From the NCBI RefSeq assembly GCF_036010665.1, contig NZ_CP108581.1, positions 3,019,501-3,083,500 of the forward strand: a stretch of 64,000 bases of DNA, given 5' to 3'. Positions within the stretch are counted from its first letter, which is position 1. Every line of letters starts with the position of its first letter. Shown piece after piece: positions 1 through 64,000 of the stretch. Position numbers and translations under genes: made by a program. The DNA is from Microbispora sp. NBC_01189 (GTDB taxonomy: Bacteria > Actinomycetota > Actinomycetes > Streptosporangiales > Streptosporangiaceae). The notes under the pieces were generated by a model, which was not told where the DNA came from, made no database searches, and saw nothing but the letters and a program-made list of their open reading frames with translations.

Positions 1-777
1 CCCGGCGAGCACGACGACCCCGGCGGGCAGTTCGTGGACGAAGTCGCGCACGAGCCGGGACTTGCCGATGCCCGGCACGCCGAGCACGGTCACCACCCGG
101 CACCGGTGGTCCCGCACCGCCTCGCGGTACGCCGCCCGGAGCCGCGAGGTCTCCGCGGCGCGGCCGATGAGCGGGATCTGGGCGTCGCCGTCCCCGGCGT
201 CCGGCTCCAGCGAGGTCACCCGCCAGGCCCGCACGGGGTTGCTCTTGCCCTTCAGCGTGAGCGGCGGCACGGGCTCCAGTCGCGCCTGGGCGCGGACCAG
301 GCGCGCGACCTCGTCCCCGACGAGGATCTCGCCGACGTCCGCGGCGGACTGCAGGCGGGCGGCCGTGTTGACGGTGTCGCCGATGACGCGCAGGTCGGCT
401 CCCGGAGTGGCGATGACCACCGCCTGCCCGGCGCTGACGCCGCAGTGCACGTCGAGCCGGATGCCGTGCGTGGGAGCGAGGCCGTCGCTCAGCTCCCGCA
501 CCCTCTGCAGCGCCGCGTGGGCGGCGCGGACCGCCCGGAGCGCGTCGTCCTCACGGCTTGCGGGGATGCCGAAGACCGCCATGATCGCGTCCCCGATGTA
601 CTTCTCCACGACGCCGCCGTGCTCGCTGATCCCGGAGGTGCACGCCTGGTAGTACCGGTCGAGGACGTCCCTGAGGAGCTCGGGGTCGAGCCGTTCGGCC
701 AGCTCCGTCGAGCCCACCAGGTCGATGAAGACGACCACGACGTTCCGGCGCGCAGGGCGGGCCGCCCCGGCGGTCAT
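1..777 (-). CDS. Class III adenylate/guanylate cyclase domain fused to an AAA ATPase (C-terminus beyond window)
   Basis: The minus strand is open from the ATG at 777 to the window edge (259 codons seen). The N-terminus has the class III cyclase core: a metal-binding VVVFIDLVGSTELA segment near residue 15, then KYIGDAIMAVFG and IGDTVNTAARLQ. After about residue 195 a P-loop (GVPGIGKS) begins an ATPase domain that runs off the window. Such cyclase-ATPase fusions (often with TPR repeats) are common actinobacterial signalling proteins. Its ATG overlaps the TGA of the upstream small gene (ATGA), so translational coupling is likely. Whether it makes cAMP is not shown. Confidence 0.85.
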   Translation of the reverse strand, partial: MTAGAARPARRNVVVVFIDLVGSTELAERLDPELLRDVLDRYYQACTSGISEHGGVVEKYIGDAIMAVFGIPASREDDALRAVRAAHAALQRVRELSDGLAPTHGIRLDVHCGVSAGQAVVIATPGADLRVIGDTVNTAARLQSAADVGEILVGDEVARLVRAQARLEPVPPLTLKGKSNPVRAWRVTSLEPDAGDGDAQIPLIGRAAETSRLRAAYREAVRDHRCRVVTVLGVPGIGKSRLVRDFVHELPAGVVVLAG

Positions 778-986
778 ACTAATTTGAGGTCCTGGCCCTC
801 GACCTCGCCGGCCGCCTCGTCCAGGCGGGTTTTGATCGAGTTGAGCAGCTCGACCTCCGGCCTGCTCAGCTCGGCGAACACCTGCCGCTGCCGCTCGTTG
901 AGCAGGTCCACCGGGTGGCCCGCCTCGCGCAGGGCCGTCAGCGGGTCGAACGGCGCCGGCCCGGTCTGAACGTCGTGGCTGTGCAA
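774..986 (-). CDS. Small protein resembling the aroma-sacti cluster domain family
   Basis: This 70-aa protein starts at TTG (986) behind a strong AGGAGGT Shine-Dalgarno (992-998); a longer upstream reading is possible but has no ribosome site. It shows FDPLTALREAGHPVD, an ELSRPEVELLNSIKTRLDEA helix and a C-terminal EVEGQD segment. This pattern matches, from memory, the short actinobacterial proteins named aroma-sacti cluster domain proteins, which occur beside putative peptide-modifying genes. The function is unknown. It is translationally coupled to the cyclase gene downstream and follows the SARP gene on the same strand. Confidence 0.7.
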   Translation of the reverse strand: MHSHDVQTGPAPFDPLTALREAGHPVDLLNERQRQVFAELSRPEVELLNSIKTRLDEAAGEVEGQDLKLV

Positions 987-1110
987 CGGCCCACCTCCTG
1001 GTCGTGCCTGGCCTGACGGCCAGTGTGGTACGCCGCCAAGGGTAGGGACGCGGGGTTCAGGGCCAGTATGGCGACGCCATGCCGCCGCCATACCGGCCGC
1101 GTACGCGGTC

Positions 1111-2925
1111 TCAGCGCTCCCGGTTTCCGCGCGGTCCGGCGTGCAGTTCGGCCGCGAACCGGTGGGCGAGCGGTGACATCGCGTACGACAGGGAGTGGGC
1201 GGTCACCTCGGCGTCGGCCGGGGTCTGCGAGATCGACAGGACGCCCGCCTCCAGAAGGGACTCGACGACCCGTTCGCCCGGCTCACCGGTGCCGTCCAGG
1301 GCCTCGACGAGCTCGTCGTGCCCGAAGACCGGGCCGCCGAGCGCGCCCAGGGCGAGGAACGCGGCGCGGTGCGGCCACGACGGGTGCGCGTAGGACTCCT
1401 CGAACCGCCGGCGCAGCGACACGTCCCCCGCGGCGAACTCGTCCAGCACGTTCTCGGTCCGGTCCAGCCGCTCGGCCAGCGGACCGAGCGGCAGGTGCCA
1501 GAGCCCGGCGAGCCGGGCCCCCAGCAGGCGCAGGACCAGCGGCGACAGGCCGTACCTCCGGAAGATCCGCAGGACGGCGGGCAGATCGCCGGCCACCCGG
1601 TCGCGGCCGATCATCCGGCTCAGGAACTCGACGCCCTCGCTCGTGGACAGGTCCCCGAGCCCGATCCGGGCCACCGACTCCAGCCCGCTGAGCCTGCTCC
1701 GGCTCGTCACCAGGACCCTGCTCGACGTGGTGCCGGGAAGCAGCGTGCGGACGCTCGCCTCGTCCGGCGCGTCGTCGAGGACCAGCAGGACCTTCCGGTC
1801 GGCGAGCCACGACCGCCAGACGGACGCCAGCGCGTCGTCCTCGCGCACGCCGGCGACCTCCAGCCCCACGCCCTCCAGGATCTCCCGCTGGACGCCGGCG
1901 GCCGGCCGGGGGACGCCGTGGCGCCGCAGCGGGATCACCACGGCGCCGTCCGGATAGCGGGGGGCCAGCAGGTGCGCGACGTGTACGGCGAGGGCGGTCT
2001 TGCCGGCCCCCAGCCCGCCCGTGATCACCGTGACGGGAGCGGGCTCCTCGAGAACGCGCCGCACCTCCGCCGCCCGGCCGGAGAAGTCGTCGACGTCGCG
2101 GGGGAGCCGGTTCGCCAGGGCCCGTACGGGACGGGCGGCGGGGCCAGCCGGGCCCGGGTTTCGCGTGCGGGAAGGCCCGTCACCGCGAAGGATGGTCTGG
2201 TAGAGCTGCCGGATCAGCGGACTGGGATCGATGCCCATCTCGGCGGCGAGGTGCCGCCGGACGCCCTCGAAATGGGCCAGCGCCTCGGCGGCCCGCCCGC
2301 ACCGCGACAGCGCCGTCATCCTGGCCGCCGCGACGCGCTCGCGGGCGGGAAACCGCGCGGCGACGACGTCGAGGGAGCCCAGGGCCTCGACGTGGCGGCC
2401 CAGTTCGATCTCCAGCTCCACCCAGTCCTCGTAGACCGACAGGAAGAGTTCGGTGAAGCGGCCCACCTCGGCGGCCACGAGCGGGACATGGCGGAACTCC
2501 ACAAGCGGCCGTTCGTGCCACATGCGGACGGCGTCGCCCAGTTGCGCGGCGGCGGCGGGGAGATCGCCGCTCCGGACGGCGGAGCGGCCCGACCTGCTCA
2601 GTTCCAGGAAGCGCAGCAGGTCGAGCTCCTCGCGGTCGGCGCGCATCCGGTAGCCCCACCCCTGGAAGCTGATCCGATCGCCCACGATCTTGCGTAGCGC
2701 GGACACGTAGACCTGCAGGTTCTTGCGGGCCGTGCGCGGCGGCGTCTCGCCCCACAGCGAGTCGATCAACTGCTCCGACGGGATGACCGCGTTCGCGTGG
2801 CACAGCAGTATCGCCAGGAGCAGCCGTTGTTTCGGCGCGCCGATGACGGCCCTGTGGTCCGCCACGCGGACCTCCAGCGGACCGAGAATCGAACAGTGCA
2901 GTCGCGGTGAGATCGCGTCACCCAT
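1111..2925 (-). CDS. SARP-family (AfsR/DnrI-like) transcriptional regulator with NB-ARC-type ATPase domain
   Basis: This is a 604-aa regulator from the ATG at 2925, with AAGGA about nine bases upstream. An OmpR-type winged helix (residues 10-95, SILGPLEVRV and a WGETPPRTARKNLQVYVSALRK region) is followed by a bacterial transcriptional activation domain (about 100-245). Next comes a P-loop ATPase with GGLGAGKT at 303-310 and VLLVLDD as Walker B near 385. SARPs activate secondary-metabolite or peptide clusters by binding direct repeats near the -35 box. It begins 38 bp after the ATP-grasp gene and is probably co-transcribed with it, so that enzyme and the small downstream protein are plausible targets or partners. 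There are no TPR repeats beyond the ATPase. Confidence 0.9.
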   Translation of the reverse strand: MGDAISPRLHCSILGPLEVRVADHRAVIGAPKQRLLLAILLCHANAVIPSEQLIDSLWGETPPRTARKNLQVYVSALRKIVGDRISFQGWGYRMRADREELDLLRFLELSRSGRSAVRSGDLPAAAAQLGDAVRMWHERPLVEFRHVPLVAAEVGRFTELFLSVYEDWVELEIELGRHVEALGSLDVVAARFPARERVAAARMTALSRCGRAAEALAHFEGVRRHLAAEMGIDPSPLIRQLYQTILRGDGPSRTRNPGPAGPAARPVRALANRLPRDVDDFSGRAAEVRRVLEEPAPVTVITGGLGAGKTALAVHVAHLLAPRYPDGAVVIPLRRHGVPRPAAGVQREILEGVGLEVAGVREDDALASVWRSWLADRKVLLVLDDAPDEASVRTLLPGTTSSRVLVTSRSRLSGLESVARIGLGDLSTSEGVEFLSRMIGRDRVAGDLPAVLRIFRRYGLSPLVLRLLGARLAGLWHLPLGPLAERLDRTENVLDEFAAGDVSLRRRFEESYAHPSWPHRAAFLALGALGGPVFGHDELVEALDGTGEPGERVVESLLEAGVLSISQTPADAEVTAHSLSYAMSPLAHRFAAELHAGPRGNRER

Positions 2926-2963
2926 GGTGCAGTCCTTGGTCCGGGTCTCCGCGGCGACCCCGG

Positions 2964-4109
2964 TCACCGGACGGAGCCGGCTGTCCGGGTGCCCAGCAGG
3001 AGGAAGTCGACGAGGTCGAGCGGCGCCGGGGGCACGGCGTTGCCCAGGGCCGCCAGATGGAGCGTTCTTGTCGCGAGCGCGACGGCCGTGGAGACCGCGT
3101 GTCCCCCGGCCTTCGCCTCGAACCAGCGCCAGTCGCCGTCCGCGTTCACTTCGAGAAACACCACCTCGTCCTTTCTGAGTAGCAGGTCGAAGGCGCCGTA
3201 CGTCATCCCCCACAGGCCCGCGAGCCCGCGTACGGCGTCGGCGGCCGCGGGCGGGACGGCGACCGGGGTGACCGTCACCTCGCCCTCCTCGCGCCACGGC
3301 GAGTCGGGGGAGCGCTTGCCGACGGCGTACGCGTGCAGGGCGCCGGCGACGTGGTAGACCCGCAGCTCGGCGTCGTGCTCGACGTGCTCCTGCACGATGA
3401 CGGGATAGCCGAGGGCGGGCCGGCGCAGCACCTCCTCGCGGGCCGCGATCTCGGGGAGGACCCCGGTCAGGAGCCCGGGCTCGGTCTCGACGAAGTGCTC
3501 CTCGACGACCTTGACGACGACCCTGGGCCCCGGCAGGCGGGCCGCCGCCTCCGCCGGGCTGGTGGTGACGACCGTACGGGGGACGCGGACCCCGGCCCTC
3601 GCCGCTCCGGCGAGCTGTTCCAGGCGGCCGGGCCGGTTGCCCGGCAGGCTCGCCGGGGCCAGGGAGCTGAGCTGGCGGACCAGCGCGTGCCAGGACTCGG
3701 CCCGCAGAAGGGTCTCGACGGCGTCCGCCGACGCGGGAATGGCCCGGGGCGAGAAGTGGCGCGCCCACACGACGGTCGGCGTGATGCGGTGGCCGTCCAG
3801 GTCGAGCACGCCGCCGATCCCGCCGCCCGGGTCACCGGGGGCCACCGTGGTGGTCAGCCGCAGCGAGGCGATGGTCTCGGCGTCGACGCGCACGCTCGGC
3901 ACGCCGAGCTGGTGCAGGGTGTCCTGCAGGACGGCGAACTCGGCGCAGCCCGCCCGGTCGGCCAGCACGACGCAGGGCAGGACCTCCGTGCCCGGCCCGG
4001 GATCCGGCTCGGGGTCCAGCAGCCTCCACGACACCGATCCCGGCGTTCCGCGCAGGTCGACGGTGAGGGGATGGCCGGCCGTGCCTGGGACGCCGGCGGC
4101 GCTCAGCAA
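2964..4109 (-). CDS. ATP-grasp enzyme, RiPP-maturase (MvdD / SAV_5884-like) type
   Basis: The protein is 381 aa. The C-terminal half carries ATP-grasp features: VVVKVVEEHF (ATP-binding lysine), VIVQEHVEHDAELRVYHV, and FLEVNADGDWRW, the metal-binding E-x-N strand of RimK/MvdD-like ligases. The N-terminal region with TVVWARHFSPRAI resembles the pre-ATP-grasp domain of graspetide ligases, which form ester or amide crosslinks in precursor peptides. The first in-frame start is TTG at 4109 with no clear ribosome site. The frame stays open to 4205, so the start is uncertain. It heads the run ATP-grasp, SARP, small protein, cyclase. The substrate is unknown. Confidence 0.7.
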   Translation of the reverse strand: MLSAAGVPGTAGHPLTVDLRGTPGSVSWRLLDPEPDPGPGTEVLPCVVLADRAGCAEFAVLQDTLHQLGVPSVRVDAETIASLRLTTTVAPGDPGGGIGGVLDLDGHRITPTVVWARHFSPRAIPASADAVETLLRAESWHALVRQLSSLAPASLPGNRPGRLEQLAGAARAGVRVPRTVVTTSPAEAAARLPGPRVVVKVVEEHFVETEPGLLTGVLPEIAAREEVLRRPALGYPVIVQEHVEHDAELRVYHVAGALHAYAVGKRSPDSPWREEGEVTVTPVAVPPAAADAVRGLAGLWGMTYGAFDLLLRKDEVVFLEVNADGDWRWFEAKAGGHAVSTAVALATRTLHLAALGNAVPPAPLDLVDFLLLGTRTAGSVR

Positions 4110-4591
4110 GGCGTGACCGCGGTCGTGCGCGGCCCGGATTCGTAAGATCCTTCCGGTGACGCCTCCACCGGTCTCGTCCTCGTGATCCCGCCCATACTTA
4201 ACCAGTCAACGGTGGCTGCGGTTTAATGTCAATAGAACCTTATATGGCCGATTGTTTAAGTAATTGCTGTATGTCGGATTTCTTGGTATTCCCAGTTCAG
4301 AGGGGATCGGTTTCCGGAAAGTGGTGGCTTTCGGATGTCCCACTCACCGGCTCTCTGTAACAAGAGATTTGTGGTCTGAAGAAATTCCTGATTAGGGACA
4401 CGGCTTGCTGATCGGGCCCTTCGCGGGCGGCCACGGCGGCCGTACCGGCCCGGTACGTAGACTGGGACCCACTTGTGCGGACCGGACCCCGTCGCGCCCC
4501 CGTCGCGCCCCTCGCGACCGTCACGGGATCCATGGGCGGACGGGGCGACGAACCGGTGCGAAGGCCGGATGACCAGGACGAGGAGGACGGC
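4110..4591. promoter_or_regulatory. Divergent intergenic region, AT-rich in its centre
   Basis: About 480 bp between the ATP-grasp gene (leftward) and crcB (rightward). Bases 4200-4400 are clearly poorer in GC than the surroundings, as expected for promoters. A 7-bp hairpin with a GCC loop (CGTACCG/CGGTACG) lies at 4441-4457. On the minus strand a 30-codon ORF from ATG 4195 ends in TGA at the TTG start of the ATP-grasp gene. A second weak minus-strand ORF (GTG near 4410, end 4297) encodes about 35 residues. Neither has a good ribosome site. I see no convincing fluoride riboswitch. Confidence 0.4.
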
Positions 4592-5119
4592 GTGAGCCGG
4601 CGCGTACGCGGCGATCGGGAAGAGGCCGAGCTGCCGATCGACCCCGACGTGTACCTCCGGCGCGACCGGGACGTCTTCCGCCTGGCGGCCCCCGCGCGCC
4701 GCCGCCGCTGGGACGTGCTCGCGATGATCGCGCTCGGCGGCGGGGCCGGCAGTGTGGCCCGCTACCTGGCCGGCCGGGCCCTGCCGGCGCCACCCGCCGG
4801 GTTCCCCTGGGCGACGTTCCTCGTCAACGTCACCGGCTGCCTCGCGCTGGGGGCGCTGATGGTCTTCGTGCTGTCCGTCTGGCCCCCGCGCCGCTACGTC
4901 CGGCCGTTCCTCGGGGTCGGCTTCCTCGGCGGGTTCACCACGTTCTCCACCTTCACCACCGAGATCGTGGGAAGGATGTCAGCCGGTGGCTGGACGACCG
5001 CCGTCGCGTACGCGGCGGGCAGCCTGGTCGCCGGTCTGGCCGCGGTCTGGTGCGGGGCCGCGCTGGCCCGCGCCGTGGCCGGCCTCCCCGTACGGCACGG
5101 CAAGGAGACGAGACATTGA
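4592..5119 (+). CDS. crcB: CrcB/Fluc-family fluoride exporter, first copy (175 aa)
   Basis: The GTG at 4592 is chosen because AGGAGG lies five bases upstream (4581-4586); the frame is open further upstream but without a ribosome site. A charged N-terminal extension of about 45 residues precedes the CrcB domain: [27 protein letters not shown] and [12 protein letters not shown], with four predicted membrane segments. The conserved N and the FSTF pore motif are present. Fluc proteins form dimeric fluoride channels. It overlaps the next gene by four bases and belongs to a three-gene operon with a second crcB. Confidence 0.9.
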
Positions 5120-5457
5120 GGCTGCACGGCCCGGCGCAACGCCTGACGATCTTCGTCGGCGAATCCGACCAGTATCGTCATCGGCCGCTCTACAGCGAGA
5201 TCGTGCACCGGGCGCACAGGAGCGGGCTGGCCGGGGCGAGCGTGTTCCGCGGCATCGAGGGCTTCGGCGCCTCGTCGCTCATCCACACCAGCCGCCTGCT
5301 GTCGCTCAGCGAGGACCTGCCCGTCGCCGTCGTCGTCGTGGACGCCCCGGACCGGATCGCCGCGTTCATGACGGAGCTGGACGAACTGGTCACCGAGGGC
5401 CTCGTGATCGTCGATCCCGTGGAGGTCTACCGCTACGTGGGGCGTGCGGAGCGGTGA
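5116..5457 (+). CDS. DUF190 family protein
   Basis: This is a 113-aa protein with a TTG start at 5116 overlapping the TGA of the upstream crcB; AAGGAG lies eight bases before it. It shows [17 protein letters not shown] and a [12 protein letters not shown] segment typical of DUF190, a small PII-like ferredoxin-fold family. DUF190 genes are often next to crcB, so a regulatory or accessory role in fluoride export is inferred. It overlaps the second crcB as GTGA. Confidence 0.88.
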
Positions 5458-5825
5458 CCCTGCTGCTCGTCTTCCTCGGTGGCGCGATCGGCGCCCCCGC
5501 CCGCTATCTGACCGACCGGCTGGTGCAGCGTCTCCACGACAGCGTGTTCCCCTGGGGGACGCTGACGGTGAACCTGGTGGGGTCGCTCGTGCTCGGGCTG
5601 CTGCTCGGCGCGCGGGACGGCCTCGGCCTGCCCGACCCCGCGGTCGCCCTGCTGGGCACCGGTGTCTGCGGGGCGCTCACGACGTTCAGCACGTTCGGCT
5701 TCGAGACCGTGCGCCTGCTGGAGGAGGGCTCGGCCGCGGCCGCCGCGCTCAACGCGCTGGGCAGCCTGCTCCTCGGCGTCCTCGCCGCCGCCGCCGGGCT
5801 CGGCCTCGCCCGCCTGCTCGCCTGA
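5454..5825 (+). CDS. crcB: CrcB/Fluc-family fluoride exporter, second copy (123 aa)
   Basis: The GTG at 5454 overlaps the stop of the DUF190 gene. This is a compact CrcB protein with [27 protein letters not shown] and [13 protein letters not shown], and four membrane segments. It lacks the N-terminal extension of the first copy. Paired crcB genes in one operon commonly encode the two halves of a heterodimeric Fluc channel. A strong hairpin follows at 5894. Confidence 0.92.
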
Positions 5826-5863
5826 GCCGTCCCGCTCAGCCCCGTGCGGCGCCCCCCGGAAGA

Positions 5864-5891
5864 ACGGTCCCGGAGACACGGTCCCGGAGAC
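5864..5891. repeat. Perfect tandem duplication of a 14-bp unit
   Basis: The unit ACGGTCCCGGAGAC occurs twice without a gap, just upstream of the terminator hairpin. It has no evident function. Confidence 0.85.
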
Positions 5892-5893
5892 AC

Positions 5894-5920
5894 GTCCACC
5901 CCACCGGGGGTGGGGTGGAC
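5894..5920. terminator. Bidirectional terminator-like hairpin
   Basis: A perfect 12-bp stem (GTCCACCCCACC / GGTGGGGTGGAC) with a GGG loop lies between the convergent crcB operon and the His-tailed gene. There is no T-run, as is usual in this GC range. Confidence 0.8.
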
Positions 5921-5933
5921 CGCCTCAGGCAGG

Positions 5934-6652
5934 TCAGTGGTGCCCGTGCCCGTGCCCGTGCTCGTAGCCGTGGCCGTGCTCGTCGTGCTTCTGGGTCCAG
6001 GGACCGGTGATCGCGAAGACGTAGCCCGGGGTCTGGATGTTGGCGAACACGGTCAGGCGGGTGGCCGGGCCAGCGGGATTCCGGCGCCGAGGGGAAAGGC
6101 GACGGCGGGGACGTGGATCGGCACCTGCTTCTCGCCGATCTTGAAACCCTCCATCCCCCAGCTCACCGTGACCTCGAAGCCCCCGCCGGGACGGAGTGTC
6201 ACCAGCCGCCCGTCGCGGATTTCCGCGTCCAGCAGCCCGATCGTGAACGTCAGGTCGACGGAGAATGTGATCGTGAGCACCTTGCGCTCGTCGGCGTAGA
6301 CCTCGACGTATGGGCGGTGCTCCGAGGTGATCGAGTGCGCGGCCAGTTGGACTGGCTCGGTCTTCCCACGGAGGCCCTTCTCGTGACTGCGCACCGCGGC
6401 GGCCCGCAGCTCGCGGGACTTCTGCCACCCGGCCGCCAGGACCGTTCCGAGAGTGATCCCGTGGAGCAGGCCGGCGCCGGCCTCGGGCAGCTGAGCGACG
6501 AGTCGCCCGGCGAGGCCCGGGGCGTCGCGGCAGATCGTGCTGACCACCTGGGGGTCGCGGACGACGCTCGCCGCCGCCGCCACCGCGCCGCGTGCGCCGT
6601 CATAGAGCGCGAGGGCGGCCGTGCCCGGATTCGGGTCGATGGTCAGGTTCAT
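5934..6652 (-). pseudogene. Uncharacterised protein with His-rich tail, interrupted by an apparent -1 frameshift
   Basis: From ATG 6652 (overlapping the TGA of the PASTA gene) an ORF of 199 aa runs to a stop at 6053. Its end is IPLARPPA-stop. The neighbouring frame continues smoothly with TRLTVFANIQTPGYVFAITG and ends HDEHGHGYEHGHGHGHH at 5934. One extra C in the GGCCCGG run near 6065 would join both parts into about 239 residues. The body has a helical N-terminal half and a beta-rich part (DLTFTIGLLDAEIRDG, GFEVTVSWGMEGFKIG). The family is not recognised. The His tail suggests metal binding. The shift may be real or a sequencing error. Confidence 0.6.
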
Positions 6653-7713
6653 GACAGGCCTTCCCAGATCTCCTGCCGGCCCGGGTCCGCGACCGCGTGG
6701 AGGCGTACGGCCGGGCGGGAGTCGCGGCCCTCGTGGATCCGCACGTTCGGGGACGGGTCGGCGCGGGAGACGAGACGCACCTCCCGGCGACGGTCGTGGT
6801 CCCGGTCAGGCGCGCGCCGGCCGCCCCGCGCCTTCCATCCGGCGAGGCCGAGGAGCGCGGTGGCGACCACGACGACGGCGAGCAGCGGTTGCACACCGGA
6901 GTCAGAGCCCGTCTCCTCGCCGGAGAACGCGACCGTCGGCACCGCCTCGGGGCTCGCCTCGGGCGACTCCTCCGACTGCGGCGACTCCGGTCGACTCGGT
7001 GAGGGACTGTCGTCGGGGCTCGCCGGTGGACTCACAGGTGGGCTTACCGTGGGGCTCACGGACGGGCTCACGGGGGACACCTTGCTCAGGACGACGTCGA
7101 CGGCGTCGCCGATGGTCAGCTCGTCTTCGCCGGGTGGTGGGTCCTGGTCCTCGACGATCTGGTCGTCGCGCGCGTCATCCGCCCCTCTGAGCGTCAGCCC
7201 CCGGTCCGCCGCCATCCGCCGCGCCTCCGCGACCGTACGGCCGATGAGGTACGGCACCTCGGTCGAGCCGTCGAGGAGCAGGCTGACGGCCTGCCCGTAG
7301 GCGAGCCGCCCGCCGGGCGCGGGAGTCTGCTGGGCGACCTTCCAATCGCCGGTGGCCTCCGGCTGCTGGGTGGTCACGCCGAACCCGGCCTTCTCCGCTT
7401 CGGCGGTGGCCGCGGTCAGCGTCATCCCGGTCAGGTCGGGCACCTGTCCTTCCAGGTAAACCTGGACCCTCGTGATTTTGAATTCGTTGCACGACACCGT
7501 CTCCGCGCTGCTCACGAAACTCGCCCCGGGAGGCACGGGATCGGGCACGGTCACAACCCCGTAGCCGAAACGGCCGTGGAGCGTCTCGTACGCCTGCTCG
7601 TACGTCTGACCGCTCACGTCGGGCGGGGGCGGGCAGCTCGTGGCCTGCGCCGGCGTGGCCCAGAACGCGGCGGCGGCCAGGGCGAGGGCCACGGTCAGAC
7701 GTACCGGCATCAT
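6649..7713 (-). CDS. Secreted/membrane-anchored PASTA-repeat protein
   Basis: This is a 354-aa protein with GTG/ATG codons at its start and GGAG just upstream. A signal peptide (LTVALALAAAAFWATPAQA) is followed by three PASTA-like units of about 65 residues. The clearest are VPDLTGMTLTAATAEAEKAG and VPYLIGRTVAEARRMAADRG, each with a downstream P-x-G turn. A Ser/Pro-rich linker (about 215-260) leads to a membrane helix (LLAVVVVATALLGLAGW) and a basic cytoplasmic tail. PASTA domains bind peptidoglycan or muropeptides, usually on PknB kinases; here there is no kinase domain. It is translationally coupled to the His-tailed gene. Confidence 0.85.
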   Translation of the reverse strand: MMPVRLTVALALAAAAFWATPAQATSCPPPPDVSGQTYEQAYETLHGRFGYGVVTVPDPVPPGASFVSSAETVSCNEFKITRVQVYLEGQVPDLTGMTLTAATAEAEKAGFGVTTQQPEATGDWKVAQQTPAPGGRLAYGQAVSLLLDGSTEVPYLIGRTVAEARRMAADRGLTLRGADDARDDQIVEDQDPPPGEDELTIGDAVDVVLSKVSPVSPSVSPTVSPPVSPPASPDDSPSPSRPESPQSEESPEASPEAVPTVAFSGEETGSDSGVQPLLAVVVVATALLGLAGWKARGGRRAPDRDHDRRREVRLVSRADPSPNVRIHEGRDSRPAVRLHAVADPGRQEIWEGLS

Positions 7714-7858
7714 CGTCTCCGGAACGGGGGCGGGCTTCTCGAAGAAACGTCACGAAGAATCGCGGTCACCTCGCCTGAGTATCTCCCGACTCATATGCGC
7801 GAGCGCAGGCCCCGGTCCGGTGAGCGGACCGGGGACGCGATTTTCCGCTGGGCCGGGC

Positions 7859-9145
7859 TCAGAGCAGGTATCGCAGCCAGAGGTACGGCGTGGCCAGGGC
7901 CACGGTGACGACGGTGACCACCAGGCCGTACTTGGTGAACTCCCAGAAGCTGATGCGCGCGCCGTTGCGCTCGGCGATGCCGAGGATGACGACGTTGGCG
8001 GAGGCGCCGACGGCGGTGGCGTTCCCGCCGAGGTCGGCGCCCAGCGCGAGGGCCCACCACAGGACGTTGTGGTCGCCGGGCACGTGCTGGGCGAGGTCGG
8101 CCACGATCGGGCTCATCGTGGCGACGTAGGGGATGTTGTCCACGATCGCCGACAGCCCGGCCGAGGCCCAGAGCAGGACCAGGGCCGTCACGCCCGGCCG
8201 CCCGGCCGTCGCCTCCGCCGCCGCCTGCGACACCTGGGCGATCACGCCGGTCTCGACGAGCGCGCCGACCATCACGAAGAGCCCGGCGAAGAACACCAGC
8301 GTCGGCCACTCCACCTCGCGCAGGGCGTCGTCCGTGGTGACCTTGGTGACCAGCACGAGCAGCCCCGCGCCGAGCAGCGCCACGACGGACGGCTCGTAGT
8401 GCAGCACCGGGTGCAGCACGAACGCGGCGATGACCACCCCGAGCACGGACAGGCTCTGCACGAGCATGACCCGGTCCTCGATGGCCGCCTTCTCGTCGAG
8501 CTGCATGATCTCGGCCGCCCGTTCCGGGTCGTACCGGAAGGCGCTGCGGAACAGCACCCGGCACAGCCCGATGAACACCGCCGTCAGCACGATCACCAGC
8601 GGCGCCAGGTGGACGAGGAAGTCGTTGAAGGTCAGGCCGGCGCGGGAGGCGATGATGATGTTCGGCGGGTCGCCGACGAGCGTCGCGGTGCCGCCGATGT
8701 TGGACGCCATCGCCTCGGCGATCAGGAACGGCGCGACCGGCAGGGCGAGGCGCTCGCAGACGAGGAACGTCACCGGCGCGATCAGCAGCACGGTCGTGAC
8801 GTTGTCCAGCAGCGCCGACGCCAGGGCCGTGATCACCAGGAGCAGCACCATGAGCCGGAACGGCCGCCCCCTGGCGCGTTTGGCGGCCCAGATCGCCAGG
8901 TATTCGAACACGCCGGTCTGCCGCAGCACGCCGACGATGATCATCATGCCGAGCAGCAGGAAGACGACGTTCCAGTCCACGCCCGACTCCTGCGAGAAGA
9001 ACGCGGAGCCGGCCGCCGTCGCGTGGACCAGCAGCATGATCGCGGCGCCGCCCAGGGCGGCCTTGACCCGGTGGATCTTCTCGCTCGCGATGAGGACGTA
9101 GGTGGCGGCGAAGACGATCGACGCCACCCAGGCGGTCACCGTCAT
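7859..9145 (-). CDS. ArsB/NhaD-type (SLC13-like) ion transporter
   Basis: A 428-aa membrane protein with about 11 helices. Two repeats each contain a re-entrant signature: [15 protein letters not shown] with [14 protein letters not shown] in the first half, and [13 protein letters not shown] with [14 protein letters not shown] in the second. This is typical of ArsB/NhaD permeases, which move arsenite, Na+/H+ or anions; the substrate is not decidable. I chose the ATG at 9145, with GGAGG six bases upstream; a TTG at 9148 is an alternative. That GGAGG appears to lie inside the end of the inserted TnpB element. The CBS protein gene upstream was probably its operon neighbour. Confidence 0.87.
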
Positions 9146-9279
9146 CAAGATCCTCCGTGGAAACCCCCGCCTTCAGGCGGGGAGGAATCGGACTCCTTGC
9201 GGAGCGGGGCGGGGGTAGGCGTTTCGCCGGAAGGCGAACCGCTGTGCGAATTCACGCGAGCGTCAGCTGATCGGGTGGC

Positions 9280-10398
9280 ATGATGTGCGGGGTGGCGCAG
9301 ACGGTGAAGCGGGCCTACAAGTACCGCTTCTATCCCACCCCCGAGCAGGCGTCCGGGCTTGTCCGGACGTTCGGGTGCGTGCGCCTGGTCTACAACAAGG
9401 CGTTGGAAGAACGCACCCGCGCCTACACCCTGGAGGGCCGCCGCGTCTCCTACGCGGAGTCCTCGGCCGCGTTGACGGCGTGGAAGCGGACCGAAGAGCT
9501 GGCGTTCCTGGCCGAGGTGTCGTCCGTGCCGTTGCAGCAGGCGCTGCGGCACCTGCAGGCCGCCTTCGCCCACTTTTTCGCCAAGCGGGCCAGGTACCCC
9601 ACCTTCAAGTCGCGGAAGAAGTCGCGGGCGTCGGCCGAGTACACCCGCTCGGCGTTCCGCTACCGCGACGGCCGGCTCACGCTGGCGAAGATGGACGGCC
9701 CGCTGGACATCGTGTGGTCGCGTCCACTCCCGCAGGGGGCGCAGCCGTCCACGGTGACGGTGAGCAAGGACGCGGCGGGCCGGTGGTTCGTGTCTCTCCT
9801 GGTGGAGCAGACCATCGACCCGCTCGACCCGGTGGGGAACACGGTTGGCGTGGATGCGGGGATCACCGCCCTGGTGACTCTCTCGACCGGTGAGAAGATC
9901 ACCAACCCCCGGCATGAGCGGGCCGACCGGCGCAAGCTGGCCAAGGCGCAGCGGGCCCTGGCCCGCAAAACCGCGGGCAGCAGCAACCGGGCCAGGGCCA
10001 GGGTGAAAGTCGCCCGCCTGCACGCGCGGATCGCCGACCGGCGCCGGGACTTCCTGCACAAGCTGTCGACTCGACTCGTCCGCGAGAACCAAACGGTCGT
10101 GATCGAGGACCTGACCGTCCGCGCCATGGTCAAGAACCACTCGCTGGCCCGCGCCGTCTCCGACGCCTCCTGGCGGCAACTGCGGTCGATGCTGGCGTAC
10201 AAAGCCACGTGGTACGGGCGGGAACTCGTGGTGATCGACCGGTGGTTTCCCAGCTCGAAGCTGTGCTCGGCCTGCGGGGCACTGCGGAAGTCGATGCCGC
10301 TGAACGTCCGGGCCTGGGAGTGCGCCTGCGGCGCGGTCCATGACCGGGACGTCAACGCCGCCAGGAACGTCCTCGCCGCCGGGCTGGCGGAGAGGTGA
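9280..10398 (+). CDS. tnpB: TnpB, RNA-guided transposon-associated nuclease
   Basis: A 372-aa OrfB/TnpB protein starting at one of two consecutive ATGs. The N-terminal KRAYKYRFYPTPEQ wedge start is typical. RuvC residues appear intact: D192 (VGVDAG), E276 (VIEDL) and D357 (HDRDVNAARN). The zinc finger has C329/C332 and then C348-A-C350, a C-x-C instead of the common C-x-x-C. TnpB is guided by an RNA made from the element's right end and cuts sites next to the transposon-adjacent motif, helping retention. Length and domains suggest an active protein. Confidence 0.93.
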   Translation: MMCGVAQTVKRAYKYRFYPTPEQASGLVRTFGCVRLVYNKALEERTRAYTLEGRRVSYAESSAALTAWKRTEELAFLAEVSSVPLQQALRHLQAAFAHFFAKRARYPTFKSRKKSRASAEYTRSAFRYRDGRLTLAKMDGPLDIVWSRPLPQGAQPSTVTVSKDAAGRWFVSLLVEQTIDPLDPVGNTVGVDAGITALVTLSTGEKITNPRHERADRRKLAKAQRALARKTAGSSNRARARVKVARLHARIADRRRDFLHKLSTRLVRENQTVVIEDLTVRAMVKNHSLARAVSDASWRQLRSMLAYKATWYGRELVVIDRWFPSSKLCSACGALRKSMPLNVRAWECACGAVHDRDVNAARNVLAAGLAER

Positions 10399-10521
10399 AA
10401 CGCCTGTGGAGCTGGTGTAAGACCTCAACGGAGTCCTCTCGGACGAGGCGACCGGCAGCGAAGCAGGAAGACCAACCTGTGAGGGTTGGAATCCCCTCCC
10501 TTCAGGGAGGGGGGATGTCAA
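10399..10521 (+). ncRNA. Candidate omega (reRNA) region at the TnpB element right end
   Basis: Guide RNAs of TnpB are formed from the 3' end of tnpB through the right end. After the tnpB stop this region folds into a small hairpin (CCAACC/GGTTGG, 10472-10489) and the terminal hairpin (10493-10512). The guide would begin just after TCAA at 10521, that is in the CBS gene. The position is by analogy; the 5' limit is unknown and may lie within tnpB. Confidence 0.4.
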
Positions 10522-10955
10522 GCGAGCCGCTTGAGCAGCGCGGAGAGTGTCACCGCGCCCAGCAGGCGGCCGCCGTCCAGCACCGCGACCAGGGGACTGC
10601 GGGTGCGAGCCATCAGCGCGCCGATCTCCAGAAGGGTGGCGTCCGGGTCGGTGACCGGCAGCTCGCGCGGACGCTCCGGCAGGGCCTGGCGGACCGTGCG
10701 ATCGCCCAGCGCGCGCACGAACGCGTCGGCGTGCGCCTCGTCGATCACCCGGGCCAGCGCGGGGTCGTCCTGGCAGTAGCGGGGCACGGCCAGGCGCAGC
10801 ACCTGCGTGCCGGGCAGGATCGACACCGGCGTGCCGCGCTCGTCCAGCACGATCAGCCCCGGCAGTTCGCGTTCGGCCATGAGGCGCGCGGCCTCGGCCA
10901 CGGGGGAGTCGAGCCCCACTGTGGGGAACGGCACTAGGAGATCCCGGGCGCGCAT
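10518..10955 (-). CDS. CBS-domain pair protein
   Basis: A 145-aa protein from the ATG at 10955, with AGGTGAG upstream. Two CBS units are seen: PFPTVGLDSPVAEAARLMAE...LIVLDERG and ELPVTDPDATLLEIGALMAR...LVAVLDGGRLLGAVTLSALL. CBS pairs bind adenine nucleotides and often gate transporters. Its TGA lies at the right end of the TnpB element and is followed, beyond the element, by the ArsB/NhaD-type transporter. A role in controlling that transporter is inferred from the ancestral operon. Confidence 0.87.
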   Translation of the reverse strand: MRARDLLVPFPTVGLDSPVAEAARLMAERELPGLIVLDERGTPVSILPGTQVLRLAVPRYCQDDPALARVIDEAHADAFVRALGDRTVRQALPERPRELPVTDPDATLLEIGALMARTRSPLVAVLDGGRLLGAVTLSALLKRLA

Positions 10956-11074
10956 GATCTCACCTGCCCACGACGTACGGCTGTGCTCACGTCTGCCTTC
11001 CGGTCGGCGGTCCGGCCTCCCGGGCATGGGAGACCCCTTCGCCGACCAGACTTCCCGGCACGCCCCAGGCCAGG

Positions 11075-12418
11075 CTATCGGTCGGATATGCCGTACAGAA
11101 GCCCCGAAGAGCGGACGAACGCCCCCTCGGCGTGCGGAAGACGGCCGAGCGATCCCGCCGGCAGCGGCACCACGCCCTCGGGCGCGGTGGTCAGGCGGGC
11201 GGCGAAGGCCAGCCGGCGCCCGGGGCGTCCGTCCGGGGAGACGTAGTCGTCCGCGCCCGCGAACCACGTCTCCCCGACCACCCCGGCCACCCCAACCTTC
11301 CCGACCGCCCCGGCCGCCGCGATCCGCGCCAGCGCGGCCTGGACGTCCTCCCCCGGCCGTACGACTGTCGCGGGCAGGCGGTCGGTCTCCTCGTCGGACC
11401 GCACGAGCGGCGTGCCGTCGAGCCAGCCGACGAGACAGACCGTGACCTCCTCGAACCCGGACCGCGCCGCCTCGGCCACCGCCTCCGCCGCGCCCGGCGT
11501 CTCCCACCCGTGCAGGGAGAAGACCGGCGGGCCGGACCCGTTCGAGCGGGCGGCCGTCCCGCCGTGGGCGAGCGCGCGGCGCACGGCCTCGACACCGGCC
11601 CGCGCGTACGGCACCGTCCGCTCGGGCAGCCGGTCCATCGGGAACCAGCCCAGCTCCGCGCACTTGTGCGGTTCGGCGTTGACCGGCGTGCCGATGTATC
11701 CCCCGGGCACGAGGAACAGCCCGACGCGGGCCGTGCCGCCCGGGTTGCGATGGTGCAGCACGTGGACCACCTCACAGCCGTACGGCTCGATGCCCAGCTC
11801 CTCGCGCGCCTCGCGGACCGTGGCGTCCACGGCGGTCTCCCCTTCCTCCAGGTGCCCGGACGGCATGATCTGCCACTCCCCGTCGGCGTACCCGGTGCCG
11901 TGGCGGCGGCCGAGCAGCACCCTGTCTCCGTCCGTCACCAGCAGATGCACGTCCACGACCGGCCGGTACCGGCCCGGCGCGTACGTCGCGGCGTCGAGCA
12001 GCGCGGGCAGCGTGGCGGCGCTCGCCGAGATGAACTCCCCCAGCTCCGGAGGCACCACGTTCAGCGTGCGCACGTCCGCGGGGCGGACCCGCCGGATCTG
12101 GTGCAGGCCGATGTCGGGTTCGAGGAACTCGGGGCCGCTGCGGCGCGACAGGTCGAGCGAGACGAGCCGGCAGGCGAAGACGGTGCTCAGGCGGCCCGGC
12201 TCGACGAGGGTGAACACGTGCAGCGCCGGCCCCGCGGTGGCGCCCAGCTCCTCGTCGAGCTCGCGGCGCAGCGCCGCCTCCAGGGAGGCGTCGCCCGGCT
12301 CCACCCCGCCGCCCGGCGTGATCCAGTACGGCTCACGCTCGGGGCGCACCCGGCGGAACAGGACGACGTCGTCGCCGTCGAACAGGATGGCCCGGACAGC
12401 GTGCCGCACGGTGGTCAT
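11075..12418 (-). CDS. Double Nudix hydrolase with C-terminal extension
   Basis: A 447-aa protein from the ATG at 12418 (a second ATG three codons upstream is possible). The first Nudix box is GGGVEPGDASLEAALRRELDEELGA. The second, near residue 205, is SGHLEEGETAVDATVREAREELGIE. Both keep the RExxEE core. Nudix enzymes cleave nucleoside diphosphates linked to another group; the substrate is unknown. The last 140 residues are not Nudix and are rich in Gly/Ala (GAVGKVGVAGVVGETWFAG). It is divergent from the aldo-keto reductase. Confidence 0.85.
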   Translation of the reverse strand: MTTVRHAVRAILFDGDDVVLFRRVRPEREPYWITPGGGVEPGDASLEAALRRELDEELGATAGPALHVFTLVEPGRLSTVFACRLVSLDLSRRSGPEFLEPDIGLHQIRRVRPADVRTLNVVPPELGEFISASAATLPALLDAATYAPGRYRPVVDVHLLVTDGDRVLLGRRHGTGYADGEWQIMPSGHLEEGETAVDATVREAREELGIEPYGCEVVHVLHHRNPGGTARVGLFLVPGGYIGTPVNAEPHKCAELGWFPMDRLPERTVPYARAGVEAVRRALAHGGTAARSNGSGPPVFSLHGWETPGAAEAVAEAARSGFEEVTVCLVGWLDGTPLVRSDEETDRLPATVVRPGEDVQAALARIAAAGAVGKVGVAGVVGETWFAGADDYVSPDGRPGRRLAFAARLTTAPEGVVPLPAGSLGRLPHAEGAFVRSSGLLYGISDR

Positions 12419-12526
12419 GCCCGGCATCCTCTCGCGGGCGTCCGCCGCCCGCCCCCCGGACCGCCTTCCGGACGGCGCGAAATACGGTGAGGTGACGCTT
12501 CCGTTGCCGACGAATGTGAGGGAACC

Positions 12527-13468
12527 ATGACAGAGATGACCTATCGGCGGCTGGGCGACTCGGGGCTCGTCGTCTCGGCCGTCGGCCTCGGCGGCAACAA
12601 CTTCGGCCGCAGGATCGACCTCGACGCCACGCGCGCCGTGGTCGGCGCGGCGCTCGACGCGGGCGTCACGCTGATCGACACCGCCGACATCTACGGCGAG
12701 TCGGAGGCCCTGCTCGGCGAGGTGCTGAAGGGGCGGCGCGACCAGGTCGTCCTCGCGACCAAGTTCGGCGGGGACGTGCAGGGCGCCAACGGGCCCGACT
12801 GGGGCGCGCGGGCCTCGCGGCGCTACGTCCGCCTGGCGGTCGAACGGTCGCTGCGGCGGCTCAGGACCGACTGGATCGACCTCTACCAGTTGCACTTCCC
12901 CGATCCGTCCACGCCGGTCGAGGAGACCCTGTCGGTGTTGACGGACCTGGTGCGGGAGGGGAAGGTCCGCTACCTGGGCTCGTCCAACTTCGCGGCCTGG
13001 CAGGTCACCGACGCCGACTGGATCGCCCGCACCGGGGGTCTGGAGCGCTTCGTCAGCGCCCAGAACGAGTACAGCCTGCTGGACCGCCGGGTGGAGCAGG
13101 AGCTCGTCCCCGCGCTGGCCCACCACGGCATCGGCCTGCTGCCGTACTTCCCGCTCGCCAACGGCCTGCTGACCGGCAAGTACCGGCGCGGGGAGCAGCC
13201 GCCGGAGGGCAGCCGCCTCGCCGGGCGCCCGCAGTATCTGACCGATGAACGGTTCGACGTGGTGGAGCGGCTGCGGGAGTTCGCCGGACGGCAGGGCGTG
13301 ACCCTGCTCGACGTGGCCATCGGAGGGCTGCTCGCGCGGCCCGCCGTGTCGTCGGTCATCGCGGGCGCGACCCGGCCGGAGCAGGTCGAGGCCAACGCGG
13401 CGGCGGCCGGATGGCGGCCGGACGAGACGGCGTTGAAGGAGCTCGACGAAATCCTCTCGGGGGCGTGA
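12527..13468 (+). CDS. Aldo/keto reductase
   Basis: A 313-aa TIM-barrel oxidoreductase with ATG at 12527. Catalytic residues are visible: D and Y in DTADIYGESEALLGEVL, K in VLATKFGG and H in LYQLHFPDP. The NADPH-binding end has SSVIAGATRPEQVEANAAA. The protein resembles the YghZ/Tas-like group. The substrate is unknown. It lies just upstream of the ArsR/SRPBCC pair on the same strand, 40 bp before that gene. Confidence 0.93.
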   Translation: MTEMTYRRLGDSGLVVSAVGLGGNNFGRRIDLDATRAVVGAALDAGVTLIDTADIYGESEALLGEVLKGRRDQVVLATKFGGDVQGANGPDWGARASRRYVRLAVERSLRRLRTDWIDLYQLHFPDPSTPVEETLSVLTDLVREGKVRYLGSSNFAAWQVTDADWIARTGGLERFVSAQNEYSLLDRRVEQELVPALAHHGIGLLPYFPLANGLLTGKYRRGEQPPEGSRLAGRPQYLTDERFDVVERLREFAGRQGVTLLDVAIGGLLARPAVSSVIAGATRPEQVEANAAAAGWRPDETALKELDEILSGA

Positions 13469-13497
13469 CGTCGTTACATAACCTTGCGGGAATATAG

Positions 13498-13515
13498 CCG
13501 AACAGGTATGTTCGG
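13498..13515 (+). promoter_or_regulatory. Palindrome CCGAAC-N6-GTTCGG at the arsR start
   Basis: A perfect 6-bp inverted repeat with a 6-bp spacer overlaps the first possible ATG (13508) of the ArsR-type gene, downstream of an AT-rich AATATAG stretch. This is a natural place for an autorepressor operator; the link is inferred. Confidence 0.5.
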
Positions 13516-13849
13516 GAGTGTGCCAGCGACATTCGACGTGCTCGCCGAGCCCGTGCGGCGGCGGATCCTCGACCTGCTGCTCGAACGCCCCCGTCTCGTC
13601 GGGGAGCTCACCGAGCGGCTCGGCCTGACCCAGCCCGGCACCTCCAAGCACCTCAAGGTGCTGCGTGAGGCCGGGCTGGTCCGCGTGCGCAGGGACGCCC
13701 AGCGCCGGTGGTACGAGCTCCGCCCCGAGCCGCTCGCCGAGATCGACGCGTGGCTCGCGCCGTACCGGAGGCTGTGGTCGGCGAGCTTCGACGCGCTGGA
13801 GAGACATCTGGACGAGACGCCCGACGACGACCTGGAGGAGATGACGTGA
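13508..13849 (+). CDS. ArsR-family winged-helix regulator
   Basis: 113 aa from ATG 13508; GTG 13520 (giving VPATFDVLAEPVRR) is an equally good choice, and no clear ribosome site decides it. The winged helix shows DVLAEPVRRRILDLLLERP, LVGELTERLGLTQPGTSKHL and a wing with RVRRDAQRRWYELR. It lacks metal-binding cysteines. This subtype normally sits beside an SRPBCC/AHSA1 gene, as here: its TGA overlaps the GTG of the next gene. Confidence 0.9.
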   Translation: MFGSVPATFDVLAEPVRRRILDLLLERPRLVGELTERLGLTQPGTSKHLKVLREAGLVRVRRDAQRRWYELRPEPLAEIDAWLAPYRRLWSASFDALERHLDETPDDDLEEMT

Positions 13850-14802
13850 AGGCGACGCTCGACGAGATCGACGGACGGCCGGTGCTGCGGATGGAGCGCA
13901 GGCTGTCCCACCCGAGGGAGAAGGTCTGGCGGGCGATCATCGAGCCCGAGCGGCTCGGCCGGTGGTTCCCGTTCACGGTCGACGAGATGGACCCGAGGGT
14001 GGGCGGGAAGATCAGATTCGGCGGCGGCATGACGCTGGACGCGGAGATCACCGAGCTGGACCCGCCCCGCGTGTTCGCCTTCGTCCAGCGCTCCGCGCCG
14101 GAGGTGCCGCGCGAGGGTGACAACCTGCTGCGCTTCGAGCTGTCGCCCGAGGAGGACGGCGGCTGCCTGCTCGTCTTCACGCAGGTCTTCGACGACCGCC
14201 CGGCCGCCGCGAGCTACGCCTCCGGATGGCAGGTGTGTCTCGACGCCCTGGAGGCGGTCGTCGCCGGACGGGCACCCGAGTGGCCGGAGGGGAACTTCCC
14301 GGAGCTCCACCAGGCGTATGTGGAGACGTTCGGCCTCACCGAGGGGGTGGCCAGGGGAGAAGACGCGCCGGGCGACTGGCGGGTGCGGTTCGAGCGGCAG
14401 CTCACGCGGCCGGTCGAGGAGGTCTGGAACGCCGTGGGGGCCGCCGGGGCGAGGATCGGCGCCCCGGTGCCGGCCCGTCTCGGCGAGGGGACCGTCACGG
14501 CCGTCCGTACGCCGGGGGCTCCGGGGGTTGTGGGGGCTCCGGGAGCTCAGGGCGCCGCGCCCGGCGCGGAGGAGCCGGCGTTCGTGGAGTTCACGGTCGC
14601 ACCGGCGCGGCCGGACGCGGGACCGGACGGGGCCGGCCACGCCGCGGAAGGGGACGGGCGACGGGTGCGCTGGGAGCTGTCCCGGGGCACCGGGCACGGT
14701 GCGCGGCTGGTCGTCACGGACACCGGCGCGACCGGCCACGCCTCCGTGCTGGAGGCGTGGCGGAACCGGATAGAGACGCTGGCGCGCGATCTGGTCGGCT
14801 GA
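13846..14802 (+). CDS. SRPBCC (AHSA1-like) protein, two-domain
   Basis: GTG at 13846 with GGAGGAG five bases upstream, overlapping the arsR stop; 318 aa. The first 150 residues form an AHSA1-type START fold: MERRLSHPREKVWRAIIEPE, WFPFTVDEMDPRVGGKIRF and GWQVCLDALEAVVAG. From about residue 185 a second, shorter SRPBCC-like unit begins (VRFERQLTRPVEEVWNAVG). It is broken by a Gly/Pro/Ala-rich insert near residues 220-245. The ligand is unknown. The ArsR partner suggests small-molecule-responsive control. Confidence 0.85.
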   Translation: MKATLDEIDGRPVLRMERRLSHPREKVWRAIIEPERLGRWFPFTVDEMDPRVGGKIRFGGGMTLDAEITELDPPRVFAFVQRSAPEVPREGDNLLRFELSPEEDGGCLLVFTQVFDDRPAAASYASGWQVCLDALEAVVAGRAPEWPEGNFPELHQAYVETFGLTEGVARGEDAPGDWRVRFERQLTRPVEEVWNAVGAAGARIGAPVPARLGEGTVTAVRTPGAPGVVGAPGAQGAAPGAEEPAFVEFTVAPARPDAGPDGAGHAAEGDGRRVRWELSRGTGHGARLVVTDTGATGHASVLEAWRNRIETLARDLVG

Positions 14803-14834
14803 ACCCGGGAACGGCCCCGAGGCGCCGTATGTCG

Positions 14835-15275
14835 TCAGTAGTCGAGCATCCTCAGCAGACGGCGCAGGTACGGCGGCACGTTCCGCAGCCGTACGGCGTC
14901 GTGCGTGACGAAGGAGGCGGGAGCCAGCAGGGCCCGCAGCCCCGCGAGATCGATGAACCGCAGGTCGCCCGTGTCGATGACGATCTCGCCGCGCGCCTTC
15001 CGCGCCGCGGCGAGCGCGCCCGCCAGGGCCTCACTGTTGGAGACGTCGACCTCGCCATCGATGATCACCGACGAGTCCGCCGGGGACCACCTGACGCTGA
15101 CATAGGTGTCTGTGTAGAGAACTCCGCACTGATCGGCGGCGGAGGTCACGAGGTGCACCGGCTGAGAACGCCGGTGGTCGATCCACCGCTCGCCGCGTAC
15201 AGGCGGGCGGTCATGGAGCAGGACATGACGCTGATCATCGCTGTCCCACCTCCCTAGGGAAGCTGGAGTATTCAC
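14835..15275 (-). CDS. STAS-domain protein (anti-sigma factor antagonist-like)
   Basis: The STAS core is in the last 100 residues: VSVRWSPADSSVIIDGEVDV, a phosphorylatable Ser in DVSNSEALAGAL, then IVIDTGDLRFIDLAGLRALL. The start is uncertain. GTG 15275 gives 146 aa with an unusual N-terminus. GTG 15149 gives 104 aa, the normal STAS length, and overlaps the TGA of a 30-codon ORF (ATG 15238) that has a GGGAGG ribosome site. I favour the shorter protein with coupling to that upstream ORF. STAS proteins bind HATPase anti-sigma factors; two such genes are nearby (16282, 18336). Confidence 0.8.
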   Translation of the reverse strand: MNTPASLGRWDSDDQRHVLLHDRPPVRGERWIDHRRSQPVHLVTSAADQCGVLYTDTYVSVRWSPADSSVIIDGEVDVSNSEALAGALAAARKARGEIVIDTGDLRFIDLAGLRALLAPASFVTHDAVRLRNVPPYLRRLLRMLDY

Positions 15276-15355
15276 TGAGCGTCGCCGTCTGACGCTACTT
15301 CTGTCAATGGTTAGCCTCGTTAATAATCAACGAAGATCTAACAAGCGGCGGTGCG

Positions 15356-16177
15356 TCAGCGCTTGCGGCCGACCGCGCCGACCGACCACACCGTGTTCTT
15401 CGGCGGCCGCAGCCCGCCGGGATCGGGGCGCCAGTCCGGCAGCAGGACGAGGCCGGGTTCCACCAGCTCAAGGTCCCCGAACAGCGGGAGGATCTCCGCC
15501 CGGGTGGGCAGGCGCATGCGGCCGTCGTCCTTGACGGCCCACTCGTCGGCGAACAGCAGGGACAGCCGGTCCGTCACCTCCGGCCGAATGTCGGAGATGG
15601 CGTGGCTGATGACCACGTAACTGCCGGGGGTGATCTTCTCGCGTACCCGCCGGGTGAGGGCGAGCGTCAGATCGTCGTCGTTGATGGCCCAGAGGACGGA
15701 GACGAGCAGGACGGCCACGGGCTCGTCAAGATCCACGAGGCCGCGTAGCCGCGGGTGCGCGAACAGCCCGTCGGGGTCGCGCACGTCGCCGTGGATCACC
15801 ACAACGCGCTCGTCGTCCTCGATCAGCGCCTGCCCGTGGTTCACCACGACGGGGTCGTTGTCGACGTACACCACCCGGGCGTCGGGGGCGTACCGCTGCG
15901 CGATCTCATGGACGTTGCCCTGGGTCGGCAGGCCGCACCCGATGTCGACGAACTGCCGGATTCCGGCCTCGGCCAGGAACCGTACGGCCCTGCGCATGAA
16001 CTTGCGTCCCTCGCGGCACATCATCGGCAGCTCGGGCGCGATCCGCAGCGCCGTCTCCGCCGCGCCGCGGTCCGCGGCGAAGTTGTTCTTCCCGCCGAGC
16101 CAGTAGTCGTAGACCCGGGCCTCGTTCGGGATGGACGGGTTGAAACCCACCGGCTCGATCGGGGGGAAACCCGGCAT
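15356..16177 (-). CDS. SAM-dependent methyltransferase, DUF574 family
   Basis: A 273-aa protein with ATG at 16177 and GGAGG four bases upstream. Hallmarks are PSIPNEARVYDYWLGGKNNF at the N-terminus, the SAM-binding VDIGCGLPTQGNVHE and VVYVDNDPVVV, and SHAISD near the C-terminus. DUF574 proteins are abundant in Streptomyces and relatives; their substrates are largely unknown. Confidence 0.93.
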   Translation of the reverse strand: MPGFPPIEPVGFNPSIPNEARVYDYWLGGKNNFAADRGAAETALRIAPELPMMCREGRKFMRRAVRFLAEAGIRQFVDIGCGLPTQGNVHEIAQRYAPDARVVYVDNDPVVVNHGQALIEDDERVVVIHGDVRDPDGLFAHPRLRGLVDLDEPVAVLLVSVLWAINDDDLTLALTRRVREKITPGSYVVISHAISDIRPEVTDRLSLLFADEWAVKDDGRMRLPTRAEILPLFGDLELVEPGLVLLPDWRPDPGGLRPPKNTVWSVGAVGRKR

Positions 16178-16281
16178 GATCCTCCGTTCAGCCCAGACCG
16201 CGATACTACCGGGGAAAATCGGGCGGAACAGAGGGGAAGATCCGGGTGAGGACCTGACGGGGGCGGGCAGGCCCGGGTGCG

Positions 16282-16830
16282 TCAGCGGAGGGAGCGCTCG
16301 GCCGTGAAGCCGGCCCACACCGCCTTGCCCATGGGACGCAGGGGCGCCCAGCCCCACATGCGGCTGACCCCCGCCACGACCTGGAGGCCGCGTCCCGTCT
16401 CCGACACGTAGTCGGGCTCACGCAGCACCGGGGCGGCGCTGCTGGGGTCGGTGACCATGCACAGCAGCGCCCGGGTTGAACGGAACATCAGCAGCCGTAC
16501 CGGGACGGGGTGGATCGCCTGGTGGCGCAGACCGTGCCGCAGGGCGTTCGTGACCAGTTCGCAGACCGCGAGCGCGGCGTCGTCGGAGACGTCGTCCATC
16601 GACCAGGTGCGCAGCACACCCGCGGTGAAATGGCGCGCGGTGCGCGCGGCGAGACTCTCGCGGTGGAATTCGTGCACCGCCACCTGGGGCACGTCGTCGG
16701 GCTCGGATCCGTTGATCCACGGCCACCGCACACCATCCGGAAAGACCTGCTCAAGCGTGCCCAGCCAGGGATCACGGGCACCGCTATCGGCTTCTGCGAG
16801 TGAAGCGCGGTCTGTCCGATAACCAGTCAT
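16282..16830 (-). CDS. HATPase_c protein (RsbW-like anti-sigma regulatory kinase)
   Basis: A 182-aa protein from the ATG at 16830. The GHKL ATP site shows CELVTNALRHG (N box), then a VTDPS segment and SETGRGLQVVAGV (G2 box). The first 60 residues are an extra N-terminal region. It is divergent from the DUF397 and XRE genes; HATPase, DUF397 and XRE/DUF5753 form the WhiJ-type sets repeated in actinomycete genomes. Confidence 0.87.
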   Translation of the reverse strand: MTGYRTDRASLAEADSGARDPWLGTLEQVFPDGVRWPWINGSEPDDVPQVAVHEFHRESLAARTARHFTAGVLRTWSMDDVSDDAALAVCELVTNALRHGLRHQAIHPVPVRLLMFRSTRALLCMVTDPSSAAPVLREPDYVSETGRGLQVVAGVSRMWGWAPLRPMGKAVWAGFTAERSLR

Positions 16831-16979
16831 TGAGAGCCTTATGAGGTTGATGTCGACCGTGTGGCGGGATGACTCAGTACGTCATACTGCTCCCATTGGT
16901 GCTCCTGTGCAAGTACAGATGCACGTGCAAGCGCTTGAAAGTCCTTGCATGGGCGGGGGAATCCGAAACGAGGCCCCAC

Positions 16980-17219
16980 ATGTCCGTGATCTACAACGGG
17001 ATGCCCTCATCTCATCTGGGCCGGGTGGGCTGGCGCAAGAGCCGGCAAAGCAATCCGAGCGGGAACTGCGTCGAGATCGCCGTGCTCCCCGACGGCCGGG
17101 TGGCGTTGCGTAACTCCCGGCACCCGTCCGGCCCCGCGCTGATTGTGCCCGTCCAGGACATGGCCGCTTTCGTCCGCTCGGTCAAAGAGGGCGAATTCGA
17201 CGATCTGCTGCAGAACTGA
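16980..17219 (+). CDS. DUF397 small protein
   Basis: 79 aa from ATG 16980; the frame stays open upstream, but the family starts about here. The DUF397 signature is GWRKSRQSNPSGNCVEIAV, then GRVALRNSRHPSGPALIVP and an FVRSVKEGEFD end. DUF397 proteins are partners of WhiJ-like XRE regulators such as the one encoded 77 bp downstream and may counteract them. Confidence 0.9.
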   Translation: MSVIYNGMPSSHLGRVGWRKSRQSNPSGNCVEIAVLPDGRVALRNSRHPSGPALIVPVQDMAAFVRSVKEGEFDDLLQN

Positions 17220-17296
17220 TCACACCGCTTGCGCCAGACGACGGGGAGAGTATCGTTAACAGGGCGTAAACATCGGTGCACCTCTAAGGACCTCAT

Positions 17297-18202
17297 ATGA
17301 CTGTGGCCCCTGCGGAGGGTGTGCCTCAACTCCCTGACCTGGCGTCACAGTCACGCCGTAGTCCCACCGTTCTGCGCCTTCTCCTCGGCACCCAGTTGCG
17401 CCGCCTGCGCGAGAGCAAGCACATCCGGCTGGAGGAGGCCGGGCACGCCATCCGCGCCTCGCACTCGAAGATCAGCCGGATGGAGCTCGGGCGCGTCGGT
17501 TTCCGCCGGCGCGACGTCGCCGATCTCCTCACTCTTTACGGCGTCGGCGACGAGGCGGAGCGAGAGGCGTTGCTGTCCCTCGTCGCCCAGGCCAACGTGC
17601 CGGGCTGGTGGCACAAGTACGACGACGTCCTGCCCTCCTGGTTCGAGGCGTACGTCGGCCTGGAGCAGGCCGCGAGCACCATCCGCTGCTACGAGGTGCA
17701 GTTCGTCCCCGGGCTGCTGCAGACCCCCGAGTACGCCGCGGCGGTGGTGCGGCTCGGGCACCCGGACGCCCCGCCGGAGGAGGTCGAGCGCCGCGTACGG
17801 CTGCGGATGGACCGCCAGGAACTGCTGGCCCGGCCGGACTCCCCGAACCTGTGGGCGGTGATCGACGAGGCCGTGCTGCGCCGCCCGGCCGGGGGCCTCG
17901 AGGTGATGCGGGCCCAGATCCAGCACCTGATCGAGATGGTCGACCTGCCCCGGGTGACGCTCCAGGTCATCCCGTTCAGCGCCGGAGGGCACGCGGCCGC
18001 GGGCGGGCCGTTCAGCATCCTGCGCTTCGCGGGGGTCGGCCTGCCCGACGTCGTCTATCTCGAACAGCTGACAAGCGCCATCTACCTGGAGAAACGCGAA
18101 GACATCGACCGCTATCTCGCGGTCATGGAACGCCTGTGCATCCAGGCCAGACCGCTTGCCGACACCAAGCGGATCCTGAGCCGGCTCCTGACGGAGCTGT
18201 GA
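17297..18202 (+). CDS. XRE-family regulator with DUF5753 (WhiJ-like)
   Basis: A 301-aa protein from the ATG at 17297. The HTH lies at about residues 30-85 (LRRLRESKHIRLEEAGHAI, SHSKISRMELGR). The DUF5753 domain follows from about 110: YVGLEQAASTIRCYEVQFVP, GLLQTPEYAAAVV and HLIEMVDLPRVTLQVIPFS. Such proteins control development or secondary metabolism. Pairing with DUF397 just upstream is typical. Confidence 0.92.
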   Translation: MTVAPAEGVPQLPDLASQSRRSPTVLRLLLGTQLRRLRESKHIRLEEAGHAIRASHSKISRMELGRVGFRRRDVADLLTLYGVGDEAEREALLSLVAQANVPGWWHKYDDVLPSWFEAYVGLEQAASTIRCYEVQFVPGLLQTPEYAAAVVRLGHPDAPPEEVERRVRLRMDRQELLARPDSPNLWAVIDEAVLRRPAGGLEVMRAQIQHLIEMVDLPRVTLQVIPFSAGGHAAAGGPFSILRFAGVGLPDVVYLEQLTSAIYLEKREDIDRYLAVMERLCIQARPLADTKRILSRLLTEL

Positions 18203-18335
18203 CGATGCGCTAGCGTCACGTGCGCGACCTCCGCTGCCCGCGGTCCGTTGGAACGGTGGCGCAAGCCGTACCCGAAAATGCGTGTCAGGTCCGTATGGGC
18301 GGTAAGTGGTGTAGTAGCGCGGGGGAAGCAGAAGG

Positions 18336-18734
18336 GTGGTGAGAACCGTGGCGGGCAGCCTGCTCAGCCTGGAGTTCGACCGAAGTTCGGTCACCCGCGT
18401 GCGGCATCTGGTCATGGTGTCCGCGCAGGAGGCCGGCCTGGAGGGCATCGCACTGGAGGACTTCGTCCTCGCGGTGCACGAGGCGGTCGCCAACGCCGTC
18501 CGTTACGGTTCACCGCCGCGCGGAATCGCCATGTGGAGCGAGGCCGGCTCCCTCGTGTGCGAGATCACGGACAAGGGGCCCGGCATCCCGGCCGAGGTCC
18601 TGGAGCGTGAGGAGCCCGCGACGAGGTTCGACTTCGGCGGGCGGGGGCTGTGGCTGATGGACCGCCTGGCCGATCTCGCCGTTCGCACCGGGACCGACGG
18701 AACGACGATCCGTCTCTGCGTGACCCTTCCCTGA
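18336..18734 (+). CDS. HATPase_c anti-sigma regulatory protein
   Basis: 132 aa; two adjacent GTGs (18336, 18339) and one at 18348 are possible starts. The GHKL motifs are AVHEAVANAVRYGS (N box), EITDKGPGIP (G1) and GGRGLWLMDRL (G2), all intact. It is shorter and more canonical than the copy at 16282. It likely pairs with STAS proteins. Confidence 0.88.
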   Translation: MVRTVAGSLLSLEFDRSSVTRVRHLVMVSAQEAGLEGIALEDFVLAVHEAVANAVRYGSPPRGIAMWSEAGSLVCEITDKGPGIPAEVLEREEPATRFDFGGRGLWLMDRLADLAVRTGTDGTTIRLCVTLP

Positions 18735-19039
18735 GCGGTTTGAGTGGCTTCCGCTGAGAGCGGAGCGCCTCCCGCCTGTCCGAAACCACGCGTCGTCCAA
18801 CAGCCCGTAGCCCCGGCCGTCAGGGTTAGCGCCGGTGCGAGCTGGGCAGTTCTGATCTCGTCGTCCTGCCGTGACGATCGTGCGACAGGCTCGGCAGGAA
18901 ATCCGAAACCAGAATTCAGGTTCACCGAAACTAAGAGTAATCCGAGCCGGACGCCGAAGCCTTGCTAGGCTGCAGGGAACCGTAGAACCGGGCGTTGTCT
19001 CACCCGGCAGGTGAGACCGTCGAGAAGTGGGGTCACACC
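18735..19039. other. Intergenic region with hairpins
   Basis: About 305 bp. A TCCGCT/AGCGGA stem near 18750 may end the HATPase transcript. A CCTGCCG/CGGCAGG pair (about 18866-18899) and a perfect 8-bp stem (18997-19017) follow. No gene is seen here. Confidence 0.45.
18997..19017 (+). promoter_or_regulatory. Perfect hairpin in the leader of the DLW-39 gene
   Basis: GTCTCACC and GGTGAGAC pair around a CGGCA loop, ending 22 bases before the GTG start. It could act as an operator or a leader structure; nothing decides this. Confidence 0.45.
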
Positions 19040-19159
19040 GTGAAGAAGCTGCTTGTTCTCGCTCTGGTCGCCGTCGGCGGGCTCCTTGTCTGGCGCAAGG
19101 TGCAGGCCGACCGGGCCGAGCTCGATCTGTGGACCGAGGCCACCGGCAGCGAGAACTGA
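19040..19159 (+). CDS. DLW-39 family small membrane-associated protein
   Basis: This is a 39-residue ORF with a GTG start. It has a KKLL N-terminus, one hydrophobic helix (LVLALVAVGGLLVW), then RKVQADRAELDLWTEAT. The length and the DLW motif match the conserved actinobacterial DLW-39 family exactly. The function is unknown. In many actinomycetes it lies near tRNA-Ile/tRNA-Ala and gyrase genes; here tRNA-Ala follows 0.9 kb downstream. Confidence 0.9.
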   Translation: MKKLLVLALVAVGGLLVWRKVQADRAELDLWTEATGSEN

Positions 19160-19198
19160 CCACCGGGGATGGTGCTTGATCGTGGCAGAGGTGCGGGA

Positions 19199-19915
19199 AT
19201 GACTCCCGTGAAGCTGGCCTGTCTGGACCTGGCCGGGACCACGATCGGTGACACCGACATGGTGGAACGGGCGTTCGCCGAGGCGATCGCCACGCAGGGC
19301 ATCGTCCCCGGGACCAGCGCCTATGCCCGCGCGATGGTGCATGTGCACAGGTCCCGGGGATGCCCGAAGATCGAAGTCTTCCGCGGCATCTTCCCCGGCA
19401 ACGAGGCCCAGGCGCAGGCCGCCAACCTCACCTTCGAGCGTTCGTACGAAGGAGCCATCGAGCGGGCCGGTCTCGTCCCGATCCCCGGCACCATCGAGGC
19501 GATCGAAAAGCTGCGCGACGCCGGGCTGAAGATCGCCCTGATCACCGGCTTCAGCCGGGCCACCCTGGGACGGGTGCTGAGCTCCCTCAGCTGGGTCGGC
19601 ATGCTGGACCTCGCGTTGTGCCCGGAGGACGCCGGACGTGGCCGTCCGTACCCGGACATGGTGCTCACCGCCGTCCTGCGCTCCGGCGTCGACGACGTAC
19701 GGCAGGTGGCCGTGGCGGGCGACTCCGAGAGCGACATGCTCTGCGGCCGGCGCGCGGGCGCCTCCATCGTCGCCGGGGTGCTCACCGGCGTCCACAGCAG
19801 GGAGCGCCTGCTCGGCGGCGGCGCCACCCACATCCTCGACTCCATCGTCGACTTCCCCGGCCTCGTCCTGCCCAAAGAGGTCGGCGCGCCCTCGGTGGTC
19901 ACCTCGGCCTCCTGA
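19199..19915 (+). CDS. HAD-superfamily phosphonatase-like hydrolase
   Basis: 238 aa from ATG 19199. The HAD motifs are ACLDLAGTTIGD (I, nucleophile D; the second D of DxD is replaced by A-G, as in phosphonatase-like enzymes), LITGFSR (II), and VAVAGDSESDMLCGRRAGA (IV). The cap lies between I and II. It resembles the phosphonatase-like hydrolase group related to PhnX. No Schiff-base lysine is identified, so activity on phosphonoacetaldehyde is not claimed. Confidence 0.85.
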   Translation: MTPVKLACLDLAGTTIGDTDMVERAFAEAIATQGIVPGTSAYARAMVHVHRSRGCPKIEVFRGIFPGNEAQAQAANLTFERSYEGAIERAGLVPIPGTIEAIEKLRDAGLKIALITGFSRATLGRVLSSLSWVGMLDLALCPEDAGRGRPYPDMVLTAVLRSGVDDVRQVAVAGDSESDMLCGRRAGASIVAGVLTGVHSRERLLGGGATHILDSIVDFPGLVLPKEVGAPSVVTSAS

Positions 19916-20043
19916 CCCGCGGGGCAGTTCCCCGTAGCTGTGTCCCGCGCGTTGCCGAGTGGCGCTCGCATACGCACTGTTGCTACGGTGTACGCACCGG
20001 AGGGCTCGAAGATCTGCCTGTCTTCGCGATTCGCGCCCACCCA

Positions 20044-20116
20044 GGGGCCTTAGCTCAGCTGGCAGAGCGCCTGCTTTGCAAGCAGGAAGTCAGGGGTTCG
20101 AATCCCCTAGGCTCCA
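20044..20116 (+). tRNA. tRNA-Ala (anticodon TGC)
   Basis: All arms are present: acceptor GGGGCCT paired with AGGCTCC plus A, D arm AGCTCAGCTGGCAGAGC, anticodon stem CTGCT-TTGCA-AGCAG, and the T arm with GGTTCGAATCC. The anticodon is TGC. CCA is not encoded. The region from the anticodon loop to the 3' end serves as attachment site of the AICE. Confidence 0.97.
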
Positions 20117-20118
20117 CC
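20075..20118 (+). repeat. attL core in the tRNA-Ala gene
   Basis: The 44 bp from the anticodon loop to just past the 3' end are repeated exactly at 34949-34992, and 43 bp of them at 35700-35742. The integrase gene lies next to this copy. Confidence 0.9.
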
Positions 20119-20125
20119 TCGAAAA

Positions 20126-20156
20126 ACACCGCCTCCCCGATCTTGGGAAGCGGTGT
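20126..20156 (+). terminator. Terminator-like hairpin after tRNA-Ala
   Basis: ACACCGC pairs with GCGGTGT, extended by TCCC/GGGA inside. It lies 10 bp after the tRNA and ends the tRNA transcript and probably that of int (convergent). Integration replaced the original downstream hairpin, which may be the one at 34997. Confidence 0.7.
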
Positions 20157-20175
20157 CCGGGCCATTAACGGGCCA

Positions 20176-21336
20176 TTAGCCCTCAGCACTGCTCTCCTTC
20201 TTGCCGCTGGCCGCCTTGCGGTCGGCTTCGACACGGGCGCTCAGTGCGTCGGCGATCCTCTGGTCGGCGTCGCGCGTCGCGTGCTGGTAGATCAGGGCGG
20301 CACGGTCGCTGTCGTGACCCATCCGCGCCTTGAGGTCGGCCAGGCTCGCGCCCGACTGCGCGGCGAGCGTGTTGCCGGTGTGCCGAAGGTCGTGGAAGTG
20401 CAGTTCCTTGACGCCCATCTCCTTGAGCGCTTCCGCCCACTTGGCCTCCCGCCGGAAGTTGCCGCCGCGCAGGTAACCGCTCCGCTTGCCGAGAAAGACG
20501 AACGCGTCGTCGGCCTGGTCGACGAACTCGGCTAGGTGCTCGGTCAGCGCGGGGACGATCGCCGAGGGGATGCTGACGGTGCGCTTGCCGGCCCGCGACT
20601 TGGGGGGCGCAAGCACCATGTCTCCGCCGTCCAGCTCGATGAGCTGTTCCCGTACGCGTACTGTCCGCGCCTTGAGGTCGATGTCCGACCGCCGTAGCGC
20701 GATGACCTCACCCCATCGCAGACTGGCGAACGTGGTCAGCAGGATCAACGCGCGGAAGCGCCGGTCGGCCATCTTGTCGGCCAGCTCGAAGACCTGGGCA
20801 ACGGTGAGAATGGGCCGCTCCGGCGTCTGCTCGTTGTCCGCGCCCTTGATCCGGCACGGGTTCCGGCTGAGCAGCTTGTCCTCTTCGACGGCCGTCATCA
20901 GCACGGCCCGCAGCAGGCGGTACGCCTTCGCCGCGGTGGACACCGAGACGCCGTTGTCGATGAGCTTCGCTCGCCACGACCGGATCATCTGCGTCGTCAG
21001 CTTGCCCACTGCCACACCGCCGAGGCTGGGGACGATGTGCCGGTCCAGCAGCCAGGTATACAGCTCGACCGTCTTGGGCCGCAGGCCCGGACGCTCCTTG
21101 ATCCACGTACGGGCGTAGTCGCCGAGCAGGACTTTCCCGCGATCGGGGTCAGTCCACTCCCCTGAAATCATCTGCGCTTCGATCAGGGTCAGCGCGCGAT
21201 CCGCCTCGGTTCGCGTGGCGTAGGTGGTGGGGCCGCTATGCATCCGCCCATCGGGGCCGGGATAGCGAATCTGGTAGCGGCCGGACTCTCGCTTGCGGAT
21301 ATTGCCGAAACGCCGGTGACCGTCTCTGTTCGCCAT
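20176..21336 (-). CDS. int: Tyrosine recombinase (AICE integrase)
   Basis: 386 aa. The N-terminal SAM-like domain starts YQIRYPGPDGR; the catalytic domain begins near 175. Active-site residues are R207 (FASLRWGEV), H315-x-x-R318 (HDLRHT), H341 (GH) and Y350 (IYQHATRDAD). It overlaps the excisionase stop by one base. Its TAA coincides with one GGGCCATTA arm-like repeat beside attL. Confidence 0.95.
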   Translation of the reverse strand: MANRDGHRRFGNIRKRESGRYQIRYPGPDGRMHSGPTTYATRTEADRALTLIEAQMISGEWTDPDRGKVLLGDYARTWIKERPGLRPKTVELYTWLLDRHIVPSLGGVAVGKLTTQMIRSWRAKLIDNGVSVSTAAKAYRLLRAVLMTAVEEDKLLSRNPCRIKGADNEQTPERPILTVAQVFELADKMADRRFRALILLTTFASLRWGEVIALRRSDIDLKARTVRVREQLIELDGGDMVLAPPKSRAGKRTVSIPSAIVPALTEHLAEFVDQADDAFVFLGKRSGYLRGGNFRREAKWAEALKEMGVKELHFHDLRHTGNTLAAQSGASLADLKARMGHDSDRAALIYQHATRDADQRIADALSARVEADRKAASGKKESSAEG

Positions 21337-21581
21337 CAGGCCGCCCGTCCCTTCGGGGCCCTCACAGGCTCGACGAGCCCGGCCGCGATGAACGCTTCGA
21401 GAGCGGCTTCGGGAATGCGAACGCCACGGCCGACGCGGACGAAGAAGATACGGCGTTCGGCGATCAGCCGACGAGGAAAGCGAACCGAGGTGTTCAGCCG
21501 TTCAGCTGCCTCTTCCACGCGGAGGAGTCGGCCTTGGGCCTCTGGCGGGAGTGGCGTGGTCGGCGAGATTGGTTTCGTCAT
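21336..21581 (-). CDS. xis: Excisionase-type helix-turn-helix protein
   Basis: 81 aa with a MerR/excisionase-like winged helix: LLRVEEAAERLNTSVRFPRR, IFFVRVGRGVRIPEAALEAF. It lies between int and rep, overlapping both. Directionality control of the integrase is expected. Confidence 0.88.
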   Translation of the reverse strand: MTKPISPTTPLPPEAQGRLLRVEEAAERLNTSVRFPRRLIAERRIFFVRVGRGVRIPEAALEAFIAAGLVEPVRAPKGRAA

Positions 21582-23245
21582 GCTGCCCTCCCTTCAGTTG
21601 CCGAAAGAAGTCGTCCGTCTGCCTCGGCTTCGAGCCGGTCGAGGTGGTTGCGCCAGCGTTGACGTTCGTGGACTGACCGCAACAGCCGGACACCAATGGG
21701 GGCAAGTTCGGGGTCACCGGGTTTGACCGGTCGCCAGATGTAGCGGTGGGGGTCGACCGGTTCGTCTTCGACGCCGAGCGCTTCGAGGACCCAGGTGCGG
21801 CGGTCCTGCTTGTGCTCGGTCAAGGTCTTGTTCGACCATTTCCGCGAGACCAGGACGCGGCGGCCCGCGTAGCCGAGGTGGTCGGGCTTGTGCGCCTTGC
21901 CCTTGCACCGGCCGGGAGCCATCCCCGGCTTGGCGCCCTTCGGCTGTACTCCGTGCCGCAGCCAGTTCGGGCACGTCGGCGAGCATGGTTCGAAGCGGAG
22001 CGCGTCGAGCAGCCGTTCGGCGTGTGCCTTGCGGCGTAGGTCGTCGGTGCCGAGGGCGTCGCCGAGGCTCTTGGTGAGGTACTTCGACAGGTACCCGATG
22101 AGCTGGTCGGCGTCCGGGGTCCCGGCGAGCACGCCTTTGACGTCCATCTGGTCGCCGAAACGCAGCACGTGCAGGGGTTCGGCGTCCTCGTCGGCGTCAA
22201 GAGCGTCGAGGGCCTGTTCCCAGGTCGGCAGCACTTCGCCGGTGTCGGGGTCGAGGTAGCCGGCCCCGTCCTCCCACACCGGCAGGTGCTCCCCCTCGAA
22301 ACGGACTTCGTCGGTCGAGGGCCACCACACCTGGTGGTAGGTCGCGGCGATGATCTGCCGCAGCTCGGCACGCGGAAGGGTGCCGCGGATCGCCATGTGC
22401 AGATGTGGCGCGAGCCGCTTCTGTGGCTCGACGGTGGCGAAGTACTGCACGTCGTACCCGGCGACGCGGCGGAGGTTCTGAACGAAGCGGTCGATGAGCT
22501 TGGAGAAGTGCAGGGCGTCGCGGGCCGCCCGTGCGTAGTCGTAGGCGTCCGGGTTGAGCGGCGCACCCTCCAGAACCCGCCCATACGACGGCAAGGTCAG
22601 CGTGACGAACATCGACGGCCGGTAGACCTTCCCCTCGGAGCCGGTGAAGGTCCGCCCGAGCGTGGTCTTGATCATCTGCCGCTTGGGCAGGTCCGGCGCG
22701 TCCTGCCGCCGCTTTGTCGAGCGCGACCGCTTGCCGGAGGTGCGGCCGAGGACGTTGCCGCGCATCCCGGCGGCGTTGATCTCCTCGTCCAGTTCCACGA
22801 TCGCGGCGTCCAGGTCGGTGGTGTCGCCGCCGGCCTTTTCGGTCTCGTCCCGCCAGGCGTGGACGTCGGCCCGCAGCTCCACGAGGTGACGCTGATACTC
22901 ATCGGCGTTGTCGGGCAGGTTCACGGGCTCGTGGTCGAGGTGCCAGCCCTCCCGGCACTGCGCCCGCCGAAGCTGCCGGTTCCGCTTGGCACACGGCGGG
23001 CACTTGCTCTCCAACGTGGCCCCACAGGGGACGTCGATGACCTCGGTCTGTCCGGTGACGATGTCCTGCCGCCGCAGCGGCACCGGTCGGATACACACCC
23101 CGTACTGCTTGGCGATCTCTTCGACCACGTCCCGCGCCAGCGGTTGAGCCATCCGGACGGCCCGAGGTGCGGACCGGTCGTTGGGCCGAGCAGGGGAGAT
23201 CGGCTGGTCTCCCCCGGCCTGGTGGGCGTCGATGAGGTCGGTCAA
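21578..23245 (-). CDS. repSA: RepSA-like replication initiator
   Basis: 555 aa, starting at TTG 23245 behind GGGAGG and overlapping the stop of the preceding gene. Features of AICE RepSA proteins: a Cys-rich start (CGATLESKCPPCAKRNRQLR), the YFATVEPQKRLAPHLHMAIRG region with an HLH metal-binding motif as in rolling-circle initiators, and CSPTCPNWL...GRCKGKAHK with VLVSRKWSNKTL near the C-terminus. It should start rolling-circle replication of the excised element. Confidence 0.88.
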   Translation of the reverse strand: MTDLIDAHQAGGDQPISPARPNDRSAPRAVRMAQPLARDVVEEIAKQYGVCIRPVPLRRQDIVTGQTEVIDVPCGATLESKCPPCAKRNRQLRRAQCREGWHLDHEPVNLPDNADEYQRHLVELRADVHAWRDETEKAGGDTTDLDAAIVELDEEINAAGMRGNVLGRTSGKRSRSTKRRQDAPDLPKRQMIKTTLGRTFTGSEGKVYRPSMFVTLTLPSYGRVLEGAPLNPDAYDYARAARDALHFSKLIDRFVQNLRRVAGYDVQYFATVEPQKRLAPHLHMAIRGTLPRAELRQIIAATYHQVWWPSTDEVRFEGEHLPVWEDGAGYLDPDTGEVLPTWEQALDALDADEDAEPLHVLRFGDQMDVKGVLAGTPDADQLIGYLSKYLTKSLGDALGTDDLRRKAHAERLLDALRFEPCSPTCPNWLRHGVQPKGAKPGMAPGRCKGKAHKPDHLGYAGRRVLVSRKWSNKTLTEHKQDRRTWVLEALGVEDEPVDPHRYIWRPVKPGDPELAPIGVRLLRSVHERQRWRNHLDRLEAEADGRLLSATEGRAA

Positions 23246-23397
23246 CTGTCCTCCCTTCCGGGCTCGGGGATGGTGAGGGCGGTCTGGCCGCATTCGTGGC
23301 ACTCGACCAGGCCGCGGATGGGGTCGAGCCACAGGGCGTTGAGCGCGCCGCAGATGGAGCAGCGCAGCCCGTCGAGGAAGTGCGCCAGGTCGTTCAT
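23242..23397 (-). CDS. 51-aa CxxC zinc-ribbon protein
   Basis: A small protein with two Cys pairs: RCSICGALNALWLDPIRGLV then ECHECGQTAL. It overlaps tra (ATGA) upstream and rep (TTGA) downstream, so it is translated as part of the operon. It probably binds zinc; its role in replication or transfer is unknown. Confidence 0.8.
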   Translation of the reverse strand: MNDLAHFLDGLRCSICGALNALWLDPIRGLVECHECGQTALTIPEPGREDS

Positions 23398-24821
23398 GCG
23401 GCCTCGCTTCGACCGCTGTACTCGGCGACCATGTCGCGGATGTCGGCGTCGGAGACGTAGGCGGCCCGGACGCGCACGGGGTCGGGGGAGGTTTCCAGCC
23501 GGACGTAGCCGACGCCCGCGCCGCGTTCGGGGACGGGTGAGATGTGGTCGGCCAGCGCTCCCCGGTCGCGGGCTCCGTCGCCGAGCACCATGTCCACCTG
23601 TTCGGACTCGTCGAGCCGAAGTGCGATCTTGTCGGGGAACAGGTTGCGGATGTTCATGACCTCCTTGCGGGGGTCTTGAAGCGCGGCCATGACGCCGACG
23701 CCGACCGCCCGCCCCTGCGTGGTCAGGGTCGCGAGGGCCGCCGTGATGCGCTGCCTCAGGTGCTTGTCTGACTGGTAGGCCGTGAGGAAGGCCACTTCGT
23801 CGACGAGTACCAGGACGAACGGGTCCGCCACGGTCGGCGTGTGGGAGCGCCGGAGGCCGGCGAACCGGTCGGCCCGCTCCTGCATCACGCACACGGCCTC
23901 GTCGAGCAGGTCGGCACACTCTTTCGGATCGGCCGCGTACCGAGAACCGAACAGCGGACGGCCAAAGGACAGTTCCATCCGCTTGGGGTCGAGTGCCCAG
24001 ATCTGGACAAGGCCCGCCCGCATCGCAGGGAGCAGGCCGCGGATGGTCGACCACAGCCACGAGCCCTTTCCGGCCCCGGTCGCGCCCGCGATAAGAACGT
24101 GCGTGCCGTGGACCTTGAGCCGGTACGGCGTGCCGTCCTCGCACTGGCCGATCTCCACCGGCTCGACATCTGCCGTCTCGGGGATGGGTACGGCGGGCAG
24201 GGGTTCGGCGAGCGGGTCATGCCGGGGGAAGGTGAGCACGAGCCGTCCGGCCTTGGCGACGGTGACACGGCAGCAGGGGGAGCCAAAGCCGTGGGCCAGG
24301 TGCTCGATGCGGTCGGCCCAGTCCTTCACGGCCTGCCCGGACAGCATGCGCACGGTGACGCGATCGGCCCAGCCGTCGCACTCGACGCGGACGAGCCGGG
24401 GCAGGTAGTCACGGCCTTGGAGGTGACGGCCGAGCCCGGACACGATCATCACCGGTTGCCAGTGCCGCCGGTAGATCCACACCCGGCGCCAGAAGGCCAG
24501 CAGCCGCCAGCCGACCAGGCGCAGGAACGAGGCCTGATCCAGCAGCGCCCAGGACAGGCCCGCCGAGGGCAGGAACCCGGCCAACACCAGAGCTTGGCGC
24601 CAGCCGTACAGAGTCCACACGACGCCGAAGGCGACCGGCACGGCCACCGCGACCGGATGCCTCACGACAAGGCGGACCAGGCCCGCGAACAGTCGGGACA
24701 GCCAGATCACGATGGTGACGACGGTGGGCGTCTTGACGACGGCCGGGCGGAAGACCACGGCCGTGTCCGGGGTGGTGGAGACGAGGTTACGCGCCTCGTC
24801 GCCAGGCAGTTTTCGGAACAT
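23394..24821 (-). CDS. traSA: FtsK/SpoIIIE-type conjugal DNA translocase (TraSA/TraB-like)
   Basis: 475 aa with two to three N-terminal membrane helices (about 33-100), a Walker A motif GATGAGKGS at 246-254, Walker B VLVLVDEVAFL near 335-345, and the hydrophilic FtsK-like C-terminal part. AICEs use one such hexameric ATPase to move double-stranded DNA between mycelia. There is no gamma-like domain beyond the motor. Confidence 0.92.
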   Translation of the reverse strand: MFRKLPGDEARNLVSTTPDTAVVFRPAVVKTPTVVTIVIWLSRLFAGLVRLVVRHPVAVAVPVAFGVVWTLYGWRQALVLAGFLPSAGLSWALLDQASFLRLVGWRLLAFWRRVWIYRRHWQPVMIVSGLGRHLQGRDYLPRLVRVECDGWADRVTVRMLSGQAVKDWADRIEHLAHGFGSPCCRVTVAKAGRLVLTFPRHDPLAEPLPAVPIPETADVEPVEIGQCEDGTPYRLKVHGTHVLIAGATGAGKGSWLWSTIRGLLPAMRAGLVQIWALDPKRMELSFGRPLFGSRYAADPKECADLLDEAVCVMQERADRFAGLRRSHTPTVADPFVLVLVDEVAFLTAYQSDKHLRQRITAALATLTTQGRAVGVGVMAALQDPRKEVMNIRNLFPDKIALRLDESEQVDMVLGDGARDRGALADHISPVPERGAGVGYVRLETSPDPVRVRAAYVSDADIRDMVAEYSGRSEAA

Positions 24822-24908
24822 TAGACTTCGTGTCCTCTCGTGATTTCGCAGTCAGGGAGAGTTGAGGGGCCGCCGGAAGTTGCCGCTTCCTGCGGCCCCG
24901 CTTGCATG

Positions 24909-25238
24909 TCAGGCCGCCGTCTCGTCGACGACGGACGAGGTGAGGTGGTCGGAGTCGGCCGACTGGTCGGCGTGCAGGCGCTCGCAGTCGGCCAGGTACC
25001 GCGCGGCGGCGTTGAAGATCTGCCGCGCGACCTCCACGTCCCCGGCGGTGACTGGTCCGGCCCCGGTGGTCGAGACCGTCACGTTCGCCTCGTCGGACTC
25101 CAGCGACAGGAACGGCCGCCCGGACTCCAGCACCCGGGCACCCGCCCGCAGGACCGGCGTGTAGAACGAGACGCCGATGCGGGGGCGGCGTCCGGGGTCG
25201 ATCGACATCGACACGTGGGTGTACGGGCCGCGAGCCAT
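24909..25238 (-). CDS. AICE small protein (109 aa), unknown
   Basis: It overlaps the upstream gene as TGATG. IGVSFYTPVLRAGARVLE, VTVSTTGAGPVTAGDVEVAR and ARYLADCERL are the main features. It is similar in plan to the next protein (25238), with a shared VSTx-x-Dx-ADVEfARQ pattern, suggesting an old duplication. No function is known. Confidence 0.75.
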   Translation of the reverse strand: MARGPYTHVSMSIDPGRRPRIGVSFYTPVLRAGARVLESGRPFLSLESDEANVTVSTTGAGPVTAGDVEVARQIFNAAARYLADCERLHADQSADSDHLTSSVVDETAA

Positions 25239-25507
25239 CAGGCCACCCCGCGCCCGTTGGCCAGGCCGTGAAACCGCCGCTCGACCGACCGGGCGAACGA
25301 CGCCGCCTCACGGGCGAGCTGCCGCGCGAACTCGACATCGGCCGGGCTGACCTGGTCACTGTCGGAGGTGCTCAGCAGCACCGAGGTCGCACCGAAGTCC
25401 AGCGCCAGCACGGGCGTCCGCACCGGGTACGGCAGAGCCTTGGCCGAGGCGCCGCCCCCGGTGTTGAGACTGATCACAGCCGAGGGCCGAACCATACGCC
25501 GCCCCAT
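25238..25507 (-). CDS. AICE small protein (89 aa), unknown
   Basis: ATG at 25507 overlaps the stop of the pra-like gene. It has VLALDFGATSVLLSTSDSDQ and SPADVEFARQLAREAASFAR. The C-terminal half resembles the 109-aa neighbour. A place in the transfer operon is clear; the function is not. Confidence 0.75.
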   Translation of the reverse strand: MGRRMVRPSAVISLNTGGGASAKALPYPVRTPVLALDFGATSVLLSTSDSDQVSPADVEFARQLAREAASFARSVERRFHGLANGRGVA

Positions 25508-25920
25508 CACGCCGCGTCCTTCGCAGCGTTGCCCGTCTTACCGGCGGTGCCCGTGCGCGGAGCCCGCATCACCCGAGCCGAGATCGAGTAGGCCAGCCGC
25601 CCCGTCGCCTGATGGACGTACGGCTTGACCTCCAGCCCGTCGAACTCGGCCGGGGCCAGCGGCACCCCGGGCAGTGACGGCGGGACGACCGGCTGAACCT
25701 CGGCGAGGATCTTCACGGTCACCGTCTTCTGCGCGGCCTTGAGCGAGGGGTCGGCGTCCATCACCGGGACCTGCCAGACCGGCAGCCCGGTCAGCTTGTC
25801 CTTGGCCTGGGTGTCCCGCTTGGCGTCGAAGTCCTTCGCCGCGGTCACCTCGCCCACGATGTAGCAGCCGTGCGGGAACAGCAGCTCGAAGCTGATCGGG
25901 ATAGGCCCTTGCAGTGCCAT
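25507..25920 (-). CDS. pra: Pra-like activator of AICE replication, integration and excision
   Basis: 137 aa with ATG at 25920 and an AAGGAGGTGG ribosome site. The sequence (ALQGPIPISFELLFPHGCY, GLPVWQVPVMDADPSLKAAQ, PAEFDGLEVKPYV) matches, from memory, the Pra-type proteins of pSAM2-like AICEs. It is the first gene of the core operon, directly behind the CTAG-motif promoter region. Confidence 0.75.
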   Translation of the reverse strand: MALQGPIPISFELLFPHGCYIVGEVTAAKDFDAKRDTQAKDKLTGLPVWQVPVMDADPSLKAAQKTVTVKILAEVQPVVPPSLPGVPLAPAEFDGLEVKPYVHQATGRLAYSISARVMRAPRTGTAGKTGNAAKDAA

Positions 25921-25941
25921 CGTTCACCACCTCCTTGTCCA

Positions 25942-26036
25942 CCCCCCTAGACATACGCGGCCGGTCCGCGACGAGAACTGTCTAGGGGGCTATGCGGACG
26001 AAGATAGCAGCACTCCTTCACGACTGTCTAGGGGGG
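25942..26036 (-). promoter_or_regulatory. Promoter region with three CCCCC-TAGACA repeats
   Basis: CCCCCCTAGACA at 25942-25953 and its complement at 25979-25989 and 26025-26036. On the minus strand the last copy provides TAGACA as a -35-like hexamer, 18 bp from TATCTT. A middle copy lies near the transcript start and the third near the leader. Related CTAG motifs lie before the HTH gene (28695) and the HATPase gene (29521). A shared repressor site is inferred. Confidence 0.6.
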
Positions 26037-26139
26037 TTGACGTCCGACGTCGAAGGAGTGCACTTCGAAATGCGGTAGCGCTTCCTATGTCGGCGGCGGG
26101 AGAGTGATCACACATAGCCTCTTGAGAGGGTGACTTGGA

Positions 26140-26979
26140 ATGATGGCATCGATTGATCTGGGCGGGAACGAACGGCTGGAGTTCGAGCCTGCCAGAAATG
26201 TCCTACGTCTAATGCCCGCCATAGGAGGGGCGCAGATAGAACTGCGACTTAGGGCAGGTCGAGCAGGTGAGCCGCGCTCCGCTAGCCGGTTCGCAGTATC
26301 GGCGGCCCTGAACATCAGCCGGTCTCAGCAAGACCAAAGGATGCTGTGCCAATTGGAGGCCGAGCAGCTCATCGCACCGACAGTGCGGCAGACCGAATTC
26401 CATCTCGTGGGGTTCGTAAGTGACGATCAGTTGAGAGCCGCCGAGGAACTACGCAGAGGTGCAGAGCTGTGGTTCACTCTCGCACTCCGCGTCAGGACGG
26501 TGGATGGTGAGCTACCCACCCTTGTCGCATACTCAGGACACCTCACCTTCCCTGTCGAAGCGGGGGAGTGGAGTTCACAACTCGAGCGTGTCGATGCAGG
26601 CTCTTTCTTTGAAGTGCTGGTCCCAATGCCGGAGGCCGCGGACCATGCGGCCGCCGTTCGGCGGCTGCAGGAGGCACGACGGTTGCTGCGCGACAACCAG
26701 CTCGATGCATCGCTTGGCGAAGCCCGCAAGGCCCTGGAGCCAGTCCTAGAAGCGGTACGAGCGCAGGGTCTCGCCAAGGGAGCGTCTGAGAAACGAGCTC
26801 GTGAGCGAACCCTCAATGAGCGCTTCGCGGTCCTTGTTGAGGACGTTTTCTCTCTGCTCAGCGGGGCCGCGCATGACGACGAGATCACAAAGGATTTTCA
26901 GTTCACGCGTGCCGAAGCCCTCGCACTGCTCGCCACTACGGCTGGTCTGGTGAATCGGCTCGCCAAGCAGCAAATCTGA
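26140..26979 (+). CDS. Unrecognised 279-aa cargo protein
   Basis: Two ATGs start the frame. It is read opposite to its AICE neighbours and has lower GC and less biased codons. The N-terminal half is beta-rich (ERLEFEPARNVLRL, FHLVGFVSDDQLRAAEEL, LVAYSGHLTFPVEAGEW). The C-terminal half is helical with ARRLLRDNQLDASLGEARKA, RTLNERFAVLVEDVF and EALALLATTAGLVNRLA. It has no signal or membrane segment. I know no family. Position and composition suggest a recently acquired accessory gene, possibly defence. Confidence 0.8.
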   Translation: MMASIDLGGNERLEFEPARNVLRLMPAIGGAQIELRLRAGRAGEPRSASRFAVSAALNISRSQQDQRMLCQLEAEQLIAPTVRQTEFHLVGFVSDDQLRAAEELRRGAELWFTLALRVRTVDGELPTLVAYSGHLTFPVEAGEWSSQLERVDAGSFFEVLVPMPEAADHAAAVRRLQEARRLLRDNQLDASLGEARKALEPVLEAVRAQGLAKGASEKRARERTLNERFAVLVEDVFSLLSGAAHDDEITKDFQFTRAEALALLATTAGLVNRLAKQQI

Positions 26980-26982
26980 GTG

Positions 26983-27825
26983 TCACATGGATCGAAAGTC
27001 CCCAGCTCCATGCTGGAGATAGGCCGCTGTTGCATCATCGTGCGTTTTGCTGCGTGGCCAACGTTCGCCGTGGGGATCCGAGTGCTCCGCCTCACGGACT
27101 CGGCGGACAAGTTCGGCCGGGCCGTCTTGGGCCAGGATGTCGAGGAGCTGTCGCCAGGTCATTAGGCCATAGCGGCTGACGGCGTCGGCGGCTCCGTCGG
27201 TTAGCAGGGCCGCGGCGTGTACCTGGTCGGTGGGGATGGTGCCGGTGAGGGCTTGGTCGGCGGCGAGTGGGTCGGTGGAGGCGACCCAGAAGCCGCCGTC
27301 GCGGTTGCGGTATTGGCCGAGGGTTTCGACGTACTCCCGGCGGGCTTCGGCGTGTTCGGGTGTGCCGCCGCGCAGGCTGTCGAATCGCGCGCGGTGGGGT
27401 GCGGCGATCTGTTCTAGCCGGTCGTCGCAGATCACGATCGGCTCGGGGGCGCCGGTGTCGAGGATGAGGGTGCTGTCGCCGAGGACGAGCCAGTCGAGGT
27501 GGTCGGCGGTTTGGCGGAGCATGATGACGGTGGCGGAGGGGGAGCCGCCGTGGGTTAGGTCGCAGGTGAAGTCGTGCAGTGAGGTGACGTGCTTGATGCC
27601 CTGGGCGAGGAGTTCGGGCAGGGGGCCGGTGCTTTGGGTGATCTCGGCGAGCAGGGTGGAGCCGAGGGTGTGGGAGTACCAGCGGACGCTGTGGGAGCAG
27701 GTTGAGGTGACACCTGGGGGGATGCTGGCGCCGTCGAGCAGGACGACGGCGTTGACGGTGGCGCCGATGAAGTCTTCGTTGGGCCGGTCGGGGTGGGCGG
27801 GTTCGCTGGCGAAGGCGACGCGCAT
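26983..27825 (-). CDS. PP2C-like serine/threonine phosphatase domain protein
   Basis: 280 aa; ATG 27825 overlaps the stop of the HTH gene (TGATG). A PP2C-like pattern is visible: N-terminal NEDFIGA and VVLLDGAS (metal-binding Asp positions), LVLGDSTLIL in the middle, AALLTDGAADAV and KTHDDATAAYL at the end. The fold order fits a stand-alone PP2C. It is co-translated with an HTH-sensor protein, so a signalling pair is likely. Confidence 0.72.
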   Translation of the reverse strand: MRVAFASEPAHPDRPNEDFIGATVNAVVLLDGASIPPGVTSTCSHSVRWYSHTLGSTLLAEITQSTGPLPELLAQGIKHVTSLHDFTCDLTHGGSPSATVIMLRQTADHLDWLVLGDSTLILDTGAPEPIVICDDRLEQIAAPHRARFDSLRGGTPEHAEARREYVETLGQYRNRDGGFWVASTDPLAADQALTGTIPTDQVHAAALLTDGAADAVSRYGLMTWRQLLDILAQDGPAELVRRVREAEHSDPHGERWPRSKTHDDATAAYLQHGAGDFRSM

Positions 27826-28667
27826 CAGGTGTCCTCGTGCCGGTAGAGCGGGCTGGACAGTTCCGCCCGCACTGGTTCCCCGGTTTGCGGGTCGTATTCG
27901 ACGCCGACCACGCAGGAGAAGCGGCGGTCGCCGACCTGCCCCCACAACGTGGCGATCTCATTGGCGAGTAGGTGGATGACGCCGAGGGAGCCGTTGGGGT
28001 GGATACCGGCGATGGCCAGGAACGACCCGTTGCCGTCCGGCCTGGGCAACCGGCCGAAGAAGGCCGAGTCGGTCGGCTGGGCGGGGTCGAGCTGGGAGCC
28101 GGAGCGGTACTCGCGGTCGGTGCGGGTGTCGATCAGCTTCCAGCCGGTGTCGTCACGGTCCCAGTGGATGACGGGGTCGGCGTCGTATGCGGCCCGCATG
28201 GCTTCGGACATGCGGGGGCCGCAGATGACGAGCAGGCCGGGCCGGTTGAGGTCGATCTGCCCATGGACGGTGACGTTGTCGGTGGCGACGTTCAGGCCGA
28301 AGGTTCGGGCGAGGTCTTCCAGGCGCTTGCCGGCGCGCATGTCGTCCAGGGCGACCATGGAGCGGCCGGTCGCGGCGTCGTGCCGCAGCGGGGTCACCAC
28401 GGTCACGGTCCCGGCGCCGAGGAACGCGCCCTCGGGGGCGGGGCCGGTGTGGCGGATCTGGTGGATACGTCCGCGGGACAGGCCGGCCTTCTCGGCGATC
28501 TGCGCATACGACATGCCCTGGGCGTGAAGCTCTTGGATGACGCGGCGGCGCAGCCGGGCCAGTTCGGTGACTTCTTGCTGGGCGGCGTTGAGTCGTTCGG
28601 TGGCGACCCGGAGCAGCAGATAGGGATCGTCAATTGCGGCGATCTTGTCCAGGTCACTCGGTGGCAC
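27825..28667 (-). CDS. HTH protein with C-terminal putative sensor domain
   Basis: GTG 28667 has AAGGAGG four bases upstream; 280 aa. After an N-terminal coiled segment (LLLRVATERLNAAQQEVTEL) comes a sigma-region-4-like HTH, GMSYAQIAEKAGLSRGRIHQ, at about 60-80. The C-terminal half has LLVICGPRMSEAMRAAYDAD, HWDRDDTGWKLIDTRTDREY and SFLAIAGIHPNGSLGVIHLL, perhaps a Rossmann-like ligand domain. The family is not recognised. A perfect CTAG palindrome sits 28 bp upstream, so autoregulation is possible. Confidence 0.72.
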   Translation of the reverse strand: MPPSDLDKIAAIDDPYLLLRVATERLNAAQQEVTELARLRRRVIQELHAQGMSYAQIAEKAGLSRGRIHQIRHTGPAPEGAFLGAGTVTVVTPLRHDAATGRSMVALDDMRAGKRLEDLARTFGLNVATDNVTVHGQIDLNRPGLLVICGPRMSEAMRAAYDADPVIHWDRDDTGWKLIDTRTDREYRSGSQLDPAQPTDSAFFGRLPRPDGNGSFLAIAGIHPNGSLGVIHLLANEIATLWGQVGDRRFSCVVGVEYDPQTGEPVRAELSSPLYRHEDT

Positions 28668-28694
28668 GGTTCCTCCTTGGTGGCGCGCATCCGA

Positions 28695-28710
28695 GTCTAG
28701 GGCCCTAGAC
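28695..28710 (-). promoter_or_regulatory. Perfect 16-bp palindrome GTCTAGGGCCCTAGAC
   Basis: It lies immediately upstream of the HTH-sensor gene. A second inverted repeat (TAGACG-N6-CGTCTA on the minus strand) overlaps its upstream side. The CTAG core recurs before pra and the HATPase gene. Confidence 0.6.
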
Positions 28711-28813
28711 GAAATGTCGTCTATCCCTCTTGACAGTACGATTTTGGCTGGTTTGCCGGTTGTTGGGTCCACGGCCCGGATCGCTGAGCGCCGGTTGGGG
28801 ACACCGCGCGGGC

Positions 28814-29089
28814 TCACCGCGCCCTCCCCGTCAGCAGGGCTGCCCAGATCTCACGGGCTTGCGGGATGGGCCAGCGGTGGGTTTCGCGGATTTCGGGTGC
28901 GTCCTCGTTCTGGAGGGTGCGCCGGATGAACCCTTGACCGCCCGCCTGGCACAACTCGTAAACGATGGCGAGGCAGTCGCAGGTCCAGGCGAGAACCCGC
29001 ACCCGCGCCCCGCCCCAGGGGTCGAACCACGCCAGCTTCGTGCAGCCGGGCTGCCGACGGTCGGGGACGTGCGGGCTCAGGCAGCTCAT
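28814..29089 (-). CDS. 91-aa Cys-containing protein, unknown
   Basis: ATG 29089 overlaps the HATPase stop (ATGA). It shows LAWFDPWGGARVRVLAWTCD, a YELCQAGGQGFIRRT segment and a C-terminal REIWAALLTG helix. Similar short proteins follow HATPase genes in other actinomycetes, from memory. The function is unknown. Confidence 0.65.
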   Translation of the reverse strand: MSCLSPHVPDRRQPGCTKLAWFDPWGGARVRVLAWTCDCLAIVYELCQAGGQGFIRRTLQNEDAPEIRETHRWPIPQAREIWAALLTGRAR

Positions 29090-29502
29090 GACCGGCAGGC
29101 CGCCTGCGCGGCGGCGATGGGGTCGACCTTGAGCAGGGCCCAGACGGTACGGCCGGCGTGGTCGCCGTACACGCCCCAGTTGTCGGCCAGGTTGGCGACC
29201 AGCAGCAGGCCGCGGCCGCCTTCGTCGTCGCTGGGTCGCACCAGCCGGGGAACTTCGGGGCCGCCTTCGTCGACGACGCCGAGCCAGACCTGATCGGGTT
29301 CGGCCTGGATGCTGACGGTGAACTTGCCGCCGAATCGGGCGGAGGCGGTGTGGCGGACGGCGTTGGTCGCCAGTTCGCTCACGATGAGTTCGGCCGACTC
29401 GATGACCGGCCAGGTGCCGAGGGTTGTGGTGATGAATCGGCGGGCTTCGGTGACCGATGCGGGACGGCCGAGGAAGTGCCGGGACAGGCGCCATGCGGGC
29501 AT
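29086..29502 (-). CDS. HATPase_c regulatory protein on the AICE
   Basis: 138 aa from ATG 29502 (an in-frame ATG at 29535 is less likely). It has the GHKL boxes SELATNAVRHTAS, VVDEGGPEVP and EGGRGLLLVANLADNWG. The TAGGGGGCTAGACA element at 29521 lies at the promoter. It is grouped with the XRE regulator upstream, like the chromosomal set at 16282-18202. Confidence 0.88.
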   Translation of the reverse strand: MPAWRLSRHFLGRPASVTEARRFITTTLGTWPVIESAELIVSELATNAVRHTASARFGGKFTVSIQAEPDQVWLGVVDEGGPEVPRLVRPSDDEGGRGLLLVANLADNWGVYGDHAGRTVWALLKVDPIAAAQAACRS

Positions 29503-29598
29503 GGGACACGCTCCGTCGTATAGGGGGCTAGACATGCCTTCGACGTGAGCGTATGACCAACGCTAGAAGTATCTCAAGGAATACGACGCATAAATGCG

Positions 29599-30441
29599 TC
29601 AGTTGTCGGGCTGCTTCGCCAACTCTCGGAAGTCCGTCGCGATCTCGCCCAGCAGCGCCCGCAGCTCGTCCCCGTACACGGCGGCGTCCGCGAACGCCTC
29701 AAACGTCTGTTCATGAGCGCCGACCTCGCCCGCCTCGGTCAGCGTGAAGTCACCGGTCAGGCTCTCGACCACGCTCACGGAGCCGTCGAAGATGGTGAAC
29801 CCGTGCAGTGGGAAGGCCGGAGCCTCTGTCTTCCACGGCACGACGCCGAGCCGGACATGTGGCAGCGTGGACACCTGGGTCAGCCGGTCGAGCTGTGCCA
29901 GCATCAGCGACGGCGACCCTGGCCACGTACGCACTGCTCCCTCAGTCAGCACGAAGGCGAACCGCCGGCCCTGCTCGAACAGCACCGCCTGAGCATCAAC
30001 CCGTACGGCCGCCGCCTTGGCCGCATCATCCTCATCCACATCCCGGCCGATTGCCACCGCCAGCCGCGCATACTCCGCCGTCTGCAATAGCGCCGGGATC
30101 ATTGCCGAGGAGAAGACGGCCATCCACTCGGACGAGCTGACCCGCGCAGCGTTCGCCGCCTCTCGGCCGGCTAGCCCGCCCTTGAGCCGGGATACCTCAT
30201 GACGCAGCCGTACGAGCAGCATGTCCAACTCGCGCCGCGCATCATCATCGAGTTGGAGAGCAGCCGACACCCGCTCAACAGTCTCCGGCGTCGGCAGTAA
30301 TCGCCCTGTCTCCATGCGCGAGATCGTCGGCTGCGCCACCCCGGCCTGCTGTGCCAGTTCCTTACCCGTCAGCCCCGCATCCTTGCGCAGCCGCCGCAGC
30401 AGGTCACCCAGCTCCCGCAGCCGATCCCGCCGCTCCTCCAT
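29599..30441 (-). CDS. XRE-family regulator with DUF5753, on the AICE
   Basis: 280 aa. The HTH is at residues 10-65 (LRRLRKDAGLTGKELAQQAG, PTISRMETGR). The DUF5753 domain covers 100-260 (SAMIPALLQTAEYARLAV, LPHVRLGVVPW). It belongs to the WhiJ-like class. No DUF397 gene is next to it. ATG 30441 lacks a strong ribosome site. Confidence 0.9.
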   Translation of the reverse strand: MEERRDRLRELGDLLRRLRKDAGLTGKELAQQAGVAQPTISRMETGRLLPTPETVERVSAALQLDDDARRELDMLLVRLRHEVSRLKGGLAGREAANAARVSSSEWMAVFSSAMIPALLQTAEYARLAVAIGRDVDEDDAAKAAAVRVDAQAVLFEQGRRFAFVLTEGAVRTWPGSPSLMLAQLDRLTQVSTLPHVRLGVVPWKTEAPAFPLHGFTIFDGSVSVVESLTGDFTLTEAGEVGAHEQTFEAFADAAVYGDELRALLGEIATDFRELAKQPDN

Positions 30442-31117
30442 GCTGGCGTTCTACCACTGGTACTCGGTCAGGTGACCCCCGGTCTGCGGAACTCTGCTGA
30501 ATTGTGCTCATAGGGATCAAGGCGGCGGCGCGGCGCGCCACCGCACTGCGGCCCCTCGCCCGCCCGCCGTCCGGGCGTGCGGCCTGGGGGCCGGTCCCGG
30601 CCGGCAGCGGCTCGGGCCGCCCGCCGCACGCCACCCTGCCGTAACCAACGCACTCGCCGCCTTGTGCCGCACCGCCGCGAGGAAGAAGCCGCCGCGAACT
30701 ACCGGACTCGAACCGGCTCACCCCAATTACCGGGGGACGAACGCACAAGCGTTGGCCTGAACTCCCATTCAGCATTTGAACGCGACGGCATGAGAAGCGT
30801 ACGGCGGCGTAGGGCTGATGTCGAAGAATTTGCCTCCGGCGGGGGTCTCCGGCTCCGGGATGATCGCGACACCTTTTGAAGGGACCGTAGCTGGCTGAGG
30901 TGAGACCGATCGTCCCGCCCGCCGTCGTCCCGGACAAGTCGAGCAGACCAGGGGCCAGGGGCGAAGGTCGTTCTTCCAGTGGGGAGCTCCACCTTCACCC
31001 CTGGCCCCTGGCCCGCTCCCCTGAAGGGCGGGACGACGGCACACGGGACGATCGGGAGGTGCAGGCGTGCGCAGTTTGCGCATGGATTGTCGCCCCTCGC
31101 CTCGTTACTGTGGTGAC
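30442..31117. other. Non-coding stretch of the AICE
   Basis: About 680 bp with no convincing gene. It holds the nested inverted repeat at 30906-31055. The rest is GC-rich without a recognisable motif. Confidence 0.5.
30906..31055. repeat. 150-bp nested inverted repeat (large hairpin)
   Basis: Three arms nest. The outer arm is CCGATCGTCCCG (30906-30917) with CGGGACGATCGG (31044-31055). The middle arm is CCGTCGTCCCG (30922-30932) with CGGGACGACGG (31029-31039). The inner arm is CCAGGGGCCAGGGG plus GAAGGT (30948-30968) with ACCTTC plus CCCCTGGCCCCTGG (30991-31011). The 4-nt gaps between outer and middle arms are equal on both sides. It may be a replication or transfer origin, or a MITE-like insertion. 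Confidence 0.8.
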
Positions 31118-31369
31118 GTGACTCTCCCTGTCGGCGGACCGGATCGACCACCAGGTAGCGAGCCCGGCGACTTCTGGACGGGCTGGTGGACGTTCATAGG
31201 AGGCCCGTTCCTGATCGTTCTCGGAGGGTACGACCTGATTACGAGCGGCGGCAGCTTGTGGGGTTGTGTATCCAGTTTCGCGCTCTTGATCGCCGGAGCG
31301 GTTCTTTGGCTGGAGCACTGGAAGATCGTATGGGCGCACGTTCAGAAGTCCCGCCGACCTGACCGTTGA
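31118..31369 (+). CDS. Small two-helix membrane protein, unknown
   Basis: 83 aa from GTG 31118. After a Pro-rich start come FWTGWWTFIGGPFLIVLGG and, after SLWG, CVSSFALLIAGAVLWLE. The tail is basic. There is no clear ribosome site. The hairpin upstream may belong to its leader. Confidence 0.5.
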   Translation: MTLPVGGPDRPPGSEPGDFWTGWWTFIGGPFLIVLGGYDLITSGGSLWGCVSSFALLIAGAVLWLEHWKIVWAHVQKSRRPDR

Positions 31370-31584
31370 TGGCGAAATCCACGAAAAGATCCGGTACGCG
31401 CTCGCAATGACCTCGGGCGCTGAGTTGCATTTCGGGTTGCAGTCCCGGGTCGTCCAAAGCAGTTCAGATCAGACCACGCATGCGCGCTGACCTGCGTTGA
31501 ACTGTCCGAACCATGATCGACCGAGCTTTAAATCCGCAGGGCTGCCCACCACCGCATCAGGTGCGCAGGCGCGCCGCTCTCCGT

Positions 31585-31868
31585 CTACTCCGTGTACGTG
31601 CCATCCGGGCGCATGACTGCAGTCCGCGTCACGGGCACGACGGTTGCGCTGGGCACGCGATCGTTCACCGCGATGACCAGCCGGAGTGCCCGATCAGCCT
31701 CGGGAAGCACGTAAGCCAAGATCTTGTAGCCGCTCCCGTCCTCTCCGGTGACGTTCGCCCAGTCCTTATCCCCGTTCTCCTCCATGACCGCGAGTTCGTC
31801 ATAGACAGCGACACGACGCACCGTGACAGGTACTCCTCTGCAATCTCAGCTGCCACCTGCTCGTTCAT
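31585..31868 (-). pseudogene. Small gene split by a frameshift, immunity-like
   Basis: From ATG 31868 one frame gives NEQVAAEIAEEYLSR, then loses sense; the neighbouring frame, from GTG 31821, continues VRRVAVYDELAVMEENGDKD and GYKILAYVLPEADRALRLVI to the stop at 31585. Joined, they form about 93 residues. The N-terminal AEEYL pattern with a following beta region recalls small immunity proteins, but this is not certain. The 78-aa part could also be translated alone. Confidence 0.45.
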
Positions 31869-31888
31869 CCCCGCAGAGCCGCCCTCCG

Positions 31889-31985
31889 TCGTGCCATTAG
31901 CGTGCCATTAAGGAGGGTAACGAGGGGGCAACCACGGTCACTCATGACCGGCTCCACGCCCAGGTCAGCGCCAGTACAGGCCGTG
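31889..31985 (+). repeat. Degenerate attP-arm repeat, copy R0
   Basis: GTGCCATTA occurs twice with 11-bp spacing (31891, 31902), followed by AAGGAGGGTAACGAGGGGGC, CACGGTCACTCATGACCGG and GCCCAGGTCAG. These match the sequences before the attR copies at 34833, 35594 and 36642, but no tRNA part follows. Confidence 0.65.
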
Positions 31986-32835
31986 ATCCATGCAATTCCC
32001 AAGCTGACAGCGCGGAGATTAGATGGAGCCAGCGCTCGCTGGAGTTGTCGCGAACTTCTCAAACCCAGCGACCATCTCGGCCAGGTTCAAGGGACCACAC
32101 GCGCCCTGGAACAGCCGGCCATCGCTTCTGATGTGGATCCAGTCATCCTCAGTCCGGTCGAGGGATCGCCAGTCGAAGGCGTGGCCCTCAAGATCGGTGC
32201 CGACGAGGTCCACCCCAATGCTCCACCCTGGGTTGTCGAGCGTGTGCGCCGTGAGGCGCTTGTTGATCGAGTGGAGGTGAAAGACCTCTGCCTCCGGTCT
32301 GTCGCAGCAGGCTGGTGGAGCTGAGGGCAGCCTGATCCGGGAGGTGCCGGGGAGGGTGGGAAGCAGCCCTGACAAAGCCGGGGCGGGGCCAGCACTGCCA
32401 GATGGCCGTGTGCCCGGCGAGCGAGACGGAGAGGTGTACGAGAGAAACCGGTGTGTGAAGCCTCGTAACGAATCCCACCAGCTCGAACCTGGCGGATCTG
32501 GGCTGGGAGCGGTGCACGCCTGCCTCATGCTTGGGCGGGCGACTTTCGCGGTGGTCTCGTTCGCTGCCGTGGAAGGCCACGGTGAAGGTCTGCGGCGTAG
32601 CCGTGGCGATGCCGCCGGGGTATAGCCGGGCGCCTCCTCCGACAAGCGATCACAAGTGAACACGGGAACCGTCCCGGTCCCGCCACGGGCCGCGCATCCG
32701 GCGCGGAGATCCGGGCTGGGCCCACCGTCGGCCGAACGGGCCGGGGCGGGGCGGAGCCGCCGTAGTAGTCCGAGCGTGGGAAAGCCGCGCACATGGCGAA
32801 GGGCGGCAGCGGGTTGCGAGGAGAAGGGGACTGCA

Positions 32836-34287
32836 ATGCTCGAAGATGCCGGGGTGGAGACCCCGGCCGCGCAGCACGACGTGCCGCCGGTGCGTCCGCT
32901 GCGGGTACGGGAGATGCAGACCAGACTGCACCGCTGGGCGGTTGCCGATCCCGGCCTCCGCTTCGATGATCTTTACCACCTGGTATGCGACCGCAGGTTC
33001 CTCGCCATGGCGTGGGACCGAGTCGCCGGCAATACCGGTGCCCGCACCGCCGGCGTGGATCGGGCCACGGTCCGTTCCATCGTCGAGCGGGTGGGCGTGG
33101 ATGCGTTCCTGGACGAGCTGCGTGAGCAGTTGCGGCAGCAGGCGTTCCGCCCGCTGCCGGTTCGCGAACGGGTGATTCCCAAGCACGGCGGGAAGCTGAG
33201 GAGCCTCGGTATCCCGACTGTGGCCGACCGCGTGGTCCAGGCGGCGCTGAAGCTGGTGCTGGAACCCATTTTCGAGGCCAACTTCGAAGCGGTCTCCTAT
33301 GGGTTCCGGCCCGGCCGCAGGGCGCACGACGCGATCGCCGAGATCCACTTCTGGGGCACTCAAGGCTACCGCCAGGTCCTGGATGCGGACATCGAGGCGT
33401 GCTTCGACTCGATCGATCACACGGCCCTGATGGACCGGGTGCGCGCCCGAGTCAAGGACAAGCGCGTGCTCGCCCTGGTCAAGGCGTTCCTCAAGGCCGG
33501 GATCCTGCGGGAGACCGGGATGATGGAACCGTCCGAGACCGGCACCCCGCAAGGCGGCATCCTTTCCCCGCTGCTGGCCAACATCGCCCTTTCCGCGCTT
33601 GATGCGCACCTGATGGGGCCGTGGAAGCCGGGCGGAACGATGTCTTCGGATCAGCGCCGCAGGACACGGGTGGTCAAGCACCTGCCCAACTGGCGGATCG
33701 TGCGTTACGCGGACGATTTCGTCGTGCTGGTCAGAGGTGAACGCCACCACGTAGAGGCGCTGAAAGCGGAGATCGGTGAGGTGCTCGCTCCGCTTGGGCT
33801 GCGCTTGTCGCAGTCCAAGACGCGCGTGGTGCACATGGCCGACGGGTTCGACTTCCTCGGCTTCCATATCAAGTGGATGCGCAAACGGGGAACGGACAAG
33901 TGCTACGTCTACACGTTCATCGCGGACAAGCCGGTCCGCGAACTGAAGCGGAAGATCAGGGCGCTGACCCACAGGAGGTCGCAGGTCCCGTTCGCCGCCG
34001 TGCTGTCGAGGATCAATCAGATCCTGCGCGGCTGGGCCAACTACTTCAGGCACGCCGTCGCCAAGCACACGTTCAACGCCTTGCGTTCGTTCGTGTGGTG
34101 GCGAGTGGTCAACATGATCACGTATCGGCGGCGCATGACGTGGACGACCCTGCGCCGACAGTTCAAGGGCCCTCAGGGCTGGCGGCAGATCGCCCTGGAC
34201 GGCGTCGAGCTGTTCAACATCGCCACGGTGACGGTCACCCGCTATCGCTGGCGGGGACTGAACATCCCGGCACCGTGGACCGCATAA
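32836..34287 (+). CDS. ltrA: Group II intron reverse transcriptase/maturase
   Basis: 483 aa from ATG 32836 with GAGAAGGGG upstream. RT motifs: GVDRATVRSIVE, IPTVADRVVQAALKLVLEPI (RT2), YGFRPGRRAHDAI (RT3), DADIEACFDSIDH (RT3a), GTPQGGILSPLLANI at 236-250, YADD at 291-294. Domain X follows with INQILRGWANYFRH. No HNH endonuclease is visible at the C-terminus, so it probably uses nascent strands or single-stranded targets. The catalytic YADD is intact. Confidence 0.94.
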   Translation: MLEDAGVETPAAQHDVPPVRPLRVREMQTRLHRWAVADPGLRFDDLYHLVCDRRFLAMAWDRVAGNTGARTAGVDRATVRSIVERVGVDAFLDELREQLRQQAFRPLPVRERVIPKHGGKLRSLGIPTVADRVVQAALKLVLEPIFEANFEAVSYGFRPGRRAHDAIAEIHFWGTQGYRQVLDADIEACFDSIDHTALMDRVRARVKDKRVLALVKAFLKAGILRETGMMEPSETGTPQGGILSPLLANIALSALDAHLMGPWKPGGTMSSDQRRRTRVVKHLPNWRIVRYADDFVVLVRGERHHVEALKAEIGEVLAPLGLRLSQSKTRVVHMADGFDFLGFHIKWMRKRGTDKCYVYTFIADKPVRELKRKIRALTHRRSQVPFAAVLSRINQILRGWANYFRHAVAKHTFNALRSFVWWRVVNMITYRRRMTWTTLRRQFKGPQGWRQIALDGVELFNIATVTVTRYRWRGLNIPAPWTA

Positions 34288-34318
34288 GATCATCGATCCA
34301 GCGTCAGCGACCCGTGGA

Positions 34319-34352
34319 GAGCCGGATGCGGTGAGAGTCGCACGTCCGGTTC
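34319..34352 (+). ncRNA. Group II intron domain V
   Basis: A 34-nt hairpin from GAGCCGGATGCGG to CCGGTTC with a GAGA-type tetraloop and the two-nucleotide bulge typical of domain V, the catalytic heart of the ribozyme. Confidence 0.9.
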
Positions 34353-34505
34353 GGCGAGCGGCTTGGGGAGACGGGCTCAGAGAAACCTGAATACCGCGCC
34401 CCAAGCCGACTCGACATCGATCTTCACGCCATAGGCGTGCTCCCATTCTCCATCGCACTGAGCGGCATACCACCGCTGCAGGAAGCCGAAGGGATCACCA
34501 GTCAT

Positions 34506-34810
34506 CGCGGCATCTTAGCTCACGGGATATTTACGGGATGATCTTCGCTATCAGCCGTCCTTCATCACCCGGCTTAGCAGCTCAGAGGCCCTATGGCCCG
34601 GTAGACGAGCCATCCACTTCTAATCTGATCGCTCTTCGTCCTCCTCGCTGCTCGATTGTCCCGGCCGTGCCCGCCGAGTCAAGGGCGCCTGCGGCGTCGC
34701 TTCGCGATCAGCTTCGCTGACCCTTGACACGGCGGTCCCGTCCTGGGGGTCGGCAGCTACGAGGAGGACGGGGGCAGACCAGGAGACGGGCCGCGTCGGC
34801 ACTGGTTCGG
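34506..34810. other. Non-coding right part of the AICE
   Basis: Contains the imm53 upstream region. From about 34713 it has partial similarity to 36534-36616 (shared segments such as CGTCCTGGG and GGC-GCTACGA-GAGG). No gene is supported here. Confidence 0.45.
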
Positions 34811-34948
34811 GCAGGTCGCGGGCGTGATCGCCGGGCCATTAGCGGGCCATTAGCGGGCCATTAAGGGCGGTCAACAGGGCGCACTCAGGGTCACTCGCGG
34901 GCGGCTCCTCGCCCAGGTCGGGGCCGTTGTCCCGGGTGATCAAGCTGA
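34811..34948 (+). repeat. attP-arm repeat, copy R1
   Basis: GGGCCATTA three times at 11-bp spacing (34833, 34844, 34855), then AGGGCGGTCAACAGGGCGCA, CTCGCCCAGGTCGGGGCCGT and TGATCA, ending at the attR core. The CCATTA array mirrors the one beside int (20159-20178). Confidence 0.8.
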
Positions 34949-34992
34949 TTTGCAAGCAGGAAGTCAGGGGTTCGAATCCCCTAGGCTCCACC
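34949..34992 (+). repeat. attR core, copy 1 (tRNA-Ala 3' part)
   Basis: Identical for 44 bp to 20075-20118, covering the anticodon loop to the 3' end of the tRNA. It is not a complete tRNA. Confidence 0.92.
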
Positions 34993-34996
34993 CACT

Positions 34997-35037
34997 CAAA
35001 GCCCAGGCCAGGGACCCTTTTCCCCACCTGGGCTTTG
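34997..35037 (+). terminator. Terminator-like hairpin after attR copy 1
   Basis: CAAAGCCCAGG and CCTGGGCTTTG pair perfectly over 11 bp with a 19-nt loop. It sits five bases after the tRNA end, so it may be the original tRNA terminator. The copy after 35742 has lost its right arm. Confidence 0.7.
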
Positions 35038-35210
35038 ATCGTTAGTCGGCCTTCGCGTTCTCCCGTGCGCAATCCACTCTTGAGCCGTCCTCGCGCGAGT
35101 TGTCGAGCTGCTTTGTCACCTCATAGCAGGCACGGTGACTGGGGACCCGATCGGACAACAGGGCCAGTGGCCATCTCCCTTGTTCGGGAATGGGAAGTAC
35201 TTCGCTGCGC

Positions 35211-35477
35211 CTAACCTGGGAGCAGGGTGAGCGCGGGCACGTGCACGGGACGAACTACAGAGAAGTCACGGACGTCTTCTACCTGTTCGGATGCGTCGCT
35301 CCTGCCAGCGCGGAAGGCACCGAAGAGTGTGGGCAGACCATCAGGACCGAGTTCTGGCTCCTCTGAATGCGAGTGGACCAGTTGGAGGAGCCGCGCACGC
35401 TCCTCCCGCACCTGATCCGGCCGGAGCTGATCGACCAGTCGGTGAAGATCTTCGTACTCTTCGAGTGGCGCTGTCAT
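35211..35477 (-). CDS. 88-aa protein between the two attR copies, unknown
   Basis: From ATG 35477, with GGAG two bases upstream. It has [32 protein letters not shown] and [20 protein letters not shown]. The pattern recalls small antitoxin-like proteins of toxin-antitoxin pairs, but no partner is visible. It may be the only surviving gene of a second integrated element. Confidence 0.5.
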
Positions 35478-35593
35478 GTCTCCGAGTGTACGTGTCGAGA
35501 CTGATCGTTTCCGTAACCTGCGGTTATGTACGTATCGATCTTCGCTGTAGCAGCCGTGCGCAGTACGGCGCCGGTAACTCGGAGATGCTCGCC

Positions 35594-35699
35594 GTGCCAT
35601 TAGCGTGCCATTAAGGGCGGTCAACAGGGGGCACTCACGGTCACTCGCGGACTGCCTCTCGCCCAGGTCGGGGCCGTTTCCGCTGGTGATCAGGCCGAC
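35594..35699 (+). repeat. attP-arm repeat, copy R2
   Basis: GTGCCATTA twice (35594, 35605), then AAGGGCGGTCAACAGGGGGC, ACTCACGGTCACTCGCGGAC, CTCGCCCAGGTCGGGGCCGT and TGATCA, ending at the second attR core. It is nearly identical to R1. Confidence 0.8.
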
Positions 35700-35742
35700 T
35701 TGCAAGCAGGAAGTCAGGGGTTCGAATCCCCTAGGCTCCACC
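35700..35742 (+). repeat. attR core, copy 2 (tRNA-Ala 3' part)
   Basis: 43 bp identical to the tRNA-Ala end. The 150 bp after it are homologous to those after copy 1, with scattered changes. Confidence 0.92.
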
Positions 35743-35906
35743 CACTCAAAGCCCAGGCCAGGGGCGTTTCCCCCGGCAGGGTGTCGATCGTTGATCGGCC
35801 TTCGCGCTCTCCCGTGTCCGTCGCGTGCCCGATCCACTCTTGAGTCGTCCTCTCGCGAGGCTGTCGAGCTGCTTGGCCACGTGGTGTCGTCGCTCGTCGC
35901 GCGTGT

Positions 35907-36266
35907 TCATCCCGCTCTGAGGAACTGCTCAAAGGCTTCCCGTGCCAGCGCGGATACGCTCTTGCCCTCTTGCTCGGCGCGGGCCTTCGCGCGGTCACGC
36001 AACTCCTCAGGAACTCTGAAGGAGACCCTTGGGGAATGTGTGCTCTCACCTGTAAGCGATGGGCGCCCGGGGCGACCGGTAGGCACGGGTACGCGGCCCT
36101 CGTCGATCGCGTGATGAACGTCGTTGACCGCGTCCCGTACGTACTCGTCCGTGATCAGGTTGCCCTTGGCGTCGTGGATCTCTTCGGAGTCACTGTCGAT
36201 ATCGGAGTCGTGGTCCAGGGCCAGTTCGATGTCTGCGGGTGGCCAGGCTGCTTCGTGCTCAGTCAT
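35907..36266 (-). CDS. Ribbon-helix-helix antitoxin
   Basis: 119 aa. An acidic N-terminal part (ELALDHDSDIDSDSEEIHDA) precedes a C-terminal RHH domain: RVSFRVPEELRDRAKARAEQ and GKSVSALAREAFEQFLR. Its ATG overlaps the TGA of the toxin-like gene upstream. Toxin-first order with an RHH antitoxin suits BrnT/BrnA-like pairs. Confidence 0.8.
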   Translation of the reverse strand: MTEHEAAWPPADIELALDHDSDIDSDSEEIHDAKGNLITDEYVRDAVNDVHHAIDEGRVPVPTGRPGRPSLTGESTHSPRVSFRVPEELRDRAKARAEQEGKSVSALAREAFEQFLRAG

Positions 36267-36502
36267 GGCGTCCTTCTCCGTAGCGCGGTCGGCATCACGT
36301 GGATGATCACTAGAGCTCTGTCGGTGAGGATGCCTATTACCTCCAGTTCCACGCCCCGATCATCGGGCCCGATCCAGACCCATCGATCCTGCAACGTCGG
36401 GTCGGTGGCCGGCACGATTGCTGGCGGCCCAGATCGGACGACGTACGCGCCTGCCCGATGCGGTGCTTGCGCGCCGACGCCAAATTATGTCGGACACAAC
36501 CC
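36263..36502 (-). pseudogene. Toxin-like gene (BrnT/DUF4258-like), frame-disrupted
   Basis: The C-terminal frame reads DRWVWIGPDDRGVELEVIGI and LTDRALVIIHVMPTALRRR, the end pattern of small mRNase-type toxins. The expected N-terminal ARKHRIG motif is in another frame, following a GTG near 36502, and a TAA precedes the C-terminal frame. One or two indels therefore separate the halves. Overlap with the antitoxin start is intact. Confidence 0.6.
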
Positions 36503-36810
36503 TTGTAGGTAGGGGGTTCCGGTCTGCAGCTCGCCGACCTTTGAAACGGTGCTCGCGTCCTGGGTGCCGGCGGCTACGAAGAGGTTCGGGCGGACCGGGG
36601 GTGCGGCCCGTGACCGCTGGCAGGTCGCGGGCGTGATCGCCGGGCCATTAGCGGGCCATCAAAGGGCGGGCAACAGGGGGCACTCACGGTCACTCACGGA
36701 CTGTCTCTCGCCCACCTCGGCTGCGCGGGCACGATCACCGGCCTGCAGCGCTTCGCGTTGCGGGGCATCGTCAGAGACGCCTCGCCCGAGCGGGCAGGCA
36801 GTTGCGTGGT
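36503..36810. other. Non-coding region holding the outermost arm repeat
   Basis: About 308 bp between the toxin-like remnant and gntR. It contains repeat R3 and no gene. Confidence 0.5.
36617..36745 (+). repeat. attP-arm repeat, copy R3
   Basis: It shares GGCAGGTCGCGGGCGTGATC and GCCGGGCCATTAGCGGGCCAT with R1, then GGGCGGGCAACAGGGGGCAC, ACTCACGGTCACTCACGGAC and TCTCGCCCACCTCGG. Instead of a tRNA copy, GATCACCGGCCTGCAGCG follows, so this end is degenerate or marks the limit of the accreted region. Confidence 0.75.
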
Positions 36811-37491
36811 TCAGCGCATGAAGGGTTCGAAGATGGAAATCACCTTCGTGGCAGCATGATCGGCGTCCCCGTCCGCGATCGCCTCGACCAGCTCGTGGTG
36901 GTGGCGGTGTGCCGCGTCCTCGTCCTCGCTCTTCTCGTCGCGCATGTGGGCGGCGAAGATGTCGAGCATGCTGGTGTACAGCTTGACGTAGAGCGGGTTG
37001 TGCGTCGCCGCCACGATCGCGCGGTGCAGGGCGAGGTCCGCGCTCGCTCGCAGGTCGAGATCATCGGTCGACCAGCTCGCTTCTCGACGGTCGCGCAGCT
37101 CGCGCAGCAGCTCGACGTCGGCATCCGAGCGGTTCAATGCGGCCAGTGACGCTGCGGCGCTGTCAAGGGCGCGGCGTAGTTCCAGGTAGTGGCGACGGGT
37201 GCCACCGGCGAGCTGACGTTCAAGGGTGCCTGTCAGCTCGGAGCTGGAGATGACGAAGGTGCCGCGGCCCTGCTCGCGGCGCAGCAGACCTGCGTGCACC
37301 AGCGACTGCAGCGCCTCGCGCACCGTGTTCCGGCCGATCCCGAACTCCGACACCAGTGCGGCCTCGGTCGGTATCTGCTCACCGACCGGCCAGCGTCCGG
37401 AGACCACCTCCTCGCGGAATCGCTCGGCGGCCTGGTCGATGAGTCCCACTCGACGCATCGGCTGTCGCGTGCCAGAATCTTCAGAACTCAT
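36811..37491 (-). CDS. GntR-family (FadR-type) regulator
   Basis: 226 aa. The winged helix (15-85) has VSGRWPVGEQIPTEAALVSE and GIGRNTVREALQSLVHAG. The FCD ligand domain shows RRALDSAAASLAALNRSDAD, DLALHRAIVAATHNPLYVKL and HHHELVEAIADGDAD with metal-binding His. It is divergent from the MFS gene 42 bp away, which it probably controls. Confidence 0.93.
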   Translation of the reverse strand: MSSEDSGTRQPMRRVGLIDQAAERFREEVVSGRWPVGEQIPTEAALVSEFGIGRNTVREALQSLVHAGLLRREQGRGTFVISSSELTGTLERQLAGGTRRHYLELRRALDSAAASLAALNRSDADVELLRELRDRREASWSTDDLDLRASADLALHRAIVAATHNPLYVKLYTSMLDIFAAHMRDEKSEDEDAAHRHHHELVEAIADGDADHAATKVISIFEPFMR

Positions 37492-37533
37492 CCCATAATC
37501 CCATCATCTGCTGACCTTACACCGGAGTATAAC

Positions 37534-38790
37534 GTGACATCGCTCTCCCCACCGCTCGTTCCGTCGCACCGTGGGCGTCTGACCTTGTGGGCCTGGCTCG
37601 CCATCGCCCTGACAGCGGTCAATCTGCGAACGGCCGTGACCGGGTTCACTCCGCTCCTGGAGATCATCGGATCCGATCTCGGCTTCGGGGTGACGCTGTC
37701 CGGCCTGCTCGGCACGGTGCCGGCGGTGTCCTTCGGCATCTTCGGGTTTCTCGCCCCAGCGGTGACGAGGAAGTTCGGACTCGAGCGCACGGCCACTGTG
37801 GCGCTGGGCCTGACGGCTCTGTCACTCCTGGTGCGCGCCTTCTCTCCAACGCCCTCGTTGCTGGTGCTTTCGACCGTGCTGGCCCTGGCCGGAATCGGAG
37901 CCGCGAACGTCGTGATCGTTCCGTTGGTGAAGGCATGGTTCGCCGATCGGCTGGCCCTGGGGACCTCGCTCTACCTGATCCTCATGCAGGCGGGCCAGTT
38001 CATCGCCCCGCTCCTCGCGGTCCCGGTAGCGGAAGCGGCGACGTGGCGGCTCTCGGTGGGTATCTGGGCGGGACCAGCTGCTGTGGCTGGTGTGGTCTGG
38101 CTCGTCCTGGCACTCAGGCTGCCCGCCGATCACCACGCGCCCGCGGCCGTGACGGCGACCGATGCGGGACCGAGGATCAGTCGATCATCAACCGTCTGGG
38201 GGCTGGTGATCCTCTTCGCGATGATTTCGCTGTCCAACTACGGGATCATCACCTGGGTCCCGGCAGTGCTCACCGACGCAGGAGGCAGCGCGGCCCTGGG
38301 CGGCTCCATGGTCGCGCTCTACTCGGCATGGGGCATGCTCGCGGCCTTGGTGGTTCCACACCTGGCCACGCGAATGATGAACCCGTTCATCGTGGTCGTC
38401 GGGTGCGCGATCTCCCTGGTAGCGGGATACCTGGGCCTGCTCCTGTCCCCGCTCGACGGCACGCTGGTGTGGATGTGTGCGCTGGGAATCGGGGTGAGCA
38501 CCTTCCCGCTCTGCATGACCCTCATCAACCGTCGAACCAAGAGCCCGCAGACAGCCTCTGCCGTGTCGGGCTTCGTTCAAGGCATCGGCTATGGGCTGGC
38601 GTGCTTCGGCCCGATCGGTTTGGGCCTGCTGCGCGAGGCGACCGGATCATGGTCGATCTCGCTCCTGGTGCTCGCTGCGACCGCCATTCCAGGGGTGATC
38701 GCCGGCTGGTTCGCTTGCCGTCCTCGCTTCGTGGAGGACTCCGCGCCACAGCCGACGAAGCGCGACGCTGACCAGCAGTCGCGACGATAA
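37534..38790 (+). CDS. MFS transporter, CynX/NimT type
   Basis: 418 aa from GTG 37534 with CGGAG upstream. Twelve hydrophobic segments; VNLRTAVTGFTPLLEIIGSD near the start is the signature of cyanate/nitroimidazole-type transporters. It is paired with the divergent GntR regulator. The substrate is unknown. Confidence 0.9.
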   Translation: MTSLSPPLVPSHRGRLTLWAWLAIALTAVNLRTAVTGFTPLLEIIGSDLGFGVTLSGLLGTVPAVSFGIFGFLAPAVTRKFGLERTATVALGLTALSLLVRAFSPTPSLLVLSTVLALAGIGAANVVIVPLVKAWFADRLALGTSLYLILMQAGQFIAPLLAVPVAEAATWRLSVGIWAGPAAVAGVVWLVLALRLPADHHAPAAVTATDAGPRISRSSTVWGLVILFAMISLSNYGIITWVPAVLTDAGGSAALGGSMVALYSAWGMLAALVVPHLATRMMNPFIVVVGCAISLVAGYLGLLLSPLDGTLVWMCALGIGVSTFPLCMTLINRRTKSPQTASAVSGFVQGIGYGLACFGPIGLGLLREATGSWSISLLVLAATAIPGVIAGWFACRPRFVEDSAPQPTKRDADQQSRR

Positions 38791-38969
38791 GAGTCATGCG
38801 TCGAACAGATCCGAAGGTCTGCGGGATATGCAGAGGATCATCCCCGACCAGCCCCGAGCCCAGGCGTCGCACCCGTGCATCACATCAGGATGCTCAGGCG
38901 GGGAGAGGGACTGCCGGAAGTGGCCTGCGGTGCGGCTGAGTGTTCCGCGCCGCAGGCCACAGGTACGGG

Positions 38970-41375
<2,406 letters not shown>

Positions 41376-41681
41376 ATGCGAAAAGTCACCTGGCTTCACC
41401 GGTTCGGTCTCGTCTCAGCGGTGGTGGCGGCCGGCCTGGCGACCACAACCGTGGCCGCGCACGCCGACGGCTATGACACTCCCCGCAGCGCCACTGCTGA
41501 TGGGGCGGGCAGCACCTACGCGGCCGGATTGGCGGCGGCCGAGCAGCGGGCCCGGCAGGCCGTCCTCGCGGTCGGCCACGACTGCACCCCTGGGACCTAT
41601 AACACGTTCATGATCTATTCCTCTCCGGGTGGCGGCACCTGGGTCTTCCGGTCCACCAACTACGCGGTGTGCGTGGACTGA
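41376..41681 (+). CDS. Small secreted protein, unknown
   Basis: 101 aa from ATG 41376 with AAGGAG upstream. A signal peptide (FGLVSAVVAAGLATTTVAAHA) is followed by an Ala-rich helix and a Cys-containing domain: CTPGTYNTFMIYSSPGGGTW and STNYAVCVD. Two cysteines may form a disulfide. The family is not known. Confidence 0.75.
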   Translation: MRKVTWLHRFGLVSAVVAAGLATTTVAAHADGYDTPRSATADGAGSTYAAGLAAAEQRARQAVLAVGHDCTPGTYNTFMIYSSPGGGTWVFRSTNYAVCVD

Positions 41682-41893
41682 TCAAGTTTCGGCAGATCGG
41701 CCTCCGCCGGGGTTGCCGGGGCAGGGTAGCCCGGCTGCCCGCGGCGGAGGCCGTTCCGCGGTAGGGAGGACATGGCCACGGCGTCTGCGCGAACGAGGTC
41801 CGGCACGCCATCAGGGTGCAGGACTGTGTGCGGACGGGGTTGTGTCCCAGTCGCGTACGCAGGGGGCGGTGTGCCTGCGGCTTTCCGGACGGC

Positions 41894-42400
41894 TCAGTTG
41901 TAGGGGTTGTCGTAGGTCACGGATTTGGTGCGGCTGTTGTAGGTGTTGCCGGGATAGAACCAGCCGCCCGTCACATACAGGGTGACGTTCGCGAGGGTGG
42001 TGGAGTGGGTGTATTCACCGTCGTAGAGGAACAGGTACTGCTGGCAGCCGGAGGGAGCGGTCGCCGTGCCTGTCTGGGCCGGATAGAGGTAGGTGCTGCC
42101 GTTGACGGCGACGTAGAAGTTCGGCCTGGGGTAGGACCCGCTCCCCCAGCACAGCTTGAGCGAGTACCTGAACTTCGTGTTTCCGTCGTCGAAGGCCAGC
42201 GTGCCGGTCAGCTGGGCGAGCGTGATCGACGGTCCGGAATTCGAGGTCACCGTAAGGGATACGGTCTGGTCTGGGCCGTAGGCGGCGTGCGCGGGAGTGA
42301 CCGGCATCAGGATCGCCGCGAGTGTTGCGATGGCGATGGCGACAGAGCTGACCGCATTACGTGCTTTGGAACGTGTCACTTCCAACTTCACCCTCTTCAT
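41894..42400 (-). CDS. Secreted beta-rich protein, unknown
   Basis: 168 aa from ATG 42400; the ribosome site is poor and a GTG at 42418 is an alternative. The signal peptide ends with PVTPAHA. The mature part is beta-rich and aromatic: LTVTSNSGPSITLAQLTGTL, YSLKLCWGSGSYPRPNFYVA and NVTLYVTGGWFYPGNTYNS. It lies in the carbohydrate island and may bind cell-wall or polymer surfaces. Confidence 0.75.
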   Translation of the reverse strand: MKRVKLEVTRSKARNAVSSVAIAIATLAAILMPVTPAHAAYGPDQTVSLTVTSNSGPSITLAQLTGTLAFDDGNTKFRYSLKLCWGSGSYPRPNFYVAVNGSTYLYPAQTGTATAPSGCQQYLFLYDGEYTHSTTLANVTLYVTGGWFYPGNTYNSRTKSVTYDNPYN

Positions 42401-42859
42401 GATGTCGGCGGAGCACACTGGACGTTATTGTCGGGGCCTCCAGGCGTCCAGACAGACGATGGGGAGCCACTGATTCGGCCCGGCGTTAACCTGTTGCCAT
42501 TGCGGCTCTCGTGAGGGTGGGCCAGGCATGCCACCTGGTCGGGGATCAGTCCTGCGGAGCCGTAATACCGGCGTGACGGGTGAGAATTTCATTTCACCCA
42601 GACGTGGTCGACTCCGGCACCGGAGACGACTAGTGATCACCGAGGGCGACGGGCCCCGCCGTCGAACCGATGGACCGGCCCAGCGCCGCCGTGATCTCCC
42701 CCGAGGGCAGACCGTGCGCGTACAGCAGCGGCGGCGGCACCTCGCCGGGATGCGTGGCCGAAACATAAAACGGTCAGGCCGATAGTTTCAGACACCTGAC
42801 CATCAGAATATTGACGGTCAGGTTGGCAGGGGCCTACTGTCCCGGAGAAACGATCGACG
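42401..42859. other. Intergenic region with a gene remnant
   Basis: Part of the 558-bp gap before the sugar ABC operon. A minus-strand segment near 42640-42750 reads HPGEVPPPLLYAHGLPSGEI and TAALGRSIGS without a usable start and ends at a TAG, so it looks like a gene fragment. Nothing else is visible. Confidence 0.35.
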
Positions 42860-42887
42860 TGGCGGCGCCGAAAGTTTCAAGCCGCCA
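42860..42887 (+). promoter_or_regulatory. LacI-type operator-like dyad before the sugar ABC operon
   Basis: GAAAGTTTC (42870-42878) is framed by TGGCGGC and GCCGCCA arms. GAAA-N-TTTC motifs are targets of LacI-family regulators of plant-polysaccharide genes in actinomycetes. It lies about 75 bp before the first gene. Confidence 0.55.
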
Positions 42888-42958
42888 AGAGTGAGGTCAG
42901 AAGGCTCTGCAGATGAAACACCTCACATCCTGACCACAGCAAGCGAAAAGAGGTCGCC

Positions 42959-44236
42959 GTGAAGTTCCGCAAGGTCTCAGCGGTCGTGTTCGCCGCTACC
43001 GCGGCCCTCAGCATGGCAGCCTGCTCAGGCTCGTCGTCCGGGACTTCCTCCGGCGGGTCGGACGGCTCGTCGTTCGAGTTCTGGTCGTTCACCGGGATTG
43101 ACGCGAAGGGGTCCGCCGCCGAGTACAAGGCGAAGAGGCCGGACATCCAGATCAAGCTGACCGAGGTGGGGAACGCGCAGGAGACGGCGCAGGCGCTCAC
43201 GACGGCGCTGGCCGGCGGCAAGGTGCCCGACCTGGTGCTGATCCAGGGCGACGACCTGCCCAAGTTCGTCCAGCAGCCGCAGAACTTCGTCGACCTGCGC
43301 ACGATGGGCGCAGACAAGATCAAGGGTGACTACCTCGACTGGGTGATCAGCCAGCCCACGGCCAAGGACGGTTCGATCATCGGCATCCCGACCGACGTCG
43401 GCGGCATGGCCATCGCCTACCGCGCCGACCTGTTCAAGAAGGCCGGGCTGCCGACGGACCGTGAGGAGGTCAGCAAGCTCTGGCCCACCTGGGACGCTTT
43501 CATCGAGACCGGCAAGAAGTACACGGCGGCCACCGGCAAGGCGTTCGTCGACAACGCCGGCGGGAGTGTGTACTCGCAGGTGGTCAACCAGGGGCAGGAG
43601 AAGTACTACGACCCCGCGGGCAACCTGGTGTACGAACGGAGCCCCCAGGTCAAGGCCGCCTTCGACCTGGCGCTCAAGGCCGTGGCCGCCGGGATCACCG
43701 CCAAGCAGAGCACCTTCACCGAGGGCTGGAGCGCCGCGATGAAGAAGGGGGAATTCGCCGTCATCGCCGCACCGGTCTGGATGCTCGGCTCCATCCGCGA
43801 CAACGCCCCCGACACCAAGGGCGAGTGGAACATCGCCACGATCCCCGGCGGCTCGGGCAACTGGGGCGGCAGCTTCCTCGCCATCCCCAAGGGCGCCAAG
43901 AACCCGAAGGCCGCCTGGGACTACATCGCCGCCACACAGTCGCCGCAGGGCCAACTCGACCACTTCTCGAAGGCCAGGTCGCTGCCCGCGACCCCGTCGG
44001 TCTACAAGGACCCGAAGCTCACCTCCGCCAAGGACGAGTTCTTCTCCGGCGCACCGATCGGCACGATTTACACCGACTCTCTGCTCGGCCTGAAGCCGTT
44101 CCTCATCGGACCGGACAGCACCACGATCGGTACGGAGTTCACGAACGCCATCACCAACGTCGAGCAGGGCAAGGGTGATCCCGCGAAGGCGTGGGACGCG
44201 GCGGTGACCAACATCAAGAACGCGATCGGCAGCTAG
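42959..44236 (+). CDS. ABC sugar transporter, extracellular solute-binding lipoprotein
   Basis: 425 aa from GTG 42959. A lipoprotein signal (SAVVFAATAALSMAAC, Cys22) leads to a family-1 binding protein: FEFWSFTGIDAKGSAAEYKA, KVPDLVLIQGDDLPKFVQQ, GSIIGIPTDVGGMAIAYRAD. It delivers an oligosaccharide to the permeases downstream. No ATPase gene is in the operon, so a shared MsiK-type ATPase is likely. Confidence 0.93.
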   Translation: MKFRKVSAVVFAATAALSMAACSGSSSGTSSGGSDGSSFEFWSFTGIDAKGSAAEYKAKRPDIQIKLTEVGNAQETAQALTTALAGGKVPDLVLIQGDDLPKFVQQPQNFVDLRTMGADKIKGDYLDWVISQPTAKDGSIIGIPTDVGGMAIAYRADLFKKAGLPTDREEVSKLWPTWDAFIETGKKYTAATGKAFVDNAGGSVYSQVVNQGQEKYYDPAGNLVYERSPQVKAAFDLALKAVAAGITAKQSTFTEGWSAAMKKGEFAVIAAPVWMLGSIRDNAPDTKGEWNIATIPGGSGNWGGSFLAIPKGAKNPKAAWDYIAATQSPQGQLDHFSKARSLPATPSVYKDPKLTSAKDEFFSGAPIGTIYTDSLLGLKPFLIGPDSTTIGTEFTNAITNVEQGKGDPAKAWDAAVTNIKNAIGS

Positions 44237-44312
44237 AACCCCTCACGAGCGCCGCCGGCGCGGGCCGTCCGTCCTCCCGACACGGCGCCGGCGGCGGGGA
44301 AGCGAGCAGACC

Positions 44313-45269
44313 GTGACGACGAGCATCACCCCCACCACGGCGGGCTTGCCCCCCGCCCCGCCGGTGGAGGCGGCGCGGCGCGGTTTCACCGAGATCATCG
44401 CCCCCTACGCCTACATCGCCCCGTTTTTCCTGCTCTTCGCGGTGTTCGGCCTCATCCCGCTGCTGTTCACCTTCTACGTGGCGTTGTTCGACTGGAACCC
44501 GATCGGCGAGCACGTGTTCGTCGGCCTGGACAACTTCGACCGGCTGCTCGGGGACGTGCGGTTCTGGAACGCGGCGCGCAACACCGTGAGCATCTGGCTG
44601 CTGTCCACCGTGCCGCAGTTGCTGGTCGCGCTGCTGCTCGCGCACCTGCTCAACCACGTGCGGCTGCGCCTCGCGGTGTTCTTCCGCATGACGATGCTCG
44701 TGCCGTACGTCACCTCGGTTGCCGCCACCGCCATCGTGTTCGTCCAGATGTTCGACCGCGACTACGGGTTGCTGAACTGGCTGCTCGGCCTGGTGGGTTT
44801 CGAGCACATCGACTTCACCCAGTCGGTGACGGGCAGCCATGTGCTGATCGCGGTCATGGTGACCTGGCGGTGGTTCGGCTACACGACGCTCCTCTACCTG
44901 GCTTCCCTGCAGGCCGTTCCCCGGGCGATCTACGAGGCGGCCGCCGTCGACGGGGCCGGAAATGTGCGGCAGTTCCTGCACATCTCCCTCCCCGCGTTGC
45001 GGCCGGTCATCGTGTTCACGATCGTGACCTCGACGATCGGCGGGCTGCAGATCTTCACCGAGGCCCTGCTCGTGAACCGCGGCGCGGCCAACACCTGTGG
45101 GCCGATCCGTCAGTGCCAGACGCTCACTCTCTTCCTGTTCGAGCAGGGGTTCATCCAGTTCAAGTTCGGTTACGCCGCGGCGATTGGCGTGGCGCTGTTC
45201 GTGATGGTCGTCGGGTTCGCCGGCCTCAACTACTTCCTGTCCACCCGGATCCGCCCGGTCAAGGGCTGA
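44313..45269 (+). CDS. ABC sugar transporter permease (MalF-type)
   Basis: 318 aa from GTG 44313. Six membrane segments, with the EAA loop IYEAAAVDGAGNVRQFLHIS-LP near residue 210. It starts 76 bp after the binding-protein gene. Confidence 0.94.
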   Translation: MTTSITPTTAGLPPAPPVEAARRGFTEIIAPYAYIAPFFLLFAVFGLIPLLFTFYVALFDWNPIGEHVFVGLDNFDRLLGDVRFWNAARNTVSIWLLSTVPQLLVALLLAHLLNHVRLRLAVFFRMTMLVPYVTSVAATAIVFVQMFDRDYGLLNWLLGLVGFEHIDFTQSVTGSHVLIAVMVTWRWFGYTTLLYLASLQAVPRAIYEAAAVDGAGNVRQFLHISLPALRPVIVFTIVTSTIGGLQIFTEALLVNRGAANTCGPIRQCQTLTLFLFEQGFIQFKFGYAAAIGVALFVMVVGFAGLNYFLSTRIRPVKG

Positions 45270-45279
45270 GGGGGCGATC

Positions 45280-46122
45280 ATGAGCATGACGAGACCACGC
45301 TCCGGCGATCGTGTCCGATGGTGGACCTACGCGCTGCTCGCGCTCGCCGCCTTCGCCTGCCTGTTCCCTCTGTACTGGATGTTCATCGTCGCCACCACCG
45401 ACACCGCGACGGCGACGACGCTGCCGCCCGAGATCGTGCCGGGCGGCAACTTCTTCCACCTCGCCGGTCTGGTGTTCTCGACCGTGCCGTTCGTCCGGTC
45501 GGTCGTCAACAGCCTGGTCGTGGCCGGGACGATCGGGGTGGGCCAGGCGGTGCTGTGCGCGCTGGCGGGCTTCGCGTTCGCAAAACTGCGCTTCCGTGGC
45601 CGCGACGCGCTGTTCCTTCTCGTCGTCCTGACGATGACCGTGCCGACCCAGCTCGCGATCGTCCCCCAGTACATGATCACCTCGTGGTTGGGCTGGGTGG
45701 ACACGCTCCAGGCGCTGATCGTCCCCGGCCTGGCGAACGCCTTCGGGATCTTCTGGATGCGTCAGCACATATCGTCCACCATCAGTGACGAGATCCTCCA
45801 GGCGGCCCGCATCGACGGGGCGTCGACCTGGCAGATCTTCTGGCGCGTCGCGTTCCCGCTGGTACGTCCCGCCGCCTTCGTGCTCGGCTTGCTGGGCTTT
45901 GTCACCGCCTGGAACGACTTCCTGTGGCCGTTCGTGGTGCTGAAGTCGCCGGAGATGTACACCGTCCAGATCGCGATCAAGGCGCTGCAGAACAGCTTCA
46001 ACATCGACCTCGGGCTCGCCATGTCCGGCTCCTTCCTCGCCACCCTCCCGCTGCTCGTCCTGTTCGTCTTCGTTGGGCGGCGCATGGTGGCCGGAATCAT
46101 GGACGGCGCCTTCAAGGGCTGA
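45280..46122 (+). CDS. ABC sugar transporter permease (MalG-type)
   Basis: 280 aa. Six membrane segments; EAA loop EILQAARIDGASTWQIFWRV; typical C-terminal VGRRMVAGIMDGAFKG. It is 10 bp after the first permease, forming the heteromeric channel with it. Confidence 0.95.
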   Translation: MSMTRPRSGDRVRWWTYALLALAAFACLFPLYWMFIVATTDTATATTLPPEIVPGGNFFHLAGLVFSTVPFVRSVVNSLVVAGTIGVGQAVLCALAGFAFAKLRFRGRDALFLLVVLTMTVPTQLAIVPQYMITSWLGWVDTLQALIVPGLANAFGIFWMRQHISSTISDEILQAARIDGASTWQIFWRVAFPLVRPAAFVLGLLGFVTAWNDFLWPFVVLKSPEMYTVQIAIKALQNSFNIDLGLAMSGSFLATLPLLVLFVFVGRRMVAGIMDGAFKG

Positions 46123-46125
46123 GGC

Positions 46126-46154
46126 GGTGCGGCGGCGCCGAGCGCCGCCACACC
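46126..46154. terminator. Bidirectional terminator-like hairpin
   Basis: GGCGGCGC and GCGCCGCC pair with a CGA loop and are extended by GGTG/CACC after one mismatch. It lies between the ABC operon and the convergent lectin gene. Confidence 0.78.
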
Positions 46155-46214
46155 GATTCGGTACTTCTCAGGTCGTGCCGCAGTACGCCGGCAGGGTGCC
46201 AGGGGAGGTCACGC

Positions 46215-46745
46215 TCAGAGGAGGGTGTCCTTGACCGCGATCTGACCGTTGTCGATCACGAACGTCTGGTTGGCGTTGGGCACGCACTGCCACAGGTAGA
46301 CCGGTGCGCCGTTCGCGCGGCCGTTGGTGACGTCCAGGCAGATGCGGTTGCCCGAGTTGAGGGTGGACCTGAGGATGATCAGGCCCCTCTGGACGGCCCA
46401 GAGCTGGTTCGCGTTTCCGAGGCACTGCCACTGGTACACCCGGGTTCCGTTGGCGCGGTTGTTGGAGGCGTCCAGGCACATCTCCCGTCCCGTGCCGATG
46501 GTGTCCTCCACCTTGATGAGGCCGTCCTGGAAGACGAACTTCTGGTTGGGGTTGTTGTCCTGACACTGCCAGAGGTACATCTGCGTACCGTTGCCGCGGT
46601 TGTTGCTGAGGTCGACACACGCCGGGGTGTCGACCCGGGCCGTGCGGTCGGAGTGCGGGTGATCAGAGGCCATGGCGGGCAGAGTGGTGACCGCACCCAC
46701 CGCGGCGGAGATGACGGCGACGGACAGCAGACGGCGAGCGAGCAT
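46215..46745 (-). CDS. Secreted ricin-type beta-trefoil lectin
   Basis: 176 aa from ATG 46745 with AGGGAGA upstream. A signal peptide is followed by one beta-trefoil of three units with CVDLSNNRGNGTQMYLWQC, CLDASNNRANGTRVYQWQC and CLDVTNGRANGAPVYLWQC. There is no enzyme domain. It probably binds galactose- or xylan-type sugars outside the cell. Confidence 0.9.
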   Translation of the reverse strand: MLARRLLSVAVISAAVGAVTTLPAMASDHPHSDRTARVDTPACVDLSNNRGNGTQMYLWQCQDNNPNQKFVFQDGLIKVEDTIGTGREMCLDASNNRANGTRVYQWQCLGNANQLWAVQRGLIILRSTLNSGNRICLDVTNGRANGAPVYLWQCVPNANQTFVIDNGQIAVKDTLL

Positions 46746-46847
46746 GCTTGTCTCCCTGAGAAGGTTGATCGGGTCGCAAGCACCATCCCACTACTCATCG
46801 TCACTGATCAATTACTGAGCGCACGTGTCTCCCGCGGTGCGGGCGGC

Positions 46848-47759
46848 TCAGCCGTGGGCGCGAAGAGCGGCGATCAGCCAGGTGAAAGCAGGCATGGCCG
46901 ACGGAGAGGGCTCATGGCCGTTGAGTACGGCTAAGAGCTGCCAATAGCGCTCGACCTGAGCGTCGGCGACGGTCTCCAGCCACCGAACCAGTTCGCCGCG
47001 TTCACCGGCCGGCAGGTCGGGTTTGACGATGCGATGGAGAACCGACCGGCCTTCGGCCGAATCCGGCGCGATCGATTCGGCTACCGCCAGGCCGGCGTGT
47101 TCAAGGGCCAGCGACCGGAGCTCGTGGCCGTAACGCGATACCACCGGTGCGGCATCGGTCAGCGCGATCCGCCGGAGCCGTTGCCCGAAGTCCTCGCCGG
47201 CGACCAGGTCGGCCAGCTCGATCCAGGCGTCGATCTGGCCTGGCGTCGGATCGTCCGGCAGCTCATCGGGCAGCTCCCGCATCCAGTCCGCGATCACCTT
47301 GGCGTCGTCGTCGAGCATGATTCCCGAGAACGTGTTCTCGACGAACTCGTCAATGACCTGCTGCCGCTGCGCGGCGGACACCTGGGCAAGTTTGTGCGTC
47401 ATCATCGTCTCCTCGGTCGTGCCACCACGCAGGGCGATCGTGCGGAGTACGGCGCGGCGAAGCTTCAGGGCCCTGATCTCCGCGTCCAGCGCTCGGGCGT
47501 GCACCTCGGCCACCTCGGCCACCGTGGCCTGTCGCGCGAGGATCTTCCGGACGTCCTCCAGCCCGATACCGAGTTCGCGAAGGGTACGGACCAGGTCGAA
47601 TTGGCCCATCGCGGCAACGGTGTAGAGGCGGTACCCACCGGCTGAGCGATCGGTGGGCACTATCAGGCCACTGTCGGACCAGAATCGGATGGTGTGCACC
47701 GAAAGGCCGGTACGCCGAGCGATTTGGCCTACCGTGTACAGCTCCGTTCCGTCACTCAC
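46848..47759 (-). CDS. MerR-family regulator with C-terminal extension
   Basis: 303 aa from GTG 47759 (YTVGQIARRTGLSVHTIRFW follows). Winged HTH 1-70 with SGGYRLYT-type wing, dimer helix, then a long helical region (EIRALKLRRAVLRTIALRG, ADWMRELPDELPDDPT). The C-terminal domain resembles that of MerR proteins from actinomycetes with unknown ligands. There is no metal-site Cys cluster. Confidence 0.88.
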   Translation of the reverse strand: MSDGTELYTVGQIARRTGLSVHTIRFWSDSGLIVPTDRSAGGYRLYTVAAMGQFDLVRTLRELGIGLEDVRKILARQATVAEVAEVHARALDAEIRALKLRRAVLRTIALRGGTTEETMMTHKLAQVSAAQRQQVIDEFVENTFSGIMLDDDAKVIADWMRELPDELPDDPTPGQIDAWIELADLVAGEDFGQRLRRIALTDAAPVVSRYGHELRSLALEHAGLAVAESIAPDSAEGRSVLHRIVKPDLPAGERGELVRWLETVADAQVERYWQLLAVLNGHEPSPSAMPAFTWLIAALRAHG

Positions 47760-47899
47760 AAGGACGAGCCTGCACCTTCGAGCCACTCGAGACTCAAGCT
47801 GAAGGTCGTCTTCGCCGCGCCCAAGTGATCTGCATCTCTACTGCGGCGAGGTCGCATGGCCTCTTTCATCAAGGGAGCACCATGCGCTGCCGAGGGTGT

Positions 47900-48739
47900 T
47901 CATCGCCAGGCTGCGCCGGGGACCGCGACCTGGGTCGAGAGCACCTGGCCGGTTCCGGGCGGCACCATCTCGGGCATGCGCCACTCGGCCGCCAGGATGA
48001 ACAGCGTCTTTCCGTCAGTGCCGCCGAGCGTGCAGGCGAAGCATCCCCGGTCGACTTCGACGGTCTGCAGGATCTCTCCGCCCTCCCGGATCCGCACGCA
48101 GCGCCTGTTGCCGACGTCGGCGTACCAGACGGCGCCCTCGGCGTCGACGCAGATGCCGTCGGGGTGGTCCTCGCCGCTGTCGGCCCAGACCCGGCGGCCC
48201 GCCAGGCCGCCGTCGGCCTCGATGTCGAAGGCGGTGAGCCTGTTGCCGTAGGAGTCGGCGACGATCAGCGTCGAGTCGTCCCGCGTCACGGCCATGCCGT
48301 TGGGGAAGGCGATGTCGCCGGCCACCTGGCGGGCCGAACCGTCGGGGCTGACGTGCACGATGTATCCCGGCGCGAACGCGCCACCGCCGAGCATGTCGAA
48401 GCCGATCCGGTTGACATAGGTGTTGCCGCGGCCGTCGACGACGATCTCGTTCCAGCCGCGGCCGAGACCGGTGAGGTCCGCCTCGGTCACCAGAGAGCCG
48501 TCGGGTTCCCGCCGCAGCAGCAGCCCCCGCGCGGAGTCGACGATCACCAGCCGTCCGTCGGCCCGCCAGTCCGTGCAGAGCGGTAGCGAGTCCACCCGGG
48601 CCACCACTTCGTGCCTGCCGTCCAGGTCGAGCGCGATCACCTCACCGGCGGTCCAGTCGGAGAAGTAGAGGCGGCCGTCGTGCCAGCGTGGCGACTCGAC
48701 CAGCCCGAGGCCCGTAAGCCACGTACGCAGTTCCGGCAT
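47900..48739 (-). CDS. SMP-30/gluconolactonase-like hydrolase
   Basis: 279 aa from ATG 48739 with GGAGGGAG upstream. A six-bladed propeller with VESPRWHDGRLYFSDWTAGE (metal Glu), NEIVVDGRGNTYVN, FPNGMAVTRDD (metal Asn) and DHPDGICVDAEGAVWYADV (metal Asp). It likely opens a sugar lactone; the location next to GH27 suggests aldonolactones. Confidence 0.9.
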   Translation of the reverse strand: MPELRTWLTGLGLVESPRWHDGRLYFSDWTAGEVIALDLDGRHEVVARVDSLPLCTDWRADGRLVIVDSARGLLLRREPDGSLVTEADLTGLGRGWNEIVVDGRGNTYVNRIGFDMLGGGAFAPGYIVHVSPDGSARQVAGDIAFPNGMAVTRDDSTLIVADSYGNRLTAFDIEADGGLAGRRVWADSGEDHPDGICVDAEGAVWYADVGNRRCVRIREGGEILQTVEVDRGCFACTLGGTDGKTLFILAAEWRMPEMVPPGTGQVLSTQVAVPGAAWR

Positions 48740-48816
48740 TGACGGCTCCCTCCGCGACGTCCACTCCGCCGCTGGGAGACGACAGTACGCAACCCCTACG
48801 ACAGTTTCCGCGTCGC

Positions 48817-50941
<2,125 letters not shown>

Positions 50942-51823
50942 TCAGCTCCCGGCCGGATCTCCCGTGAAGTGGGACGGAGGACATGGCCGGAGCGCTGCCG
51001 TCACCTGCCGGATCACCGCGGCCGGCACCCGAGAGCCGAATCTCAGGACGACCGTGGCGTCATCTCGGTCGACCACCTGAACGCTGCCCGTCTCGGTGTC
51101 TTTTCGCCAGATTCGGAGACCGGCGCGCTCGTACGCGGAGCCCTCGGCCGGTGGATCCACCCGCACTCTGACGGTCACCCCGATGGACGAGGCGTCAAGC
51201 TCGGCGGGAGTGGCGGCCCGGTGGAGCGCCGCCGGGATCAGGAGATAGCGCAGCTCACCGGGCCGGGCGGCGACGCGCCCGAGCACGTACGACGGCAGGT
51301 CGGGGGCGAGCAGGGGGATCCCGATCCCCGTGAGTTCGACGGCCGGCCGGCCGGGGGCCGGTGCCTCCTTGACCGGCGCTCCCGTGACGACGGGCGGAGG
51401 ACCGCCGACCGCCATCAATGGAAGTTGCGGCCACCACCCCAGGGAACTTCCCGGGGTGGTGATCAGGGCGGCCAGCCCGTAGGACAGAGGCGGCCCCACC
51501 ACCACGGCGACCAGCGGAGAGACCACGATGTACCTGCTCAGCACGCCGAGAAGAAGCAACATGACGGGGGCCAGGAGGGCGACGTGCCAGGCGGGGCGCA
51601 CGCACAGCGCCCACAGCAGCGGCCATGCCACGAGCGGCAGCAGGATCGCGGCTCCACCGGCGAGCGTCAGCCCCCGGCCCAGCCGGTCACCGGCCGGGAT
51701 TCCGGCGAGGCCGGTCGTGACGAACACCCAGGCGAGCGGCGGGAGGGCGAGCCCGGTCAGAGCGGCGGCCACCGTGCGATGGACCACCGGCTGAGATCGG
51801 AGCCGGTTCCCTATGGACCGCAT
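50942..51823 (-). CDS. Membrane protein, unknown
   Basis: 293 aa. Four to five membrane helices in the first 140 residues (VAAALTGLALPPLAWVFV, LLAPVMLLLLGVLSRYIVV), then a soluble domain with ELRYLLIPAALHRAATPAEL and VQVVDRDDATVVLRFGSRVP. The family is not recognised. It is divergent from the DUF72 gene. Confidence 0.75.
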   Translation of the reverse strand: MRSIGNRLRSQPVVHRTVAAALTGLALPPLAWVFVTTGLAGIPAGDRLGRGLTLAGGAAILLPLVAWPLLWALCVRPAWHVALLAPVMLLLLGVLSRYIVVSPLVAVVVGPPLSYGLAALITTPGSSLGWWPQLPLMAVGGPPPVVTGAPVKEAPAPGRPAVELTGIGIPLLAPDLPSYVLGRVAARPGELRYLLIPAALHRAATPAELDASSIGVTVRVRVDPPAEGSAYERAGLRIWRKDTETGSVQVVDRDDATVVLRFGSRVPAAVIRQVTAALRPCPPSHFTGDPAGS

Positions 51824-51889
51824 GGCCCCATGATGTCAGGAAATGATCGCCGAAAGGTGCGGGGTGGTCCGTTCGGATAGCGTCGGGGC

Positions 51890-52765
51890 ATGCGGCTTCA
51901 TGTGGGATGCGCGATGTGGACGCACAAGCCGTGGCAGGGGCGCCTCCTGCCGCATCCGCTCCCGCCCGGGGAGCGCCTGCGGGCCTACGCGACCTGGTGC
52001 AACGCGGTCGAGGGCAACACCACCTTCTACGCGACGCCTGCGCGGGCCACGGTGGAGGCCTGGGCCGGGCAGACCGGCCCGGACTTCCGCTTCGTGGTCA
52101 AGCTGCCCAGGTCGATCACCCACGAACGCCGCCTCACCGGCGCCGAGGACGAGGTGCGCGCGTTCTTCGACGCGATCGAGGCGCTGGGCCCGCGCGCCCA
52201 CACCCTGTGGATCCAGCTTCCCGGCTCGTTCGGGCCCGCCGACGCCGGGGTCCTCGGGACCTTCCTCGCCCGGCTTCCCCGTTCCCACCGGTACGGCGTG
52301 GAGGTGCGGCACCGCGCGTTCTTCGACGACCCCCGGGCCGTACGGCTACTGGAGGCCGTCCTGGCGGGCGCCGGCGCGGAGTGGATCCCGTTCGACACGA
52401 CCGTGCTGTTCAGGAGCCCGCCGACCAGCGACGCCGAGCGCGACGCCTGGACGAAGAAGCCACGCGTGCCCCTGCGCGCCGCGGCCCTCACCGACCGGCC
52501 GGTCGTCCGCTATCTCGGCCGTGACGACCGGGCGCGTACGGTCGAGGGCTGGCGCCACTGGGTGGACACCGTCGCCGGGTGGCTGCGCGAGGGCCGCTCG
52601 CCGACGGTGTTCGTGCACACCCCCGACAACGCCGACGCGCCGGCGCTCGCCCGCCTGTTCCACGACAAGGTACGGGCCGAGGTGCCCGGCGTCGAGCCAC
52701 TGCCGGAACCGCTGCCCGGGCGAATCGGCGACCCGGCTCAGGACGAGCCGCTCACCCTGTTCTGA
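51890..52765 (+). CDS. DUF72 family protein
   Basis: 291 aa. HVGCAMWTHKPWQGRLLPHP at the start, NTTFYATPARATVEAWA, FRFVVKLPRSITHERRL and GVEVRHRAFFD are DUF72 hallmarks (TIM-barrel fold, YecE-like). The function is unknown. Confidence 0.92.
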   Translation: MRLHVGCAMWTHKPWQGRLLPHPLPPGERLRAYATWCNAVEGNTTFYATPARATVEAWAGQTGPDFRFVVKLPRSITHERRLTGAEDEVRAFFDAIEALGPRAHTLWIQLPGSFGPADAGVLGTFLARLPRSHRYGVEVRHRAFFDDPRAVRLLEAVLAGAGAEWIPFDTTVLFRSPPTSDAERDAWTKKPRVPLRAAALTDRPVVRYLGRDDRARTVEGWRHWVDTVAGWLREGRSPTVFVHTPDNADAPALARLFHDKVRAEVPGVEPLPEPLPGRIGDPAQDEPLTLF

Positions 52766-52781
52766 TCACTCCTCGACGGCC

Positions 52782-52836
52782 ACATCACTTCTGACGCATC
52801 ACATCTCTTCTGACGCACCGCATCACTTCTTGACGG
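52782..52836. repeat. Three imperfect repeats of CATCACTTCTGACG
   Basis: Units at 52783, 52797 and 52821; the last includes the stop codon of the RlmG-like gene, so its 3' end was duplicated. No function is apparent. Confidence 0.7.
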
Positions 52837-53977
52837 CGCGCAGCAGGACGAATTTCGGGTCGCTCGCGACGACCTCGCAGTTGCCGAAGAGCCGGCGCAG
52901 CTTGACGTGGTAGCCGAGGTGGCGGTTGCCCACCACCCACAGTTCGCCGCCCCGCCGCAACCCCGCGCGGGCGCCGTTGAACATCCGCCAGGCGGTCGCG
53001 TCGGTCCGGCCGCGGTGGCTGTGGAACGGCGGGTTGTTGAGCACCAGGTCCGCCGTGCCCGGCGGGAAGCCCGCCATGCCGTCGGCCGCCGTGAACCGCG
53101 CGACCACGCCCGCCGGGGCGTTCGCCAGGAACGTCGCCTCCGCCGAGGCCAGCGCCTGGTACGACTCGTCGACGAACGTCACCTCGGCGTCCTGGTTGGA
53201 CAGCGCCGCGGCGAGCCCGATCACCCCGTTGCCGCAGCCGAGGTCGACGACGTGCTCCGCCCCCGTACGCGTGGGCAGGTTGCGGAGGAGCAGACGGGTG
53301 CCCGCGTCGAGACGGTCGGCGCTGAAGACCCCGGCGTGGCTGACGACGGTCAGGCCGGAGACCACCCCGGCGTCGGCGGGCAGGCGGAGGCTCCGCGGCC
53401 ACGGATCGTCCTTCCGGAGCGGCCCGGGCTCCGGTGCGCAGAAGATCAGCCGGGCCTTTTTCACGGCCAGGGAGGTCCTGGTCGGCCCGAGGAGGCGTTC
53501 GAACAGCCGCAGCGTCGAAGTGTGGATCTCGGTGACCATCCCCGCGCCGACGACAACGGTGCCGGAATGTACGGCCGGGGCGAGGCGGTGCAGTTGGTCC
53601 TCCAGGAGCGCGAGGCTCTTCGGCACCCGGACCAGCAGCACGTCGATCCGCTCCGGCGGCGCCTCCCTGGTCGTGCGCAGCAGTACGGCGCCGGCGGGCA
53701 GGCCGCCCCGCTCCAGGTTGGCGAGGGTCGCCTGCCGGCCGAGAAAGGAGTCGCTGATCTGGACGGGACCGTGCCCGGCGAGCACGGTGACCAGGGCGCC
53801 CCACCGGTCGCCCAGCACGACCACGCTCCCCGACAGGTCCACCGGCCCGTCCTCGCGCTCGTCGAGATGACGCAGCAGGTATTCGTCGGCGGCGTCCCAC
53901 GCGCGCAGCGGGTCGCGGGGATCCTCGGGGAAGCGGGCGAGGCCGAAGTCCCCGCGCGCTGTCGTCAGGCGCTCCAT
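52823..53977 (-). CDS. rlmG: RlmG-like 23S rRNA guanine-N2 methyltransferase
   Basis: 384 aa from ATG 53977. An N-terminal degenerate methyltransferase domain (VVVLGDRWGALVTVLAGHG) precedes the active domain with VVDLGCGNGVIGLAAALSN, VTFVDESYQALASAE and the catalytic LVLNNPPFHSHR. This duplicated plan matches RlmG/RsmC. Substrate G1835 is by family. Confidence 0.85.
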   Translation of the reverse strand: MERLTTARGDFGLARFPEDPRDPLRAWDAADEYLLRHLDEREDGPVDLSGSVVVLGDRWGALVTVLAGHGPVQISDSFLGRQATLANLERGGLPAGAVLLRTTREAPPERIDVLLVRVPKSLALLEDQLHRLAPAVHSGTVVVGAGMVTEIHTSTLRLFERLLGPTRTSLAVKKARLIFCAPEPGPLRKDDPWPRSLRLPADAGVVSGLTVVSHAGVFSADRLDAGTRLLLRNLPTRTGAEHVVDLGCGNGVIGLAAALSNQDAEVTFVDESYQALASAEATFLANAPAGVVARFTAADGMAGFPPGTADLVLNNPPFHSHRGRTDATAWRMFNGARAGLRRGGELWVVGNRHLGYHVKLRRLFGNCEVVASDPKFVLLRAVKK

Positions 53978-54000
53978 CGCGCCCCAGGCTAGTGCCCCGC

Positions 54001-54720
54001 TCAGCGGCGGCGGCGGGCGCTCCACCACAGAACGAGCGCCAGGATCGCGATCGCGGTGCAGCCTCCGGCGGCCAGCCCCGCGAAGAAGTCCGCCCCCTCG
54101 CCTGAGGACCGCCCCACCAGGAGCCACAGCGCGACGAGGACGATCAGGATCGCGGCCGTCACGACATAGAACCGACGGCTGAAGAAGACGCTCCGCGCCG
54201 GGGCCGCGGGCGGGGAGTCGATCCGCGCGGCCGGTCCCACGGTGGCGGCCCTGGGCCGTTTGAAGTATTCGAAGCAGACCCAGGTGCCGCAGGGCTCCCA
54301 GCCCTCGGGCGCGAGGCGCGCGGCCAGCGCCCGGGCGCCGCCCGGCGTCACCCGCTCCCTGCGGTACTCCCACCGCTGCGGACGCTCGGGGTCGCGGTGG
54401 CTGACGAACCTGCCGAGGGCGTCGACCCGGTCGACCTCCCAGCCCTGGTCGCCGAGCCGGGCCAGCATCCGCCGGTCGGCGAAGACGTCGGCGGTCCACC
54501 GCCACTCGGTCACGTCCGCCGTGTCCGCCGCGTCCGCCTCGGGCGAGCGCGCCGCCAGCAGCTGCTCCGCGAACCGGCCGACCGGCCCGAACTCCTCCTC
54601 CGGGTCCGCGCCGGTCTCGTCGGCGTACGACGCGAGGTCGGCGACGATGGCCCCGGCCTGCTCGTCCGGCACGCCGCCCGCGCGCAGCAGCGCGGTGAGC
54701 TCGTCGAGGTAGCCGGTCAC
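54001..54720 (-). CDS. HAAS/DUF1700-like membrane protein with DUF2812-like segment
   Basis: GTG 54720 overlaps the padR stop; 239 aa. N-terminal HAAS-type helices (VTGYLDELTALLRAGGVPDE), a DUF2812-like centre (LGDQGWEVDRVDALGRFVSH) and two C-terminal membrane helices. Such proteins are typical partners of PadR regulators and probably act as anti-regulators or sensors in the membrane. Confidence 0.75.
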   Translation of the reverse strand: MTGYLDELTALLRAGGVPDEQAGAIVADLASYADETGADPEEEFGPVGRFAEQLLAARSPEADAADTADVTEWRWTADVFADRRMLARLGDQGWEVDRVDALGRFVSHRDPERPQRWEYRRERVTPGGARALAARLAPEGWEPCGTWVCFEYFKRPRAATVGPAARIDSPPAAPARSVFFSRRFYVVTAAILIVLVALWLLVGRSSGEGADFFAGLAAGGCTAIAILALVLWWSARRRR

Positions 54721-55055
54721 TTCAGCCCTCCCGAGGCCAGCATGGAGCGTACGGACTCGTCGAACGCCAGCCACAGGCGGCCCTGCTCGGCGAGCGTCCG
54801 CCGGCCCTGCTCCGTCAGCCGGTAGTAACGCCGTCCGGGGCCGCGCTCGGTCACCCGGAACTCGGCCGACACCAGGCCCGCCTCCTCCAGCCGGTTGAGC
54901 ACGGGATACAGCGTGCCGCCCCTGATCTGGCCGAGTCCCGAGGCGGCGAGCGTCTTGGCGATCTCGTAGCCGTAGTTCTCGCCCTCGGTCAGGCTGGCCA
55001 GCACCAGCAGATCGAGGACTCCCTTGAGCCAGCTCGCCCGGCGGTCGGTCGCCAT
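54717..55055 (-). CDS. PadR-family regulator
   Basis: 112 aa from ATG 55055. Winged helix with LVLASLTEGENYGYEIAKTL, GGTLYPVLNRLEEAGLVSAE and RYYRLTEQGRRTLAEQ. It is translationally coupled to the HAAS gene downstream. Confidence 0.92.
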   Translation of the reverse strand: MATDRRASWLKGVLDLLVLASLTEGENYGYEIAKTLAASGLGQIRGGTLYPVLNRLEEAGLVSAEFRVTERGPGRRYYRLTEQGRRTLAEQGRLWLAFDESVRSMLASGGLK

Positions 55056-55081
55056 GCGCCCATCCTCGCACGGTAGCGGTG

Positions 55082-55816
55082 CTACATAGACGGCTCGCCG
55101 ACCTGCTGCTGTCCTGGCGCGGGCACGAGCACCAGGCCCCGGAGGTCGATCAGGACGTGCGCCACGATCGGCAACAGCAGGCTGCCGGTGGCCAGATACA
55201 TGGCGGTGAGCCAGAACCCGAGGAGGGCCACCGCGGCCATGCCCTTCCAGCCCTGGTAACAGTGGCCCGCCACGAACACCGCCAGGGCGAGGACCGCGGC
55301 CACGCTCGGGTTCAGGCCCAGGACGCCGATGCCCAGCGCGATGAGCAGGCCGCGGTAGACGACCTCCTCGCAGACGCCCGCGGTGACCGCCATCGCGGCG
55401 GCGTGCCACCGCTCGGCGGGGGTGCGCGGCAGCAGCGCCGCCACGGCCGCCTGACCCGGTACGGCGCGGCCGGTCCGGGCGGCGTGGCGGAGCACCACCG
55501 AGCCGGCCACCAGGGCGCAGGCCAGGCCGCCCGCCATCGCCGCGACCTTCCCGAGGTCGTCCGGCCGGGTGAAGCCGAGGTCGCCGAGGCCGGCCCCCGG
55601 CGACAGCACCAGGATCAGCGCCGTCACGGCGATCCAGGCCCACTCCTCGCCGATCCACATCCGGTACGCCCGGACCAGCGCCCGGGGGTCGACGGCGCGG
55701 CGCCGCTGCAGCCGGTCGTACTGGCGTCTGCCGAGCCAGGGGGAGACGAAGGCCAGATAGGCCGTCAGCGGCGCCGCCAGGAACAGGCTCGGGACCGTGA
55801 AAGTCGGAACGGTCAT
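55082..55816 (-). CDS. CPBP-family intramembrane metalloprotease
   Basis: 244 aa, about eight hydrophobic segments. The CPBP motifs are GVCEEVVYRGLLIAL (EExxxR), FVAGHCYQGWKG and IVAHVLIDLRG (HxxxD). Related proteins (Rce1-like) act in protein processing or bacteriocin immunity; the substrate is unknown. Confidence 0.92.
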   Translation of the reverse strand: MTVPTFTVPSLFLAAPLTAYLAFVSPWLGRRQYDRLQRRRAVDPRALVRAYRMWIGEEWAWIAVTALILVLSPGAGLGDLGFTRPDDLGKVAAMAGGLACALVAGSVVLRHAARTGRAVPGQAAVAALLPRTPAERWHAAAMAVTAGVCEEVVYRGLLIALGIGVLGLNPSVAAVLALAVFVAGHCYQGWKGMAAVALLGFWLTAMYLATGSLLLPIVAHVLIDLRGLVLVPAPGQQQVGEPSM

Positions 55817-55904
55817 GACCAGCCGCCCTTTCTACGTCAGGTGACGATCTAGACGTTAGAGCGATCTAGTTAGGGATGCAACCTATCGAGCCTGGTTCCT
55901 GGAG

Positions 55905-56363
55905 GTGGAGGGGACCGTGCGCGAAGGGGCGCACCCCGAGCGCACGATCTACCGCATCACCGAGGCCGGGCGGGCCGAGCTGGCCGACTGGGTCCGCGAC
56001 CTGATCGCGGACCCCGAGCCCGAACGGCCGAGGTTCGAGGCCGCTCTCTCGGTGTGCGGAGTGCTTCCGCCGGACGAGCTGACCGGCCTGTTGCGGCGCC
56101 GGCTGGCCCTGCTGGAGGAGGACGTCGCCGCGCAGCGGGAGGCCCTCGCCGAGTGGCGCCGGGAGACGCCGCGGCTGTTCCTCGTCGAGGCGGAGTACGA
56201 CCTGGCCGTCCGTGCGGCGGAGGCGGCGTGGATCCGGTCCTTCGTCGAGGAACTGACCAGTGGGGCCTTCCCCGACCTGCCCATGTGGCGGGCCTGGCAC
56301 GAGTCGGGACGGATGCCGCCCGAGATGGCCGAACTCGCCGAAAGGGGCCTCACCTCGGACTGA
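55905..56363 (+). CDS. N-terminally truncated PadR-family protein
   Basis: 152 aa from GTG 55905 (frame open from 55860). It begins at the wing, REGAHPERTIYRITEAGRAE, and keeps the C-terminal Vir-like helices (ADWVRDLIADPEPERPRFEA, LLRRRLALLEEDVAAQREAL). The about 60-residue HTH is missing and a TAG lies in frame upstream, so it cannot bind DNA as a normal PadR. CGATCTAG occurs twice just before (about 55845, 55862), perhaps the old operator. Probably a pseudogene. Confidence 0.65.
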   Translation: MEGTVREGAHPERTIYRITEAGRAELADWVRDLIADPEPERPRFEAALSVCGVLPPDELTGLLRRRLALLEEDVAAQREALAEWRRETPRLFLVEAEYDLAVRAAEAAWIRSFVEELTSGAFPDLPMWRAWHESGRMPPEMAELAERGLTSD

Positions 56364-56531
56364 ACCCCAAATGCGAACCCCGGCGCGGTGCGGGAACACC
56401 CCGCCGGGGTCGCGGTCCTCGAACCGAAACCCGCGGACGGATCCGGTCGCAAGGTTGGCAACCGCAAGGATAGCCGGGCTCCCTCCACGGGCCGGTTCGG
56501 ACACCCGTACGAACCGACACAGGAGAAGACG

Positions 56532-57200
56532 ATGGAGAAGATCACGCAGAAGCAGGCGCCCGGCATGGAGGGCGCGATGGCCCGGTGGTACGCGCGCCAG
56601 CGCGCCTCCGCGCCCCAGCTGGCCGCCGTACGGCGGTTCGCGGCCGAGGTCACGGCGGGGCTGCCCGCGGGGGCGGCCGTCCTGGAGGTGGCCCCCGGCC
56701 CGGGTTGTCTGGCCGTCGAGCTGGCCCGGCTCGGGTTCGCGGTGACCGGGCTCGACCTCAGCCGCACGTTCGTGGAGATCGCGACCGGCAACGCCCGCCG
56801 GGCCGGGGTGCGCGTCGACGTGCGGCACGGCGACGCCGCCGACCTCCCGTTCCCCGACCGCTCCTTCGACCTGGTCGTCTGCCAGGCCGCCTTCAAGAAC
56901 TTCGGACGGCCCGTGCGCGCCCTCGACGAGATGCACCGGGTGCTGCGCCCCGGCGGCCGGGCGGTGATCCACGACATGAGCCGGGAGGCGACCCGGGCCG
57001 CCGTCGACGAGGAGATCAGGGGCATGGGGCTCACGCCGCTGAACGCCCTCATGACGAAGGTGCCGCTGCTCGCGCTGCGCCGCCGCGCCTACTCCCGCGA
57101 CCTGTTCGCCCGCCTCGCCGCCGAGAGCGCGTTCGGGACCTGTGAGATCCGTACGGAGGGCATCAGCGTCGAGGTCCGGCTGACCAGACCGGCCCCGTAG
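56532..57200 (+). CDS. Class I SAM-dependent methyltransferase
   Basis: 222 aa from ATG 56532 with AGGAGAAG upstream. Motifs: VLEVAPGPGCLAVELARLGF (I), VTGLDLSRTFVEIA (II), FDLVVCQAAFKNFGRPVRAL, VLRPGGRAVIHDMSREATRA. It resembles the UbiE/COQ5-like group; the substrate is unknown. Confidence 0.92.
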   Translation: MEKITQKQAPGMEGAMARWYARQRASAPQLAAVRRFAAEVTAGLPAGAAVLEVAPGPGCLAVELARLGFAVTGLDLSRTFVEIATGNARRAGVRVDVRHGDAADLPFPDRSFDLVVCQAAFKNFGRPVRALDEMHRVLRPGGRAVIHDMSREATRAAVDEEIRGMGLTPLNALMTKVPLLALRRRAYSRDLFARLAAESAFGTCEIRTEGISVEVRLTRPAP

Positions 57201-57229
57201 GGCCGGCCCCCCGGGCGCCCGCCCCGTCG

Positions 57230-58486
57230 TCAGGACGGGGCGGGTACGGCCGGGGTCTCCTCGTCGGTGACCCGCAGTCCGCGTACGCCGGGGGCCAGCA
57301 GGGCGGCCAGCGTGACCAGGATGATGATCGCGCCGCAGGCGACCAGCGCCGGCCGCGGACCCACCGCGATGGCCACCGGCCCGGCCAGCAGCAGGCCGAG
57401 CGGCCCGAACATCAGGGACCCGAGCGCGTCGTAGGAACTCACCCGCGACAGCGACTCGGCCGGGATCTCGCGCTGCATCGTGGTCTGCCACAGCACGCCG
57501 AAGATGTCGAAGCACACGCCCATCACGAACGCCCCGCCCACGACCGTCCACAGCGGCGCGTCCAGGCCGAGCAGCACGTACGGCGCGGCGGTCGGCAGCG
57601 TGAGCAGCGTGGCGACCAGGATGGGCCGCCGGGGGCGCAGGCGCAGCGTGACGACCACTCCCACGATCATGCCGACGGCCTCGCCCGCGAGGACGGCCGA
57701 CCAGGCGGGCGCGCCGCCGAGCGACTCCTTGGCGACGAGCGGCCCGAGCACGCCGTGGGAGGCCTGCAGCGCCATGACCAGGATCGAGAACTGGGCGACG
57801 ACCACCCACAGCCACTGGCGGGAGGCGAACTCGCGCCAGCCGTCCCGCAGTTCGGCCGCCACCGAGTGCCCGCCGCCCGCCGCGCGCTCGGCCGGGGTGA
57901 GCCGCAGCAGCGCGATCAGCACGGCGGCCACGGCGAACATGGCCCCGCTGACGGTCAGTGCCCAGCCGCTCCCCAGCAGGACCACGGCGGCGCCGCTCAG
58001 CACCAGGCCGGCGACGCGGGAGACGTTCTGGCCCAGCCCCAGCAGCGCGTTCGCGGTCTGCAGCCGGTCGGCGGGCACCACGTCCGGGATGATGCCGGTC
58101 AGCGCGGGGAACAGGGCCGCGGCGGCGATGCCGCTCACCGCGCTCGCGACCACGAGGGCGGGCAACGGCGTCCAGCCGGTGAGCATCATCGCGGCCAGGC
58201 AGAAGTACGCCGCCGCGTTGAGCGACTCGCCCACCATCATGACCCGGTGGCGCGGCAGCCGGTCGGCGATCACCCCGCCGACGAGGATGAACAGCACCAT
58301 CGGCAGCGCCTCGGCGGTGAGCACGGCCGACAGCGTCGTGGCGGTCGCGCCCGGAAGGCCGAGCACGCCGAAGGCGAGGGCCACCGGCGCGAAGGCGGTG
58401 CCGAGCACGGAGATCGTCCGGGCCGCCAGCAGCAGGGCGAACCGCCGATCCCCGAGCAGGCCGAGATCTCGGCGCACACCGGCCAT
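57230..58486 (-). CDS. MFS transporter (drug-efflux type)
   Basis: 418 aa from ATG 58486 with CGGAG upstream. Twelve hydrophobic segments; GGVIADRLPRHRVMMVGESL is the loop 2-3 motif; FASRQWLWVVVAQFSILVMA lies after the central loop. It matches the MFS_3/enterobactin exporter-like group. Confidence 0.92.
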   Translation of the reverse strand: MAGVRRDLGLLGDRRFALLLAARTISVLGTAFAPVALAFGVLGLPGATATTLSAVLTAEALPMVLFILVGGVIADRLPRHRVMMVGESLNAAAYFCLAAMMLTGWTPLPALVVASAVSGIAAAALFPALTGIIPDVVPADRLQTANALLGLGQNVSRVAGLVLSGAAVVLLGSGWALTVSGAMFAVAAVLIALLRLTPAERAAGGGHSVAAELRDGWREFASRQWLWVVVAQFSILVMALQASHGVLGPLVAKESLGGAPAWSAVLAGEAVGMIVGVVVTLRLRPRRPILVATLLTLPTAAPYVLLGLDAPLWTVVGGAFVMGVCFDIFGVLWQTTMQREIPAESLSRVSSYDALGSLMFGPLGLLLAGPVAIAVGPRPALVACGAIIILVTLAALLAPGVRGLRVTDEETPAVPAPS

Positions 58487-58798
58487 GTGAGAACTCCGGG
58501 AGACGGGGTGGACGTGGGGACGGGCGGACGCCGCGAAAGGACGACAGTCCATCGTGCCGCTCCCGCACCCGTCCGTCATCTCATTTATCGCCGCGGCGCC
58601 GCCGCTGGCAGGCCGCCGGGAAGCCGCCGGGGATTCGCCCTGTCCACCTCGGTTGACGTGCTGAGAACTTCCCGGGGAGACCAAGTGGGGTCCAGCGCCT
58701 ATCCTTGGGAGGCAGGGGTAGTCTCGGCGGGAAGACAAGAGCGATCCTTCCGGAATTCCGCTCTTGTGCATGTCCTGGGGAAGGTGGACGGCGGGTTC
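58487..58798. other. Divergent intergenic region
   Basis: About 312 bp between the MFS gene and the PP2C gene. The PP2C frame is open through part of it, so a longer N-terminus is possible (for example GTG near 58766). No RNA gene or clear operator is seen. Confidence 0.4.
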
Positions 58799-60379
58799 AT
58801 GGGCGGAGGTGATCGCATTCTGCGGCTGACCCCTGTGAACAGTTCGCCCGACGGGTCCGGCGAACCCCCGCGGGAAGCCGTCGCCGCCGTCGTGCAGGCC
58901 ACGCTCGACGCGCTGCCGACCCAGGGCGTCTGGCAGCTGCCGATCCGCGACCCGGCCGGCGCCGTCGTCGACTTCGAGGTGCTCGCGGCGAGCCCGGAGG
59001 CCCGCGACATCAAGGACCGCGTCGGCAAGGAACTCGTCGGCCTGCGCATGCTGGAGGGATACCCGAGCGTCGCAGGCTCGCCGCTGTGGGAGGCCTGCCT
59101 GCGGGTCCTGGCGTCCGGGGAGGCCGAGGACGTCTCTCCCTACGTCCACAGGGAGGACGACGACGGCGTCCCCTACCTGTCCACCTACAGCGTCCGCGTG
59201 GCCGCGCTGCAGGGCGGCGTCTTCCTGTCCTGGGTGCGTCACGACAGGGAGGAGCGGCTGTCCACCCGGCTGCTGCACACCGAGCGCCTCGGTCACCTGG
59301 GATGGGGCCACTGGAGCCTGGTGACCGGCGAGGTCGAGTGGTCCGACCAGCTCTACGTGATCCACGGGCGCGACGTGGCCGACGGCCCGTTCCCGCTGGA
59401 GCACTACCGCGAGATCGCCCACCCCGACGACGTGCCCGTCGTCGACCACGCCCTCTCCACGCTCGTCGGGAGCGGCGGGCCGCACGAGTTCGAGCTGCGC
59501 ATCCGCGTCGGCCGGGAGTACCGGCACATCAGGACCACGGCCGAGGTCACCAGAGACGCCGCGGGGCGGCCCGTCGAGATCCACGGCGTGGTCCAGGACG
59601 TCACCGACTGGCGCAGGACCGCCGACGAACTGGCGGAGGTCAGCCAGCGGCTGGAGGAGGAGTCACAGCTCACCGCGCGCCTGCAGGGCATCATCCTGCC
59701 GGTGCAGGACACCGTGCCCGGGCTGCAGCTCGGCGTACGGTACTTCCCCGCCGAGACGGCCCCGCTGGGCGGGGACTGGTACCAGGCCATCCACCTCGAC
59801 AACGAGGAGGCGCTGCTGGCCGTCGGCGACGTCGCCGGGCACGGCCTGGCCGCGGCCTCCGCCATGGCGAAGCTGCGGCACGCGATCACCGGGCTGGCCT
59901 TCGCCGACCACGACCCGGCGCGGATCCTCGTCGCGCTGAACCGGCTGCTGCGGCGGATGCGGCCCGACGTGCTCGCCACGGCGGTGGTCGCGCGCTACCG
60001 GGTCGAGGACCGCACGCTCACGTGGACCCACGCGGGTCACCCCCCGATGCTGCTGGTGCGGGGTGACAAGGTGCACCGGCTGCTGCATCCCGGCGTTCTC
60101 CTCGGGGTCTTCGAGAGCGTGACCTACACGTGCGCACAGGTCCGGCTGGAGCCGGACGACCTGCTCCTGATGTTCACCGACGGCCTCATCGAACGACCGG
60201 GCCGGGACCTGTTCGAGGGTTTGGACATCCTCAGCGCGGCCATATCGGAGGTCGTGCCGAAAGCGCCTCCGGACGAGAGGGTGGCGGCCGTCATGGAGGT
60301 CCTCGCCCCGAGCAACACCGGCGACGACACCTGCATCCTCGTCGCGCGCATCATGCCGAACGCTTTGGAAGTGTCCTGA
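58799..60379 (+). CDS. PAS-domain SpoIIE/RsbU-type PP2C phosphatase
   Basis: 526 aa from ATG 58799; the start is uncertain. Two PAS-like regions (about 40-150 and 165-270, the latter ending HGVVQDVTDWRRTADELAE). A short coiled coil leads to the phosphatase (300-526): GGDWYQA (324), GDVAGHGLAAASAM (343), LLMFTDGLIERPG and GDDTCILVAR with metal Asp residues. It should dephosphorylate the STAS protein encoded next. Confidence 0.93.
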   Translation: MGGGDRILRLTPVNSSPDGSGEPPREAVAAVVQATLDALPTQGVWQLPIRDPAGAVVDFEVLAASPEARDIKDRVGKELVGLRMLEGYPSVAGSPLWEACLRVLASGEAEDVSPYVHREDDDGVPYLSTYSVRVAALQGGVFLSWVRHDREERLSTRLLHTERLGHLGWGHWSLVTGEVEWSDQLYVIHGRDVADGPFPLEHYREIAHPDDVPVVDHALSTLVGSGGPHEFELRIRVGREYRHIRTTAEVTRDAAGRPVEIHGVVQDVTDWRRTADELAEVSQRLEEESQLTARLQGIILPVQDTVPGLQLGVRYFPAETAPLGGDWYQAIHLDNEEALLAVGDVAGHGLAAASAMAKLRHAITGLAFADHDPARILVALNRLLRRMRPDVLATAVVARYRVEDRTLTWTHAGHPPMLLVRGDKVHRLLHPGVLLGVFESVTYTCAQVRLEPDDLLLMFTDGLIERPGRDLFEGLDILSAAISEVVPKAPPDERVAAVMEVLAPSNTGDDTCILVARIMPNALEVS

Positions 60380-60768
60380 TGTCCGAACTCCATATCTCGA
60401 CAGAGCCGATCACGCCCGACGCCGGAGACGCTGGGAGCAGCGGAAGCCTCGGAGTGGTGACGGTGCGGGGCACGCTCGACTTCATCACCCACGAGGCGGC
60501 CTCCGAGATCTTCGACAAGGCCTTCGCGCAGTACGGGCCGCACCTGGTGATGGACCTCCTGGGGCTCGACTTCCTGGACTCCAGGGCGACCGGCCTGCTG
60601 GTGAGCTGCTGGAAGCGCGCACTCGACGAAGGGGGCTGGCTGGCTCTCGTCGCGGTGGAGAAGGGCGCGGCGCGCGCTCTGTGGATCACTGGCCTGGCGT
60701 CCCACGTCCCGGTCTTCCCCACCGTCGAGGCCGCCCTCGCCGCCGCTCCGCCGCACGCCACCCAATAG
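60379..60768 (+). CDS. STAS-domain anti-sigma factor antagonist
   Basis: 129 aa; ATG overlaps the phosphatase stop (TGATG). VVTVRGTLDFITHEAASEIF, LVMDLLGLDFLDSRATGLLV with Ser at the phosphorylation position, and AARALWITGLASHVPVFPTV. It forms a partner-switch pair with the PP2C protein; the HATPase partner is not adjacent. Confidence 0.92.
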   Translation: MSELHISTEPITPDAGDAGSSGSLGVVTVRGTLDFITHEAASEIFDKAFAQYGPHLVMDLLGLDFLDSRATGLLVSCWKRALDEGGWLALVAVEKGAARALWITGLASHVPVFPTVEAALAAAPPHATQ

Positions 60769-60897
60769 CAGACCCCCAATAGCCCCTCAACTCCTCCTCA
60801 CGCGCCGCCATGGGCGGGATAGAGCCGCAGGGCGCGGGTACCACCCCGGCAGGACGGCCGGGCCGGGAGCCCGGAGGGGCCTGGAGGGGGCGAGGCC

Positions 60898-61374
60898 ATG
60901 AAACGTCTCATCGCAGGCGCGGCGGCGCTCGCGGCCGCGGGCCTCGGAGTGGCGCGCTGGGCCGCGGCGCGCGCCCGGACGCCCGTCCCGGCGAAGGACC
61001 CTCTCGGGGCCGGCCGCTGGCTCGGCGTCACGATCAACCGGCCGCCCGAGGAGGTCGCCCCCGGCGAGAGCCTGCCCGAGCCGCTGACCCGCGTGGACGC
61101 GGAGGTGCGGATGAACCGGGCGCCGGGCGGCCGGGGCACGGAGCTCTACGCCCGCCCACGGGAGCGTACGGCGCGCGCCGAAGGCGCCTTGGCCCGGCTG
61201 CGCGGCGAGGACTCGTGTACGGCGGTCCGTACGGCGCTGCGCGAGGCGAAGTCCCTGCTGGAGACGGGCGACGTGCTGCGGTCGGACGAGGAGGTCGCCA
61301 CCACCCGGCCCACCCTGCCGGGAAAGGTCCTCGACCTGGCACTCGGCCGGGCGTCGGAAGGGGGACGGCTGTGA
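60898..61374 (+). CDS. Membrane-anchored protein, unknown
   Basis: 158 aa. An N-terminal hydrophobic anchor (RLIAGAAALAAAGLGVARW) is followed by WLGVTINRPPEEVAPGESLP, a TRVDAEVRMNRAPGGRGTEL segment and a helical end (CTAVRTALREAKSLLETGDV). The pattern recalls small SRPBCC-like actinobacterial proteins. It overlaps the dehydrogenase start by four bases and is co-translated with it. Confidence 0.8.
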   Translation: MKRLIAGAAALAAAGLGVARWAAARARTPVPAKDPLGAGRWLGVTINRPPEEVAPGESLPEPLTRVDAEVRMNRAPGGRGTELYARPRERTARAEGALARLRGEDSCTAVRTALREAKSLLETGDVLRSDEEVATTRPTLPGKVLDLALGRASEGGRL

Positions 61375-62546
61375 AGGCGGTGTGCTGGCAGGGCGTGAAC
61401 GAGCTGTCGGTCGAGCGGGTGCCCGACCCCGCGATCCGCAACGCCCAGGACGCGATCGTGAAGGTGACGGCCAGCACCACCTGCGGCTCCGACCTGCACC
61501 TGCTCGGCGGCCACATCCCGGCGATGCGGGCGGGTGACGTCATCGGGCACGAGTTCCTCGGCGAGATCGTGGAGACGGGCCCGGAGGTGACCCGGCACCG
61601 GCCGGGCGACCGGGTGGTGGTCTGCTCGATCATCGGCTGCGGCCGCTGCTGGTCGTGCCGGCACGGCGACTGGTCCCTGTGCGAGAACAGCAACCCCAAC
61701 CCGGGCATCACGGACCTGATGTGGGGTGGGTCGACGGCCGGGATCTTCGGCTACTCCCACGCGATGGGAGGCTTCCGGGGCAGCCACGCCGAGTACGTCC
61801 GGGTGCCCTTCGCCGACCACAACGCGTTCGCCGTGCCCGAGAACGTCTCCGACATGGACGCCGTGTTCGCCTCCGACGCCGTCCCGACGGGATGGATGGG
61901 CGCCGACCTCGGCGGCGTACGGCCGGGGGACGTGGTCGCGGTGTGGGGCTGCGGCGGCGTCGGCCAGATGGCCGCCAGAGCCGCGATGCTTCTCGGCGCC
62001 GAACGGGTCGTCGCGATCGACCGCCACGCCGAACGACTGGCCATGGCCAGCCGCCACGTCGGCTGCGAGGTGGTCGACTACACGGCCACCGACGTCGTCT
62101 CCGAACTCCGCGAGCGCACCGGCGGGCGGGGCCCGGACGTGTGCATCGAGGCCGTCGGCATGGAGGCGGACAGCACCGGCCTGCGGCGCGTGTACGACGG
62201 GGTCAGGCAGCGGCTCCGCCTGGAGCAGGACCGCCCGGCCGCCGTACGGGAGGCGATCCACGCCTGCCGCACGGGCGGCTCGGTTTTCGTGCTCGGCGTC
62301 TTCGCCGGGTTCGTGGACAGGTTTCCGCTCGGCGCGCTGATGAACAAGGGCCTCACGCTGCGGGGCGCGCAGCAGCACGGCCAGCGGTACATCCCGAAGC
62401 TGCTCGAACTGATCGACCGGGGAGACCTCAAGCCGTCCCACCTCGCGACGCACACGATGACCCTCGATGAGGGGCCCAGGGGCTACGACCTGTTCAGGAA
62501 CAGGAAGGACGGCTGCGTGCGGGCCGTGTTCCGCCCCTGGATCTGA
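61371..62546 (+). CDS. Zinc-dependent alcohol dehydrogenase (MDR family)
   Basis: 391 aa from GTG 61371. Catalytic zinc ligands in TTCGSDLHLLGG and VIGHEFLGEI; structural zinc Cys in CSIIGCGRCWSCRHGDWSLC; NAD-binding VAVWGCGGVGQMAARAAMLL. Similar to glutathione-independent formaldehyde dehydrogenase-like proteins; the substrate is unknown. Coupled to the membrane-anchored protein upstream. Confidence 0.93.
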   Translation: MKAVCWQGVNELSVERVPDPAIRNAQDAIVKVTASTTCGSDLHLLGGHIPAMRAGDVIGHEFLGEIVETGPEVTRHRPGDRVVVCSIIGCGRCWSCRHGDWSLCENSNPNPGITDLMWGGSTAGIFGYSHAMGGFRGSHAEYVRVPFADHNAFAVPENVSDMDAVFASDAVPTGWMGADLGGVRPGDVVAVWGCGGVGQMAARAAMLLGAERVVAIDRHAERLAMASRHVGCEVVDYTATDVVSELRERTGGRGPDVCIEAVGMEADSTGLRRVYDGVRQRLRLEQDRPAAVREAIHACRTGGSVFVLGVFAGFVDRFPLGALMNKGLTLRGAQQHGQRYIPKLLELIDRGDLKPSHLATHTMTLDEGPRGYDLFRNRKDGCVRAVFRPWI

Positions 62547-62587
62547 GGCTCCGGACCTGAAGCCGGCGCGGGCAGGCGTGAGAGCGA

Positions 62588-62614
62588 CCCGCCGTCCCGT
62601 GACGGGACGGCGGG
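62588..62614. terminator. Bidirectional terminator-like hairpin
   Basis: A perfect 12-bp stem (CCCGCCGTCCCG / CGGGACGGCGGG) with a TGA loop lies between the dehydrogenase gene and the convergent 35-aa gene. Confidence 0.85.
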
Positions 62615-62623
62615 CGCGCGATC

Positions 62624-62731
62624 TCAGCGTACGGCTGGGGCGGCCAGCCGTTCCGCCTCCTGGTGCAGCGCCTCGATGAGGACGAACTCCAGCCGGAGCT
62701 CCTCGTCCACGAGGCTGTCGAGGACGTCCAT
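62624..62731 (-). CDS. 35-residue small protein
   Basis: ATG 62731 with a strong AAGGAGG five bases upstream. The peptide is acidic and helical: DVLDSLVDEELRLEFVLIEA, then LHQEAERLAAPAVR. A perfect terminator lies 10 bases after the stop. The ribosome site and terminator support a real gene; no family is known. Confidence 0.65.
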   Translation of the reverse strand: MDVLDSLVDEELRLEFVLIEALHQEAERLAAPAVR

Positions 62732-63017
62732 CCGGGCCTCCTTGTTTCCAAGACGCCCCGCGGCGCGCGGTGGTTCACCGGGTGCCCGGACGAATCCGGG
62801 ACGGGACGCAGGCGATTCCCCCGCTCGGAGGACGGCTACCCAGAACAGGCCCGGCCTCACTCACATCCGTCACAGAAATTGACACTCGTCTCAGCGGCAG
62901 CCGAAAAGAAGAGGCGGAAAGCCGGAGACACGCGGGGAGACGGCCGATCGCGGCCTATGATGAGAGGTTCGGAGATATCTGAAGAACAGATGCCCTCAGG
63001 GGGAGTGTATCACAAGA
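62732..63017 (+). promoter_or_regulatory. Promoter region of the HelD-like gene
   Basis: About 286 bp. TTGACA occurs at about 62879 and a TATGAT -10-like hexamer at about 62957; they are too far apart to form one promoter. I find no rifamycin-associated inverted repeat. The 35-aa gene is divergent. Confidence 0.4.
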
Positions 63018-64000
63018 ATGAGTGACCGTCAAACAGACGCCGCTCGCGCCGAGGCCCTGCGGTGTGAACAGGAGTACGTCTCCATGCTGTACGAACGCCT
63101 CGACGTCGCCCGCGACCGGGCGGGCCGCGGGATGCGCGACGTACTGGCCCGGGGCGCCTCGGGGAACAGACAGGCGCTCGTGGAGCGGGAGGTGACGGCG
63201 GCCGAGCACGCCCGCCGCCACGCGCGGTTGTCGGCCGTCGAACGCGGCCTCTGCTTCGGCCGCGTCGACGACGGCGAGGGCCAGACCCTCTACATCGGGC
63301 GCGCCGGGCTCCGCGACGACGACCACACGTCCGTGCTCGTGGACTGGCGGGCCCCGGCCGCACGCCCCTTCTACGTCGCCACCCCCGGCGACCCCGGGGG
63401 TCTCGTACGCCGCCGTCACCTGCACACCCGGGACCGCAGGGTCGTGGGGATCGACGACGAGGTCTTCGACCTCGACCGGATGGCCGACGCCGACCGCCGT
63501 ACGCTCGTCGGCGAGGCCGCCCTGCTCGCGGCGTTGCGGCGGGGGCGCACCGGACGCATGGGCGAGGTCGTCGCGACGATCCAGCGGGAGCAGGACCGGG
63601 TGATCCGTTCGGGCCTCGCGGGGGCGCTGGTCGTGCAGGGCGGGCCGGGCACCGGCAAGACCGTCGCCGCGCTGCACCGCGCGGCGTACCTGCTCTACAC
63701 GCACCGTGACACGCTGGAACGGCGCGGCATCCTCGTCGTCGCGCCCAACGCGACCTTCTCCCGGTACATCGGCCAGGTGCTCCCGGCGCTGGGCGAGACC
63801 CAGGTGGTGCTCACCAGCCTGGGCGGGCTCCACCCCGGGGTACGGGCCGAGGCCGAGGACGGGCCGGCCACCGCCGTCGTGAAGGGCGATCCGCGCATGG
63901 CCCGGGTGATCGAGGAGGCCGTACGGGACCGTGAGCGTGTGCCGGAGGGCGACCTGGAGGTGCGGATCCCCGTCCGCACGTCCCTGCGCGGCGGCGTGGA
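63018..64000 (+). CDS. helD: HelD-like superfamily 1 helicase/ATPase (C-terminus beyond window)
   Basis: 327 codons are seen from ATG 63018. An N-terminal coiled arm (AEALRCEQEYVSMLYERLDV) precedes YIGRAGLRDDDHTSVLVDWR and AAARPFYVATPGDP, typical of HelD. Walker A is GGPGTGKTVAALHRAAYLLY (from residue 208). HelD proteins release stalled RNA polymerase and can protect it from rifamycins. The rest lies outside the window. Confidence 0.9.
   Translation, partial: MSDRQTDAARAEALRCEQEYVSMLYERLDVARDRAGRGMRDVLARGASGNRQALVEREVTAAEHARRHARLSAVERGLCFGRVDDGEGQTLYIGRAGLRDDDHTSVLVDWRAPAARPFYVATPGDPGGLVRRRHLHTRDRRVVGIDDEVFDLDRMADADRRTLVGEAALLAALRRGRTGRMGEVVATIQREQDRVIRSGLAGALVVQGGPGTGKTVAALHRAAYLLYTHRDTLERRGILVVAPNATFSRYIGQVLPALGETQVVLTSLGGLHPGVRAEAEDGPATAVVKGDPRMARVIEEAVRDRERVPEGDLEVRIPVRTSLRGGV

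Follow-up and report, generated by a model that had tools for sequence, protein, structure and literature searches.

A tnpB-only IS200/IS605-type element at a stop/start overlap in Microbispora sp. NBC_01189 re-supplies the upstream stop codon and brings a Shine-Dalgarno sequence to the downstream start

How can a mobile element sit exactly in the overlap of two genes and leave both of them with a stop and a start codon? In Microbispora sp. NBC_01189, two minus-strand genes, encoding a CBS-domain protein and a transporter, flank a plus-strand tnpB. The initial annotation of this locus proposed that a TnpB element had been inserted where the CBS stop overlaps the transporter start. The window analysed here is the whole stretch of 64,000 nt (contig NZ_CP108581.1, positions 3,019,501 to 3,083,500), to which all positions refer (Table 1).

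Table 1 Positions of the tnpB element, its end signals and the two flanking genes in the window
Feature	Position	Strand	Basis or remark
tnpB element, whole, tnpB-only IS200/IS605-type (CAAGATCCTCC...GATGTCAA)	9146..10521	+	1376 nt; precise empty site TCAT/GCGAG in relatives
Target / left cleavage tetranucleotide TCAT	9142..9145	+	Empty-site alignment; bottom strand ATGA, i.e. transporter ATG plus A, including the former CBS stop TGA
Outward-facing Shine-Dalgarno GGAGG, 6 nt before transporter ATG	9152..9156	-	Sequence; conserved in siblings; absent from empty site
Left guide GAAA, predicted to pair with TCAT	9160..9163	+	IS608 pairing code; guide/target counts
Left-end subterminal hairpin CCCCGCC-TTCA-GGCGGGG	9165..9182	+	Sequence
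tnpB, 372 aa, RuvC catalytic residues conserved	9280..10398	+	PF01385, PF07282, PF12323
Putative omega-RNA scaffold	10362..10521	+	Sub-threshold Rfam match sot0042 at 10362-10513
Right guide GAAT	10489..10492	+	Identical to IS608 GR
Right-end subterminal hairpin CCCCTCCC-TTCA-GGGAGGGG	10493..10512	+	Sequence
Right cleavage tetranucleotide TCAA; bottom-strand TTGA restores CBS stop in register	10518..10521	+	Identical to IS608 CR; empty-site alignment
CitMHS/ArsB-type transporter, start codon = target (ATG at 9145-9143)	7859..9145	-	PF03600, PF02040
CBS-domain protein, TGA lay in ATGA target (stop now 10520-10518)	10518..10955	-	PF00571

A search with the joined flanks across the genus yielded 12 relatives with an uninterrupted site, the flanks being 91–97% identical. 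On the bottom strand, this empty site runs from the CBS gene through GCATGACG into the transporter gene (...CTC GCA TGA CGG...), with GTGA in one of the 12 relatives. Their alignment shows that the CBS gene, ending in TGA, and the transporter gene, starting with ATG, overlap by 4 nt. TCAA is present at both 9145–9148 and 10518–10521, and only the right copy is wholly the element's. Because these two copies are near-identical, the element had been drawn as 9149–10521, its deletion leaving GCTTGATGACG. All 12 empty sites are 3 nt shorter than this predicted junction, which rules out TTGATGACG as the ancestral sequence. The exact model, which the initial annotation had tied to this very comparison, is thus refuted. 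Since the relatives lack three bases of the predicted junction, the element comprises 9146–10521 with TCAT as its left flank. It was inserted 3' of TCAT, the antisense of ATGA, and this target was neither duplicated nor lost.

The insertion at a stop/start overlap itself is confirmed by the empty-site alignment, and the true junction fits the original idea better than the predicted one. At the right end, the CBS stop is now read from TTGA of the element, in the register that ATGA had, with a silent change of the final CBS codon from GCA to GCT (Ala). No Shine-Dalgarno sequence is found upstream of the transporter start in the empty site of the relatives, and the left end of the element supplies one. 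Hence both the re-supplied stop and the gained ribosome site stand. Since the empty site has no such sequence and the left end brings one, independent initiation would replace coupled initiation. Judged from the sequence, the insertion would be nearly neutral for both proteins and would uncouple their translation, as had been suggested.

This layout is the rule for the family and not one lucky insertion. In the strain's own genome (7.37 Mb), nine other near-full-length copies with 85–90% DNA identity were found, plus more distant pieces and left-end remnants. The search for copies here used only BLAST and no selection by motif. For eight of these further copies, empty sites were found in relatives, again with TCAT joined directly to the flank; extra changes were seen for L008 (9 nt in the flank) and L006 (1 nt). 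A purine-rich Shine-Dalgarno-like tract precedes the target in all 10 BLAST-defined copies (nine GGAGG and one GGAAGG, in L005). ATGA is retained in nine of the 10, a one-base change leaving TTG in L006, and bottom-strand GGAGG-N5-7-ATGA is found in eight as well as in both left-end remnants shown. The expectation that GATCCTCC belongs to the sibling left ends holds in part: this string is not invariant, while a Shine-Dalgarno complement (CCTCC or CTCCTT) is generally found at 4–7 nt from the start codon. One gene junction, with a glycoside hydrolase family 1-like product by eye, carries apparently two independent insertions (L008/L087 and, separately, L056). There, the true ATG lies 8–9 nt beyond the target in the empty allele. 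In both filled alleles this spacer is gone and the Shine-Dalgarno sequence sits 5–6 nt from the start.

Copies were also gathered from the genus, from 151 genomes of the family and from 80 named actinomycete loci, including Streptomyces, Actinomadura, Nonomuraea, Microbispora and Planobispora. Both ends were located in 111 copies, corresponding to 108 independent loci, which were classified by a codon model. As a null, all 275 ATGA sites of this one 64-kb window were used, with the simple codon model being trained on the window. At 76 of the 108 loci the element directly adjoins a coding start whose frame has no upstream continuation, against 17/275 window sites, and this result is not biased by the end-finding motif beyond TCAY. 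The target lies inside a 4-nt stop/start overlap at 40/108 loci (4/275 in the null) and contains an upstream stop at 49/108 (5/275). Neither side is coding at only 7/108 loci, compared to 64/275 window sites, and at 23 of the 108 sites both a coding start and an upstream stop are lacking. TCAT is found at 100 loci and TCAC at the remaining 8; one or the other was a condition for locating a left end. For copies beyond the own genome, left ends were identified with a motif that includes TCAY and a pyrimidine tract. Target and Shine-Dalgarno frequencies are thereby inflated outside the BLAST-defined set and are not independent evidence there. A hairpin-anchored extraction with no Shine-Dalgarno requirement places TCAT or TCAC 17–24 nt before the hairpin in most copies. 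Two non-coding mini-elements of the same genus are located directly before ATGA and retain the Shine-Dalgarno sequence: one of about 80 nt consisting of left and right ends only (L096:1472-1555) and one with a single hybrid hairpin (L097:1524-1580).

The target choice matches the guide code of IS608. In the IS608 structures, the fourth guide base pairs with target position -1. Base one of the guide pairs with target position -3 and base two with -4; TTAC is recognised by AAAG at the left end and TCAA by GAAT at the right end (PMC5934647). In 46 TCAT copies the left guide is GA[AGT]A, and GANA with TCAT matches this code. The right ends combine GAAT with TCAA, identical to IS608. A diverged subfamily (about 57% TnpB identity) is flanked by TCAC, the antisense of GTGA, and its guide is mostly GAAG; members L071, L078, L080 and L088-L092 appear as a parallel GTG-start version. 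TnpA-bearing IS605 elements of these genomes have TCTAC at their left border, and their AGTG is read as CTAC by the IS608 code. With subterminal hairpins whose 5' guides match the cleavage sites by predicted pairing, and with insertion 3' of a fixed tetranucleotide without target duplication (empty sites, 9 copies), the element belongs to the IS200/IS605 superfamily.

The ribosome site appears to be built into the element. Three left-end forms were found, CCTCCGAGG, CTCCTTGAGCG and CTCCTTCGTGG, which differ in their distance to the hairpin. A GGAG-type core is located 4–7 nt from the start codon in 95/111 copies, a frequency raised by the end-finding motif outside the BLAST-defined set, and this spacing is kept in subtypes whose Shine-Dalgarno-to-hairpin distance varies. 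The median predicted anti-Shine-Dalgarno duplex energy is -9.0 for filled sites, -6.4 for the displaced native leaders and -2.7 for random sequence, and in 42 of 50 copies the filled site is predicted to pair more strongly than the native leader that was displaced. Copies at starts and elsewhere are equally strong (-9.0 and -8.9), and therefore the Shine-Dalgarno sequence is an inherited element trait and not a host-gene repair. The tract is absent from the left ends inspected of TnpA-bearing relatives targeting CTAC. It may have evolved for translation.

TnpB aligns with TnpB of PDB 8h1j (E 2.7e-64), with the RuvC D, E, D catalytic residues conserved, as is typical of RNA-guided TnpB nucleases; unlike in TldR, RuvC is thus not inactivated, the residues aligning with those of a solved TnpB. 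The right end gives a weak, sub-threshold Rfam match to sot0042. Because the position relative to the right end is as in ISDra2, the guide of the putative omega-RNA would begin at 10522 and be antisense to the 3' end of the CBS gene. Since the element encodes only tnpB and no Y1 TnpA, it is tnpB-only, or IS1341-like. Five PF01797 genes are located elsewhere in the own genome, with different ends, and among the TnpA loci scanned none was found with the same left ends. Six TnpA-bearing IS605-type loci (L304, L310, L315, L316, L322 and L327) share the GAAT...TCAA right end and are candidate trans-mobilisers; the left ends inspected among these loci differ from those of the element and carry no Shine-Dalgarno sequence. 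Four genomes of the family (G030, G036, G042 and G047) have tnpB family members and no Y1 TnpA match, TnpA being lost, too diverged or missing from the assembly. A Y1 TnpA would presumably act on the element in trans.

Could the same picture arise from ordinary IS605-type insertion into any TCAT, with the start bias reflecting survivors of purifying selection and the Shine-Dalgarno-like tract being accidental, e.g. serving TnpA contacts or another DNA function? TCAT is indeed the only target signal, no other flank base being strongly conserved, and the tract is as strong in non-start copies as in start copies. However, starts are in excess even over sites with neither side coding (76:7 compared to 17:64, odds ratio about 41). 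An accidental tract is also difficult to reconcile with a distance to the ATG that is kept while the distance to the hairpin varies, with three sequence forms that are all good Shine-Dalgarno sequences, and with its lack in the CTAC-targeting relatives. This explanation is rather unlikely. That more than TCAT actively guides the machinery towards gene starts or operon junctions, for example exposed single-stranded DNA or extended pairing, would account for the depletion of neither-side-coding sites relative to starts. We find this improbable, as the flanks lack an extended sequence signal and the host pairs are unrelated (by eye from translations, ABC permeases, tryptophan dioxygenase/kynureninase and VWA/SWIM proteins), and selection after insertion would yield the same picture.

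The constant orientation of tnpB, always antisense to and pointing away from the adjoining gene, could suggest a domesticated regulator of the downstream gene, either TldR-like or acting by antisense control. With intact RuvC residues, unrelated host genes and insertions that are polymorphic within the genus, such a role is very improbable; it was rejected based on the catalytic residues. Scarcely credible is continued coupling by ribosomes translating an antisense frame through the element. In the window copy, such a frame is open for 458 codons (10521-9145, minus strand, from TTG of TTGA to TGA of TGATG), but in siblings the phase of the open antisense frame varies among all three possibilities, and the TTG frame is usually closed by a stop after 6–56 codons. 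The antisense ORF was therefore rejected as a coupling device and judged to be due to chance, its phase to the ends not being conserved in siblings.

Compared to known systems, the element resembles IS608 of Helicobacter pylori (IS200/IS605) in its right guide GAAT and right cleavage site TCAA, in the guide located 5' of the hairpin, in insertion 3' of a tetranucleotide without duplication and in the C after the left cleavage site (PMC5934647). It differs in using TCAT with GANA instead of TTAC with AAAG, in lacking tnpA, in the outward-facing left-end Shine-Dalgarno sequence and in the position of its copies at start codons. Its TnpB is homologous to that of ISDra2 (Deinococcus radiodurans) over its length, with the catalytic residues conserved, and an ISDra2-like omega-RNA from the right end is expected (PMC8612924). 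The TAM or target is TTGAT in ISDra2 and TCAT here, as inferred from insertions; no report of a Shine-Dalgarno sequence or start-codon bias in ISDra2 was found in the literature searched. Like IS1341-type elements, the element carries tnpB between IS605-type ends without tnpA, and its right end is sotRNA-like, with a weak match. With TldR, it shares TnpB homologues located beside genes; in contrast, its RuvC is intact and its host genes differ from copy to copy. Targeting of start codons or stop/start overlaps, or a built-in ribosome site, was not found for IS605, TnpB or IS1341-type elements in the literature searched, which lay mostly outside subscription journals.

Based on these data, it is quite probable that this IS200/IS605-type, tnpB-only (IS1341-like) element has a guide that reads the start codon and ends that make insertions translationally near-silent. 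Single-stranded TCAT would be selected by the DNA guide of the left end (G-A-N-A), which lies immediately 5' of the hairpin there. One class of enterable sites would be the starts of ATGA genes, most often 4-nt ATGA overlaps; many other TCAT sites would fall in coding sequence, where insertions would be lost by selection. Insertions into ATGA starts and overlaps would persist because TCAA, the right cleavage site, reads TTGA on the bottom strand and leaves the upstream gene a stop in the same frame where ATGA had been, and because GGAGG (or AAGGAG) from the left end comes to lie 4–7 nt ahead of the retained ATG. In place of coupled reinitiation, ribosomes would initiate at the Shine-Dalgarno sequence, about 1.4 kb further downstream on a transcript reading through the element, and transcription would have to cross this 1.4 kb antisense to tnpB. 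Translation of both genes is probably preserved after insertion, as far as the junctions suggest, and selection has probably shaped the element ends so that these insertions are harmless. ISDra2 TnpB is proposed to keep its element by cutting empty alleles (PMC8612924). By analogy, TnpB of the present element may cut empty alleles at TCAT, as TAM, plus a right-flank guide, thereby keeping the element.

For the family as a whole, we lean slightly towards a lineage whose DNA guide is matched to start codons read in antisense (TCAT for ATGA, TCAC for GTGA) and whose ends were both selected to restore translation signals, with overlaps forming a near-harmless, genome-wide niche. If true, this would be a mobile element reducing its cost to the host by fitting its target code to gene organisation and carrying its own repair signals. 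The TCAT, TCAC and CTAC variants in related elements would put the IS608 guide code to a natural test, and the TAM of many actinomycete TnpB nucleases would become predictable. Among close relatives, an operon junction can be found both filled and empty, and such pairs would also offer a natural experiment on translational coupling.
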